Part shown: piece after piece, positions 1-64,000 of the stretch
Layout: each line of letters opens with the position of its first letter
Numbering within the stretch: the first letter of the stretch is position 1
Assembly: GCA_004123355.1 (NCBI GenBank)
Contig: SCHM01000003.1
Span: forward strand, 5,661,058 to 5,725,057
Origin: Amphirosellinia nigrospora
Taxonomy: Eukaryota; Ascomycota; Sordariomycetes; Xylariales; Xylariaceae
Direction: 5' to 3'
DNA: 64,000 nucleotides
Program-made: the position numbers and the translations under genes
The notes under the pieces: generated by a model
What the model was told of the DNA's origin: nothing
Databases searched by the model: none
The model's input: the letters and a program-made list of their open reading frames with translations, nothing else

Positions 1-3000
1 CCTCGTTTTGCCTTTAAAAAAGCAAACCGCCCATACCTGTCTATTCGATTCTATAGCCGGAGTCCGCCGCAGTGACTAATTACCAACTAATATCCTCAAA
101 CTAAGGCATGCGACCGCATCAGGTTCAGCTCTTTACTGGGTAGTAGTATCACCGCATCGAATCGTCAACGGGCTTTCGACCCGCCCGCCATGTGAGACGG
201 CAACCAGCGACCAGGTCAGATTACCGGTGATACGGGACACTAATACATTTTCGTCTGCCGTTTTTTTTTTCTTTTTCTGGCATAGCTGAAGGTTGCCGGT
301 AGGGCACCTACAGGCTGGATACCCCATTCAGCTGACGCGGGCGGGCAGGGTGCGTGTTCTCAAATTCCTCTCGATGCCGAATCCAGCTTGTTCCTGTCGC
401 CGCGCGAATCCATATCCAGCTTCTCGCAGGGACTGTGCATATCGAGGGTGCGTACCGTCTTGCGGATTTGCGAAAAAATAGAGCGAATATTTTTATACCC
501 CGCCCCTTTCAAATCAGTTAGTGCAGTGTAGTGTACATGTACGGCCAAACGACGCAAGGTGTCATTCAGAGACGGTGTATCCATTCAGATGCGCTGCAAC
601 TCCGTTTCTCGCACGTATGGATCTACCTCCTATTACATACTTCCTAGCTGGCTAAATTTATGGACGTGCCCTCCTTGCGGATTGTAACTATTTGAACGTG
701 TATGCCGAAGCTAATGTTTGTTGGCGAAGAGTTTGCTTGCTCCCCTCCCATAATTAGATCGACAAGAAGGCGGTATGGCAAAGGTTCGGTGCCGAAGTCA
801 TGCGGCACAGACGAGAAGAGGTGTGATATTAGATTCTAGGCAGGATCACGAGGGTAGCATCGGCACAAAGTTCCAAACCGAACTACTTGGCTATTCTTGG
901 AATGAATTTGGGGTAATTTTCTCAGTTTTCCCCGTCTACTAAGCCAGGCCGTCTCGAGGGCCTTTGGCATTTTCAAGAGAGAGATCCTACGCTATAATAG
1001 GGGAAATTATCAAAGTAGGCGTCTTCTATCTTCAGCATCACCGTTCTCAGCTCCATCCTAAGAACCCGCATGAATATACTTACCCCTCCATACCCCCTCC
1101 CCTCTGGGTGGTGGCGCGTGACAAGATGTGCTACTGCAAGTAATATGGCGCAATGGTGGTGTGGCAGATTTACTTTACAGTGGTCACAAATTCAGCCTTT
1201 AGTCAGTTCAGTGCTAGTTAATGTCTCAGCTCATAGGCAAACAGCCATACATGTGTACGTACGTATAGGGAGTAGTTCTTGAAAAAACCGATCTTTTAAA
1301 AGCCCATATACCCTAGAATGCTGGGCGCCGACAGCTTGGGGTCTCGACTGGTCGACGCAAACGCCTCAACTGAATCATCGGGCCACACCTATACTTATCT
1401 AGTCGATAGATAGATCTGGACAGGGTATGTATATGGGGGAAACTTCCCATCCCAGCGCTAGGGTATCCAAGGCACACATGGTGTAGAGTAGCGGTGGCGT
1501 GCACATGAAGGGTTAATGGAGATCCGGAGTCGAGAAAGGCTTCCATATCATGTCGTGCAAAATCGAGCCGTTCCGGATTGATAGGTGGCACATGGGCAAT
1601 CCATCTAGGCGATGGTAACGTATCACACGACAGGGAGATGCGCAGAAGCTGAGCTAGGCGGGCGCTTCGTTTAGTTGTTCAAATCTGAGTCTAGGGTAAC
1701 GAATGAGATCAAACAAAGTATCTCAGTACCAGGAAACAACCTTGTCCTCATAATCGAAGCTTGGGGGTGGACGGGTCGTAGTCACTCGCTTCGAGAGTCT
1801 AGACGAAGTCCACTACATGCGCCGTCACCGCTCAGATGTCGTTGGGCATGCTCGAGACACGAACGCAGTGGGTAGGAGACGGCTTCTTGTTATCGTCATA
1901 ATTGCGTCAGTTGCATAGTATACAGCGTGGCGGCGCATCGTGCTGTTGGGCGGAACGTGCAGTGCTATACCATAGAAGCCATCGTCGTCCCGAATACGGT
2001 AACCAAGTTTCATCCTTGCCTGCATCCATGTGCCCGAATAGATAGCCCGGGAAAACATTAGCCTCCAATGGGAATTCTAGAAACGCGTACTATTCCAGTT
2101 ATATATTCCTTTTTGAGACTTGGACTTCCTCCAATGATCCTGAATTGGGGTTACACGTGGGGAATATCCTAACCATCACTACGACTACTATGTCACGGAG
2201 TTGCTTTCTTTAGTGCATGGGTGTAAGTCGCTGGAGTTCGTGGGTTTCGCCGAGGTCTCTTTGTGGGTTTCTGCCCGTCTCTTAGCTGACTACCTAAATA
2301 TTCATTACATTCAAAGTTGAGAATTCCCAGGGGCATAGAGTAGGCGAACATTGAAGGGAACTTCACTGTCGTCATACCTGGCACCCAGCCAGCCTTCTTC
2401 ATGTCTCAGCATTTGGTAGGCAGCAACACTTACCAATACCGAATGCTCGAAGAGGAAGCATGATCCGATGTCTCATGTCTCGGTTTGTCATATCCTTATT
2501 TCAGCGTGGCATATCCATTCGCGCGGGTGGAAGTGGGGTGCCATGTGGTTTTCTTAGTCAAGCCTCCTTTTTTTCTTTTTCTTCCGCTCCGATAGGGTGG
2601 CGGCGCCCGGTTTGAATGGGGTAGTCCCGTGTCTACACTGAATGTACTATCCTGCGACATTGTGTTGGGACAAAGACCAAAATAAAGCATGAAAAGACCA
2701 AAGTGGACCGACTTGGACAGCTTGGTACGCAAATTTAGTTACGTAGGAGACATGAGCTAGCTAACAACATCGATGTCAATAATAGTCTCTCTAGGCTTTG
2801 CGCGAATCTACCAAGGGGCGAGGATCTCGATCACATGTCGTAGCGACTAGCGCCGTGGGAGCTGGGGTACTGGTAACGATTATCAGCGGTACGAGGACGT
2901 ATTAACGGAAAATCACATCATTATTTGTCAACACTACTAGATATTAAGAAGTAAACGCCACGACGAAGAACACGGCGTGGTTTCTCGTCAGTCACACGAT

Positions 3001-3678
3001 CCTTCGATCACTTGGGACGATTCGGGTTTCTAGCGGTATTCCATGCATCGGTGCTGGTTTGGCCTTTTGTCTGGGGCTTTTGATCGGCTGAGACAGACAT
3101 ATGTAGGGTCTTTGGGGCGAAAAGCAGGCGATGAGACATTCTATGCGAGCCTTGGGCTTCTACGGCTCGCCAAAAATTAGGACAATGTCTTGTGATGTCT
3201 CGCTTGTGTCCCCGATAATCGGTTGGCCGGTTTCCTTCCAATAGATTGCGACTGTAGCCTGATCTCACCGAAATGTTGTCGCTTGTGATGTTATAGTCTC
3301 TTGTATAGTACGTTATCTAACATCGGCGAATAGGTCATGATCAAGTGGCAATTTTTCGTTAGTAAGGAAGAGACCGACTTAAGCACTGCTTTACTTAGAC
3401 CATCTATTACTATCAAGACATCAATTTCACAACTTCAATATTCAGGTTTCGAGACCATGACATTAGAGTAAAAAGGGTTGTTAATGTGCGACTCAGCCAC
3501 GAATTTGCAGGCCCAACTATATACAGTGCTTGTGTAGTGAAGGGCGTCGATGTTTCCTAAACAATATGCGGATCTACTTGGCATCAATAATACATTATAG
3601 CGCATATTGTAGTCACCAGGTAGATGCTGTATTATTTTCAAGAAGGACATACCGCCCGGGATCATAGCATTTATTGTG

Positions 3679-3722
3679 ACTTGGGTATAAGTAACTGTAA
3701 CTTGGGTGTATAAGTAACTGTA
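3679..3722. repeat. Two-copy tandem duplication, 21 and 23 nt
   Basis: The unit ACTTGGGTATAAGTAACTGTA is followed immediately by a second copy that differs by a two-base GT insertion. This is a recent replication-slippage duplication in otherwise featureless DNA. No function is evident. Confidence 0.85.
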
Positions 3723-6700
3723 CAACATATGCTTGTACCGCTTCACACAGCAGCAAGTATCAGGGAAGGGAAGCCTCCGGCGTGATTGGATACCTAGCTA
3801 ATTAGAATTTCGCCGCTGTTGTACGTTTCATCGGAAACTCGGAAACTGCAAGAGCATGGAGATCTAACTGAAGGATTTATATTGCACCCGTGAAGCCTTT
3901 ATTCCGAGTCTAGTAAACATAGGATCCCCATGTTGGCTTCCTAATCCTCATAATAGGCCAATATCTGTATTCTATCGGGCCCGAAAGTGGCTAGAAACCG
4001 GGACCTGCGGACATGGCACGACGATGAAAGTACATTTATTGAAGGATGCGACACATGGCTCGGCATGGGTCTGGTGTAGCAGTAGTAACCCACCATTGAT
4101 GTTTGGGACCTTTTTAATGTGACCTTGGCGTGTTAGTTCTTGTTCCGTGGGATCGTCACTGCTACCCATCAAGCATTATTTATCTGAATTACGGCATGCC
4201 AGTAGAGCAACTTTCAGAATTGCCTGACAACCTCCTGCAGGTCGGCTAGGCGAAACCGAGTATGCTACCAACAGAATTGTTGAACAGCGAAGTGGATGAG
4301 CGATTCTGCCTTAGTGGAACTGATAAATCCCTCTATTCCCGGGTCTCCGCACAGCTGCCCACGGAGCCCGGCAGGCAACTCTTGATTAGGTTCTTACCTA
4401 ATACGGCAGTACACGTGTAGTATCCCACGCATGGTCCAGCGTCGATGAATAAGGAAATCAGAAGCGCTAGGGTAAACCATTGACCTATCTCTCGTTATAT
4501 TACTCTGCGATGCAGTTCAGATGCCTTGAAGAATAGAGATAAGGGGGTGATCAGTAGGGCGATCGTGGGCGTGACCCATTAAAGCCATGTAATGTGTCTC
4601 ACTTGAGCGAATTTTCCCAAACTTGATGATATGGAGGGTAACGTATTGTTTAGCGGTTAGTTTTCGTAGTAGCAAAGTTGCCTACTGTACGCGTAATAGG
4701 TCAATATGTTTAATTGACAGCAGACATGCTACTGTTTCAATTGAGGGATTGAGGTCATGCTACCACACCCTGTTGTAGGAAGCGAATAGTTGCCGCCTAC
4801 CTGGTGTCTTATCGTACCTACTATGTACACCATCTGGTTAACAGTTCGGCCCACGGAATGAGAGCCTAACACCGCGCTGTGTGGGGTTCTATCCTGCTTG
4901 AGGCGGAGGTTCTCGAACGCTTGAGATCCCTGTGCCTTGCGCATACGGTGACTTGAACAGGGATGCGAATGTCGCAGTCGCTCGACTGGCGAAATAGACA
5001 CTTATAAACCCGTACTTCTTTTCCTGTTTATGGAACGATCACGGAATTAGGTGCTTCCTAGATAGGAAAGTGGAAGGAGGAGATAAAGGATACGAAGAGA
5101 AACAGCCAACAGAGGCCTTTTCGACTTGCACAGAGCTAACACTGTAAAAGTCCAGGTTGTCTTGTATACGAAAGCGTAATTTCAATGCTGCTTGGATCGA
5201 CGCAACTGCGATGCCCCTATCTGAATTATCAGGAGCGGAATATATATTGCGGCAGGCTGTAGCTTTTTCGTCTACGTAGCACTGGCACAGTGTCCGCTCT
5301 TGGCCTGTAAGTCTGACTTGTCTGCTGTGCTTCGGGAGATTCGTGAGACGAATGCAGTAGGTTCGCATCTATGCAGCCTTGTAGTTCGCATTATGATCAT
5401 GTGCCAGCGTCAACAAGAATTTGTTGATACGATTGCTATTCTGCTTATTGGATCGTGATGTCCACTGTCGCTCAATATCGCACGCTGGGCTATTGAAACT
5501 TTTGTCACTAATACGTGAGACTGCTTGAAACGAGCATGAAAGGACCTAAACAAGGGCGATGCCTGCCCCTCGATTGATTCTCGGAATCCCGAGGCCGGTT
5601 TCTGGATTATGTGGACTAACATATTATAGGTTGGACAATTAATTAGTCTGCAGTACTCGAATCGTATGAGTGTGCTCGTGGACCGAACGTAGGCTTATAA
5701 GTTTATTGAAGCTAGTTCCGGGCCCAAGAGCTTCTTTCGCAAGGCAGCAAGTGGCATTTCGAGATCCGAGGCTTCCGAGAATTCCGAGAAGCAATTTAGC
5801 GCCCGTTTTGATGGCCCATGTCTCGCGGTAACTATATTCCGGGGATCTGGGAGCTTACCGGCAGTTGGTGTCAGACATTGCGTGCATGTATGCTGTAAGC
5901 ATCAGGGAACTGTACCTTGGAGCATTTCACTATTGCGCCCATGCAAACGGGACGTGCAGCTGAAGCCGGTTGAAGCCCTGGCGTTTAAATGAATATCAAC
6001 ATATCATGGTTTACATACCTTGGAAACCTCGTGCGTTGGGATTTAGACACTTATTACGCATGGCCAACCCCTCATCCTGGGCGTGGAGTCCAGGTGGCAG
6101 GGGTAGCTAACGAATCCATAATGGCTGTCTAACCACAAATGAAACGGTCTCTGAGACACATCCATCATTGTTGTATATACTGGCAGACGATGCTTCACTG
6201 TCTTCAACGAACGGGAATGAGTTGCTCAGAGCGTTGGTACTTACAAGACAGGTGATGTTCAATAGTGAAGGTCAATTGGATTTCGGGCACTTTTCGTGAT
6301 CCTCGGCTGTAAGGATAGTTAAAAAGACCCAAGCGGCCAAATTGGCCATTATTTCAGAAAAGGATCAAAGCATGCTGTTTCGAAATAGATGAAATTATAT
6401 ACGAGGGCTGCAGTGAGTATATCGGGAATACAGGATTTAACGGTACCAGTGTTGGGTACATATCGGCATTCGGTGGACGACATGAGAGCGAAATCGAGCA
6501 TCATGGATGGGCAAGATAGCTGGCTATAACATCAATTCCTAGGACTCCGAGGTGAACGAGTTATAATTGGCCGTGTGTGATTATGATGTTAACCAACCTA
6601 CCAGGGCAAAAGCCGAACCGGCCACAGTTCCGAACTACGGCTAATGAGGCATTGCGGAGAGCGCCGGCGGTAATTACGCGTTCTGCAGACACCACCACAA

Positions 6701-9700
6701 TGCTGCGCCTGGTTTACAGACCAACAACATAATCTAGTGCAGCAAAGGTGTCGTATGTGAGAGGAATACGAAAGGAGCAGCCCGAAGCGAAAGACGCTCG
6801 CTGCTTCAGTCCTATTTCTCTCTCTCTACGCGGCAAAGCGGCGTGGTGAAGTCCCAATCCGAGGGGCCGTTGCTTGGCCATGTGTAAAGGCGGTATGCAC
6901 CAAGTCCCGTGATGAACTGTTGCGGATCTCGCATGGGCTTCCAGATGGCCGCGGGCGGGTTTGCGAGATTGGTTTCCATGGCTCGCGGTGCATGAGGGCT
7001 GGCAGAGCAGCAGATGCAGCCAACCTGTACAGTAGATCCAGTCAAGCAGCAGGCAGTTGATATCGCCAGTTAGTTGACTTGTGCATGTGGAGGGCGCGGA
7101 GGATGCAGGCCGTTGCGTTGCGTGGCTAGGCTAGCCCGGCAAGCCTCATCTGCACCGCGTATCATTGATCGGATGCATTGACTAAAGTACCTACGGTTAG
7201 AGCAGAGACGAATAGTGGTGGGCGCCTTATTGGGACGCGCCTGGAGCTAAAGCCAAGCTGCATACTAGTACTACTAGTATCTCACAGGCACGGATATGTC
7301 CACATATCTGTAGCGTGGGCATAAGTACTGTGGGTAGGGTGCCAAGGATGCCAAGAGTGCATGGAACGTGCGACTGAAGGTGAAGAAGAAAGGCTGCTCG
7401 ATGTTGGATGGAGTGGTTAGGTGGGGTAGGCGGGCTGGCTCCACAGCGCCGACCGCCAGTCCTCATACAAGATGCGGGCGATAGTAAGAAACATCCCTGT
7501 AAAGAGCGGTGGACTCGGGGTCTTTCTGCTGTGCCTCGCCGCTAAAGAAAGCTTGTCCGCCCTTGTTGCTGCTTCTGGGCTTCTCATTGGCCAAGTTTGT
7601 TCACTAGCACCCAGCCCGGGTCCTCCATAGGGAGCTTTTCATCATGCAATCTCCATCCCAGGTTCCATCAATCCCCAATCCATCAACCCATGCTACTGGC
7701 CCCGCCGCATGACGCTCTGTCTAGCAGTTCCTCCTGCAGCCCTTCTGATTTTGGTTTCACAGCAGAATATAGTACGTACCCATCCCGCCAGGCGTAGTGA
7801 GCCCCCATTGGACTGAAGAACGAGCAAAATGATGGCCAATGACGACCCACCGCGTTAAATACAGTATAGTGTAGTTTGTAGCGCATATCCCCACACAGCG
7901 ACTTGAATTTAGACCAGGGGCTTCACAGTGCTAGCCCTCGAGAACTTTAATGGTACGGTACATATCTAGCACGTGTGAACACAAGCGGCCCCGCCAGTGT
8001 GTAGGTATGGAATCAGATCGAGAACTAGGTCATCAATACTTCCGTTATCAAGGAAAATCTACCTACCGACCCGTACTCAGTACGTCGTCTTTACCATATG
8101 TTGTGCATATATACATAACACCAACATACAATCTAGATGTTGGATGTCGCTCTCAGGACCCTAGAAAGAAAGACATACATGCACACTAGGGCAGAGCCTC
8201 TCCGCCAAGATTCGGCATCACTATCTAAGTGATTAGATAATATGTCCCAGTGAAGTTGTGGGAATTACCATCCATCTATGTGTACAGCGCAAAACAGAGG
8301 CCATGTGCCAAGTTTATTTTTCATACAATATACATTGTGATTCTAATCAAGGTAAAACTAGGCATGTTCTTGAAGCGCATTTCTTAGCCTACGTATTGGG
8401 ACTGTTGGAGGCGCGTGCACAGTATAGTGTTGGCAGAGGATGCCATTGCTTTGGAATTTGCATGTCGGGCGAGGCATATCGCGGCAAGGCGAAATGTCAA
8501 TGCTACGATAATGTAATCTAATCTCTGGTTATCCACGGCATGGGTTTGGGGCGTTTTAATAGAGGCAAGAGTGTGCGAGGTATTGACGTCGTTATTTCAT
8601 TCTACATATCTGGTATCAGTCATAACCCAAAGTTGCTGAATAACAATTCTCGAACGTGGAAACGATCGTGCATTGATTCGAGCGAGATTGCTGAAATGAT
8701 CCGTTACCGGAACTCGTCACGTGGGGTGTGCTGTCAATGGTAATTCTGTGGTTGGGGATATTGATGTGATTGTGAACAAGCTTGATTGGTTCGACCACTA
8801 AATATTACATGGTGAAAACTCGTACTCTTGGGTCGCCCGGTTTCCCATGGTGCCATTCTTTGCGCTGTACTGAAGGCTAGCAATGGCAATAACACGTGAA
8901 TAGTGCCAAGTCTAACAGGTTCCTGGGCGAATCTCGGCATGCCGCCGGAACGGGAGGTGCGGAGTTGCGGCCACCTCCAAAATTGATCTGATGATGCGCT
9001 GTTCTGGACCTATCCGCCTATAATTGCCTCACTGAGTCACTCACCGCTGAGCTAGCTGTGCATGCTGCCGTGACTTGTGACGCTTGGTGACACCGAGGAG
9101 TTCAAGCGACGGCGCTGCATAACCCGTGCCACGCATCCATAGTGGTCGTCGCCTGTGTGCGTCCACAAGAAGTATTTGCTCGGCACAGGCCTGTTCTGTG
9201 TTATGTGCCCGTACATACATAGAAAGGTGCATGTAGACATTGGATACCCAAGGTACGGTGTTTTGCACGGTACTACGAGCAAGTAGCATGTAAGTGCACT
9301 CGCTCAGTGGTTGCAGTGCTTGGCCCGAGCCGTGCGGTGCTCTCATTGGCGGGTCACGGCATTGGCACGACTTTCTCCAGTTCAGCCCTATCACCCCTAT
9401 GACGCATCTGGGTCCTGTCTGGGCACGGCAACCCCGAAGAAGGCGGGCTTGCGGGCGCTTGCTCCAAGCCCAAGACCCTGTTTGGAAATGAATCATTTTC
9501 GGGTGCGGCAACACGGCTCGCCAAGAAGCCAACTTATTGCGCTAGAGCAGTCTAGTGCACTGCCCTTCTGGCAATCGATCTCGTAGTGTTATGGAGTGAC
9601 ACGTTTAAGGGCGTGCACTGCGCTTGACAAGGAGGTATCAGTGCGTCGGGATTCCATCCACACCCGGGCTCTGTTCTATATGTGCAGTAACTAGCAGACC

Positions 9701-12700
9701 GCTAGACGGGCAAGATGGCGCCACTGCTACGATGGCCAGGGGAGACGGATGTCACTTTCGACAGCCAACAGTGGTTGTTCAGAATAATATCTGCACCAGA
9801 GCCCGTGAATAGTGAATAGAGCCTGAAGGAAGGCAACAAAATGCGATCCGGTTACCACTTGGCTAGCGCCCCACAGATTAACGGAAAAAGATATCTCGGT
9901 TTTAACGACCTCTAGGGTTTGGATTTCCGTCGCCGACAGGGCCGCGTGGACGGTTTTGGAACCACACCGCATGACCAAGGCCTATACTTCAGAGCCCGAA
10001 GATGCGAAATAGCCAATGAAAAAATTAATCTACAGTTCAGTGCGGTAGAAATGCACTGAAAACCCCAGCAAACCCAGTTCCCCACTCGATATCCACATTT
10101 GAGGCATGTACCTAGGCAGGTAAGCTCTGCATACATGTTGAAGAATGACATTTGTCTTGCAGTATCTCTAGTAAAGTCATTTCAGCCCTATAGAAAGCCA
10201 TAAGGACGGTGTCGGCAGAAGTACAGAGCAACGACCCTGGCCACAATAATACAGACGTCATTTGCATGGTCGTTTCTATTAGAGGGGAATAGGACAGAAT
10301 GATGAGAGCCTGCTCACGTCTCGACTGGTAGTATCTATAGCATAGGTGCCCTTCGGGATTCTAGGCCTTGGGCGTGTATGTGCCGTCAGTCGCCTACTGA
10401 TAGTACACACGAAGTATCCAACATGTACGTATCTAGACAGCCGGCTATCTCGAAATGGAAGGGTTAGTGCGCACGTAACCTCCTTGTTTACATATTTGAA
10501 CCCTTGTGGTGTGCTGGCAGTGAGAAAAGGGATGTTTTGGTCAAATGTCAGCAGACGACCAGGGCCGTGAGACGGGATGCTGTCTTGGCACGAACCCAAG
10601 CCAAGGGGACGGTAACTGAACCACCCCCAACCACGTTGTTTCCAGATTGCGGGTAGAAGCTGCGAGCCGTTGGCAGACTGGGATACACGTCTGAGACCTG
10701 TCTATACTGAAATAGCATACCCAGATAGCACATGTAAACCCAAACTGTCGTCGGATGCGCGGATCTCAGTCACGATGTATGAGTACACTCGAGGATGAAG
10801 CCAGGTCACAGCGTACGAGGTTATTTGTTGTCTGTTGATGCAACTTGAGACAGTTCTCGAAGTAATGAGTATCACCCGAGCTAGCCGAGGCGGGTATTAT
10901 GTCGCGTTGCTTTTCCTAGAGCCAAGATTCGGCGGTGATAGAACCAAATGAGTCGATGGAGATCTAGCACGCTATCGAGATCCGACGAAGGCGCAAAGTA
11001 TGACCCTTCCTTCAAACATACGCCGAAGAAGGTAGCAACGTATCGCGTTCCCATAGCAATACGCCGCGCACGCGGTGAAGCGTGTCTCGGCTGCATCAAC
11101 ATGACGCACGGCGAGGTCATCAAATCTGCAGAATCTTGTGGACTGTGCAGAGACACCGTAGGCAGGATGGACGATGTCGTCTGTTTCACAGCCATTTTAC
11201 CGTACGAGAAGAAATATCTACGGTACCTATGACTTATTTATTGATGTCGTGTGTGTGGGGAACCAGAGAAAATATAAATGAACCTTGACTTTCCTAAAAG
11301 GGTAATTCGGTTTCCAGACTTTGAAATTCCCGCCGCCCTACGCTACAAGGTGCCTAGGTCGCCGACCAGATAGCCAAATGAAGTATGTTCAAATGTAGTC
11401 GAATTTAGGGCATGACGAGGCCTACTGTATGTTGGATATCCGCTGAATTTAAGCTCCAAAACCACAAGCGATCAATAGCCCATTGTTCACACCTCTAGAG
11501 ACCTACTAAGTAGATACACACACACAGGCCAGAAAGTCCTAGCTTTAAGTCAGGACAATCTCACTCCCAGAATAATCCGGCACACTGGCCTGGATCCTGA
11601 AACCCACTGTAAGCAGATATCGCGTGGCAGTAATCGCATTTCGCTCAGCTTTCTAGGGTACGCTGATACGACTAGGCATGGAATTGGGCGTTCTGTTCGG
11701 GAGGATCGCCTGGGAAGACGGGGGCTACATCGCCTTGGTCTCCTCAAGTAGTCCTATATCGTGAGACTTCGGACGAGTGTGCCCACCCTCTACGATACAA
11801 TTATCAATAATAGTTATTTCCGCCGATGGCCGACCGTGAATCCTACTGGTGCTGCGCCTCTATTTACTCGCGTTTCATCTGGATTATCATTCTGGATAAA
11901 AATGTGTCATGTGCGCTACCTATGATGCATGCGGCATTAGATGGAGATAGATTCGTCGATATAACTTCACAGTGAATTCAAGTTCTTCTGCTTCTTTGGA
12001 GACCGCCGGGAATATTTGTCTCTACTATGTACCGGAACCCATTGTCAAAATCACACTGATGTCCGATTGTTTTGCGCCGATCCTGGCCACCTACGTAACC
12101 AATGGTTTTTCTCTCATCTGTAAGGTCGTTCTAACATTTGCTATGATACTTGTCTTCTCCCATCTCGTGCTCGTAATGGACCAGGTCGGTGTGAACTTTG
12201 CAATATCGGCCAGTCTAGTGGCTTGAGTGTGTGTCAGTGTTTCTCATCACCAAAACTCCCAATAAATAGGCAAATAGTTTTGGATCGAGAATAGAAACCG
12301 GGAAAACGTAGGAGAAGCCGTCACAGGTCTCACTACAAAACGGCTTGCCGAAGCAAAGAACCTTGTGTTCTTGGCGTGAGAACCTTATTAGTCGACCATT
12401 ATGTCTCAACGTGACATGCTTCGAGAAGGGTGGGCGGACCAACCTCATGGGTTGGTGGCTGCTGGGTCCCATACCAATGGCATGAGATATGACTGGTTGA
12501 TCGTCTCCCAGTGTCAGCAACTCATCGGCTTGTCGAAAAATGCCGGTATGTAAGAACTGTACACTGATACCACTGACACAATATTTTGGCCTCACTACGA
12601 CCCCCTACTTGGCAATGAATACGGCGGTCGGGACATTACTCGTGCATATGTACACAATAAATCAGAGATTTCCACTACACTACGCTACATGAATTCAAAT

Positions 12701-14580
12701 TGGGTTTGTTATTTGGCACAGCGCTTGGTCGGGGAGTGATGGGGGCGAAGCGAGTGCGAAATTTTATAGGCACCGATTGGCTGGCGCCAGCAACTAGAAT
12801 AGCAAGATTGTACCACACCTTTGCGTTTGTAATCCGGTAATGCCCCAGCAACAGATAGCAAACTATGAGTATACTATATTAGTAGTGCAACACAACTTGG
12901 GAAATAAATATAAAATGTATGCGCATGCCAGGGGCTTTGTTCACCTTCGGGAGCGAGTAACTAAACCAATCCAGTCCCATAATCCTGAATTAGGCCAACT
13001 TGTTAAGGACGCCCTTGCGAGGGGGTTTCCCTTCTCCAGAACAGATCTAGAAATAGGGACACACGAAAATAAAAAGATGTGGATAGGGTGGAATTTTTAG
13101 ACGGAACAGTAGAGATAAGGCTGAGATGAATATCAAACCAGCTCCGATCCGTGATTACAGACGACTGGGATTTGTGTGGACTATATACGACACTACTATA
13201 GATGGACCTAGATATGAAGGGCGGGCCGTCAGCTACTCACAACTACTATGCCGTCGGTTTAGCATACTTGAAACAAAATCGAACATCATATGATTGAGGT
13301 ACGTGTATTCTATATACGCCAAAATAAACTGATTGATTGACGACGATTGACGAGACTTCGCAAGCTTTCTATGCGAATAAGTCCCGTCTTCTCGTCACAA
13401 ATATGTGTACCTGCTGTAATTGAATGCCTAGGTACTTAATGTTAGGGAGACACTGAGCTAGCACTAAACGAGCCTGGTAGTGGCTGCTCTGGGGTGTTTC
13501 GATTCGCCAGCCCTAAGAGTGTTAGCCGGTTTTGCCAGGGTGACCAATAAGGTCCGAATTGGCGATTGGTAATGCTCGTTCCCAAAAATAGACCGACTTA
13601 ATCAGCGGCAAACAACAGAGCTCCATATCACCGACAGTTGCCCTCACCCTCGTACTCGAATAGCCTATAACATATACACCCACCGCGTATTTATTCCCCA
13701 AGTCTCAGGAGACTTAACTCCAGGGGCCTAGGATTCCCCCAAGACCCTCTATTATAGAACGCATAATAGGTTGATATTCTTATCATACGGCCGGCCGCAA
13801 CGCGCTGGCATCTTTAGACTAACAGTGGTGTAGGACCACCCACCAGACAACCCGATTTAGGTAACGAAAGGAATAAAATAAATAAGTAAAACGAGGCAGG
13901 ACAAGCGGTCGCCGAGGCATGACGTCTCTTACACGAAATCGTGACAGGGCTTCATACATTAGGCAGGCTCGGCGTGCTACTTCTGTACACGGCCAGCCAA
14001 TCAAATACCATTCCCTCGCCATGTTTGATTTATGCACGGCGCAGCCGTCGACGAGTTGATCACCCTATTTCACTTAGACAATGACTCTGTATTTGGGTTC
14101 ACGTCGACGATGGTGGCCGCGTAGTGTTTCAGGTATTTGCCCAGCTTTCTAAGTATACCGCGCGAAATTTAACGGGTGCGCGGTGTGTGTAGATGTGTGT
14201 GTGCACCACGTGCTCTAAACGTCCGGTTTACTTGCAACCTACCAAGGTTGCCTCGTCCTTCTCGTCCTTCCAGCCTGCTTCGATTCCATCGGAGCCGAAT
14301 CAACAGTGTTACGCAGTTTAATCACATGGTGCCACCGGCTACCCAAGGTACACGTCGTCTCTGGCGACAAGTCCGTCTAAAGTCCATCCCAAGCGGCGCA
14401 TGAAGAGATAACAGTGTTTGTGCTGCCCTATAACCTATAACCGTGCCACGTTCTGTTTAAATCCCGGTGAGTCTTGGGCCTACGGCATATACGGAGTATA
14501 CAAGTATGCGCTAGAAGCGTCACGCAGCACGGCCGTATCACCCACAAGCCACCTCTGATGGCAGTGTATGGCTAGTGGGA

Positions 14581-14615
14581 GATGGGCACTTTTGGCCACA
14601 AACAAAGTGCCCATC
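14581..14615. repeat. Perfect 12-bp inverted repeat (hairpin)
   Basis: GATGGGCACTTT at 14581-14592 and its exact reverse complement AAAGTGCCCATC at 14604-14615 enclose an 11-nt loop. No gene or transposon arm adjoins it. It could be the core of a small palindromic element or a chance palindrome; nothing links it to transcription. Confidence 0.8.
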
Positions 14616-15200
14616 GCTCGGTCGCTACCTAATGGACTACTTTACGAGATGACGCTACTGACCCCTTCGCCCGCCTAGTCTTCATCGTGATTAAATCAAC
14701 GAACTGCCTACAGCACCCGTCTATGGGTACCACAATGCTGTAGGAAGCGCTACACTTAGCAGCAGCCCTACAAGCGGCAACTGGTTGAGCACCTAGCCTA
14801 GCTTAGGCCTTAGGCAGACTACTGTAAGTAGTTGAGTGACTGTCGCTGCTTTAACGCTCTCCTCCCCATTTTACGGAGCATGCAGCGACCAGGAAGCCTG
14901 GACCGTCGTCCACGCTTGGCCGGGTCCTACCAATATGGCTAGACGGACCCGGAAATTGTTTCTTTCTCAACCCAAGCAGGCTGCCCATGATCAACCAACT
15001 GTTCGGTACGGCCTCCCTGGTACGGTACCTTGTATACGCCGGGATCAGGACCCTGCCACACCTCGCATGGGCGGATTCCTAACGTTGCACCCAAAGGCGG
15101 ACCTGGAATCGGCTGCATATGTATACTCGCAGCGAGATGCCTGTCTGCTGTTCGGCCAGGGGCCCTTGTCTGGTACGTACCCGCGTGGCATATCGAAGTG

Positions 15201-15239
15201 CAATGTACTTTCACTACGCAATGTACTTACACAATGTAC
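15201..15239. repeat. Three copies of CAATGTAC
   Basis: The octamer CAATGTAC occurs at 15201, 15219 and 15232, about 300 bp upstream of the bZIP gene. The second copy is part of GCAATGTACTT, which also matches the first. It may be a cluster of regulatory sites for that gene, but this is inference from position alone. Confidence 0.5.
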
Positions 15240-15529
15240 CTCGAAGCCTTCTCTACCACTGTAGATTACGAGAGGGCAATGCCAGCGCGGCGTACCCCTC
15301 GATGAACAGGAAGCTCTCGTTCTAGTATGTATATTACCTTTCTTCCCTCCTCTTGTCATGTCCCACCAACACGGTTTCCAAGCACCTGCACTAGCGTTGA
15401 AGTCGTCGCCAACTCGGCCGTATCTCAAGATCGTGCTTTATATACTCATCATCATCCTCACCAACATCCTTACCATCAACCAGCTCCATAGCTGTCACTG
15501 CACCGACCGAAGCACCCCGGTGATCGCTC

Positions 15530-16483
15530 ATGTGCCCCAATGACACCATGTCCCAACCAATATTCCTACGCTGCGCTCCGGCACCCAGGCAGTACGCGGC
15601 TCACGGAACAAGCTCCGCTTTCTCCAGCTCCGCGAACCCCGATGAAGACTGGACTAAGATCTCAGACCTTGCTGAACGTCGGAGGATACAGAACCGCATT
15701 GCTCAACGTAACTATCGTACGTCATGAGTTCTTCCATGTATTGTGTCTACTTATATGCTAACGGCGCTACCATGTAGGCAAGAAGCTTAAGAGACGTCTG
15801 GAAGATTTGGAGCGACGAGCCGGTTCATCGATGAAGGGTCATCGCCTACCCACGCACCCGAAAAGCAGTCACCGCCCAGCAGCCGGGGCACCAAGAAGAG
15901 CTCTAAGGGGTCCAAGTCGAGCACCGCGGCCTCGCAAAAGCCAGCACACCCGCCTCAATTTACACCACCCATGAACCCCGAAGACGAGATACTCTTCCCT
16001 CACCAGTACGATGATCGTGAACGGTCCAATACGCCTCCTTTCATTTACTCGAACTATCCTCCTCCGGATGAGATCATGGGAACGCCCTATAGCTCTGCTC
16101 AGCCCTACCACGCCATGACTACTGCGGAGGGTTACTCCGGCTACATGGCCACCACAGTTCCCTGCACACTGCCGCCCATGACGCATTTAACGATGCCATC
16201 AAGAGAGAACCATATCCCGGCGAGGAACCCATCTCTCCCTATATGAGTTATTACATGCCAGTGGATGTGAACGCGCCCGGCCCTTACGACCACTCGAACC
16301 CTCATGTGAGTCATGTGCGCAATCAATCTCACCGTCACCAACGTAGCTGATGGGTGTTATTGCCAGACACCACCACTTTCTCACTTCGATCACTCCGCGA
16401 ACTGTTCCGAGGCTGGCTACGACTATCCGGCAACACCCTTGTCTATGCCAGGGTCGCCGGGCATGAGTTCACATCACAGATGA
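15530..16483 (+). CDS. bZIP transcription factor
   Basis: Probable nuclear DNA-binding regulator. The basic region is plain to read: DEDWTKISDLAERRR, then IQNRIAQRNYR, split by an intron (15717-15777, GT-AG, branch GCTAAC), then KKLKRRLEDLERRAG. This carries the N-x2-A-Q-R-x-x-R core of fungal bZIPs. The rest is low-complexity S/P/K-rich sequence followed by a proline/tyrosine-rich C-terminal region (PPFIYSNYPPPDEIMG) typical of activation domains. A second intron lies at 16306-16366; the last exon ends in PGMSSHHR with a stop at 16481-16483. The leucine zipper is short and weak. Two one-base frame changes interrupt the middle exon: just after LERRAGSS near 15830, and near 16189, where a T run is one base short. 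The start is uncertain; ATGs at 15530, 15540 and 15548 lie in two frames. I do not recognise a specific orthologue. Confidence 0.82.
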
Positions 16484-19400
16484 AACATGGGGTATTGCTT
16501 CGGTAGTGAATTGATGAAAGGAATGATTGGAAGATTATATATATCTCTCTCAGCCGTGTCGCATGGCTATGGCACATGGGCTGGGTTGCATAAATTGGCT
16601 GGGAATAAGGAATGGAAAGGCTTTTCCTATTTGTGTTTCGCTGGGAATTTGGGAGTGATGGCGCAAAGGTGCTTGCATAAAGGCGAAGTGCTCGACCTTC
16701 CGATCGCGTTGGAATTTTCTCGGGCATATATATCCAAGGCAAGCGTGGCGATCTTTATCGAGAAGGAAATATCTGCTCTACAAATATATATATACATATA
16801 GATGATAACAGCTTCCCCGCGGGAGCTACGATGGCTGTATCGTTGACGCCAATGAATGAAGAAAACGATGTCACAAAATCCGGTATACTCTTCTGGGCTA
16901 GTCAGTTGTGATTGATTGTTTGGAGAGGTCGGCCAGCTTCGGATGTAAGTACTACATCCAGCCTAGATTCTCTTTATATCATATAAGTGCTGATATAACT
17001 AACACCTTTGCAGCTCAACAAACAGACACTTCGCGTGTTTGATCAAACTCAGAGGACATGTGCCGCATGGCTTATACGCCATGTAGATTAAGATCTACCA
17101 TTATTATATCTATGAGTTGAGATCACGACTATGCGACGCCATAATCTCTACCTGACCACCGATACTTACTGAACATAATGAACACAAGAGGGGTGTCGGG
17201 CCCGCGATACCGGAGATTGTTTGCCTGCCGCGCTCACGGTGGTATTCCCATCACCCGGTATTTTCCCTCGTACACTTGAATCGCGAGAAGTTGGGGTTGA
17301 GGCCAGACCAGACTCTGCATGGGCGGCGCGACGCCTAGTAGTTAGTATAGCGTGCCTAGTGCGGCCAAATTCGCCTGGGCAAGAACAAAACAGGGCTTGG
17401 CTATCTACACTAGGAAATAAGGAACGAGTCCGACTGCTGCGAGGCTCTTTTACACGTGTTAGGTACCTCAACCCCGGGTCTCTTGGGGGGGGGGGGTTTT
17501 CTCTCTCCTACTTACTTAGCACGACGGACGATACGGATCCTACGGAGTTCGCAACGGTGACGCGCGGGCCAACCCATTGTGCCGACCGGGTTTGGGGATG
17601 GTGAACACGCTACCTACTGTAGTTACAGAGAGGCCCGCAGGCTCGGTTGGGAATAAGAGTGGCCGTGGTTATCATTCGTATCGGATAGTCTTTTGTTACG
17701 AACTTTCGGGAATAGCGGTGCTCAGTTCTGTGCACTATATTGATGGCTTGTTATTGAGACTATACGTCACTCAGGTTAAGCATAAACGGACGTTTGCGCT
17801 AAATATGTATTGCGAATCTACGTGATAAGATCTCAAGCCCAAGCCCCCGCGGGATTTCGAAACCCGTAGGTTTAGATCTCATTCCTTTGCTCGCATCTAA
17901 GTCATGTTCCTCGGTAAGTAGCGGGGGAAAATGGTGGAGTGGGTATACTTGAAGACTTACTATATTTAGGTGCTAAGGCAAGTACCATAATGCTTGGCAG
18001 ACCGCAGCTTTACTAGACAGAGCTGGGTTATCAGGCCATATCCCACCTACGTAACTGATCTGATGTACTAATAAATTCAGTCCCTTTCATTATATGGTTG
18101 GCTGCTAAGATATCCTAAGGTGTGGTAAAGTTTGACTTTGCTATTAATGAATTAAGTAAGTACTTACCTAGTAGAGAACACGAGAAATGCGGGTCAACCC
18201 TTGGAAAAAGGGGATGTTTCACTCCCTTGGCCTTGGCCCTGGAATTGTTTCTTTCGAAACATATCAAAACTCTGGTCAACATATGACGCTCATAGCACTT
18301 CCCTAATTATAAGGAGTCCAGGAAGCTTAAAGTAATACAACCTCCTCATCTCGAGGTGATAATGTCTGGCCAACACTCAGCAGCTATCTACGCACCTAGA
18401 GATTTGGCTACACCTCTTGAAAAGCCGTCTTTTTTCTTACCATTCCCCCTCTTGTCGTAGTCTCAACTAAAATTATCGATACTCTTAAGCGCCATATGTC
18501 CGCTAAACTAGAATTCTCCGGTTGGCAATAAATTGCGAGCAGCAAGTGGAATCCGCACCGCACGCCGTCTAAATTTATTCACTAGGCCTCTTTCAAGCGA
18601 GTCATGTACTAGTATAGTATGATTGATGATCACGCATGGTATCTGTGGGGTTTTAAATAGAGAACAGAAGCCTCGAATCGCGCTACTTCTTGATGTAGGT
18701 AGTCCAGGATAGATTGCCCTATCTACCTAGTTCATAACAGTACATAGTATGCGTGACGAATCAACCAATGCCCGGTAGAGGCTAGCTTCTGATACCTTTC
18801 TCTCTACGGTACTTACATCCCGTCTAAAGTTGTTCTATCCATCTGATTGCTCATCAGGAGAAGCAAAAGCCAAGCTGAAAAGAGAGGACATAATTAGCCT
18901 GGGCCGCAGGCTATGAAAAGCAGCGCTGAATGTGATGAGAAGGAACTAAGGCACGATATGGCACACCAGAGCATTGGGCAGTGCACAAGGATACTACTGC
19001 GCGGCAGTTTGAGGCTGTGAATGCGGCTGTTTCACGGCACCATGGTCGCTTAAGATCCACATTCAACTGCTTCCCTGAATAGTGTATGATAATAGTACAG
19101 ATATACAGTACTTAATACTAACATTTCATTTGTCGACCAATCCAAACGAGGAAACTAATTCGGATAATAAGGCAATAGTGTCCTATGCCGAACACAGTTA
19201 TTCCTACTTACTTAGTATACTCCTAGCGCAGGTAGTGTACTCGGTAACCGTCATGAATAAGGAGTTGACTAACCTCCTTTGTTAGGTTGACGAATAATAC
19301 AACTTATTTTTTGGTAACGTGGAGCGCGCTTGGTATCTCCAGGGAAGAAGCTAGTAGCTTAATTGCTTCTCGAACGCCTAACCTCAGTAGCGCCGTTGTG

Positions 19401-19749
19401 CCTATACAGTACCTAATTGCCCTAAGAGACCCATCATCGCCTTAGACACTTTGCCACTGTCTGAAATACGTTTAGCACAGATATAGTATACCGTATATGA
19501 TTCGTTTTTCTTTACCGGTTGCTCGGAACCGAAGCCCAACCACTAAGTTAAGCTCAACACCATCAAGTCCAGGGACGATCCGCAAATCTCAGAACCAATT
19601 TAGCGTACAACATAAGGCCCAAACCCAATTGTTAGGCATCAGTAGTCGGTGCCCTACATCGTCACTGTTGACGAATCTCCGACTCCGTCGCAAGCCGTTC
19701 ATTAAGAGGGCAGCATCGTCTCTGCACCGGCATACTCCGGTTTCAAGAT
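16484..19749. other. Intergenic, no gene seen
   Basis: No supported coding region. It contains short TA/CT-rich runs just downstream of the bZIP gene (16535-16560, 16784-16800), a run of 12 G at 17485-17496, and a 12-bp perfect palindrome GTAAGTACTTAC at 18156-18167. A 127-codon open frame at 17221-17604 has no resemblance to a known protein and looks fortuitous. Confidence 0.6.
17485..17496 (+). repeat. Poly-G run (12)
   Basis: Twelve consecutive G residues in non-coding DNA. Together with the 26-C run near 24.3 kb it is the only long G/C homopolymer seen in the window. Confidence 0.95.
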
Positions 19750-20487
19750 ATGACGACACTCACCAAAAAACCAGACACTTACCTATTTGGGGGTGACAAG
19801 TAAGTTCCTTCCTATGAATCCTCCGGAGGAACGCCGGGACGTTATTTCCGTAAATACCGGCCTAAAGAGCGAAAGCGAACTAACGATCTCCCCAGGCCCT
19901 GGCTTGCGGAGTCGTGGGTAGCCTCAGACGATCGCGTACGGGGCGGGAGGAGCCAAAGCCACCTGGAGTACACCTCTGAATCAGAGGATACCGTGCGCTT
20001 CCACGGGGACCTGGACATCACCGCGCTGGGCGGCGCTGGGTTTGCCTCCGAGAGATCCCCGGATCCACAGCGCTGGGATTTGTCAGGCTTTGAGGGCCTG
20101 CGTCTATCGATCAGGGACGGGGACGGGAAGAAGTACACGCTCGTCATCAAGGACGAGATACTCCCCAAGCGGCCCGACGGCCGGGAGCAGAGCACCGTTA
20201 GTTGGGAATTCGACTTCGTCGACTTCGGTACCGAGCTACATATCGCCTGGCAAGACCTCACACCTATATAGGGAAACCGAAGCCAGATGCTAAGCCACTG
20301 GATCTTGCGTGTATCAGAAGAATCAGTATCATGATGCGAAGGTTCGTCATTATTTAGTCGAGCCTGGCCCCTAATCGTTCAACTGCTGAGTCCAGATAGT
20401 TTCTTTGGAGAACAAGAGGGTCCCTTTTCCCTCGAGCTTCGACATATCGCAGCAACCAATGTTCTGGGCCCAACCCAAAATCTGTAA
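19750..20487 (+). CDS. CIA30-family protein
   Basis: Member of the family of complex I intermediate-associated protein 30 (NDUFAF1-like). CIA30 helps assemble mitochondrial NADH:ubiquinone oxidoreductase; the shorter fungal paralogues are less well characterised and may be cytosolic. Exon 1 (19750-19799) encodes MTTLTKKPDTYLFGGDK; the intron 19800-19895 has a CTAAC branch site. Exon 2 gives PWLAESWVASDDRVRGG, then FHGDLDITALGGAGFASE, RWDLSGFEGLRLSIR and STVSWEFDFVDF, all characteristic of the family. After WQDLTP near 20265 the frame shifts, consistent with loss of a 4-base ACCT repeat unit. The continuation reads KPKPDAKPLDL then RISIMMR, an intron of about 60 nt follows, and the last exon reads SFFGEQEGPFSLELRHIAATN with a stop at 20485-20487. 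No targeting peptide is obvious. It is either a recent pseudogene or an intact gene with a sequence error. Confidence 0.8.
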
Positions 20488-22279
20488 TCATGACGCTTCC
20501 ACGAAAGCGGATATCCCCTAATCTCATATCAGTTTTATATGACAGCACAAAAACACACATAGCAAGCTCTCCCTGGCTCGCGTTCATCACGAGATGTCAA
20601 GGACTTGTCTACTGTGGTTAGAGCAAGTCAAAACCCGGCGGACGCCGACGGACGGGAAACGTATCAAAAATGATGGGAACGGCCGTGCGCAGTCTATCCA
20701 GCATCTTATCCACTTTATAAGGCTAGACTGACGCTTGTGTAGCATGGGTAGATTTACAGTGCCTGTGCGTGAACGGCCGAGATGGTTCAAGGTCTTCCTT
20801 GCTATTAATCTCTTAACTGAGCTGCTAAGTCTATAATGGCGATACTGTTACTTTACTATATTAGACTCGCTGTATACCTTCCAAAAGAGAGGTTTTATAA
20901 TCACCAAACGGCTAGGTTGTTCGCGATGCTCGTGTAGACCTCATCTCCCTGGTTCCTACCTTGTCCTTCACTTGTGGATATACCCTGACATTGCCGCTAG
21001 AACCTTGAAAAATGGTTAGGTAATTCTGCAAGACTATGGTATATTGCACCTAACGACTGTTAGATGACTAAAGTTAGTAGTTTACTAATCATTCTTCATC
21101 AACAGCAATTCAGTATACATAGCACGTGAACAAACGCACGTCCGTTTTTATGGCAGCTAGAGCAAGTATCACGCTAAAATGGGTTGTTAACGTTACATGC
21201 GGTAGTATGTGGCGCTGCACTAAAAGCTATGTTCCTCTAACAGATCGCAGCTTTACCAAAACCACCCGCCCATCGAAGAATACTTGTACTGTATAATGAG
21301 GCGGAAGAAATTATCCCTTAAAATACATAAGCACCCTAGCAGATATGGGGGGCACTATGTCAGGTACAATCTTGCTCACACTACAGGTCAGCACTACTAT
21401 TGCCGTAGCCGCATCTAATCTGGCATCTAATAATTCAATTCGGAACGGAAGTACAGGGGCCACGAGCTCTCCCTGATGTAGTGCTTACGATGTCATATGC
21501 CGGAGTTTCCAGGATCGTAGGGCTGGCTGATACGTTCTAGAGCTATTTATCAAGCTTATGGAATCTGTCTTATGACGGTGAAAAAAAAAACCGTTCTTCG
21601 CTAGCACTGGCTAACCATTGGTTCGATTTCTACCAGTTTATGGCTTCTAATCTAGGCATAGATTGACTCAGGTACCGCCGAGCTCGTCTCGCCTCTACGT
21701 AGTAGCTACTATATTTACTGACGTGGGGAAGGAGGGTGATAATTACATAACTGGACAAATATATGGATCACTGATCTGGACTACTACTACAAGGATACTG
21801 TTTTGAAAATAGGCTATCCCCCTATAGGGCTACCTTGCGAGGCCTGAGGACGTATCCTCTTGCGAGCCCATGCCACAGAGATGGTAGAGAGAGCAAGGGA
21901 AAGAGACTATGGCTAGGGACAGAATCTTGTAGACAAACCGAGGTTATTCATTGCCACCTAATTTCACGCTGGTTTCCTCACCATACACCATACAGTATGT
22001 GTGAAGCACCGAGGGCCCGGACTAAAAGGTTGCGTGATCTAGCCAGCGAATCTTTGCATTTGAAGGCGAAATGAGTACGAGTTAATAAGTTTGTTGTTTT
22101 GTACGAGACTGGCATCACCACTGTGTTACTACTGCTAATTTTGATCAGTAACGAAGGCCTAGACATTATTTTTTCTGATTCTACCGAATTGCCATCAGCC
22201 AACGGCTACGAAGATATTCACGTTTGCCCCCGGTTGGCCATACTAACCCGGTAGGGATAATGTTCGTTTCGATATGCTG
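20488..22279. other. Intergenic, no gene seen
   Basis: No coding sequence that I can support. There is a run of ten A near 21581. No upstream exon of the repeat gene that follows could be recognised here. Confidence 0.55.
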
Positions 22280-23769
22280 GCGAGGAGATGTTAGTTGGAA
22301 GGTTGCAAAAGTCGTGCTGATAAGTCTGGTTTGTCCTACAGACACCTCCCCAAAAAAGAAAGACCCAAGAGAAAGGCGTGTTCCACTGAGGGCTACCGCA
22401 GGCAATCTGACAAACACGGCCACTGCTACACACACCTTCCAGAAAAGGAAAATAAAAAAGGAAGAAAGATGTACATAGTATGCTACTAAAAAAGTAATAG
22501 GTCATCTAACAAACACAGCCACTGTTATCCACACTTTCTGGAAGACGAAAGACCTAAGAAAGAGTTGTGTACTGCTACAAGCTGTAACGGATGATCTTAT
22601 AAACACGACCACTGCTACAAACACCTTCTAGGAAACAAAAATCTTAGGCTAAAGACGTATGCTACTAAAAACTATAGCGAACCATCCAACAAACATAGGT
22701 AGCCACTGCTACACACACGATCTAAAATATATATGCTACTAAAAGATAATAAACAAAAGCAAAGATGTATGCTATTATGGCTATAATAAACAAGCTAACA
22801 ATATGTCTATGTTACCTCTGCCCACACTCTGAAAAAAAAAAAAGATATATGCTACTAAGGGCTGTAATAACCGATCTTTCAAACATGACCACTGTAACAA
22901 ACACCTTCCAGGAAATAACGGAGGAAGAAAGAGATATACTACTGAAGGTTAAACCACAGTGGCTACAAAGCTTGATCTTGGCTTCCGACACCTCCCAAAA
23001 GACCAGAGGCGAATCGTCGTTAACAGGTGTGCCGTTGAAGATTGCCCGAAACGGGGTAAGAAAACAAAGTTATTGCCTCCAGCATCTTCCACAAGAAGAC
23101 AGACCTAAAACACACAGACGTGTCCTGTCGAGTGTTGCGACGGAAAAGTCATCAAACATGGTCGCTGCTACTCACACCTTTCAGAAAACGAAAAAGCCTC
23201 AAGGAAAAGAGGTGTGTGCTACTGAAGATTGTAACAATATGGTTGTATGGTCTGGTCAGTGCTGTCGACACCTCTCACGAGAAAAGAAATGGGTTTCCCA
23301 GAAAGATGTGTACCACTGAAAGTTGCAACAATAAGTCACGCAGGCTTGGACATTGCTAAAATCTTCCAAATGAAGATAGATTACCCGCCAGGAAGTGTAT
23401 TGTTGAGGGCTGCGATAGCCGGAGAAAGTTTGGTTATTGCCACCAACATCTTCCAGAAGAAGAGAAACCTAAAAGAAAGACGTGTGTCACTACAAATTGC
23501 AACACATTGTCACTCAAACATAGCCATTGCTGCCAAGATTTCTAGAAGAAGACAGATTTGAAGCCATTTGTGCTGCTGGGGGCTACGATAACCGGAAAAT
23601 AAGCGTGGTTATTGTGATGGGCATTTTAAAGAAATAATAACGAAAGAAAAGTCGCCATGGTAAGAACTGCGATCACGGCAAACGCGACGATCTGTTGGAA
23701 AGCATGGTTGTTTTCACGATCCTGAGGCTAACAAGGACTGTCTTATCTGTATGGAGCCCGAGTCTAAGT
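22280..23769 (+). pseudogene. Decayed tandem zinc-finger-like repeat gene
   Basis: About 16 head-to-tail copies of a unit of roughly 87-94 nt (29 residues when intact) with consensus C-x3-GC-x8-C-x2-HLPE-x4-PKRK, that is C-x4-C-x8/9-C-x2-H. The best copy starts at 23396: Cys at 23396, 23411 and 23438, His at 23447, reading CIVEGCDSRRKFGYCHQH. Neighbouring first cysteines at 23309, 23396 and 23483 are exactly 87 nt apart. The spacing resembles the C-x4-C-x9/10-C-x2-H repeats found beside some WRKY domains and in expanded fungal and oomycete proteins. The 3' end reads GKHGCFHDPEANKD then CLICMEPESK and a stop, so the protein ended in a cysteine pair. Copies are scattered over frames, with internal stops in the 5' and middle units (units 3-8 are the worst). 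No start codon or promoter was identified. Metal binding is inferred from the cysteine/histidine spacing only. Confidence 0.75.
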
Positions 23770-24288
23770 AGGGACCAAGGCTTCTTCGTAACCTTCGTCG
23801 ATAACAACAATTATCATACAGTGCTTGTAATCCTCATAGCTGGGTCTAGATGTGCAGCGATAGGATCATTGAAACAATGGGGTCTTCTTGTCCTTAACCA
23901 ATAGTTTAGTCTATATAACTGGAAAACTGTTCGCTTTATATCCATGTCTGCCTTCCGTCGCCAAATGGGTATAGACTGGTGGCGGATACTCTTACTACCA
24001 GGGATACTACTGTAGGTGATCGACCACTTTCGCAAAAAGTCACTGTGTACATATTTGTCCTTTTGCTCAAGAATAAGCTCATGATCCAGTCTATTCTTGT
24101 CACGAGTCCAGTACACGTATAGTCAACTGCAAGCAGTCAAGTGCTCGACTTGACAACGTTCTACCTTTTGTAGTTGTGGTATAGTGTGCAGTTCTGTATC
24201 ATGACAATTCTCATTGTAGCTTGTTTATCCATGAGATTCATCGTCGTTGAATATGTATGCTCGTTCCTTCTAGTGACACGAAGAAGCA

Positions 24289-24314
24289 CCCCCCCCCCCC
24301 CCCCCCCCCCCCCC
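24289..24314 (+). repeat. Poly-C run (26)
   Basis: Twenty-six consecutive C residues. Such a long C homopolymer is rare in fungal nuclear DNA and its true length cannot be trusted. Confidence 0.95.
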
Positions 24315-24649
24315 GAATCTAGAAACCATAGATACCTGGGGTTCCAACTTATGTAATTATTATTGATGGAGGGACATCGCTCTCGTGAGGATAGATGGAT
24401 GAGGTTGCTCTTTAAATACTTCTGATACAACGATGCTGAACCTGAACATTTCTCATACCAAACCACCCAAGTCATAATCCCTAACGGATATTAATCCCGC
24501 ATTTCCTAATTATACACGTTTATATCGGTCATGTCACGAACCCTGCAGGGGTGGGGTGTAAACATCTGTTACACGGAGAAGCAGTGAAGTCATCTCCGTG
24601 GGCTCTATGTGACTACTTGACTATATACAGAGAGTTTCTTTGTCCCGGG

Positions 24650-24666
24650 ATTATTATTATTATTAT
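24650..24666 (+). repeat. (TTA)n microsatellite
   Basis: Short perfect trinucleotide repeat in non-coding DNA. Confidence 0.85.
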
Positions 24667-26452
24667 CATCACCTCTCGTTGTTAAACCCCCTCTTAAGAT
24701 ATCAGCCCAAGTCGATACGAAATCCAACGAAATAGAAACAAGAAACATAATCTCGAGATACCTGAGACGCTGACGGTTCTAGTTTGAAGAACGACTCGTA
24801 GTGCTGTGATACTCCATTGCTGTCTACAGAACTGAGTCTACATCACTCACACTTACTTACTTCTCTACATTATAATCCTGAATGTGCCGAGAGGTGTGCC
24901 GTAGTAAATAGTCAACTTTTTATTTGATTTTATTCCAAGAGGTTTTCTAAAAATGCCAGAAAAGGTAAAAGAGAACAGGTGAATGAATAAGTAAATAGAG
25001 TCCGGCGACTTTATTTACAGCTCACATTATTATGAAGCATGGATTGCGCAACAAGAGTCTTCTGCTTTTAAACGAGCCTACTAGCAGACGAAGATCATCT
25101 AGGTCTCTTCGCGGAACAACTACGTATCCAGGATACTTCTCACGCTTACTGTAGGCACAAGGCTGTTCTGATACACATAGCAAGGATAGGATGAATAAAG
25201 AGTTAGATAAGTAGGACTGTCCACTCAACTTCTCAACGGCTTCTTTTGATTTTGGTCTTATTTTTTACTAGACAACCAAACGTTGCGCCCGATGTAATAA
25301 TCCGCCCGTCTCCGGTTCCGTGGAAAGTCTTTTCCGTTCTCTTCTTTTCGATAGTTGGTATCTTGAACCACGGCGCCTGTCCTAGCTGCTGCTCATACAC
25401 ACGTACACGAAAGTTTACAAAACCTGACGCCTCCACATACGTAATGCAACGTACGCAGCATCTGATTACACATGCGTCGGCAGTCCTTTCAGATGCTGCA
25501 TCCCAAACTCCCGTCCTTGATATCAGGTTAAAAAACAACCTGTTACCGATATCACCACACGAACTCCTTCTTTTTCTCTATCAAAATGACAACTGAGTAC
25601 TTAGCATATAATGGAATAGGGAAAAGCTTAACCATAACGACGTGTCTGAAAATGCTCCAACGCCTCCCTAACGAGATCCGATCTTTCCGACGAAAATGCA
25701 GCAGGCCAAAAGAGAGCAGCACAAATAAAATTGTTACCAGCCTGGCTAGCTCCCTAAGAGCTGCCAAGCTGGACGATGATGGATATGTAGCCGTCGGTAA
25801 CAGCCTCGTACCATCGCAACCAAGCTCTTAATGAATTTACATTTTGCGCGCACAACTTCGTGCTACCAGAAAATGGGTGCCGAGTGATTTGTGGTATCGT
25901 TGTCTCGCAAAGACGTGTGGTTGTCTCGGCTGTGACGCAAGAAAAGAAATCAAGGAAACCGTCGCTGCAACGCCGTCTATGCACCAGAATGCAGGGTCTG
26001 TGGGTATGAAACTCGGCGTAGACGAGTATATAGGAAGCTGAATTCCTGATTATCCCACCACAGGTATATCATATCATATCATCTCTTTAACTCCGGGATA
26101 AATGTATCAAGGAAAACCCAGGGAGGTAGCCGGACCAAAACCTAACGAAAGGTCCTTGGCATATTCTCGCAATGACTGCGTTCGCCTAGACCATGGCATT
26201 AAACGCTTTTAATCCTGCCAAATTAGGGTAGCCGTATGTTGATCGATTCAAAAGGTAATAAGAGAACTCTTCTCAGGGTATCAAGTTTGATTAGTTGGAA
26301 TACCGACAAACATGGCCTTCAACCGTTCTGATCCTTCGGTCTTTCATTAAGTAATCGTATTAAGCACTATCTCTGAGAGAAAGGGGGCTGCTGGGATTTT
26401 TCATAGCCATCCGGTATTATTAGGAGTCACGGATTCGTCTCGGTGAAGAATA

Positions 26453-27497
26453 CTAGGTTAGTCGGTGACCGTCTCCAGTAACAGAGTCGACGGGAGGATC
26501 CGAGAGGTTGATCAACAACTGTGTAAGGCAACGCTTGGTCGCCGCGTCGTCACGAAGCACTGAGCTGAAGGTAGCATCGCGAAGCGCTCTGGTAAGCATT
26601 GGCGAAGAGCTTCTCGGGCACGTGCATTATCACTAAGACGCAAAAAGCAGCGCAAACGTGCTTGAGCAGTCGAGCAGTTTGTTGCTCAACAAGTTGAGCG
26701 ACCATATTGCTCAACACAGTTCCCACTGCATAGAAACGCTCATAGGTAGCGCAGATATAGTTGAGACCGTTGTCATCAAGTAGGATCTTCTGGACGATGA
26801 AGATGGCCACAGTTTTACTAAGCTCAGACCCAGTCTCCATGATACGAAGACAGAGAGGAATGATCTCGGTGGTTAGCAAGAAATTAATCACCTCCGTCGA
26901 GTCGTTCTTAACAAGTGCTCCGATGACACGAGAGAGGTCAGGCGCAGATACTCGAAAGGGCGGGACTTGGAGGTTGTATTGAGGAACGGATAGAGGAAGA
27001 GAGGAATATGAGCTGCATCAGACAGCGTTAGAAATGCCTGGAGCGAGTGTAGTACTGTGGAAGGGGGGGAGTTGCATGGCTAGGGGCGCATACCGTTCAA
27101 GAACAAGGTCCGGGTATCATTGTGGAGGCCACACATTGAAGCAGTGCGAGAGCATTGGACTCTGTTAGAGGCAGCAGCTGTGAGCTGGGAAGGGTTGAGG
27201 AGGTTGTACACCGAAATGATCTCCTGCATAAGGGAGGTCATAACACCTAGAGGTCGTGGCGTAGATTAGCCGACTCGTTCCTTCGCATGGTTCCGGGGCG
27301 GGGAGCTTACCAAACGAGTGCCACAGGATCATAGCCAGTTCGGGAACCTGCTCACGCTTCTTGCTGAGCTCGAGAAGAGCGGCCTCGCGTGTGCTCTCGT
27401 TAAGGAGGTCGGCAACGAAGCCCATGGTGCGACGGTTATCCTCAGTCAAGGTTTCCATGCCCGTCTCCTGGAGATGGCCACCCATGGATGTGGTCAT
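26453..27497 (-). CDS. CAF40: CAF40/Rcd1 (CNOT9), CCR4-NOT subunit
   Basis: Conserved armadillo-repeat subunit of the CCR4-NOT deadenylase complex, acting in mRNA turnover and translational repression. The start [17 protein letters not shown] (27497) leads into [18 protein letters not shown] and [12 protein letters not shown]. After an intron at 27247-27310 comes [18 protein letters not shown]; after a second at 27013-27093 comes [19 protein letters not shown]. The hallmark core follows: [35 protein letters not shown] and [17 protein letters not shown]. The expected C-terminus ([19 protein letters not shown], then [11 protein letters not shown]) is present but in a shifted frame, with a stop at 26453-26455. 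At least five small frame changes are needed, for example GCCTCCCAC reading as GCCTCCAC and CTCGGTGTC reading as CTCGTGTC. Since the gene is highly conserved and single copy in fungi, sequencing error is likelier than gene death. It lies downstream of KIN1 on the same strand. Confidence 0.93.
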
Positions 27498-27629
27498 GTT
27501 GGACCACCTTGAATGCGGCCATGATGCTGATGGGCGGCGTTGAGGGCGACCTGCTGTGCTGATGCGGGTAGTTGGGCGATGGGTGCATCCACGACTGGTC
27601 GGATGATTATAATGATGCTGTTGGCATAC

Positions 27630-27663
27630 ATGGTGTGGTGGTGGTGGTGGTGGCGACGGACAG

Positions 27664-27697
<34 letters not shown>

Positions 27698-27698
27698 A
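27630..27698 (+). repeat. Compound microsatellite (GTG)n then (GACA)n
   Basis: A GTG-repeat tract (about 27630-27653) is followed by imperfect GACG/GACA tetranucleotides (27656-27698). They lie about 130-200 bp upstream of the CAF40 start codon on the opposite strand, where they would read as CAC and TGTC repeats in the leader or promoter. Confidence 0.9.
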
Positions 27699-28710
27699 CT
27701 AAGAGTGCGATGCGTACACGGGGTGGGTGTGAGTGTGAGTGTGGGTGTGGTCGGGCTACAGTACCCCTTGGGTCGATAAAACCGGGACAATGTGAGCCCT
27801 CCTGTGTCTACTAGATGTGCCAGAATAGCTGGCTGGCTGGCTTGTGGTAATCGCGTCGAGAGTGGTGCGTGGGCGCCGGTACCGGTCGACTTTCCGAGGG
27901 TTCGCAACGTAGGCTCTGACGGGGCACGTCCGGACCGGGACTGGAGTGGCCGATGGATTGGCGTTGGCGTTGGGTATTTTAGGACGTGATGCGATGCAGT
28001 TGGAATCCGGCGATGGGTTGGGGTGCGGGACCCGGCTCGGCTGAGAAGGCTGCGATTGATAAGAAAAAAGGTCTTGGTTTGTTGTGGTGGTTGTTTTGTT
28101 GGAATGCCAACAAGGCTTGGTTAGTTGTCAAGGGTCTGGTCTGGTCGGGAGCGAGGAGGCATATGCTCAAGATCTGGCACGAGCGTTGAGGCTTTGCGAT
28201 GAAGTGCCGATTCAATAGAACGAGTTGAGCTGTATCGACCGGACGGGATGGTTCTGTGCTAGGTAGGTTGCGTTCCCCCAAGGTTGGCAGTTGATGCCAC
28301 TTGCGTAGGTGCTGCGGCGCACGGGCCACCTGTCTGAATGCTTGGAATTTAAGGCAGGTCTAACCTCTAACCTGCTTTCCTGCAGATACCGATGGTGACG
28401 AAATGTGGACCGAATGAACGGCTTCCTCCGCTGGATGATTCAGATCTGATAACTATATGTACGTACCTACCGAGGTACTACCATGCATCTCACTTGAAAT
28501 ACCTGGCTGGGTTCGGGTTCGGGTTGGGTTTCCACACTTTACTATACATAAGACAGTTACATACATTGGCAAAACAACCAACCACTGTGACAATCAATGT
28601 ATGCACTTTCTACATTACTACTTATATTCACTATTAGGAAACATGATCGTCGTCAAGCCCGGCTCGCTAATCCTTGCCTCGAAATCATATTAGTCTTATA
28701 CAACCATCCC

Positions 28711-28712
28711 CG

Positions 28713-28745
<33 letters not shown>

Positions 28746-28746
28746 C
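28711..28746 (+). repeat. (CT)n(GT)n microsatellite
   Basis: A run of CT dinucleotides passes directly into GT dinucleotides. It is non-coding and lies between CAF40 and KIN1. Confidence 0.9.
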
Positions 28747-29125
28747 TCTTCTCTCTTCCTCAGGGGACGTTCGCTTCTGCTTGTATGTCTGTCTGTCTAC
28801 CTGTCTCTTTAAGGAGGCCTTGTTGGCGATCATGGCTCTGATTTGCTGTCGGTGGCGGCATAGCAACGAAATGAAACTATTCAACCGAACGACCGCCATC
28901 TGTCTATGTTCCCAAGACATATAGATTAGTTTTGATTAAAAAAGAAGTTCACTACCACTTTGCTGCAGAGTTTGCTCTTAGACGTGTACTCATCCATCGC
29001 TAATTTCACAAGCAAACTGGCAAACCAGGACACCTGCCGAACCACCTCTTTTACGAAACCGCAACGTCCATGACTATGATGAGAAGGTTTGGCCTGCCAA
29101 GTCTCCTCGGTAACGAGTGCTAGGC

Positions 29126-32100
29126 TTACAACCGAAGCTCTTTAAGAATTTGGTCCGCCATGCTCTTGAACTGCCATGTGTTCCCCTTCATACGTTTGAA
29201 TTGAATACCATGCAGTGAGAGCAGAGGGACCTTGACAATGACTCTCAAATTCCAGGACCATGCTCCCGCCCAAATCGCTTTGAACATGTGTCGTAGTCTC
29301 ACCCGGCACTCGTCTCGAAGACCCGGTAACTTCTCGGTGAACACTGTCCTGGTCGGATACTTCAGATGTAGAGTCGCCCCTGTCCGCAGGTGCTTTCCCG
29401 GGAGTACGGGGTGTATGCGGCACTCGGTCCATCTCTCGAAGCTCTTCCCGTTCTCGCTCACTCCTAATGCCGAAACTGAAGCGCCGGCGATTGCCCGGAG
29501 TTAGAGCCGGGCTCTCGGGTACGTCTGCGATCTTTTTGATATCGATACTAGGCGTGTGTCGGCAGGTGAACCCTCCCCTAATTTCTGTGTACTCAACGCC
29601 TAGCTGTTTCAAAACCCTCTTTAGTTCTTTGCGAATGGATGGTACAGATTTGGTTGATGTCGTAGAAACGCTGAAAAGGCCCTTAAGGAAGACCGGTTTA
29701 GCCAATTCTGAATCATCTAACCTCTCGGCCGAGTTCCCACTTCCGTCACCAATATCTTGGTCAGTTTCCTCAAGTAGGTCGGTTGCCCTTGCACCCTCTC
29801 TTCGCGCCCTTCTTGCCTGAATGCTCTCACGACGAGCATGCCCTAGAGGCCGTGCTCGCATAGAGGTGCCCCGAGAATTCAAAGTGTTATTATGCTCCGG
29901 AGGCGGCTTATCAGCACCTGCTGACTGGTCTGAACCGCTTGTAGGCGGCGGCTCCTTGACAATCCTACTAGCGGAGCCGAACGGCCGCCTTCTATAGTCT
30001 GCCGAGTTGACGCTGGTGGAACGTCCGAGTGCTTTGTGCTCTCGGAAAAATTAGCCCCGGCTGATAGTGGTGGACTGAGAAGATCTCGGTGTTGAGGCTG
30101 ACTGCTGCCGGACCTGAGCCTTGGTATCTGTGGTTCATCTTGATCTCGCCCCCGTGATCTTCGGATGCTGAAACTTTTGCGTGGTGTTGTAGGTGTCTCT
30201 GCTGCTGGTGAGTGGACTTGACTACAGGAGGGTGAGATCGATCTTTGTCTAGCCTCTCTGGTTCCTTTCGGCGTCGGGTGCTGAATCGCCTCAGGATTCC
30301 TGCAGCAGTACTTTCCTTTCTGGGTGGTGGTTCAGCAGGGCTTCTGGAGGTGTAGGAATATTTGTCTGCGGCTGAGGCTTTTTGATTTCCTCTGGGCGTC
30401 ATCTTCGCCATGAGTCCTAGCTCGAGGTCTTGTTCTACCACCCGTGGCTTTCTCTCCAGCCATTTCATACGTTGAGGTGTTGGTGTGAGCTTCTGGGGGA
30501 GGAACGATTTCGGGCATAGGGGTATCGGCCGCATTTTTTGGCGCGTGCGATTTTGGTACTTTTTCTACCTTGTCTCGGTCTTGTTTCTCCTTTACCAAAT
30601 AATAGATCGAAACAAGCGGGCTGAAAGCGTTAAGGGGTCACTGCCGGCTTGGAGCGCTTCGGAGCTAGGGGCTGTCAAGTTGTCTCTACTACTAGTAGAG
30701 TTTCGTCGCTTGTAGAAATCGAAGCCAAACCCACGCTTCTTTCTGGATCTTTTGGAGCAGGTGGAATCTCCTTTTCTTTCTGTAGCAACTGCACTGCTCG
30801 CTTATACTCTTCAGATTCGATAAGTCTAGAAGCTGTGATTTGATTGCCTCTGGGGCCCCGAAGTTGAATCCAGTCATGGCGCTGATCACTTCAGGATCTA
30901 GGGGAAGCGTCAAAGCCTCTCGCTGAGGTAGATAGTTCTCGGGTGGGCCACCGTATCCCTTGGTGAGCCAGGGATGATTCATAACTTCAAACATTGTTGC
31001 CCTCTGCCGGGGGTCTGTGACAAGCATGCGCGAGAGAAGGTGTCGGCACTCTGGGTTACCTGTTAGCTCTGACGGTCAAAAGTCCACTAATACTCATATT
31101 CACTTGCCGTTTGATAGCCAACCTGGATAATCAACCACTCCCTTCTTAATCTTTGCATGCAAAGCCGGCATGCTTTGATCATCAAATGGACTTTCCCACA
31201 CACTAAGACGTAGAGAACGATACCGAAACTCCACACATCAACCTCTGGGCCAGTATAGGCGCGGGCTTGGAGCAACTCGGGCGCGGCAAAATAAAGACTA
31301 CCACAGAAGGTCTTTAAATGACTTCTCGGAGAGAAGAGGTTGCTAAGACCGAAGTCGATGATCTTGATGTCGCCTGTCTTGCTGATAAGGATATTCTCGA
31401 TCTTCAAGTCTCGATGAACAATGCTGTTCCTGTGGCAGTAGTCGAGAGCACTGGCGATCTGCCGACTAAACTTTCTGGCTTGCTTCTCTTTCAACTTTCC
31501 ATGGGAGATGATATAGTCGAGCATCTGCCCGCCATTTACATACTCAAACAGCATGTACCAATGATAATTAGTTCGAACAACATCTCGCAAACCACAATAT
31601 GGGGGCTGCAGGAGCGTGACAATGGCAGCTTCGCGCGCAGTGCGTATCTCCTTGGACTGGTCTGCCCTCTCTTTCTCCGCTCGAGTATGATGCCCGTCTT
31701 CAGTAGATCCGCGCGGGATGATCTTACATGCAACCTACGACAGGTGTGTCAATACGAACGAAATCACATAATAAAAGGGCAAGACGAATGAGCCACAAGT
31801 AAGACAGAGAGAAGTAGGAGCAAGATAAGGGCAACAAGAAATATCTAACCTGCTCAGTCCCGTCCTCCTTACGTGCAAGCTTCACTTTGCCCATGCTACC
31901 AGCGCCAATGGTCTTCCCTAAGATCCATTTGCCAGATTGAGTCGGGATGGAAGTTCGCGTCGTCCTCTGCTTGGCGCCCGTGGCACGAGCATCAGCGGCG
32001 GCCTGCATGACCGGAGGCACGGCAGCAGGGCCGTTGTTGTTCGCAGCAGCAGCAGCGGCCATGTCGCTGTTGTGGGAGGAGTGGTTGGAGCGGGTGCTGG

Positions 32101-32594
32101 CACGGCGATGGACGCCCTTGGGGTCGGGGCCTCGGGAGACCGGAGGAGGGCGGTCTTTGCTGGAGTTTCGCTTGGACTGATGGGCTACGTTCGAGGTTTC
32201 ATAGTCTTGCTGGGGTAGGACGTCCTGGACTGCACGCACGGACCCGGAGCCCGAGTGTCGGCGACCGTGATGGCGTTGGTGGTGAGAGGTCGAGACAGAT
32301 CGATGCGGGAGTGGGGCGGCGATTGCTGTTGTTGATGTTGTTGTTGTCAACGTCGTCGGTGCTCAGGCCCGTCGAGGTTGGGCGTGAACGTGTCGAGTGG
32401 GCTCGGGTGGGCTGTGGCTGGGCTTGATGATCGGACTGATGCTGGTGTTGTGATTGATGAGGATGAGGATTAGGATGATGTTGATGCTGGTGATGATGAT
32501 GAGGGTGGGTACGGGATGACGAGGCAGTTGATGAGTGACGGTGAGGATGGTCGCGATGTTGTTGGTGTTGCTGTTCAGTGACAGGCATTGACAT
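29126..32594 (-). CDS. KIN1: Kin1/PAR-1 (MARK) family Ser/Thr kinase
   Basis: AMPK-related polarity kinase acting at the cell cortex and in exocytosis, septation and stress responses. A long disordered His/Gln-rich N-terminus ([12 protein letters not shown], then [11 protein letters not shown]) precedes the kinase domain: [20 protein letters not shown] (Gly loop), an intron at 31735-31849, VACKI (catalytic Lys), [50 protein letters not shown] and [18 protein letters not shown] second intron (31051-31107) starts with GC, after WLSN; the next exon begins [20 protein letters not shown] disordered middle is followed by a C-terminal KA1 membrane-binding domain ([20 protein letters not shown], then STOP after ILKELRL at 29126-29128). 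Several one-base frame changes lie in the N-terminal, middle and KA1-proximal parts; the kinase core from MRDVV to VCGK is uninterrupted. The start is chosen from the upstream-most in-frame Met; a frame change follows it near 32350. Confidence 0.93.
31051..31107 (-). other. GC-AG intron in KIN1
   Basis: The donor reads AACG/GCAAGT on the minus strand. Joining phase 1 to CCCAG/AGTGCC gives [14 protein letters not shown], the expected family sequence. The nearby GTGAAT cannot serve as donor without breaking the frame. An alternative acceptor nine bases upstream (CTAACAG) would add three residues but uses the same GC donor. Confidence 0.7.
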
Positions 32595-34803
32595 TGCTTT
32601 GTGACGAGGACCAGCGAACGAGCACGCCGGGCCAGCACAGCAATTCGGGCAGGTGCAAGGCGATCTTTTGGTAATAGTGGTAATAGTAAACCTTGGAAGT
32701 ATTTTACCTGGTCAATTACTAGGTAAAAAGTATGCGGTGGATGTAGTGCGAGGTACCTCCACCAGGAAGACCAGGAAGACAGCGGGGGCGGCTGGGTGTG
32801 TAGGCAGATGTACTGTATAAGGTGAAAAAGGGGGAGGGGGTAGCAGAAAAGGCTGAAAGCCAGCAGGTCGAAATACATATATTAATGACCTATGCGTACA
32901 AAGATGGTGGATTAGATCAAGATCTTGACTGCATTGCATGTGGTGGTAGCATGTTATGGTAAGTGATGAGCTGTACAATCTGGACCTTAAGGTGGTGGAC
33001 TAGAAGGCAGGCTACATGTAGGGTACCTCCCAGTTAGAGAGCGTGCTAGGCACATGCAGGAATTTAACAACATCGACTAGGTACTTCAAGCCCCCCATTC
33101 TGATAATGCTGGCTATCTTCGGATAAGTATCCAAGGTGATGGAAGCAATTGCCTAGGTATTTACTCATGTGTAAGTTCGCCTTGATTGCTAAGGCATTGT
33201 CGTGACTTGGCTTCCATTTGAATAAATTACCTGAGTAGTTGAGGGCATGTTGTATTCCACTTAGTAAGATGTTTCATGCTGTTTTCACACCTTCGGAACA
33301 GCACTTACACACACTAACATCAGCGGGGCCCACAGCTAAGTTGTATCTGTCGTGATATCTCGTGAGGGGTTGCTAGATGCGGTGCGATAGCTCTAAGAAA
33401 CTTCCAAGGTTGCTTCCTTTTCCTCATTAGTTTTACCGCGATGAACATTTCTCCATCATTAATTAGATAGTAAAATTACCAGACAATGATATGACAACTC
33501 TCGCTTGGCTAGATGATTTGATTCACGAGGAAAGAAAATAATAACGAAACAATGCTACACAATTTCTTCGCCTAACGCTCTCATTTTAGATGTCAGCTTT
33601 GGCTGAAGGAAATGAATGAAACCAGGAGAAACCCTTTCTCCACTGACCAGTTTGGTACGGTGGGTTGGACCACGCCTAGCAATAGTCAGTGTAGTGGTAA
33701 GTAGGTAGGTATGCGTAGTTTAATAGTTATTTTGCTGATGTGGAGATATAAGGTGACGGTGCATAGGGAGCTAGAACAGTACGTTTCTCGGGGCGTCAAA
33801 CATGACATGACGACAGCGAACAGTGATGCCCGTCAAGGTCTAGGTAGGTACTCTCTACCGAAAGGATTTTTGTGTCCCCCAAAGTGAAACTTCTCTGCAT
33901 GACTGGCAGTGAGATTAGAGACTGACTACCTTAGGTAGCGTGATATGATATAGCGTCACTGTACCGATTCCGTTTTATCCGACTCGTGTCAAATGGCCCT
34001 GAATCATTGCCATTAGAAAGGATGTTGATGCAGTGGATCGTTGCCATCGATAAGCTACCTAAGGTAGCAGCTAGGTAGTTGGAGTGGCGGTCCGACGGCG
34101 AGCCCTCGACCACAACAAGACATACCAGCATGACGACATAGACGGGCTTGTCCCGTTTCTGTCTAAGCGAAGTACTACTTTTACAGCTCATCATCTCACT
34201 GGTCCATTGCATTTGATGATGCCCAGGAAAGCTGCAAGACTTGCATAAGTGATCTTCTCATTCGTGTGGCGTTAGATGCTTCTGCATGTAAAAGAAATTT
34301 GACAGCAGTTCGCTTGAACTTAATTACTGAATCCTGAAGTGTATGAGTAAGCCATGGCCTCTCTACCGAAGTTGGACCTAATGTGCCTTTATCACATATC
34401 TTGAATGATGGCCGGGTTATGGCATATATTGACGTGGGACCCAGCTTCTTATTACTTAGTACCTATGTAGCCTCCATGAATGATGAACGCTCCCTGCTTG
34501 TCTGTGTCTAGGCAAGGTTTAGTTAGCCAGTCGGGTTTTATAGCATTGGAACTCTCAACAGGGAGTGCTTGCCCCCACAATATGGCCCCGATAAACTCCC
34601 GTGCCTGCTTATCAGTACCTTACCTACCTTGCTATTAGCTACCTAGGTAATGCATGCCATCTACATGGACCATCTACGTTTTAATTGTGCTTCATATGTT
34701 GTCCTTTACTAGCTAGCTCCTGCGCATTCTTTCAATAGCCCAAACAACTGCTGCCAACCCGATGATAGACCCGTAAGGCGCCTTACGCGCTGGCAAGGCC
34801 CCA
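32595..34803. promoter_or_regulatory. Divergent KIN1 / G-patch gene promoter region
   Basis: No coding sequence seen in this 2.2-kb divergent intergenic region. It is notable for repeated TACCTAGGTA-like palindromes: CCTAGGTA at 33152, TAGGTAGGTA near 33841, CTACCTTAGGTAG at 33926-33938, GCTACCTAAGGTAGC at 34054-34068 and TACCTAGGTA at 34640-34649. The factor that might bind is unknown to me. Confidence 0.5.
33926..34068. repeat. Inverted pair of 14-bp ACCTTAGGT palindromes
   Basis: CTACCTTAGGTAGC at 33926-33939 recurs as its reverse complement GCTACCTAAGGTAG at 34054-34067, 114 bp apart. Each arm is itself a near-palindrome. Similarity stops outside the 14 bp, so these are more likely paired binding sites or a tiny element's ends than long terminal repeats. 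Confidence 0.6.
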
Positions 34804-37007
34804 ATGTCCTACAAACGAAACCGGGCGCAATTCGAAGCCGATCTCCAAGCCCAGCAATCCCCCTTCGTTCTCTTCGGCACCCCGCTACCGCCTCTCGACC
34901 GGAGGTCCGCGATGACGGCTCGTACGTACCTGTCTGGAAACAGGAGGTGAGGATGAGCATGGCCGAAAACGCTTGCACGGTGCCTTCACCGGCGGGTGGA
35001 GCGCTGGTTACTTTAATACCGTCGGCTCCAAGGAAGGTTGGACGCCTCGACCTTCGTGTCGTCCCGGTCAAATCGCCACAAAGCCGAGGAAAAATCGTCG
35101 CAGCAGCGCGTAGAAGATTTCATGGACGAGGAGGACCTGGCAGACGCAGCCGAGGCCGAAAAGCTACAGACCGCGCAAGATTCGCTGGCTTAGGCTCGAC
35201 CGAGGAGGATGGCGTCCGACGTGGTGGCCTGGCGGACCTTTTTCGGGTCCAGGGAGAGACTATGGGTGTCAAGCTCCTGAGGCGCATGGGGTGGAAAGAT
35301 GGACAGGGTATCGGGCCAAAGTGCGCCGGAAAGCTAGGCTTGAGATGGGCGGCAAACCAGGCGCGACGCAGAATGCCGAAGAGACCTACCTCTTCGCACC
35401 GGACAACGTTTCCATGATCGCCTTTATCCGCAAAACGGATCACAAAGGTCTAGGATACGAGGGTGAATCGAGGTTGGCGCCGCTGGTGAACCCCTAAGAC
35501 GGAAGTTGGTGAGAGCTCCGACGAAGAGACTCTGGGTGCACCGTTACGACGACCGGGGTCACTGAAGAAGGAAAAGAAGAATAAATTCGGGAAGGGAGGC
35601 ATGGGGATAGGCATCCTGAATGATAACGGCTCCGATGACGAAGACCCATACGAGATTGGTCCGAAGATATCATATAACCGGGTAATAGGGGGCGACAAGA
35701 AGAGAGGAAAGCTGGTACCACTACGGCCAATCCAGCCGTTGGCGCCGTACCGGTATTCAGATCAAGAAAAAATATCCTAGCAAGGTCCAGCAAGAGCTTA
35801 CGGAAATGTCACGATGGCCGACTCCCACTAGACGGCTTTATTTTCGGTGCCGAAACCGACGCTCTAACATCCTCAATCAATTCAGAAGATAAATACCCGC
35901 CTCCACAAATCCCCAGGCTGGAAATCCAGTAAGGAGCGTAAAGCCGATGCCGAAAATGCTAACTACGTGTCCACGGCCGACGCAGCAAAGGCATCTAAAC
36001 TCGACCCCAAATCACGCGCAGCTCTGCTAGGCGAGGCGCAATTACCCGGGAAATCAGTCTTTGACTTCCTGTCCCCCGAAGCGCGCGAGCGTCTCGCCTC
36101 CGCGACGGGCAAGTCGAATCTCCCGCCGGCACTAGGGGAGGTGCCAGCCGAGTTCGCGCTCACGGAGGCCGAGAAGCAGCAGGAGCTCCTGCGACAACTG
36201 CCCGAGCTCGACAAGGCGACGGCGATCGCGGCCCTCGCACGCGGGGCCAGCGGGTCCGGGCCGGCGCCGTATGCAGACGACGAGGGCAAGCGCGGACGGT
36301 ACCGCGCGTACCTCGAGCACGTCGCGGGCTTCGCCAAGACGATACCCACGAAACCCGTCGGGATGAGGGCGCAGGACTGGATGCGCGAACTCCACGAGTT
36401 CGTAAGCTGCGCGCGCATATTCAAGCCCATGACGGGACTCATGGCCTCGCGGTTCACGACGTCATCTACCGCGACGGGAGGAGGGGTGGGAAAGGAGGCG
36501 AAGACCTCCTGCATGTACCCCAGAGAAACCGAAGGACCCCGCCGAAGAAGCGGCGAAACTAGGCATGTATGGTGCCATGACCAGGTCCGTGAGGGATTTC
36601 TACCCACGAGACTCCTGTGTAAACGCTTCAATGTCCGCCCTCCCGCGCACGTGCAGCCCGACGCCGAGATGCATTCGAGTGGTGCCAAAGCTCCTGGGAC
36701 GAGTGCCGGTATGAGCATGGGCATGGGTGCTAGCGAGGGCATCGCGGTGACCCTTGATGAGCTGATGAGACAGGCTCAGGCGGCTGCTTCTGTTGATGGA
36801 GGTGCCAATCATAATGATGATATGAACATGAATCGAAATACAGAGGAGAGCGGAAACCAGGGGCTGCTGGAGGCCGGCACGAGAGCGGCACAGCGACAGG
36901 CTCCGGTCGAAGTCAAACCGGATGTCAATGAGGCGCTCGAGGGCAAGCGTGCGCAGGAGCAGGTGCTCAAAGCCATCTTTGGGGATAGTAGTGATGAGGA
37001 GGACTGA
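34804..37007 (+). CDS. G-patch protein, TGH/GPATCH1 type
   Basis: Nuclear RNA-processing factor, homologous to plant TOUGH and human GPATCH1, which associate with the spliceosome. The N-terminus [20 protein letters not shown] leads to [12 protein letters not shown]. Then, across frames, come [28 protein letters not shown] and GWTP, the family's conserved N-terminal block. The G-patch itself reads [20 protein letters not shown] (35262-35321). It is followed by TYLFAPDN, a central block [20 protein letters not shown] then [58 protein letters not shown], and the C-terminal block [19 protein letters not shown] and LLCKRFNV. It ends GDSSDEED at 37005-37007. No intron is evident. About ten one-base frame changes interrupt it; most can be explained by a run one base short (TTC to TC near 35190, GG to G near 35325, CCCC to CCC near 36604). 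It converges with UTP14. Confidence 0.9.
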
Positions 37008-37350
37008 TGAGTGGCGATATGTGTGGATGATAGCTAATACAATATACCCTAGATTAATAAGAAGCGGATAAGATGTGGACTTGACACCTTTGCATCGTGG
37101 TCTGAAGTTGGAAGATTTAGTGAAGTAATTGGTCACAGATGGAAGACAGATGGATTTCTGGTTACATGGTAAAACTGGCTATCATCCTCTACGTAATACG
37201 AGGCACTCATATATTAGTCCTATCGCATTTTACTCACGTCTCTATATCTTTTCACATAGTTGACTCTGTTTTCTATATCTAGTCTACCATATTATGCCTA
37301 TACATAACCCATTCAACGCTAGACACACCCAAGCCGTCCCCGACAATTCA

Positions 37351-40337
37351 TTAGTGCGTAGGTTTGGATATAGGCGCAATAATGCCCTGCTTGATGATGA
37401 CGCGCGGCTTCGTGGCGTCCTGGAATGACTGCTTGGTTAAGAACTCAGGCCCGATGGGCAAACGTAGACTGCGCTCGTACTGTGCTCTGCTCTCGTATTG
37501 ATGAGGTAGTTGGGAGGCGAGATACTTGTCGTTCTGTGCAGATTTTCGTTAGATACGTGCTCCATGAAAGATCATTATGGTGAAGGACGACAAAGAAGAT
37601 GATAGGGATTCGCCAATGAAGGTAAGGAGACGAGAACTAACCTTCTTGACGCGTTTCTCGTTAATTATTGCCCTGTTGTTCTTGAAATCCTGGCGTGCCT
37701 CAGGTTTTACGCCTCTTCTTCGTGAAGAACCTGCGCTGATTCTCGCGTTTCTTGACACCTTCGCCAACCCACTGAAGGAAAAACCGAATGTTAGCACTTC
37801 TGGATTATCCGCCAAGTATGCATTTAATTTTATGGACGATGTTACTTACGGAGCCCCACCCAGGCAACGTCGTCTCAATCATTTTCTCATCATCGTCGGC
37901 GACGGCGGCATCTTTTTCAGCCTGGAACTCGGCCTCGAATACGTCCAAACCTCCAAAAGCTCTTTCGATGAGCTCCTGCTCCCGAAACTGGACAGGCATA
38001 TGTTGCTCTTCGTCGTCTGATGAGTAATCATCTTGTGTCGTATTGCCCTTTTTCTGCGCTTTGGTTTTGGATTTGGCTGGAGCTTGAGGCTGAGCGGATA
38101 TGGCTACAGAGTTGACATCAATCTCCAATACGTCCGTACTTGGCCCTGTCTTTTTGCCCCTTTGTTTTTTTGAAGACCCAGACGCCGTTGGCTGACTCCA
38201 TGCGCCCGCCGTCCGGTTTACATCGTTATCTTGGGGAACTGGGGCTGAAAGAACTTTGGATCGGCTCGTTGTCGGCTGCTGAGGGTTACTTATATCCTCC
38301 TGAGCTTGGTCTGCCTTATCCGTCTTTGTCTTCTTGTTTGGCTTACTAGCCTTGAGTCCGTGCTTGGGGTCATTTGACTGGCCGAACGTCCGTCTGCCGA
38401 CGTCTTCAGGTCCATGATCAGATTCACTTAGATCCTCGGCATCTGAAGCGAGCTCCCGTCTCATATCAGCTATCAGTTCATCGTTCTCCTGCTTCCGTCT
38501 GGCCTCCGCCTTTTTCATAAACTCCATGTTCATGAGTTTTGACTTCGGCTCAGAATCTTCCGCAGCATCAAGTTTCTTGAGTTCTCGTAGAATTTTTATC
38601 CTTTCATCAACGTCAGAATCAGCCGAGTCATCTGAGGCATCAGATTCATCGTCTGAGCCCTTGTTTGTGGATTTTCCTTCGATACGACGACGAAGCTCTT
38701 CATCTCGTCTCGCCATTTCGGTCACTCCCACACGGACGTCCTCATCCCAGGCAGCCCGGCCATTCTTGTTGGCCTGCTTAGCCCACTTGCTCTCCCTATG
38801 TCGAGCACCCATTCTCTCCTCCGCACGCTGACGATCACGAGCCTCTCGTTCTTCCTCACTATCGATTTCGCCGGATGCAGCCATAATCTCTCGCTCTTTC
38901 ATTTCGTCCCTTTCTCTTTGCCTCCTGTGTACACGATGGTAGGCCTTGGATTTGATCTTCTTTATTCGCTTCGCTCTGGCTTCTTCTCTGGATTGAAGCT
39001 CTCTCTCACGACGTTTTTGCTGGAGCATAGCCTTCCTTGAAATGGTTTGGCCATCTTCATCAACTATCACGGCTTTTTTCTTTGGCTCGGCGCTTATGCC
39101 TAGACCGCTTTCCTCCATGATAGCCATGATTGTATTTTCAAGCTCCGTCCCAGCAGTCTTCTGATTGAGTGGCTCAAGCTCGGTGTTGTCGAGGCGCGCT
39201 GCTCCTGTGTCGTGCTGAGGCAGAGGGAAAACAAGACTGGTATCTGTCCTACGCATGGCTTTGACTGTTTCGAGCCAGCGGCCCAGAGACTCGTTGGTTT
39301 TCTCATAGGCAACTTCACGATCGAGTTTCGCTTGTGCCCGTCGCGCTAGGGGAACCTCGAGCTTTTGTTTCTTGGTAGCCCGCTCGTCCTTGGTCATAAG
39401 TTTGAGCGACTTCTTGAGCTCCGAATCCTTTACACTCAAGAGACCAAGTTCTTTGAGGCCAAGCTTTGGTTTCGAAATTGTCTGCACCTCGTCGTCTTTC
39501 CCATTCTTGGCTCCTGCAAACTGGGACACCCATGCGTTGATGCCTGCTTCTTTTTCGTCGCCTTCATCATCCGATTCAACATCGGAGGATTCGTCGCTGG
39601 AGTTTCCGTCTTCGGCATCAGAGTCGTCTTCCCCTTCCTCATCGTCGCCATCTGGCTCATCATCATTATCATCCGACATTGACATGTCCAGGGCATCAGC
39701 GAGATCTATAGCATCGGAGCCAAGCGAAGCACCGTCAGCGTCGCCGATATCTTCGTCTTCGTCGTCTTCGTCGTCATCATCCTACATCCGCAATTAGCTA
39801 TGCCACTAATTGGATTTCTAAGCCTGCGCGTGCCTGGCTTACCTCCTTTGGCTGCTTCTTCTTGTTCTTGCTCTTGTTCTTGTTTTTGCTACCCGGGAAC
39901 TTGAAGTGTGCAAAACGCTCCTCGTCGCTCTCGCCAAAAGCCTCGTCGCTATCAATCTCGGAGTCATCGTCGGAGCCCACCGCATTCACACGCCAAGAGT
40001 TGCCAGAGCTATCACTGCCATATTCGACCTTGTCCTCTCCCTCTCCACCTCGCCTCGCCCCACGGCGCATCTTCCGAGGGCGCTCGTCGTCCTCGTCGTC
40101 ATCTTCGTCGTCATCGTCATCTCGCGCATGCTTCCCGCGCGGTGCACCATCGTCGAGATCCGCGTCGAGCTGGCGATATCGCGGAGTGTGCTTCTGCTGA
40201 TCTCCGACCTCTGCCTGGGCGGCGGCATAGGCGCCTAGAGCTCTGCTATTCGACTTCGCCTTCGACCGCTTGTTCTTTCCTTTGCCGCCACCGTTGGCAG
40301 CGATGAGCGGCCGGCCGTGCGCTTGACGACCAGGCAT
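37351..40337 (-). CDS. UTP14: U3 snoRNP protein UTP14
   Basis: Component of the small-subunit processome; it activates the DEAH helicase Dhr1/DHX37 to release U3 snoRNA from pre-18S rRNA in the nucleolus. Exon 1 (39843-40337) begins MPGRQAHGRPLIAANGGGKG and runs into acidic DDDDEDD and Lys-rich tracts. Exon 2 (37850-39781) holds the conserved body: AWVSQFAGAKNGKD, ETVKAMRRTDTSLVFPLPQ, KKIKSKAYHRVHR and RERMGARHRESKWAKQ-type basic sequence, ending TTLPGWGS. The intron 37772-37849 precedes WVGEGVKKRENQRRFFTKK; the intron 37534-37641 precedes NDKYLASQLPHQYESR. The C-terminus is KPRVIIKQGIIAPISKPTH (stop 37351-37353), a family signature. Exons 1 and 2 (2.4 kb) read through without any frame change, unlike the neighbours. 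The only break seen is in exon 3 near 37705, where GG would need to be GGG. Confidence 0.95.
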
Positions 40338-40885
40338 TGGGGGCTATGGTCGCTTTGTATACTGTGTGGTTAGGCCGCTGGGCGCTTACCACCGAGCTGT
40401 AGTGGACTCGAAATTGCACGACGTCGTCTAAATTCGGAAGGAGTATGATGTATATGCTCGTTCGCTGGAGATAACCTTGAATTCACCATACCGATAAATC
40501 GATTGCTAGAACTTTTCTTATCGCGATAGTGGGGGAGCTTTTATCAGCTCTTTATTTAGTGTCAGCGGGAGGGTGGCCCACTAAAGTCCCAGGATCCACT
40601 CTAACCGACCCTGTTAACGATTTGGATTTTCTAGAATCGCAAGGGCAGGGCGAGACGACGCATCACATCACCTCGGTCGTTAGAGAGGCAGCGACGCACA
40701 AGCGGTGTAATTGCAACCTCACTTGGTCTCTCCATATACGCAGAAGAGCCACACTATAGGATACCCCAATCGAAGAGCGGGTACACTTCAGCGGCTCTAG
40801 ACAAACCGCTGAAAGTAGAAGCGGACAGGAAGAAGCGGGAAAGAGAGGGAGAGAGAAAAGGGAAGGACAACAAAATCATACAAAA
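40338..40885. promoter_or_regulatory. Shared divergent promoter of UTP14 and mL41
   Basis: A gap of 548 bp separates the two divergent start codons. It contains the perfect 10-bp palindrome TATCGCGATA at 40519-40528 and CGATAAATCG just upstream at 40493. Because both genes serve ribosome production, shared control is plausible, but no bound factor is known to me. Confidence 0.5.
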
Positions 40886-41437
40886 ATGCAGCCTACACGA
40901 GCCCTCCTGAAGCAATTCAGGAAATTCCGGCTGACGACCAAAGACATCAACAAGGGTTACTATAAGGGTACGCGCACCGGATCCATGGCCGACATACCAA
41001 GCACGGTGGCTACATAATCGAGTGGAAGAAGGTGCGGACGTATGTCGTGCCCGCCGGCCTCGAGGACTTCAAGGTGCGTTATACCTATCTCATTTTGTTT
41101 TTCTATACCTGGAGATAGCCAGCGGGGTGCATGGTCGGATCGATGAGCTGGGTGATTGGGCTGGTCGCTTCTCTCATGCTCCCAATATAGTAGCTGGGGC
41201 AGAGACAGGCTGGGAAGAAGCGGGCGCGTCAGCAGAGGGAAGATGCGTAGACACACCTCACTAAGTAACCATTGTCGACGGTGTAAATGCTAACCATATC
41301 TCCCTGAGATATAGTTAACCCCCTTCGTCACCGCCAAGATAGAGGCTACGAAGGGCCGTTACGAAGGCTACGAGAAGGGTCCGAGGAGCCCCGAATTATA
41401 TCTAGATCGGTGGAAGGCTGAGAATGGACTGGATTAA
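40886..41437 (+). CDS. MRPL27: Mitochondrial ribosomal protein mL41
   Basis: Protein of the mitochondrial large ribosomal subunit (mL41, yeast Mrpl27), imported into the matrix. Exon 1 (40886-41073) begins [20 protein letters not shown], then [14 protein letters not shown], the conserved family start that also serves as presequence. The next residues should be [20 protein letters not shown], but the frame breaks at ATGGCCGAC, one G short of ATGGGCCGAC (near 40984). The exon ends GLEDFK at 41073. The intron 41074-41314 (GT-AG, GCTAAC branch) is 241 nt, long for this genome. Exon 2 gives [20 protein letters not shown], then [20 protein letters not shown] and a stop at 41435-41437. Length and order match the family apart from that single missing base. 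Confidence 0.94.
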
Positions 41438-41911
41438 GCAACCGGCTCTAAATTTAGAGGATGAGAGGACTCTGATCCCCACTACTGAGTTCACGAAAGT
41501 AAAACGAGTAGTAGTATAGGGGGCAAGTCGCCGTGCCGAAGAATACCAAAGTCAGGAAACAGATATGTTCCTAAAACGGTAGAGCAACCGAGATGTCTAA
41601 CCTAGCTCTGTCGGCACTACCAAACCCAACGATGTCTATCCACAAATGTACTACCATATGGACAAGTACACACACAAGGAATTTAGATGCAATGTATTAC
41701 CATTCCCAATGAGGAAACCTTAGTAACTGAAAGACTTTACGTTACGCATATATACTACAACTATTACGATCGAGGGTATACAAAATAAAAGCTATTCAAA
41801 AAGACCTGGGTATAACGTCTTGCGCTGTGCTTCCTCCTTCTCCTGCCTAAAAAAGACTGGATCGAGGCTTCATTGAGCCTTAGGTAGATTCCTGCGCAGG
41901 TCACAAAGGTC
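41438..41911. other. Convergent intergenic region
   Basis: 3' flanks of mL41 (+) and the hydrolase gene (-). No coding sequence or repeat noted. Confidence 0.6.
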
Positions 41912-44654
41912 TCAATGGTGGGCGTTCTCCACAGCCGGGAGAGGTGTCGTCAGAGGACTGACGGACGCCGATGTCCCCGTCTGTTGGCGTCTTCCGCTTG
42001 GAGTCACTGGCTCACTAGGCAGATCCGATTTGACCTCGTAATACTGGGAGTAGGCACAGTATCCATCTCCGGGCCGAGTGAAGTTGGGTCGCGACACGCG
42101 ACTGGTCCATCGTCGAGGTCAAAGTGATCATACTAGCCGTTTCAGCTTCCTTGTCTAGGCTGAACGGCACAGCAATACCACTGACGATTGGACGTTTCCC
42201 GCGACCCCAGTCGACGGCGGTACATAATTGGGCGAAAGCGAGCTGCTATCTGTACCGACAGTGGCCGGTGGCATCTTGGGGTGCTTTGCCTTCCCGCTTA
42301 GCCATCAGAGTCGCGATGGGAGTGTTTGGATCGACGATGCCGACGTTTGGTTCTCGTCTCGAACAATCTTTGTCCTAGAATGAGTTCGGCTGGTCGCCGG
42401 TCTCTGGCTCGCGACGTCCCGCTCCTGCTCTCGGATCTGAGGGCGAGCGTGCGCCATGGCCTTCTTGTTTCGTAGCGACTTTGACTTCGGGCGCCTTGTC
42501 GGCCTCTTCTTCCCTCTGCATCGTCATCTCATCGTGCTTTGAGCCCCAGAGCGACCATAGGGCGAGACCCATACTCTTCCTCTTTGCCTTGACCGCAAGC
42601 TCACCGGCGACCTTGCGTCGTGCGGCTAGTGCGCTTGGAGGTGGCGTCTCGCCGTCGAACCCCTGGTATCCCGCCATCATCTCCTTAAGGCGTTTCTTGT
42701 GGACTTTAACGCGAACGTTGCTGAAACGGTTATCCACTGACGACGCGCCTCGAGCCACTTCGTAACCGGCCCTTGCTGATAACGCCGACCTCATTCGGAT
42801 CGAGCGTGCATCCGGGAAGCTCGTGGCGGGTTCCAGATGTCTAATGATGCCGTGGCGGCTTACCCGTGCCGGATCATGTGGTTCTTGAACGGTGGCAAAG
42901 GATCACCGGCTTTACCGACATGCTTCCTCAGTCTTTGGCAATTCAGCTTCTTTCTTGCTCAGGGCTGTCGGTTGCTCAGAGTCAGAACCGGAACTGGAGA
43001 TGACGGAAATCTGATCATCATCCAATATATCGATTTCAGTTCTGTGCCGAGCAAGGGCCCACGCTCCAAACTGCGCGATTGACCTGTACATGTGCTTGGC
43101 CGGTCGAGTGAACTAAGTGTGGAGCAAATGGCACAGATCATCCCATACCTGCAGCTGAACGTCGGTTGGCTTGAAACGCGATACCTGCTCTCGTGCAGTT
43201 TCATTCATGTAAACATCTCCAGGGAGGTACTTCTCTGGATCGCACACTTGTGGCGAGGTATATCTGCTCATCTCGAAGAATTTCGCCACCAGTCATGATA
43301 AGCAATGGTGGTAACCCGCCAAGCGAGGGCTGCATAATAGGGCTGACCAATGGATGCGACAATAGTTCATTAGTTGCGTACATCTGACACTTGATTAGCC
43401 CGTAAAGTCATTATTTTACTTGTTTACACCATCTCACCTGAATCTGATCTTTAAGTATGACCTCTTTGCCATCAATATGTATACTAAGATACGTGGTTTC
43501 TGCCCTGCTTTCGATCGGGGCTTTAGCATCTAGATTCTGAGCTTCGGCGAGTTGGCTGAGGTCCTCAGGTTGATGCCGTTCTCTACTGAAGCTTGCTTCG
43601 TCGGTTTCGTATCAGCTTTTTTCAGCATTTGCTCTTTTAACTCAGCATATTCGTCTGCATTTAGCGGCGGCCAGGATTGCGACGGCTTATGATGAAATCC
43701 GTTTGGTGGGATATAATCCAACGGACAGTCGCCGGAAACGCTGGGGAAGCTGTGACTTAAATCAACCAAGGCGAGATCAAGATAGCTCCAGCAGGAAGAG
43801 GAAGGCTCGATCTCTAAGAGTGACGAGCGTACTTAAGACCATGCCGCCACCCGCCGAATCTCCTGCTAGATGATAGTGGATGGATCTTGCGTCTGCAGTA
43901 GGTACAGATATGCAGCCAGACAATCCTGTAAACACATGGGAACGGAAATGGGGTGCCAGGCGGTATCTGGGCGCAAACACCCTGGCCTTGAGCTTCGGGC
44001 ATGTCTCTGCATCTGATATCTGTGCTCATCGACGCTGCCGAAGTAATATCCACCACCGTGGACGTACAGCATGACCGGTTTCCTGATTGCCCGACTTCGT
44101 GCGTTCGTTATAATCCGATCGCATTTCGATCCATTCGGCTTTAAAGGGCTCTGTGGGCGTCTCCATTGCACCAATTCTTCCGCCAACCTTCTTGATCCCC
44201 TCAGGACCCAGCTGCTCTTCCAGAGCATTTGCCGACTCCAGGAGTTTTCCCTCCGGGATCTCAACCTCCTTGACCTTTACCACTGCGGATGAGGGACCAT
44301 TGTGAGGTGAAAGCTTGCAACTCCTCGACTGTGTGTTGAGCCGCAAACGATAGGAATGACTTAATCAGGTGTAAGCCTTCATCGTATGATAAGGGCCGTC
44401 GGTCTTTCTCGTAAAGGTTTTCGGTTGAGGTACTACCGGTCCAGGAAGCGACGCGTTAGCATTGTTTATCAATATTACGGGCCATCGACCAAATCTTTCG
44501 AGCCACAACGTGGCGAAAGGAAACAATCCAGAGCCAGGAACACATAAGCGAATACTAGCTCCGTGTTAGGTGTAAAATCAGGTAACACATACATGTGATA
44601 AGAAAGTCGAAAGGACGGTAGGCGTTACCGCCATAGAAACTGTAGCGGTATCAT
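41912..44654 (-). CDS. HSL-type alpha/beta hydrolase (lipase/esterase)
   Basis: Serine hydrolase of the hormone-sensitive-lipase family, probably an ester or lipid hydrolase; the natural substrate cannot be read from sequence. Signatures are KPVMLYVHGGGYYFGS (oxyanion HGGG, near 44040-44085), LAGDSAGGGMVLSTLVTLRD (nucleophile Ser in GDSAGG, near 43820-43870), ISPWVDLSHSFPSVSGDCPL, GGLPPLLIMTGG-EILRDEQIY (acid residue region, 43260-43330) and VWDDLCH (catalytic His, near 43130). A C-terminal extension typical of fungal homologues reads MGLALWSLWGSKHDEMTMQ and ends VENAHH. The N-terminal part (FATLWLERFGRWPVILINNA) looks membrane-associated. One GT-AG intron lies at about 43384-43440. Many one-base frame changes break it; one example is CGAAAGCTC reading CGAAGCTC. 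The start is uncertain, taken from a Met near 44654. Confidence 0.8.
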
Positions 44655-45367
44655 GATGGCTGAGTTGAGTCTCGAGGACTCCAAGGGCAGCTAGTAAAAG
44701 CAGAACAAAGGCAACCTTTCATATAAGCTTATGTGAGGGATTCGCGATCATCGGTGTAGAGCCAGGCTGGAATAGCCGGGGCTCAACGCATGCCAGAGCG
44801 GTCGACAACATCTAATAATAAGGCTGACGATCCTATCAGGAAATTAAGGGGTGATGTCATTGCCAGCCAACCGAGAGACAAATTAGGCTTAGCAGCATCT
44901 GCCTACTCGCTAGCGCTAGATTCGCATCTCTATTTGTTGCATAGTCTCAATCGACACGTAGGGCCTCAGGAATGGTTGCATTGTAAACAATAAGTTAGTA
45001 TAACTTTCCGCTGATCATTCCCTGTCAAATGTTGAGCATGGTCTTGTTCCGTCCTCAATGCTACGTCATTCCTATGAGCACGGTTTTGCGAGAGCTCCTT
45101 CGGATAACTATCACCTACCCCAGACGAAGCTGTCCCGAATAGGAAATACTGATCCAGGTTCATGCATGCCATATAACCGAGCGGTAAGGATCGGCAGAAT
45201 CACAAGAAGGGCCTTATCTGAAAAAATGCCCTCCATGACCCACGCCGCACTGCGTGTGGGTCGAGAGTTCGAAGTGACCCGGGCAAAAAGTCATTCCTAT
45301 GTCACCTTCGCCTTAGCATTTTACGATCAAATATTCTAACGCAACTAACACCAAACCTCGGTTCAAA
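44655..45367. promoter_or_regulatory. Divergent hydrolase / TSR2 promoter region
   Basis: About 0.7 kb between divergent genes. No recognisable coding sequence or motif beyond ordinary sequence. The hydrolase 5' exon limit is uncertain, so part of the left edge may be leader. Confidence 0.45.
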
Positions 45368-46156
45368 ATGGCTTCGTATTCTGCAGAAGGGCCGTCGCCC
45401 GGTACGTCAATCATCGAATCAAGCTCTCCTATTCCCTTCAACCCAAGTTCCACGGCCATATCTCGAGAACAACCCCACTATCGCATCGCATCTCAAAAAA
45501 GATTCCTGACTAACACTCAACCTTCTCACTCCAGAAACCCGACAGCAGCAATTCGAACAGGGTGTCGCGATATCACTCCACCTATGGCAATCCCTCATAA
45601 TCGCCGTGCAGAACAACTGGGCGGGCCAGACTCATCCGACAAGCGAGACTGGCTAGCGGGCGTCATAGTCGACCTGTTCCCTAGCTTCGTCGACCTAGCC
45701 GCTGCCTCTGCCACAACGAACGGGACGTCGCAAAGTAATACAAAGCCTCAGAACAAAAAGCTCCCCGACGAACCCATCGCAGAGGATATAGAGGAGACCT
45801 CCTGCAAGTCATGTTCGACGAGTTTGAGGCCAATGTCGACGACCAGTCGGAAGCCGAGGTCGCAGACCGCATCATGAAGTGCCGGACCCAGTGCGCCGCG
45901 GGCGACTTCGCGCTCGTCGAGGAGTTGAGGGCACGCTGGCTTGACACCAAGGGCAAGAAGGTCGTGGCACAGGCTGCAGCGGATCCGGACCAAGATACAG
46001 ATTGGGAGAGCGGAAGCGACGATGATGACGACGAGAGCGGCAATGCTGACATTGAAATGGACGATGCGCCGCCTTAGTAGCTGTTGCTCCTAAGGAGAAA
46101 CCCAGCCAGAGATCGACGAAGATGGATTTGAAAAAGTCTCAAGAAAAAAGAGGTGA
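45368..46156 (+). CDS. TSR2: Pre-rRNA-processing protein TSR2
   Basis: Chaperone (escortin) that delivers ribosomal protein eS26 to pre-40S particles and is needed for 20S pre-rRNA processing. Exon 1 (45368-45401) encodes MASYSAEGPSP; the intron 45402-45534 has a CTGACTAAC branch. Exon 2 reads ETRQQQFEQGVAISLHLWQS then LIIAVQNNW, followed in a shifted frame by GGPDSSDKRDWLAGVIVDLF. Another shift leads to LQVMFDEFEANVDDQSEAEV, ALVEELRARW, an acidic tract (SGSDDDDDESGNADIEMDD), and finally LVAVAPKEKP and EIDEDGFEKVSRKKR with a stop at 46154-46156. Four one-base losses are implied: TGGGGC to TGGGC near 45620, GAGGAC to GAGAC near 45795, one near 46073 and one near 46107. If the shifts are ignored the frame stops early at 46077. 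All family blocks are present in order. Confidence 0.93.
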
Positions 46157-46417
46157 TGCACAGTGGAGCAGTACAGACAATTGGTTGCACCGGTAACAAC
46201 ATCCGTTGTGGTCAACAAGGCTCCAGGAATTCAAGGCCTGCGGTAGCGCAAATATACAGAGTCGCGAGGGAAAAGAAGCAGTTACAAGAAGCCCCTGCCC
46301 ATCCAAACATCAAGAAACCTAAAGACGCCCGCGACAACTCCGCAAAACAAAATGTGTTTATATTCGGCCACCTTGCCACTCGCCCGGCCCGAACTTCGGA
46401 TGAGGGCTTCAGCATGT
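46157..46417. other. Convergent 3' flanks of TSR2 and BSD gene
   Basis: No coding sequence assigned. The right-hand part would extend the BSD gene if its frame is read without correction, because its stop codon depends on a GG/GGG run at the very end. Confidence 0.5.
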
Positions 46418-47848
46418 TTACTCCATTCCTCATCGTCGCTGTCCTCTTCATCATCGTCATCGTCATCGTCATCATCACTGTCCTCTTCCTCGTCACTATC
46501 CTCTGCCTTCCGGGATCCTTAGGACTATTGGGTGCCTGACTGGGGTTGCCAGAAGCAGCCACTAGATCGTAACTAGTATCGCTATCGGCCTGTGACTTCT
46601 CGTCATTCGACTTACGAGGCTCGGCAGGCTTTAGAAGTGTTGGCTTGGGTGGGTGAATGGTTGTCGAAGACTCGGTGGAGCCAGGCCTTTGAATCGTCTC
46701 TGCAGCTTGCTAGGAGGGGTTTTGTTGTCTGATTCCTCGTCCGACTCCTCTTCAGAATCCTCATCAGACTCCTCGTCACCCCATCCAATCTCTCTTCCGC
46801 AGATGCGGCTAGATTGCATTGTATGTTAGCGCAAGTTGAATAAATCGCTTACAGGATAATGTAAACCAACCTTTTAGTAGATCCCGACGACGAGCCTCAG
46901 CCGTCTCTATACTGTGTCTCAAGAAATAGTAGCGTTTCCAAAAGTCGGCATAGGGTACCCGGTCCGGAACAAGCTTCTCCATATTAGCCCGTAGCTCAGG
47001 TATTTAGCTAGGTCAGCGCTGATTATCTGTCTTCGCGTCGGCGCCAAAGTCTTTAGCCCACGTTTCAAACTCAGTGGTGGCGGGGTCCTCGGTGAAGCTC
47101 TTCTCGGTGGTATGCAAAACATGTAGTTGGCGTCGTACCGCGAGCTGTGGATCAACGCTTTCCGAGTCATCCTTGCTCTCAAAGCGATTACCACCTCCTT
47201 CCGCATCCGAACTCGCAGGGTTCACGGTGATGGCGTCCCGGAAGAAATCCCGAATGTTCGTGCCGAATTTCAGAGCGCCTCATCCGCCGCATCTTCGGCC
47301 CGTTGAATGTCCCGCAGCCGATTAGCGGCCTCGCTACGTAGACGGGAGATGACGGTCTCGGAATCTTTGTTACCTAAGCATCTTCGGACGATGATCCCGG
47401 AGCCCTCGATGTCGTCGGGTCGTCTCGGCATCTTTATCCTTATCGCCGTCGTCTTGTTCGGCCGGTGGGATGATGCGGGAGCTGTTACCGTCCTCAACGA
47501 GAGAGCGCGGGCTCGCAGGGTGGCGAAGCCCCTCGAGGCATCGGCTCCGAGAGAGTGACTTCCTGGCTTGCTTCGCGGTATACGGACTCGCCCTAATAAA
47601 GTGAAGAGGTCAAGTTAGACTAGAGCCCGTCCCACGTATGATATGATGCCGTACCTGCTTGACTACCTTCTCACGGTGCCGCCGAGCCAGCTTCCCCAGC
47701 TGCTGCTGGAGAAGGCACGGTAGGCCTCCTGGAGATCTTGGTTGAGAGTCGATTCGGGCTTCCTGTCCGAGGACTGGCCGTTGTTGCCCGAGCCGCTATC
47801 ATCCTTGGGGAGGGACTGCTCGACGATGTGATCATATGCGAGATCCAT
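46418..47848 (-). CDS. BSD-domain protein (SYAP1/Dos2-like)
   Basis: Homologue of the SYAP1/Dos2 group of BSD-domain proteins; molecular role unclear. Exon 1 (47655-47848) starts [20 protein letters not shown] and runs to [18 protein letters not shown]. The intron 47593-47654 precedes [10 protein letters not shown]. Exon 2 contains [20 protein letters not shown], then in another frame [17 protein letters not shown]. The BSD domain follows: [38 protein letters not shown], then [19 protein letters not shown] (47100-46880). The intron 46809-46870 precedes a very acidic tail ([20 protein letters not shown]) that ends DSDDEEW. The final residue and stop (E, TAA at 46418-46420) are recovered only if GG at the end is GGG. 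Several other single-base shifts are present. It converges with TSR2. Confidence 0.85.
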
Positions 47849-50800
47849 GACTAGCTAAAGCGTGTGGTTCGGCGAGCCGGGCTGATGTTTCATCGGGCGG
47901 CTGTGGGCTTGCAAATGGGGACCCGGTGAGCCGCAGGATCTTAGTAGAGACCGCGGCTTGGCTCGTAATTACTGTGGAGGCGAGATATACAAATTCGATA
48001 TGAAATATGTATATTCGCCTAGATTAACAATGGCTGGGTGCTAGAATAGTGCTCTCGGTGGTCTGATTTAGGCCATGTGATAATAGAGGTGACAAGGCTG
48101 TTGATAATGATTTCGTTGACGTGCAACACACCGCAGTGATACGATATGTACCCCGTACCGAACCACTGAAACCCGACCACCTAGCCTGGGAAAGTTCCCC
48201 TCCTCCTGCCCCTCTTCCTTTCCCTTTGGGATAGTGCTCCCAAAGCCAAAGGACTGGAACAACAGGCGGACAGGTGCGGCAATCAGGGTACTAATCAGGG
48301 TTCAAACGTTTGATGCGGGGAACCTTGAACCTGCAATCGACCAATCAAATGGGATGCTACTCTCCAAAGCTATCTCTTCCACCTAAAAATCCCAACTATA
48401 TCACGAAAGGTGGTCAATAAGGAAACCTTGGAACGACTTTGTCTCCTCGGATTGGGTAACATATTCTCATTTGTTGTTAGGTGCCTAGTCATATCCAGGC
48501 GTCGGCCAGGCACCTATCGTTAGGTTGTTGCTCGGGATTCGATCCGTTCTGGCTGGTCTACATTCGTTTATCAAATATACTTCGAAGTACGCTGCCCAGC
48601 ATACTCGTAGCTAGATTACTAGGATATCTGCTACATGTAGCTTAATTCAAAGTAGTCATTGTTGAAGAGCGAACAGTTCCTACTATGCATACCTATCAAG
48701 ATTTAAGTTCCGATAGCCAAGATCGTCTTAACACTAGCTAGCGTTCATCCCTCAATACCACCCCAACTACCGATTGGTCATGGGAGAAGGGTCGGACGCA
48801 TGTGTCTGCATGCTTGGGATGCGGGTCGGGTGTTGCCTTTAACAAATTTTCAAGCGCCACCGCAAGCAGATATATAATAAATAGTTCCTTACGGATATGT
48901 AAGTCGAGAGATGGGAAGAGGTCTCCCCTGATAACAAGCAGCGGTCTGTATGCTTGGTGCACTAAGGCGTTGAGGGGCGGCTGGGATTCCGCTATGCCAG
49001 ACAAATCTTCCTACAGGCTACTATAATCTGAGTGCATCTCAACCGACTCGCAAAGGGTCGGTTGCCCCTATTTCCCCGTTAGCCTGCAGATGCAGTCCTC
49101 ACTAAGGGGTCCATTTGACCGCGCAAAGAGGTTGGCCTACCGTCATCACATAGCAAACCCATGATGTATGGCACCAGAACGTCTATCGTTCTGCTGCTGC
49201 TGCTCACCAGGGCCTGACCGGCCTCGTGGTTGACGCTAACATTAGCTCCTAATCTAGATCAGACGCTGACGCTACGATAAGAGTCTAGCCTGCTGTACGT
49301 TAATGCGTTAACCTGACTGATCGCCCGTTCTGTACCTTGGTCTGTGGCCTCGGTTGCGTCGTCGACAATGTCTATCACCAGTCCGGCTGGGTTAAGCTAC
49401 AATGCCGAGTCAGACCCAGTCAAACAAACTCCCTGAGAAGAATTAATATGAGTGTTAAAAGGTTAGTATTGTTTATGCCACTTGCCATCATTCCTTGGAT
49501 ACAACGCTAGCTAGTGTAGTCTGACGTCCGAAGGATGGTACTGGAGGGTAGTGTAGCGTGTATTGAGTCATAGCGGAAATTTCGCCCGCATGCACACTGT
49601 ATATATCAAGGTACGTATATTCGTGCAGAGTAACTCAGAGAGAAGAGGAGTTAAGTCAACTGTAAGATAATTAGTTAGTTAGTTAACAGTCAAGCCAAGT
49701 GTCTACTTTTACCTAGTACATATAGTCGTTCAACTTAAGTATACTTGCTATGACAACAGAACATTGCCTACCTATGATAGGTAGAATAGTACCAGTGCTA
49801 TAGGAATCACCCTCGTGCCTCGGCATACCTATTTCATCTGTAGTGATGTCTTAACTTTTAAACCACGACATCGCCATGTCTCATCAGAACCGAGATCTCC
49901 CTGGAGTGGTGGTGAAACCTGCAGTCTTGAGGCTTCAGGCACAGCACTTGTGGCACTTTGTAATCTTCAAGAACGCTTCTAGAAGGTGTAGACGAGGGTG
50001 ATAAGCGAACCAGTGTTGATGTTGCTGCGCATGACATACAGTACCTACCTACTCATAATACAGTCGATGTCGAGACGATGACAGGCTAGCCAGCCACCAC
50101 TAACTACCTCTGACCACTGAGCAGCCGTCATGACCACATTCTTGTCGGTCCACGAGCTCGCTATGTCCGAGACTGACCGGGGGTCTTCGCCCCTCCGTTA
50201 GCGCTCTTGCTTTTACATAGTATACATATAAGTACACCATGTAACTCCCTCCACCCACCAGGAACCCACCTACATAGGTACATTCTGCAGCATTGACGGG
50301 CTACATATACATGGTACAGTACAGCAGCCCCACGTGCCAAGTAGACCAATCGACTCTAATTCTGGCTAGCTTACAAATCGGATTTTGGCAGGCTTTTGGC
50401 CTTCTCCCTCCATTTCCTTCTATCGCTGCAGCCAGCTCCATCGAACATCGCCCATCGCCCACTGCCCACTGCCCACCCACACCCACACCCATACTCACAC
50501 GCCACTCTACACGTACACTAAACCCTGGGAGAAACAGACGACGCATACGCCTGCTTGCCTACCGCCCTACCCGTGTCCTTGGTTTTCTGACAACCCAACC
50601 CAACCCATCATCGAGTTGACAAGCTGTCCACTCGATCAGTCCCCGTCAAGGTCAACCGCGAACAGCCGGGAATGGGCAACTGACAACGGCCAAGAAAGTC
50701 GCCACCTCCCTCTCGAAGACCTGAAGGCTACGAAGAAGCGTGCTACAGGATTAACCACCCACCGAAACACCGAGCGCCGTCTTCAGACCTAGAGCCTACC

Positions 50801-51204
50801 TAGGGCAGACAGCAGCTATTTCCGATCTTCTACTACCTACCTCCTACCTTGTGCACTCTCTAATCCGAGTCTGTACCATTCCAGGGGCGAAGTCTCTGTT
50901 CTTTGTCCACACCTACCAGCTACTATCAAGCCGTCGTAGGTTTGACTATTGGCTCAAAATCAATCCTGACCTGGGCGAAGAATATCCGCTCGCCCACCAG
51001 CCAGCCATCAATCGGTATCCTATTATCTTCTGTCTCTACCAACAACATTCTATAATTGGAAAGTCGACCGTTACTCCAGAAGCGGCGACTTCTTTATAGG
51101 GAGTCGCCAATCCCCCAATTAATTGTTCATAGACGTGTGACGTCGTTAGTTCGATTCTACCAGTCTTCTAATCCATCTATTCATTTGGACGCCAAATTGT
51201 CACA
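47849..51204. promoter_or_regulatory. Divergent BSD / AP-1 region with long AP-1 leader
   Basis: A 3.4-kb gene-free region. The right-hand 0.9 kb is pyrimidine- and C-rich, with CCCAC/ACACC-rich tracts (about 50450-50530), as in long fungal 5' leaders. It contains ATG-initiated upstream frames, including 82 codons at 50851-51099 that end about 100 bp before the AP-1 start. The left part holds nothing I recognise. Confidence 0.5.
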
Positions 51205-53148
51205 ATGGCCTCCGCTCGCCCAATATCCTTCCCAACTTCATACTCACCCCCAGCAGCAGAACCTGCTGTTTCGGGCGTTGACTTCCAATCATCCAAATAA
51301 CGCTAAGGTTGACCAAGCGTCTCTGACGCCTGATTCCTTGACCACTTCGCCGGCCCAGAACCAGAAGGCCTTAACGTTTGATGAATCAGCCGCTCCTTCC
51401 GAAAGTCCTTTCCTCGATTACGAGTACGAAGGTGGACCAGACAGCAGTTTCGATTTCGATTTTAGCAATGGCGGCCAACTTGATACCCATGCACGGATGA
51501 TTGGAGATCTCCCCGGCTCTAGCCCTGAAAGTAGTGACGGTGCTAAGGATAACTCCAAGGCCAGTTCACCCGACAACGAAACTTCGGATAAGAGGAGTCA
51601 TCCGGATGAGGACGATGACGAAGAAGAAGAGAATGGCGCAAAGCGGAGGGAAAGCGAGGGGAAGGTTGCCAAAGAAACCCGGCCGCAAACCCCTCACAAA
51701 TGAACCCAGTTCGGTGAGTCGGAAGCTAGCGATTTGCTCAAGCACTTGATCTCTAACACATACACAGAAAAGGAAGGCTCAAAACCGTGCAGCTCAGCGT
51801 GCTTTCCGAGAACGGAAGGAGAAGCATCTGAAAGACCTTGAAACTAAGGTTGAGGAGTTGGAGAAGGCTTCGAGTCTTACTAGCGATGAGAATAGTCAGC
51901 TGCGAACACAAGTAGAGAAGTTGTCTGTTGAATTGGAGCAGTACAAGAAGAAACTGTCCGTAATGACCAGCAGGTCGCGCTCATCAACAAGCAGCTCTCG
52001 GGGCCATTCCACCTTTGGCAGTGCTGCGATTCAAAACATCAATGATGTTAACTTTCAATTCGAATTTCCCAAATTTGGCATGTTTCCAACACCTGCTCCT
52101 AAGCCAGTCAACGTGCAAAGCAATCATCTACCTATCCGTCGCCATCATCCAGCCGCAGTCCCAATAGTCAGACAAGCCCACCAGAGCAGTCCAAGGCTGG
52201 AGGCTCTGATAATTCGGCCCAGATTCAAACCGCAGAGGGACAACAAGCGAGGGACTCGTTTGCCTCTACGGTCAAATACTCGGATCTCTTCAACAATACA
52301 ATTGGCAACAGCGGTTCAAGGACTAGCTTAGATTCTGCCCAATTCAGCCTCAATGGGGCTAACACCGGCTCACCATCCTCCTCTTCTAACTCCGTGATGG
52401 GGCCAAGCTCGTCTTGCGGCACATCTCCCGAACCCTTTACCCAATCGCCCCTTGGTTTTAAACCTCTTGAAACCTTGACTACGATCGGAGAAAACACCCA
52501 GGTTTGACGAGTGATAGTACTTCAGGCAAGTAGCCCTCTACATTTTGGTCCCATGATGCATCCACGCTAACATGTCGAATAGCTTTTGGCAACCTGGGCA
52601 ATATTGGTAACCTCGACTTTACCAATATCGATTGGCTATCACAACAAAACGGGGGCCAGTTTGACCCGCAGTTGTTTGGTGACTATCGTGAACCACAGAG
52701 CAACATTTTAGCCAATACCACCTTCGATGACAGCTTCTTCAACGATGCGTTTGATGCAGACTTCTTGGCTCCATTCAATGCGCCGGCAGTTCCCAGCCCC
52801 AAGCCGCCTAAGAAGGACATATGTGCTGAAATCGATGCTCGCAAGGAATCTGAAGACACTATTGTAGCAGCTACCAATGGCAAGCTACTCACATGTAACA
52901 ACATATGGCAAGTTATATTCCAAGCCCAGAAGTTAAGAAAGGTGAATCGTGGGAAGCAGAACTGACCAGACAAATAGGGAACAATTGCAAGGCTGCCCCA
53001 AGGTGCAATCCGGTGATCTCGATCTCGACGGCCTCTGCTCTGACTTACAGAAGAAAGCAAAGTGTGGGGGCAGCGGTGCTGTCGTTGATGAAATGACTTC
53101 AAAGCTGTCATGACAAAATATTTGGGAGGGTCATGTCCGAATACTTAG
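51205..53148 (+). CDS. AP1: AP-1/Yap1-like bZIP oxidative-stress regulator
   Basis: Redox-sensing transcription factor that accumulates in the nucleus under oxidative stress when its cysteine-rich domains form disulfides. The start ATG at 51205 has good context (CACAATGG); after an early one-base shift it reads AQYPSQLHTHPQQQNLLFRA. Exon 1 ends KKPGRKPLTNEPSS. The intron 51714-51767 (GT-AG) precedes the bZIP: KRKAQNRAAQRAFRERKEK then LKDLETKVEELEKASS. Downstream come VKYSDLFNN, the n-CRD SSSCGTSPEPFTQSPLGFKP, and then two GC-AG introns (52526-52582 and 52908-52977). They flank NLDFTNIDWLSQQNGGQFDP and LLTCNNIW. The c-CRD is EQLQGCPKVQSG, DLDGLCSDLQKKAKC, with cysteines near 52895, 52995, 53035 and 53058. 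The present frame stops at 53111-53113; with one extra G it would continue KAVMTKYLGG to 53148. Other one-base shifts occur in exons 1 and 2. Confidence 0.93.
52526..52582 (+). other. GC-AG intron 2 of AP-1
   Basis: Donor ACTTCAG/GCAAGT, branch GCTAAC at about 52566, acceptor AATAG/CTTTTGG. The phase-1 join yields TS-A-FGNLGNIGN, continuing the frame. No GT donor nearby gives a proper reading frame. Confidence 0.8.
52908..52977 (+). other. GC-AG intron 3 of AP-1
   Basis: Donor ACATATG/GCAAGT, acceptor AAATAG/GGAACAA. Splicing regenerates the conserved c-CRD sequence CNNIW-EQLQGCPKV. Reading through the intron instead gives WQVIFQAQK and an early stop. Confidence 0.88.
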
Positions 53149-56100
53149 TTCGTCGACCTATCTCTACCCGTCTAGAGTTTCCCAGGCTCGTGACTTGTGC
53201 CATCACAATTGAAACCGGCGCTTTGGTTTATATAGGGGGAAAGGGAAAGGATTTGCGGTCTTTACCATCACGTGCACAACGACTCATACCACAACCTCAT
53301 ATACCACTGGATTTCAACAGATAAATGTCTGCAGGAGGTTACGCACACAGGAGAACATTGGAGTTTTATTCGGCAGAGAAAAGTTCGACTTTTCAGGTCA
53401 GCCGACCCTCGGTTACCGGCAGGTGGCCAGATATGCATACATAATCCATCGGTCGGTGTCTATACATTTACAACATAGGAGGCAATATTTACGTGATGCT
53501 CGCGTCAATACGCTATCATGTCTTGAAAGGGGAGTGGAGAAACGGAGTCTTGACGGCCGTCTTGGGACGATTTCTCTAATTGTTTTGATAATCCACTCGC
53601 TATACTGAACTCAATCCCTTTTTCTGACTTGCGGTGGCCTGTCCATACCAACCAAGACCGGGAAATGTACAGATTATGGAATTTAGCGAAAATTATCCAG
53701 AAGAGCGGCGCCGGTATATATGCTCAAATCAGGCATTATCGGCCATGAGGTGTGATGTGACAGATGTGAGAAGATTAGAATGTGAGCAGATGGATCGCTA
53801 CTTTTCGGGGAGGCAAGCAGGGCATGAGCTGTATTTTACTACAATGATCTTCTCAAAAGACTTGGACCAACTTTGTATCAATTGAAATGAATGAATGATG
53901 TCTCCATATAATGCGGCTTCACCTGATTTGTTTTTTAACCAACTGAATCTGACTGGGACTGTGCCATACTCTGTTTCGTCTTGCAGGGTTCACATCTGGC
54001 GGTTCATATAGTTGCAGTGGATAGCCGCTGGGTGGGACACATAGTTGGGAGTTATTCTTCGTACCACATCTGTTTGATAGATGGTATGCAACAACTATTC
54101 GGAGAATTGGGGATCCCAAAGCCGGATCTGGAACTCGTAGATCACTTAGCTTGAGTCCCGGTCCTCTCTCGCATATACCTACCGGCCTACCTGCCTGGCA
54201 TGCTCGCTTACGTGTTGTGCTGGTGGTATATGTATGCAAGTGAGTAGGTAGGTAGGGACTCCAATTCCTATCGTGAGCCTTAGTCAGGTGGGGACATGTA
54301 TGCACCTCGCTGACGTAAAGGGAACTTTTTTTTCAATGCTGCTGTCCTGTATGGGTGGTGACTGAGACATGCCATGCGTGGTAAGGTGTGTACCTGATTG
54401 GGGAGGGTTTTTTTTCATGGGATGGAACTGCAACACACTGTGGTATTGGTACATTGTCAAAGTAGAAACACGCTGATGTCTGCAGCCACTGATTATGCTT
54501 ACGGCTGGGGCCGTGACTGCGTGCTGCGAGATGCTGGGATTGGGGTTGGAAGTAGATTCATACTTAATTCTGTACCTATTTAGGCATGTAAGGTTATGGG
54601 TGCTTGCCGTTTGCATACAGTTTGGAAGGTTTTGGTATATAGGTAGTCTTTGGCTTGACCTACAAGGCAAGATTTGGACAACAACCTTGATTTGAGTCGT
54701 TGTCGCGGCTTTTCTTTTGTTCCGGCTGATGAAAAGGTCAATTTAAGTGAGATGATATGATACTAATAGATAGCACTGTTATCTTTATAGTTATTTTAGG
54801 CGTGGCGAGGAAACGAAAAGGAACGGTTCTTCTACCAGGGTTATTGGAAACCTTAAATGTATTTGCGTAATCAATGTATATTTTAAGAGTATAAGGAAAC
54901 GCAATTTGCAGATTATTATACAGCACGACGGCTATTGAGTTAAGAAACGTCGATTGAACTCACATTATAATAGATCGCAATTTATTTTCTCTTTCGATCA
55001 ATGTTGCATTTGGGTAGGTTGGTATAATAATGAAGTGATTCATAGATCACCTAGCCTGCTGTCTACAATTCCTGTTGATAGATGTCATCACCTAGATCCG
55101 CCTCCAACTATAATGAAAAAAACCTATTGAAATGATTTTCACAGGTCCAATTGTTAACATAGTTCTATAGCTGTGATCCAACAATCTTTAGCGGTCAAGT
55201 ACGTAGAGAGGACAGTTTATGTCTTGAAATAACAATTTGTCCCTGTTGTTCCTCTTAGGGTAGTTCCGAAGCTAGCAGATCCACAGGAACTACTAAAGCC
55301 GCACGATAACCATCGCCGATAATACCTAGAAACGCTTGGAGGGAGTTTTTAGGCGAGGACGTAAAGGCAGCTTCGATGTCAACTAGCATCACCTCGTTTC
55401 CGTCTTTGTTGGCCCTCTGTCACACACGGATCTCGTCTATTGACACAATACGAGGCTGACGGAGTCGTACGAGTGTCGCGAGTGTCGCCGAAGGCCTAGA
55501 TCGATCACCGAGATAGGTAGGCTCCGGATACACGAGTATACGGAGGTCCGCGAGGCTGTAGGATAGATACGAGATTATTTCGAGCACAAAGACATGGAAT
55601 CCCCTTGTCCGGAGAGGTAGATAAGATAGATCTTTATGGCACCTTTTGAACCAGAGTTGAATATTACTTAATTGAAGCTGTTCCAACACCCTTACATAGG
55701 CCCTTGTGACAATTTGTGATGCCTAGGCCCGAAGTAAACAAATTTACTTAAAACCTAGAGGTCACTCTTGCAACTTGATAGTGAGGCGCTTAGTCCCTTA
55801 TACACATAATCAGGCACTTTTAAGAGATTTCCCGGAGCCCAAACTGATCAATTATTATGGGAATTTGCCTGTATTGATAAGTAGATGGCGCAACGTCGAT
55901 GCTAGTGGTTAACAATAGTCCGACTGGCTTCTTTTCGTGTACAAACTAGAGCGTCATAATTAACTCCGTGAGTAATTGATAAACATTTTGTCGCACTTTG
56001 GCACCAGTCCTTCCCTGTGATTGCTAAATTCAATTTTGGCAAGCCGGTTTAATTAAGCCTATCATATTTCTTAGTAAGTTTATGCTGGTCATACGGATTA

Positions 56101-57443
56101 TTAGTAAGAGTATACGAAGGAGGAGATTTCTTTAACTATTGCTAAGCGTGACTTATATTTTATTCTAGGCCTCGAACCATCTGTTTACCATCTGGTGACG
56201 ATATTCTCTAGGTCTATAGTTGTTAATAACAAGAATTTCTAACTATTTTATCACAGTAAGGCGTAAAAGTGTGATTTTAGACCCGGTAGCTTATACGGTT
56301 TACTAGTAACCTAAGGCGACTCACTCGAAGGTTCACACAAAGATCATGACAAAGATTATTATAAATGTATGAATATCCTTTCTAGTCCATGTTACAATGA
56401 ATTTATAGCTGCTTTTTCATACAATATATTTTAATACAAGAATGAAAAGGGATTGATAACTATCGTAAGACTAATGCTTCATACAACAAACCTAATATTT
56501 TGTGTCAAAGTTAAACTACCCTTAACTTGAGCAAGACCGTGCTAGGCTTATCTAGAAAATAATGCCTTCTTCTACTAAACCGTACGTCTTTCCACATAAT
56601 GTACAGATCGTGAAATAGTAGCAGCATTATGTATAATACTTTCGAAATTTAAATTAAAAATTGAAAATATCAATTATTTAAATAGTTACACGGCCTTAGA
56701 GGAGCTTTCAAGTCCATCAACCCATGAGATTTTTCAAGATTAGCAAGCTGGAGATCCTGTGAACCTTGCTGCCATCTATGAAAAGGAGGCAGAGATCTGT
56801 CTCAGTTGGAACAAGTCCTGAGCGCGATTGCTTTTTGATGTGTATACAAAATTTGTAAGACGCATCAAGCAAGGGACAGTTATGCTGTATCACAGCGCGG
56901 TCGGTTTAATCAATGGTGCGAGAAGGTAAGCTAAATATTTATGCTGCTACCAATCAATGATCAACGACATAGGCTTGAATACTCCAATGTGCGTTTCATA
57001 TTAAAGCGGCCTGGGGGGCACCGGACCCCAAAGAACATTTGGAGAACAGCTGAAACGCAACGGGCCTTCGACCGAAACGTCATGGACCTGTCGGACCATT
57101 TTGATTACTTGTGCACCATTTCATCACCTGCCAATGATCTCTACACCCGAGAAGTCGAATTATTAGAATGCAACCTTGTCAGCTCCGCCTGCTGCAGTCT
57201 TGACTGGACTCGCCCAAGATCTGCAAGCCTTATTTGTCGGATATAGGCAGCTCCCTGCCCAACGCGCCTCACTCTGTTATGATCAATCCTGCCCGCCTAC
57301 GTGCACCTATGAGTGCTCTAATGCCACGTGTTGCGGCTCTTTCATCGCATCGCCGTGTTGTCGCGTCTGATAGTTAAGCAGCGCCCAGCATGATCCAAAT
57401 ATCGTCTTTATTCATCGCACTTTGAAGCAGTACTCTGTGCAAA
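53149..57443. other. Gene-free, AT-richer stretch
   Basis: No supported gene. The 54.7-56.7 kb part is visibly AT-rich with long runs of A and T. A minus-strand open frame at 55420-55689, with a possible continuation to about 55260 (DIEAAFTSSPKNSLQAF), has protein-like composition but matches no family I know. A plus-strand frame at 56941-57246 is likewise unassigned; it could be a degraded remnant or chance. Confidence 0.5.
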
Positions 57444-59114
57444 ATGGTCAGCATTCCATGTCTGCGTCGGATCCGACGTGGATGGTTCAGTATTGATTTC
57501 TGGTTATGTACGGCGCTCATGTTTCTCGTCGAATTTGGATGCGCCGTGTTGGAGCGCCATCCCCTAGGCTGTTGGAGATAGTCGTTTGCGAAGACTATTA
57601 TCGTAACAATGGCTATACTGCAACACAACAAGACTGCAAGATCCATGACGTACAAGTGCAGCTCGGTTTTATGTTGACAGTGTTATCTACACTCTCGGTT
57701 CTTGCTGGTCAGTCTCCCGATATTTAAAGCTTGTCGCGTTATTGCTGAAGACTTGTCCAGCAACCCTCATGCAGATTCCAATAGGCCTTCTCTCGGACAG
57801 AAAGGGTAGAAAAAAAGCCTTGATCCTGAACATTGTTAGCACAATTTTGTACTGGGGCTGGATCCCATTCGTTGGTATGGGTAAATTGTACTCCCTAAAG
57901 AGCTATGACTAAGATTCCTCAGCTATCTTCACCAACCTGCCAATATGGGCCATCTACATTGCTCCAATATTCATCTTTATCGGCGGTGGCCCTTGGGCTT
58001 CTGGTGCCCTCATTTTCTCAGCTATCAACCAACGGATAACTCCCAGCCAAAGGCAAGTGCAGTCTCGTCAACAAACGAACCTCGTTAACTAGTTGCACTC
58101 TATACAGAACCCCTGCATTTTCTATAATGGAGGCCATATCTGGCATTGCAGACCTAGTAGGCCCAGTTTTGGGAACATTGACTATGGAAGATCACATCTG
58201 GCTCCCATTCTTACTTGCGACTTTCAGTTTCGCACTCATGTTTGTCCCAACATTGTTGTTCGATGATGAGACAGTACTCTTGTCGACAGAGTCAAGTCAT
58301 CCACAGTCAGAAGTTGATGCATCTGAATACGCCAATAGTGAAGAACAACCCTTAATACGCGAAATCAGTAACTCTACCTTTAATAGTAGTTCCGAAGGGT
58401 CGAGTTTTGTACACTCCAAGGCTACGATTTATTGTATCACATTCGGATCATTTTTTCTTGTCTCTTTCGCTCGAGACTCAAACAATTTCCTTATACCTTG
58501 GATATCCTGGCGGTTCGATGAATCCATGGCTAGAGTGAGTCTGTCTAGTAATAAAACCCGTTGCATTTTGCTGAAGCGAATGTCTTAGGCTGGCCTTATT
58601 TTCTCTTTGAGAGCTATCGTATCATTCGTCCTGTTCTTTGTCCTCTTACCGTTGGCTACTTCATTCGCATCCAAATATTTGAGAGTTGAACAACTTACTC
58701 GAGATTTATTTATCTCATCTGGGAGTGCGGCGCTCCTTTGCGGTGGGTCGATTATGGTAACAGTATCACCAAGCCTATCGACACTAGTCACGGGCTTCTC
58801 TATCATGACTTTAGGATCTGGTGTAACCGTCAGTCTCCGCGCCTTTCTCGCCTCGAAAGTTGATAGGTGTTTTTCTGGACGCCTTTTTGCCGCAATATCA
58901 ACAACTTCAACGATTGGCAATCTTGTGGGTATGCCAGTGATGGGAACACTATACTCAATGAGCATAGCAAAAGAAGGGAGCAGTATCTGCTTGCCCTTCG
59001 CGATGTCTGCCGTAGGTTCTCCTGAACATATTCAAGGCTCAACATTTGACTTTCACCTAGGGCGCTTACTTCCTTGTTTTAAGTGTTATTGGTTCGCTAC
59101 AGTTCACTATGTAA
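57444..59114 (+). CDS. Major facilitator superfamily transporter
   Basis: Proton-coupled solute or drug exporter of the plasma membrane; substrate unknown. Exon 1 begins MVSIPCLRRIRRGW with a first hydrophobic helix (WLCTALMFLVEFGCAVLE) and, after a one-base shift near 57563 (CCCC for CCCCC), LLEIVVCEDYY and VQLGFMLTVLSTLSVLA. Exon 2 carries the MFS loop signature IGLLSDRKGRKKALIL. Later exons add helices IWAIYIAPIFIFIGGG, FLLATFSFALMFVPTLLF, a central hydrophilic loop (about 58270-58410), ATIYCITFGSFFLVSFA, VSFVLFFVLLPLATSF, LAS-type loop motifs, and NLVGMPVMGTLYSMSIA; the last exon is GAYFLVLSVIGSLQFTM. Introns are 57708-57760, 57875-57922, 58053-58107 (GC-AG), 58535-58588 and 59012-59060. 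The stop is at 59112-59114. Length (about 430 residues) and roughly 11-12 helices fit a full transporter. The start Met is provisional. Confidence 0.9.
58053..58107 (+). other. GC-AG intron in the MFS gene
   Basis: Donor CCAAAG/GCAAGT, branch GTTAACTAG region, acceptor TATACAG/AACCCC. The join AG+A restores ITPSQ-R-TPAFSIMEAI and keeps the frame between two transmembrane blocks. Confidence 0.85.
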
Positions 59115-59180
59115 ACCAAGATCTTTAGATTGACCCGGAGTCACAATCAAGTTCATGTTATTTTTTTCTTCAGGGAGGCC

Positions 59181-60064
59181 TTATCGGGTCGTGAGAGTAA
59201 TACAATCTGGTAAAATGGAAGGTATACGAACGTGCTGTTCCGCGCATTGACTACTACATGAAGGAGGTAGGAAGACGTGCTTATATACATGACTTGATGC
59301 TTTGTATCTCTGTACAGTACATGCCGTGACCCCTTGAGCTAGCATGCTCTCAACACAACCAATAATAATTGGTATTTTAATGTTTGGGGCATACCCAACA
59401 GACACGGCAAGAGCCATAGTTGTATCTTTGAGGCCCGTCTTGCAGTCAAATGCCCATACGGAGGGCGCATGTTCTGGCACAACTCTCACATCCATATCCT
59501 CGGGTTTGCTCGGCGGAATAGTGAAGTTCACCCGACCCCTATTCATCTCAATACGACCCTCAACCTCGGCAGCGCCAATGGCGCAAATCCCAAGAACATC
59601 TTCAAGGTCAGTGCCTGACAGGAAGGTAGCAACTTCCTCCACGAAGCCAGTAGGTAAATCGTACTCTTTGTACTCTGACTGCGCAGGATGATTGAACCCG
59701 AACTCATACGGCACTAACTTTCCGCCGATGAATCGCCAGGACCTAGGGACAACGTAACCGCCGGCTACTTTGCCACTAGACGGTACCGGCCAGGGGTAGA
59801 AACGTGCCCGAACTCGACTACCATCTCCCCTTCCTCGATGGTGAAGTGCTTGTGCAGGAGGCTTAATCCTATTGTTGATGCTATATCATAGCGTTCAAAT
59901 ATGTCTCTACGCATAATGATTAACGCGGCTCTTTTTGACTTGAATGTTACATACTTGAGCTCATGAAGGTCTTTTCTTTCACCAAGCACTGCCAAACGAG
60001 ATTGAAGGACTTGGTTGGCCTGGCTAAGCGTGCCAAGATTGTTGAAAGCATTGATATCTTCCAT
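59181..60064 (-). CDS. Uncharacterised fungal protein
   Basis: Not recognised as an enzyme. The N-terminal part starts MEDINAFNNLGTLSQANQVL and includes FERYDIASTIGLSLLHKHF then TIEEGEMVVEFGHVSTP, a block I have seen in fungal hypothetical proteins (LLHKHF plus an acidic stretch). The second part reads AGGYVVPRSWRFIGGKLVPY, EFGFNHPAQSEYKEYDLPTG and DLEDVLGICAIG, continuing to 59181. A one-base shift joins the two near 59768 (GCAAAGTA, one A short of GCAAAAGTA). No signal peptide or transmembrane helix is evident. It is transcribed towards the MFS gene, the stops lying 66 bp apart. The final 70 residues are less protein-like, so the true end may be earlier. Function unknown. Confidence 0.65.
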
Positions 60065-60425
60065 GGTAACTATTTTGTCTTGAGGGATCAGGGTATCTGT
60101 TGGTTTGGTTCATTCATAGGTATACCACAACTAGATCAATCAAGTGCACTTATACATGCGAACCCGGGCAGTCTGTACGTTATTTCGACATTTTCCTTGC
60201 CTCCTTAAGCAGAGCCTCAATTGCCTTGGCTTGCCGCAAACTTCTATACACGTGGCGCAGGTGAATTCGATATAGCAGACAAAAGCAAAATCTCCAATCC
60301 AATGGCCATACTTGGAGTTTCACAAAACCTCGAGAGGGTGTGAAGATGGTACCAAGCCACGGTTGTGATTGGTTTGTGACGGGCTTCTGCTTCACACTAT
60401 ACTAGGATGAGTATGCATTGCGAAC
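60065..60425. promoter_or_regulatory. Divergent intergenic region
   Basis: About 0.36 kb separates the two uncharacterised genes. No motif is recognised, and an upstream exon of either gene could lie here. Confidence 0.4.
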
Positions 60426-61251
60426 ATGGCTTACATCACATGCCAGTATAGCATACTTAAAATCGCGCGTAAGGCGCGCGCGGTAGGCTGGAGGATCAGA
60501 TCGATCGGTAAGGTGATCCCTAGAGAGCTCGGGCCGACAAAGCTGAAACGGAATTCCTTGCGACTGCACGGACGCATTTTTGAGGGGCATTCTGCCAACA
60601 ACAACATCACACCTGCAAACCTCGAGCAGAGTACCGAACCCAGAATGAATGAGTTACAGGACTCTATTGGTATTGCGATCCCACCAAGTTCGGAATGGGA
60701 GATCCAATGGAATGAATGCAGTTCTGACCAGTCACCTATCGAGTTTACACCTCCTAGTGCGAGCAGTGTTGGAGAACTGACCCCGCGACATCTGACAATG
60801 ATGCGCTACATGACCCTATTGGGCATCAGGCGGAAAGCATCTATTCGAGCCTCGATGACAATGTTTCGACGGCGAGGTTTGCCACAGCAATCGAGGACGT
60901 CGTGTCGTCACTTGTTAGAACAACAAGTCCTCTCACCAGACAACAGGCCTGGGCATCTGTCCAGACGATCGCCGAGGGAAACATAGCGCGAATTGAAGAA
61001 GAAGAATTGGCTTGGTCTAGGGTAAGCATCCTGAGCAGCCCCTACCCTAGAATCCCCGCTCACCATTGTGGTATTACTAGGCTCCAAATTTAACTCATTA
61101 TGATGTCGAAGGATATCCTGAACAGGAAGCTGCGAAGACACTCGGCCAAGAGACTCGGAGGCAGTTTCAAAGAGCCCGGAGGGTGTTGGGGCAAGAGGTC
61201 GGTCCAAATTTATCACACCATGACGATTCAAGGACAAGCCGAATCTTATAG
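60426..61251 (+). CDS. Uncharacterised protein
   Basis: Not recognised. A first exon (to 61021) contains a Ser/Pro/Glu-rich stretch (MNELQDSIGIAIPPSSEWE, then SPIEFTPPSASSVGELTP). After a one-base shift near 60785 (CCCC for CCCCC) it reads TSDNDALHDPIGHQAESIYS, RFATAIEDVVSSLVRTTSPL and IARIEEEELAWSR, which looks alpha-helical. A GT-AG intron (61022-61080) precedes APNLTHYDVEGYPEQEAAK then QETRRQFQRARRVLGQEVG; the stop is at 61249-61251. No membrane segment or known domain is visible. It lies just upstream of the Zn2Cys6 gene on the same strand and could conceivably be its 5' part, but the frames do not join cleanly. The start is uncertain. Confidence 0.55.
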
Positions 61252-61319
61252 GTAAAAGTATTGATATATCACTTCGAATATCAGGGGAAGATTCGCCCCC
61301 AAAAACCAAAAACAGCCGT

Positions 61320-62692
61320 GTGAGCAAAAAGCGCGGTCAACCGACCAGGCGACATCTTCTATCTGCAGATGGTAGCAGCAGTATCCGAGCCCCTCGACGT
61401 GGTCGGCCGAGTGAACGAGGATTTAGTTGTTCGCGTTGCGCAATCGCGAAAAAAAAGGTAGGTTCCCTGGGAGTTGGTGTACTAAAGCTAAATCTTTTGC
61501 AGTGCATTGGCGATAATAAATGCTGTGATGCTTGTTCGAAGTCGCCGATATATCGACAGCTTTGCATAAAAGCTGATTTCAAAGAATCTCGCATAATACA
61601 CATGGTAAACTTTGCCTGGCCATGTTAAGGTAGTATAGTTTGACTAAACTGGGCATTTAGACCTCTACAAGACACGAATACGAACACTGCTTGACAATGT
61701 GGTTGATCGTAGCTGGCAAGATCCTAGCCCGGAACTTGTCAAGGTTACACTATCAAATAGCTTCGACTCACGGCTGGAGATTGAAGTGCAGATACACCCT
61801 CATAATGAGAATGCACTCACACATCGGATATTCCGTGGACTTGAACCAGGAATGACATATCCTACCGCCAAAAGTACGCCTTTTCGACTGCGAGACGGCA
61901 CGCTTACCACACAAAAGATTGACCGCTATTGCGAGAGATTAGCTTCTGATATGATTTACAAAGAAACTCTAGGATTAACTCAAAATAGACTCCTGAATCA
62001 CGTTATAATGTTTGCCGTGACACAGATAAATAATGAACACGAAAGAGCCAGGATAGAGGGTACGCATACTAGTCATATATCTTTCCGCACAGAGCTAACC
62101 TAGCATAGTTGGAAATAGTTCGACTGGCTCTCCGTTTTTGGGCTATGAGGCCATATTTTTTACTTATCCGTGGAGAGTAGAGAGCGGAGGCCATCTCATC
62201 GGAATGTTCCCTCTACAATTACGTGGATACTGGAATGGCATCACGCTCTTGCCACGCCTAGTCAACCAAGAACTCGATAGAGCTTTCGAAACACGCATGG
62301 ATGAGATCGAGAAGCAGATACTTGAAAAACTTCAAGCGGCAATCTTCAAACGACACCGAGACTACTGGTGCTCGATCTTTTTATCATCTTTCATTCTCCT
62401 GCACAGTTTGGAAAGGGACACCTGGAATATGAGCGCCTGGGAATATGAGACAAGCAACCAAGGTGCCGCTGCTTGGCCTCTAAGAAAGAGCCCATCAGAG
62501 TATTGCCTTCAAAACAAGCACATCGCGGAAATCGTCGCCACGCATTTCAAGATCGTTAATCAAGGAAGCAGTCCCCTGAAACTAAACTGGAAGAAGATTT
62601 TAAATCAGCAACTACTCAGTGATAGTATACCAGCGCAGAGATTTATCCTAAGCATCCAAAGCGAGTTCAACAACCCCACTGGATCATGTTAG
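61320..62692 (+). CDS. Zn2Cys6 transcription factor
   Basis: Fungal binuclear zinc-cluster regulator, nuclear. A basic N-terminus (SKKRGQPTRRHLLSADG, PRRGRPSERGF) precedes the cluster CSRCAIAKKK, an intron at 61458-61502, then CIGDNKCCDACSKSPIYRQL-C: C-x2-C-x6-C-x6-C-x2-C-x9-C, the third Cys being created exactly at the splice junction. Exon 3 (61661-62059) reads LLDNVVDRSWQDPSPELVKV and HRIFRGLEPGMTYP; exon 4 (62109-62692) reads SPFLGYEAIFFTYPWRVESG, HLIGMFPLQLRGYWNGITLL and AAWPLRKSPSEYC. These regulatory-domain blocks fit this fungal regulator type. The joins at 61605-61660 and 62060-62108 are by eye; the first needs a one-base shift. No ATG is visible at the 5' end of the frame, so an upstream exon is missing. 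It probably controls the neighbouring MFS gene (inference from proximity). Confidence 0.8.
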
Positions 62693-64000
62693 TTTTACAT
62701 TCACACCTAAAAAACGAACCCGATAGGACGCTAACAGTAGCTTAGATTACAAAACTGAACTACATCATCCAAAGCAGTTTGCTCGTGGAGATCCTCAGAG
62801 TTTGAATTACATATACACCAAATTGCTTTTTGGGGAATGAAGAGAGCCTTTAGAATCGCATTATCCAGCTAATGACTTCAAATTAGAGTGCTAAGGCCTT
62901 TAGGCGAATAGGTCATGTAGTAACGATATACCTAAATTGAAATAATAAATCAATTCGCGTAATAGCGCAACATTTATAGCACTAGAATTCTTAGAATATG
63001 ATGCACCCTAAAAAACAACGCCACGTTTTGCTTAATATGGGTACAGCTTTTATCAGATCTCAGGATCTTGCTGTTTGTAGGGTTTATTTCTCTGATTTGC
63101 AATCTTAAGTTTGATGATCTAGAGGGGTAAGGAAAAAGAAAAAAAAAAATGTCTGATATTGAGGGGTAGGTAAAGCCCTCACACCACAGCGTCGTTTAGC
63201 TCGCCATTGTCGATGGTTGGGTTGTATTGGGCGTAATACCCCTCAGGGTTATAGGTGTGCCTGAAAGACATGGCGAAAATAGACCTTGAGATTGGTAGTA
63301 ATAGGTCCTGATCGTTCATTTTAGTGGACGAACTAGATGTGACTGAATTATATCATGTAACAAATCAAACGATGCTTACCCCTTTCTCAATTCCTTCTTC
63401 ACTCCAACTTTAAGCCAGCCACGGAAACTATTCCTTTCGCAACAATGGGTTAAATGCGCCACCAATAAAATTATGAAGCGCCAATTGCCCAAAAGAGATC
63501 TCGGACGCCTCGGATTATTATATACTGCTAAGAGTCAACTTAGATTTCTCTCCCCTTTAAACATAAGGTTGTTTTAGTTCTTTGGGCCAATCCGCCCAGC
63601 AATATCGAACTTACTGGATGTATGAATGGAACATGTATATCCAACGCGAATATAAGTACAATCAGACGTTCTAAAGACCATTTTCGTGAAATTTTCACGA
63701 AAATAGCCTCAATTCGGCGTATTCAATCGGCACTTGAGCCGGGATTGACGTGTCGTTTTCCGTACGGGAAGGGGTCATCGTCACGGCTTAACCAGTCCGC
63801 AAGAGGGGTCGATGCTGGTAGGCTTCGGAGGTTCGATTCAACTAGGTTAACACCGCCGTTCGGCCGATCGCTCATCCGTCGCGAAGTATTTTTCACCCCC
63901 GTCTCTATTGAGGTCCTAGCTGTCTTCGGAGACTAGAGCTCAGGTCAGCGTTACCTGAGAGGGGTTCCCTGACCAGCAAAGTAAGCAGTAGTGCTCACCT
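62693..64000. other. Intergenic, no gene seen
   Basis: AT-rich up to about 63.7 kb, including a run of nine A near 63141, then markedly more GC-rich. A 104-codon plus-strand frame at 63622-63936 spans this change; I cannot assign it. An 11-bp perfect hairpin sits at the transition. Confidence 0.5.
63680..63704. repeat. Perfect 11-bp inverted repeat (hairpin)
   Basis: ATTTTCGTGAA and its exact reverse complement TTCACGAAAAT are separated by three bases (ATT). It lies where base composition switches from AT-rich to GC-richer. It could be an element end or a structured site, or chance. Confidence 0.75.

What the first reader, a model, noticed from the sequence alone, without database searches (positions are those of the whole stretch)
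22280..23769. Decayed array of about 16 C-x4-C-x8-C-x2-H repeats ending in a CLIC cysteine pair
Units of 87-94 nt (29 residues) repeat across 1.5 kb, with exact 87-nt spacing between the cysteines at 23309, 23396 and 23483. The Cys/His spacing resembles the small zinc-binding repeats that flank some WRKY domains, but the HLPE-x4-PKRK linker is distinctive. The array stands alone in gene-poor DNA and the 3' units are better preserved than units 3-8, as if it grows or is homogenised at one end while the other decays. It may represent a little-described expanding repeat family.
Basis: partly seen in the sequence, partly recalled or inferred. Interest (0 to 1): 0.72.

Follow-up and report, generated by a model that had tools for sequence, protein, structure and literature searches.

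The report
Dead gene of repeated zinc fingers
A fungal chromosome carries the broken remains of a gene that seems once to have encoded about fifteen small zinc-binding fingers in a row, similar to fingers found in plant WRKY19-type proteins and phage endonucleases; it is a real fossil, but an isolated and probably silent one.

Summary
Window 22286-23650 holds 15 tandem units of about 30 residues on the + strand, plus a weakly supported 16th. A profile of 3' units scores 160 on the 5' half (40 shuffles: maximum 22). The true spacing is C-x4-C-x9-C-x2-H; x8 is clear only in unit 13. The best frame path carries 4 stops and 13 frame breaks, and 5 of 15 units keep all four ligands: a pseudogene. 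No second locus was found in its 48.1-Mb genome, probably a Pezizomycotina ascomycete. It is most likely protein-derived: a profile of 26 phage and Streptomyces HNH-endonuclease fingers, reached through units 1-2, scores 71.9 on units 9-13 (30 shuffles: maximum 22.1), and the majority unit's best Pfam match is Zf_WRKY19 (20.5 bits, cut-off 27). Against this, a translation-free test shows no third-codon-position excess. Best reading: a decayed multi-finger gene, perhaps nucleic-acid binding when alive. Interest is low to moderate.

The parts
22286..22375 (+). Unit 1; stop codon directly after its first Cys; an ATG lies just upstream at 22274
22376..22844 (+). Units 2-6: unit 2 well kept; units 3, 5 and 6 have Tyr in place of the first Cys; one stop (unit 4) and six frame breaks (units 5, 6); perhaps an extra partial unit near 22725-22761
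22845..23024 (+). Units 7-8: first Cys replaced by Tyr in both; stop at the second Cys of unit 8
23025..23479 (+). Units 9-13, the block with the best kept ligands; 9, 10, 11 and 13 keep all four; one stop (unit 12) and four frame breaks; recognised by the phage-finger profile
   Evidence: 71.9 bits at 23028-23485
23480..23650 (+). Units 14-15, partly kept, three frame breaks
23651..23769 (+). Possible 16th unit (KHGCFH) and CLIC tail ending in a stop codon; in register but not significant on its own

Best explanation
This is a pseudogene. Its ancestor encoded a protein with at least 15 tandem, about 30-residue CCCH zinc fingers (C-x4-C-x9-C-x2-H followed by an HLPE / basic linker), of the same broad finger class as Pfam Zf_WRKY19 and the fingers of phage HNH endonucleases. 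Shown: the array, its strand and unit, its outside relatives, its lesions, and that no second locus was found. Inferred: the array grew by tandem duplication of single units (unequal crossing-over or slippage). In the living protein each unit bound one zinc through its three Cys and one His, and the chain with basic linkers gripped nucleic acid, or possibly a protein, at many points. Selection then lapsed, and stops, frame breaks and loss of the first and second Cys accumulated. It most likely does nothing now.
For: Array and unit. Lesions: 4 stops and 13 frame breaks, 5 of 15 units with all four ligands. Outside relatives: tblastn of units 1-2 against plasmids gave a Streptomyces chartreusis open frame (E 2e-3) with four C-x4-C-x9-C-x2-H fingers followed by HNH_3. 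A profile of 26 such fingers scores 71.9 on units 9-13, against a maximum of 22.1 in 30 shuffles, 22.3 in 80 other tiles (both strands) and 15.6 on the minus strand of the array. hhalign of 15 window units with those 26 fingers: probability 94.9, score 29.2; 0 of 100 permutations that kept the ligand columns reached it (maximum 21.8). Majority unit: best Pfam match Zf_WRKY19, E 4.4e-4. No second locus: with two weak hits judged chance. The neighbouring UTP14 gene has a 626-aa open frame, so the breaks are unlikely to come from a generally poor assembly.
Against: Alignments made without translation show no third-codon-position excess: 172/583, 183/578 and 168/580 mismatches at positions 1, 2 and 3. 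The excess comes from a protein-fitted alignment that favours the frame, and units 9-15 alone lack it. Five real stretches gave no credible Pfam hit, and two gave none in NCBIfam and PHROGs. With the 21 phage rows alone, 1 of 200 ligand-kept permutations reached the hhalign score of 25.15, and units 1-8 alone reach only 67%. The first relative was chosen as the best hit of a search with the window's own units. No intact fungal relative could be looked for here. No nucleic-acid binding was tested.
Confidence: 0.85

Rival explanations
1. Non-coding minisatellite whose translation only looks like a zinc finger.
For: Repeats are near 90 nt; translation-free alignments show no third-position excess.
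Against: A profile of outside proteins recognises five successive units on the right strand. Columns for Cys and His use both synonymous codons, e.g. TGC 9 / TGT 4 at the third Cys and CAC 9 / CAT 3 at the His.
Confidence: 0.03
2. A living gene: the breaks are introns, sequencing errors or recoding.
For: Frame breaks can come from long-read indels; the 3' units keep 25 of 28 ligands.
Against: Ligand replacements (Cys to Tyr in 5 of 15 units at each of the first two Cys) and stops are not indels, and lie inside fingers. A neighbouring gene has a clean 626-codon frame.
Confidence: 0.05
3. Relic of a mobile element: a finger-bearing HNH or homing endonuclease that entered the genome and died.
For: Closest outside matches found are HNH endonucleases of phages and a plasmid; the collections searched hold no fungi, so this may be a bias of what could be searched.
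Against: No HNH domain in the 10 open frames scanned in and around the array (10 of the 31 listed). The 3' array and 6.3 kb upstream gave no second copy. Fifteen fingers is more than the 1-4 counted in those loci.
Confidence: 0.07
4. Sub-hypothesis on the decay: repeat-induced point mutation (RIP) killed the 5' half.
For: The 5' half has TpA/ApT 1.42 (composite index 0.44, rank 23 of 633 windows). TpG to TpA changes at 15 of 39 sites in units 1-8 against 4 of 38 in units 9-15 (p 0.007).
Against: Other stretches of the window have an equal or higher index. CpA to TpA, the mirror change, is not raised (8 of 35 against 6 of 28). The shared Tyr codons may be one change copied by duplication.
Confidence: 0.15

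Closest known systems
Pfam PF24906 Zf_WRKY19 (WRKY19 zinc finger domain)
   Same: Best Pfam match of the majority unit given twice (E 4.4e-4, 20.5 bits, profile positions 2-22 of 24; the next of 8 families listed has E 0.036); Cys/His order as recalled for plant members
   Different: Below the curated cut-off of 27 bits; none of five real stretches matches it at E up to 10; no WRKY domain seen in the frames scanned; the HLPE/basic linker differs from the HGGG that follows the His in plant members (recalled, not from a call)
C-x4-C-x9-C-x2-H fingers of HNH endonucleases of phages and a Streptomyces plasmid (L033, L035, L037-L045)
   Same: Same ligand spacing in 26 of 28 fingers collected with a spacing-limited pattern; shared E-G-C start and Gly two residues before the third Cys in the aligned consensus; profile match
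   Different: 1-4 fingers counted per locus, 9 of 28 followed by GDP in the linker, HNH_3 after the fingers in L033; here at least 15 fingers, another linker and no HNH found

Membership tests
Pfam Zf_WRKY19 | Score over the curated cut-off (27 bits) | tested here: not met
   Five real stretches: no match at E up to 10; majority unit twice: 20.5 bits, E 4.4e-4. The Streptomyces finger protein also falls short at 17 bits.
Pfam Zf_WRKY19 | Three Cys and one His in C-x4-C-x(9-10)-C-x2-H order (spacing of plant members recalled) | tested here: met
   Units 4, 9, 10, 11 and 13 keep all four ligands; spacing x9 in four of them (unit 9 across a frame break), x8 in unit 13.
Pfam Zf_WRKY19 | WRKY or other known partner domain in the same protein | tested here: inconclusive
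   10 of the 31 open frames (20354-25828): no family below E 0.07. Frames not scanned, or a partner lost from the locus, cannot be excluded.
HNH-endonuclease-associated finger | Finger sequence similarity beyond the ligands | tested here: met
   hhalign score 29.2, 0 of 100 ligand-kept permutations reach it; phage rows only 25.15, 1 of 200 reach it.
HNH-endonuclease-associated finger | HNH nuclease domain in the same protein | tested here: not met
   None in the 10 frames scanned in and around the array; 21 further listed frames were not scanned.
Zinc-binding domain | Binds zinc | not testable with these tools
   AlphaFold2 model of the unit 12-14 stretch is weak (mean pLDDT 68.6) and had no significant fold match (best E 8.6).

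The most novel reading that the evidence does not exclude
The array is the fossil of a lineage-restricted fungal family of long poly-finger proteins, perhaps captured from another kingdom or a mobile nuclease, which links phage HNH fingers with eukaryotic WRKY19-type fingers; living relatives with many fingers still exist in other fungi.
Probability: 0.15. Interest if true: 0.5.

Novelty: new variant of a known kind. Interest (0 to 1): 0.27.

Why it matters
If intact relatives exist, this would document in a fungus a long tandem zinc-finger protein of a class named after a plant protein and found here in phage nucleases, and its loss. As it stands it is one dead locus, useful chiefly as a pointer: the finger class seems broader than the Pfam model, since a plasmid HNH protein with four fingers of the same spacing also falls below the model's cut-off (17 bits).

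Tried and rejected
Other loci in the own genome: weak hits at C5:6397636 (L011) and C1:3893138 (L012) hold no C-x4-C-x(5-11)-C-x2-H motif in six frames of about 3.1 kb each (one search had looked at three frames only, the wrong strand for L011) and are judged chance. The one genome-contig hit, in Methanocorpusculum (L034), lies in a frame that reads like an ABC transporter (recognised from memory) and is judged chance. Viral scans with the unit 12-14 and unit 1-2 stretches gave no relative; plasmids with units 12-14 and phages with units 1-2 gave none; the second plasmid hit (Sphingobium, E 1) was not followed. Viral scans with the bacterial and phage fingers gave 2 and 14 loci; among these 16, two distinct contigs hold the finger (L035 = L047, and L048). 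PDB: profile A1 gave two matches, E 0.1 and 1.8, judged chance; the Streptomyces protein gave one at E 0.65. PF24906 over the own genome: no match, but the 14 control genomes did not ring either, so that is no proof of absence. Rfam over 21800-24400: nothing at gathering score. Array extension into 21000-22285 and 23770-25000: scores 17.2 and 13.6, no better than unrelated tiles. Fold of the phage HNH relative L035: mean pLDDT 76.1, finger blocks about 67-72, helix starting just after the third Cys; too weak to build on, no fold search run on it.

Papers: ten searches, of which one search was about the TRIM element; I saw listings with titles and abstract starts only, often the top of a longer list. 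None of those titles or abstract starts describes such a fungal array. The spacing string of the finding occurs in one paper on Haloferax RPA3 (PMC3438722, listing), and an x10 form in one on Brassica CCCH genes (PMC6307296, listing); neither was read. For PMC10886601 the abstract and section list were seen. That nothing in print was found rests on these searches alone.

Full report
Place. The window lies on contig C5 of a 48.1-Mb, 11-contig genome. The UTP14 gene in the window matches PDB chain 5oql_K at 405 bits and 6ke6_RQ at 80 bits. These are the Chaetomium thermophilum and baker's yeast proteins (organisms recalled, not printed by the call), so the host is most likely a Pezizomycotina ascomycete; the species was not identified. 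The array sits between an open frame with a CIA30 domain (19804-20268 +) and one with an Rcd1 domain (26553-27017 -). Ten open frames in and around the array (of 31 of at least 50 aa listed) gave no Pfam family below E 0.07.

Observation. A frame-shift-tolerant alignment to a cyclic 31-column profile finds 15 units from 22286 to 23650 on the + strand. The majority unit is M-C-A-T-E-G-C-N-N-R-S-N-K-H-G-H-C-Y-R-H-L-P-E-E-E-R-P-K-K-R-K, i.e. C-x4-C-x9-C-x2-H; the x8 in the finding is clear only in unit 13. To limit circularity a profile of six 3' units was scored on the 5' half: 160.3, against a shuffle maximum of 21.8 (n = 40), a maximum of 20.6 in 76 other + strand stretches and 12.0 on the minus strand. 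The 16th, CLIC-bearing unit is in register but scores 15.2 against a null maximum of 16.5 (n = 60).

Decay. The best path carries 4 stops (units 1, 4, 8, 12) and 13 frame breaks (6 in units 1-8, 7 in units 9-15). All four ligands survive in 5 of 15 units (4, 9, 10, 11, 13); 19 of 32 ligands in units 1-8 and 25 of 28 in units 9-15 (p 0.018). The first and second Cys are each Tyr in 5 of 15 units. A RIP-like contribution in the 5' half is possible but not shown.

Growth. Mean nucleotide identity among units is 0.545 (1-8), 0.534 (9-15) and 0.505 between the halves, and for unit distances 1 to 12 it stays between 0.49 and 0.55. So there is no sign of recent homogenisation at either end; that the duplications are old is inferred from this divergence.

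Is it protein-derived? For: protein-fitted codons give dN/dS 0.34 in frame against 0.75 and 0.49 in shifted frames, with a third-position excess of 0.08 (2.7% of 300 column bootstraps at or below zero). But that alignment favours the frame, and units 9-15 alone show no excess (0.480, 0.441, 0.477). Against: 41 ungapped segments chosen without translation show mismatch rates of 0.295, 0.317 and 0.290 at positions 1-3, no excess. In-frame stops (4) do not differ from one shifted frame (5), only from the other (48).

The main evidence comes from outside. tblastn of units 1-2 against 72,556 plasmid records gave two records; the first (CP108843, Streptomyces chartreusis, E 2e-3, no gene listed under the match) is an open frame with four C-x4-C-x9-C-x2-H fingers and an HNH_3 domain. 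Its finger part finds 79 phage records. All nine phage loci that I fetched hold such fingers; with L033 and L035 they give 28 fingers by a pattern that allowed 5-10 residues between the second and third Cys, 26 of them x9. A profile of those 26 scores 71.9 on the array at 23028-23485, i.e. units 9-13, not the units that found the first relative; shuffles reach 22.1 (n = 30), 80 other tiles 22.3. hhalign of the 15 window units with the 26 fingers gives 94.9% and score 29.2, with 0 of 100 ligand-kept permutations as high. With the 21 phage rows alone it is 91.6% and 25.15, with 1 of 200 as high; units 1-8 alone give 67%, units 9-15 94%. The majority unit given twice has Zf_WRKY19 as best of 8 Pfam families listed, E 4.4e-4, 20.5 bits, under the cut-off of 27; the next is at E 0.036. 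The Streptomyces protein likewise gets 17 bits. Five real stretches of the array give no Zf_WRKY19 hit.

Copy number. DNA and protein searches of the own genome return the array at this locus only; two further weak protein hits are judged chance. The genome search scores only its best candidates, so a very diverged copy could be missed.

Interpretation. The simplest account is a dead gene of a long tandem CCCH-finger protein, of the class shared by WRKY19-type and HNH-associated fingers, with its own linker. Zinc binding of the ancestor follows from the ligand pattern and is inferred; nucleic-acid binding is a guess from the basic linkers and from the nuclease and WRKY company of the relatives (about 0.5). 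Membership in Zf_WRKY19 proper is not claimed because the cut-off is not met. Nothing seen here suggests that the array is functional, expanding or widespread in this genome.

Noticed in passing
window 24098-24206 (+), and at least 41 further copies in the own genome: A 109-112-nt dispersed element with TGTCA...TGACA ends, 84-98% identical to the window copy (40 of 115 candidates scored). In 15 of 20 copies parsed the two flanking 5-nt stretches are identical, including the window copy (ATTCT). A version with two such repeats about 209 nt apart and CCCAG on both sides lies at G000:C5 about 7736502-7736931. It looks like solo LTRs of a very small TRIM-type retrotransposon; no tRNA in the window by ARAGORN and no Rfam match in 21800-24400.
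   Followed up: partly
L033 1222-2157 (CP108843.1): An open frame of a Streptomyces plasmid with four C-x4-C-x9-C-x2-H fingers and HNH_3 is not in the (incomplete) gene table of that record; fingers of the same spacing recur in the nine phage loci fetched, most annotated as HNH endonucleases, and the Streptomyces protein scores below the Zf_WRKY19 cut-off.
   Followed up: partly
window 24289-24314: Run of 26 C about 520 nt downstream of the array.
   Followed up: no
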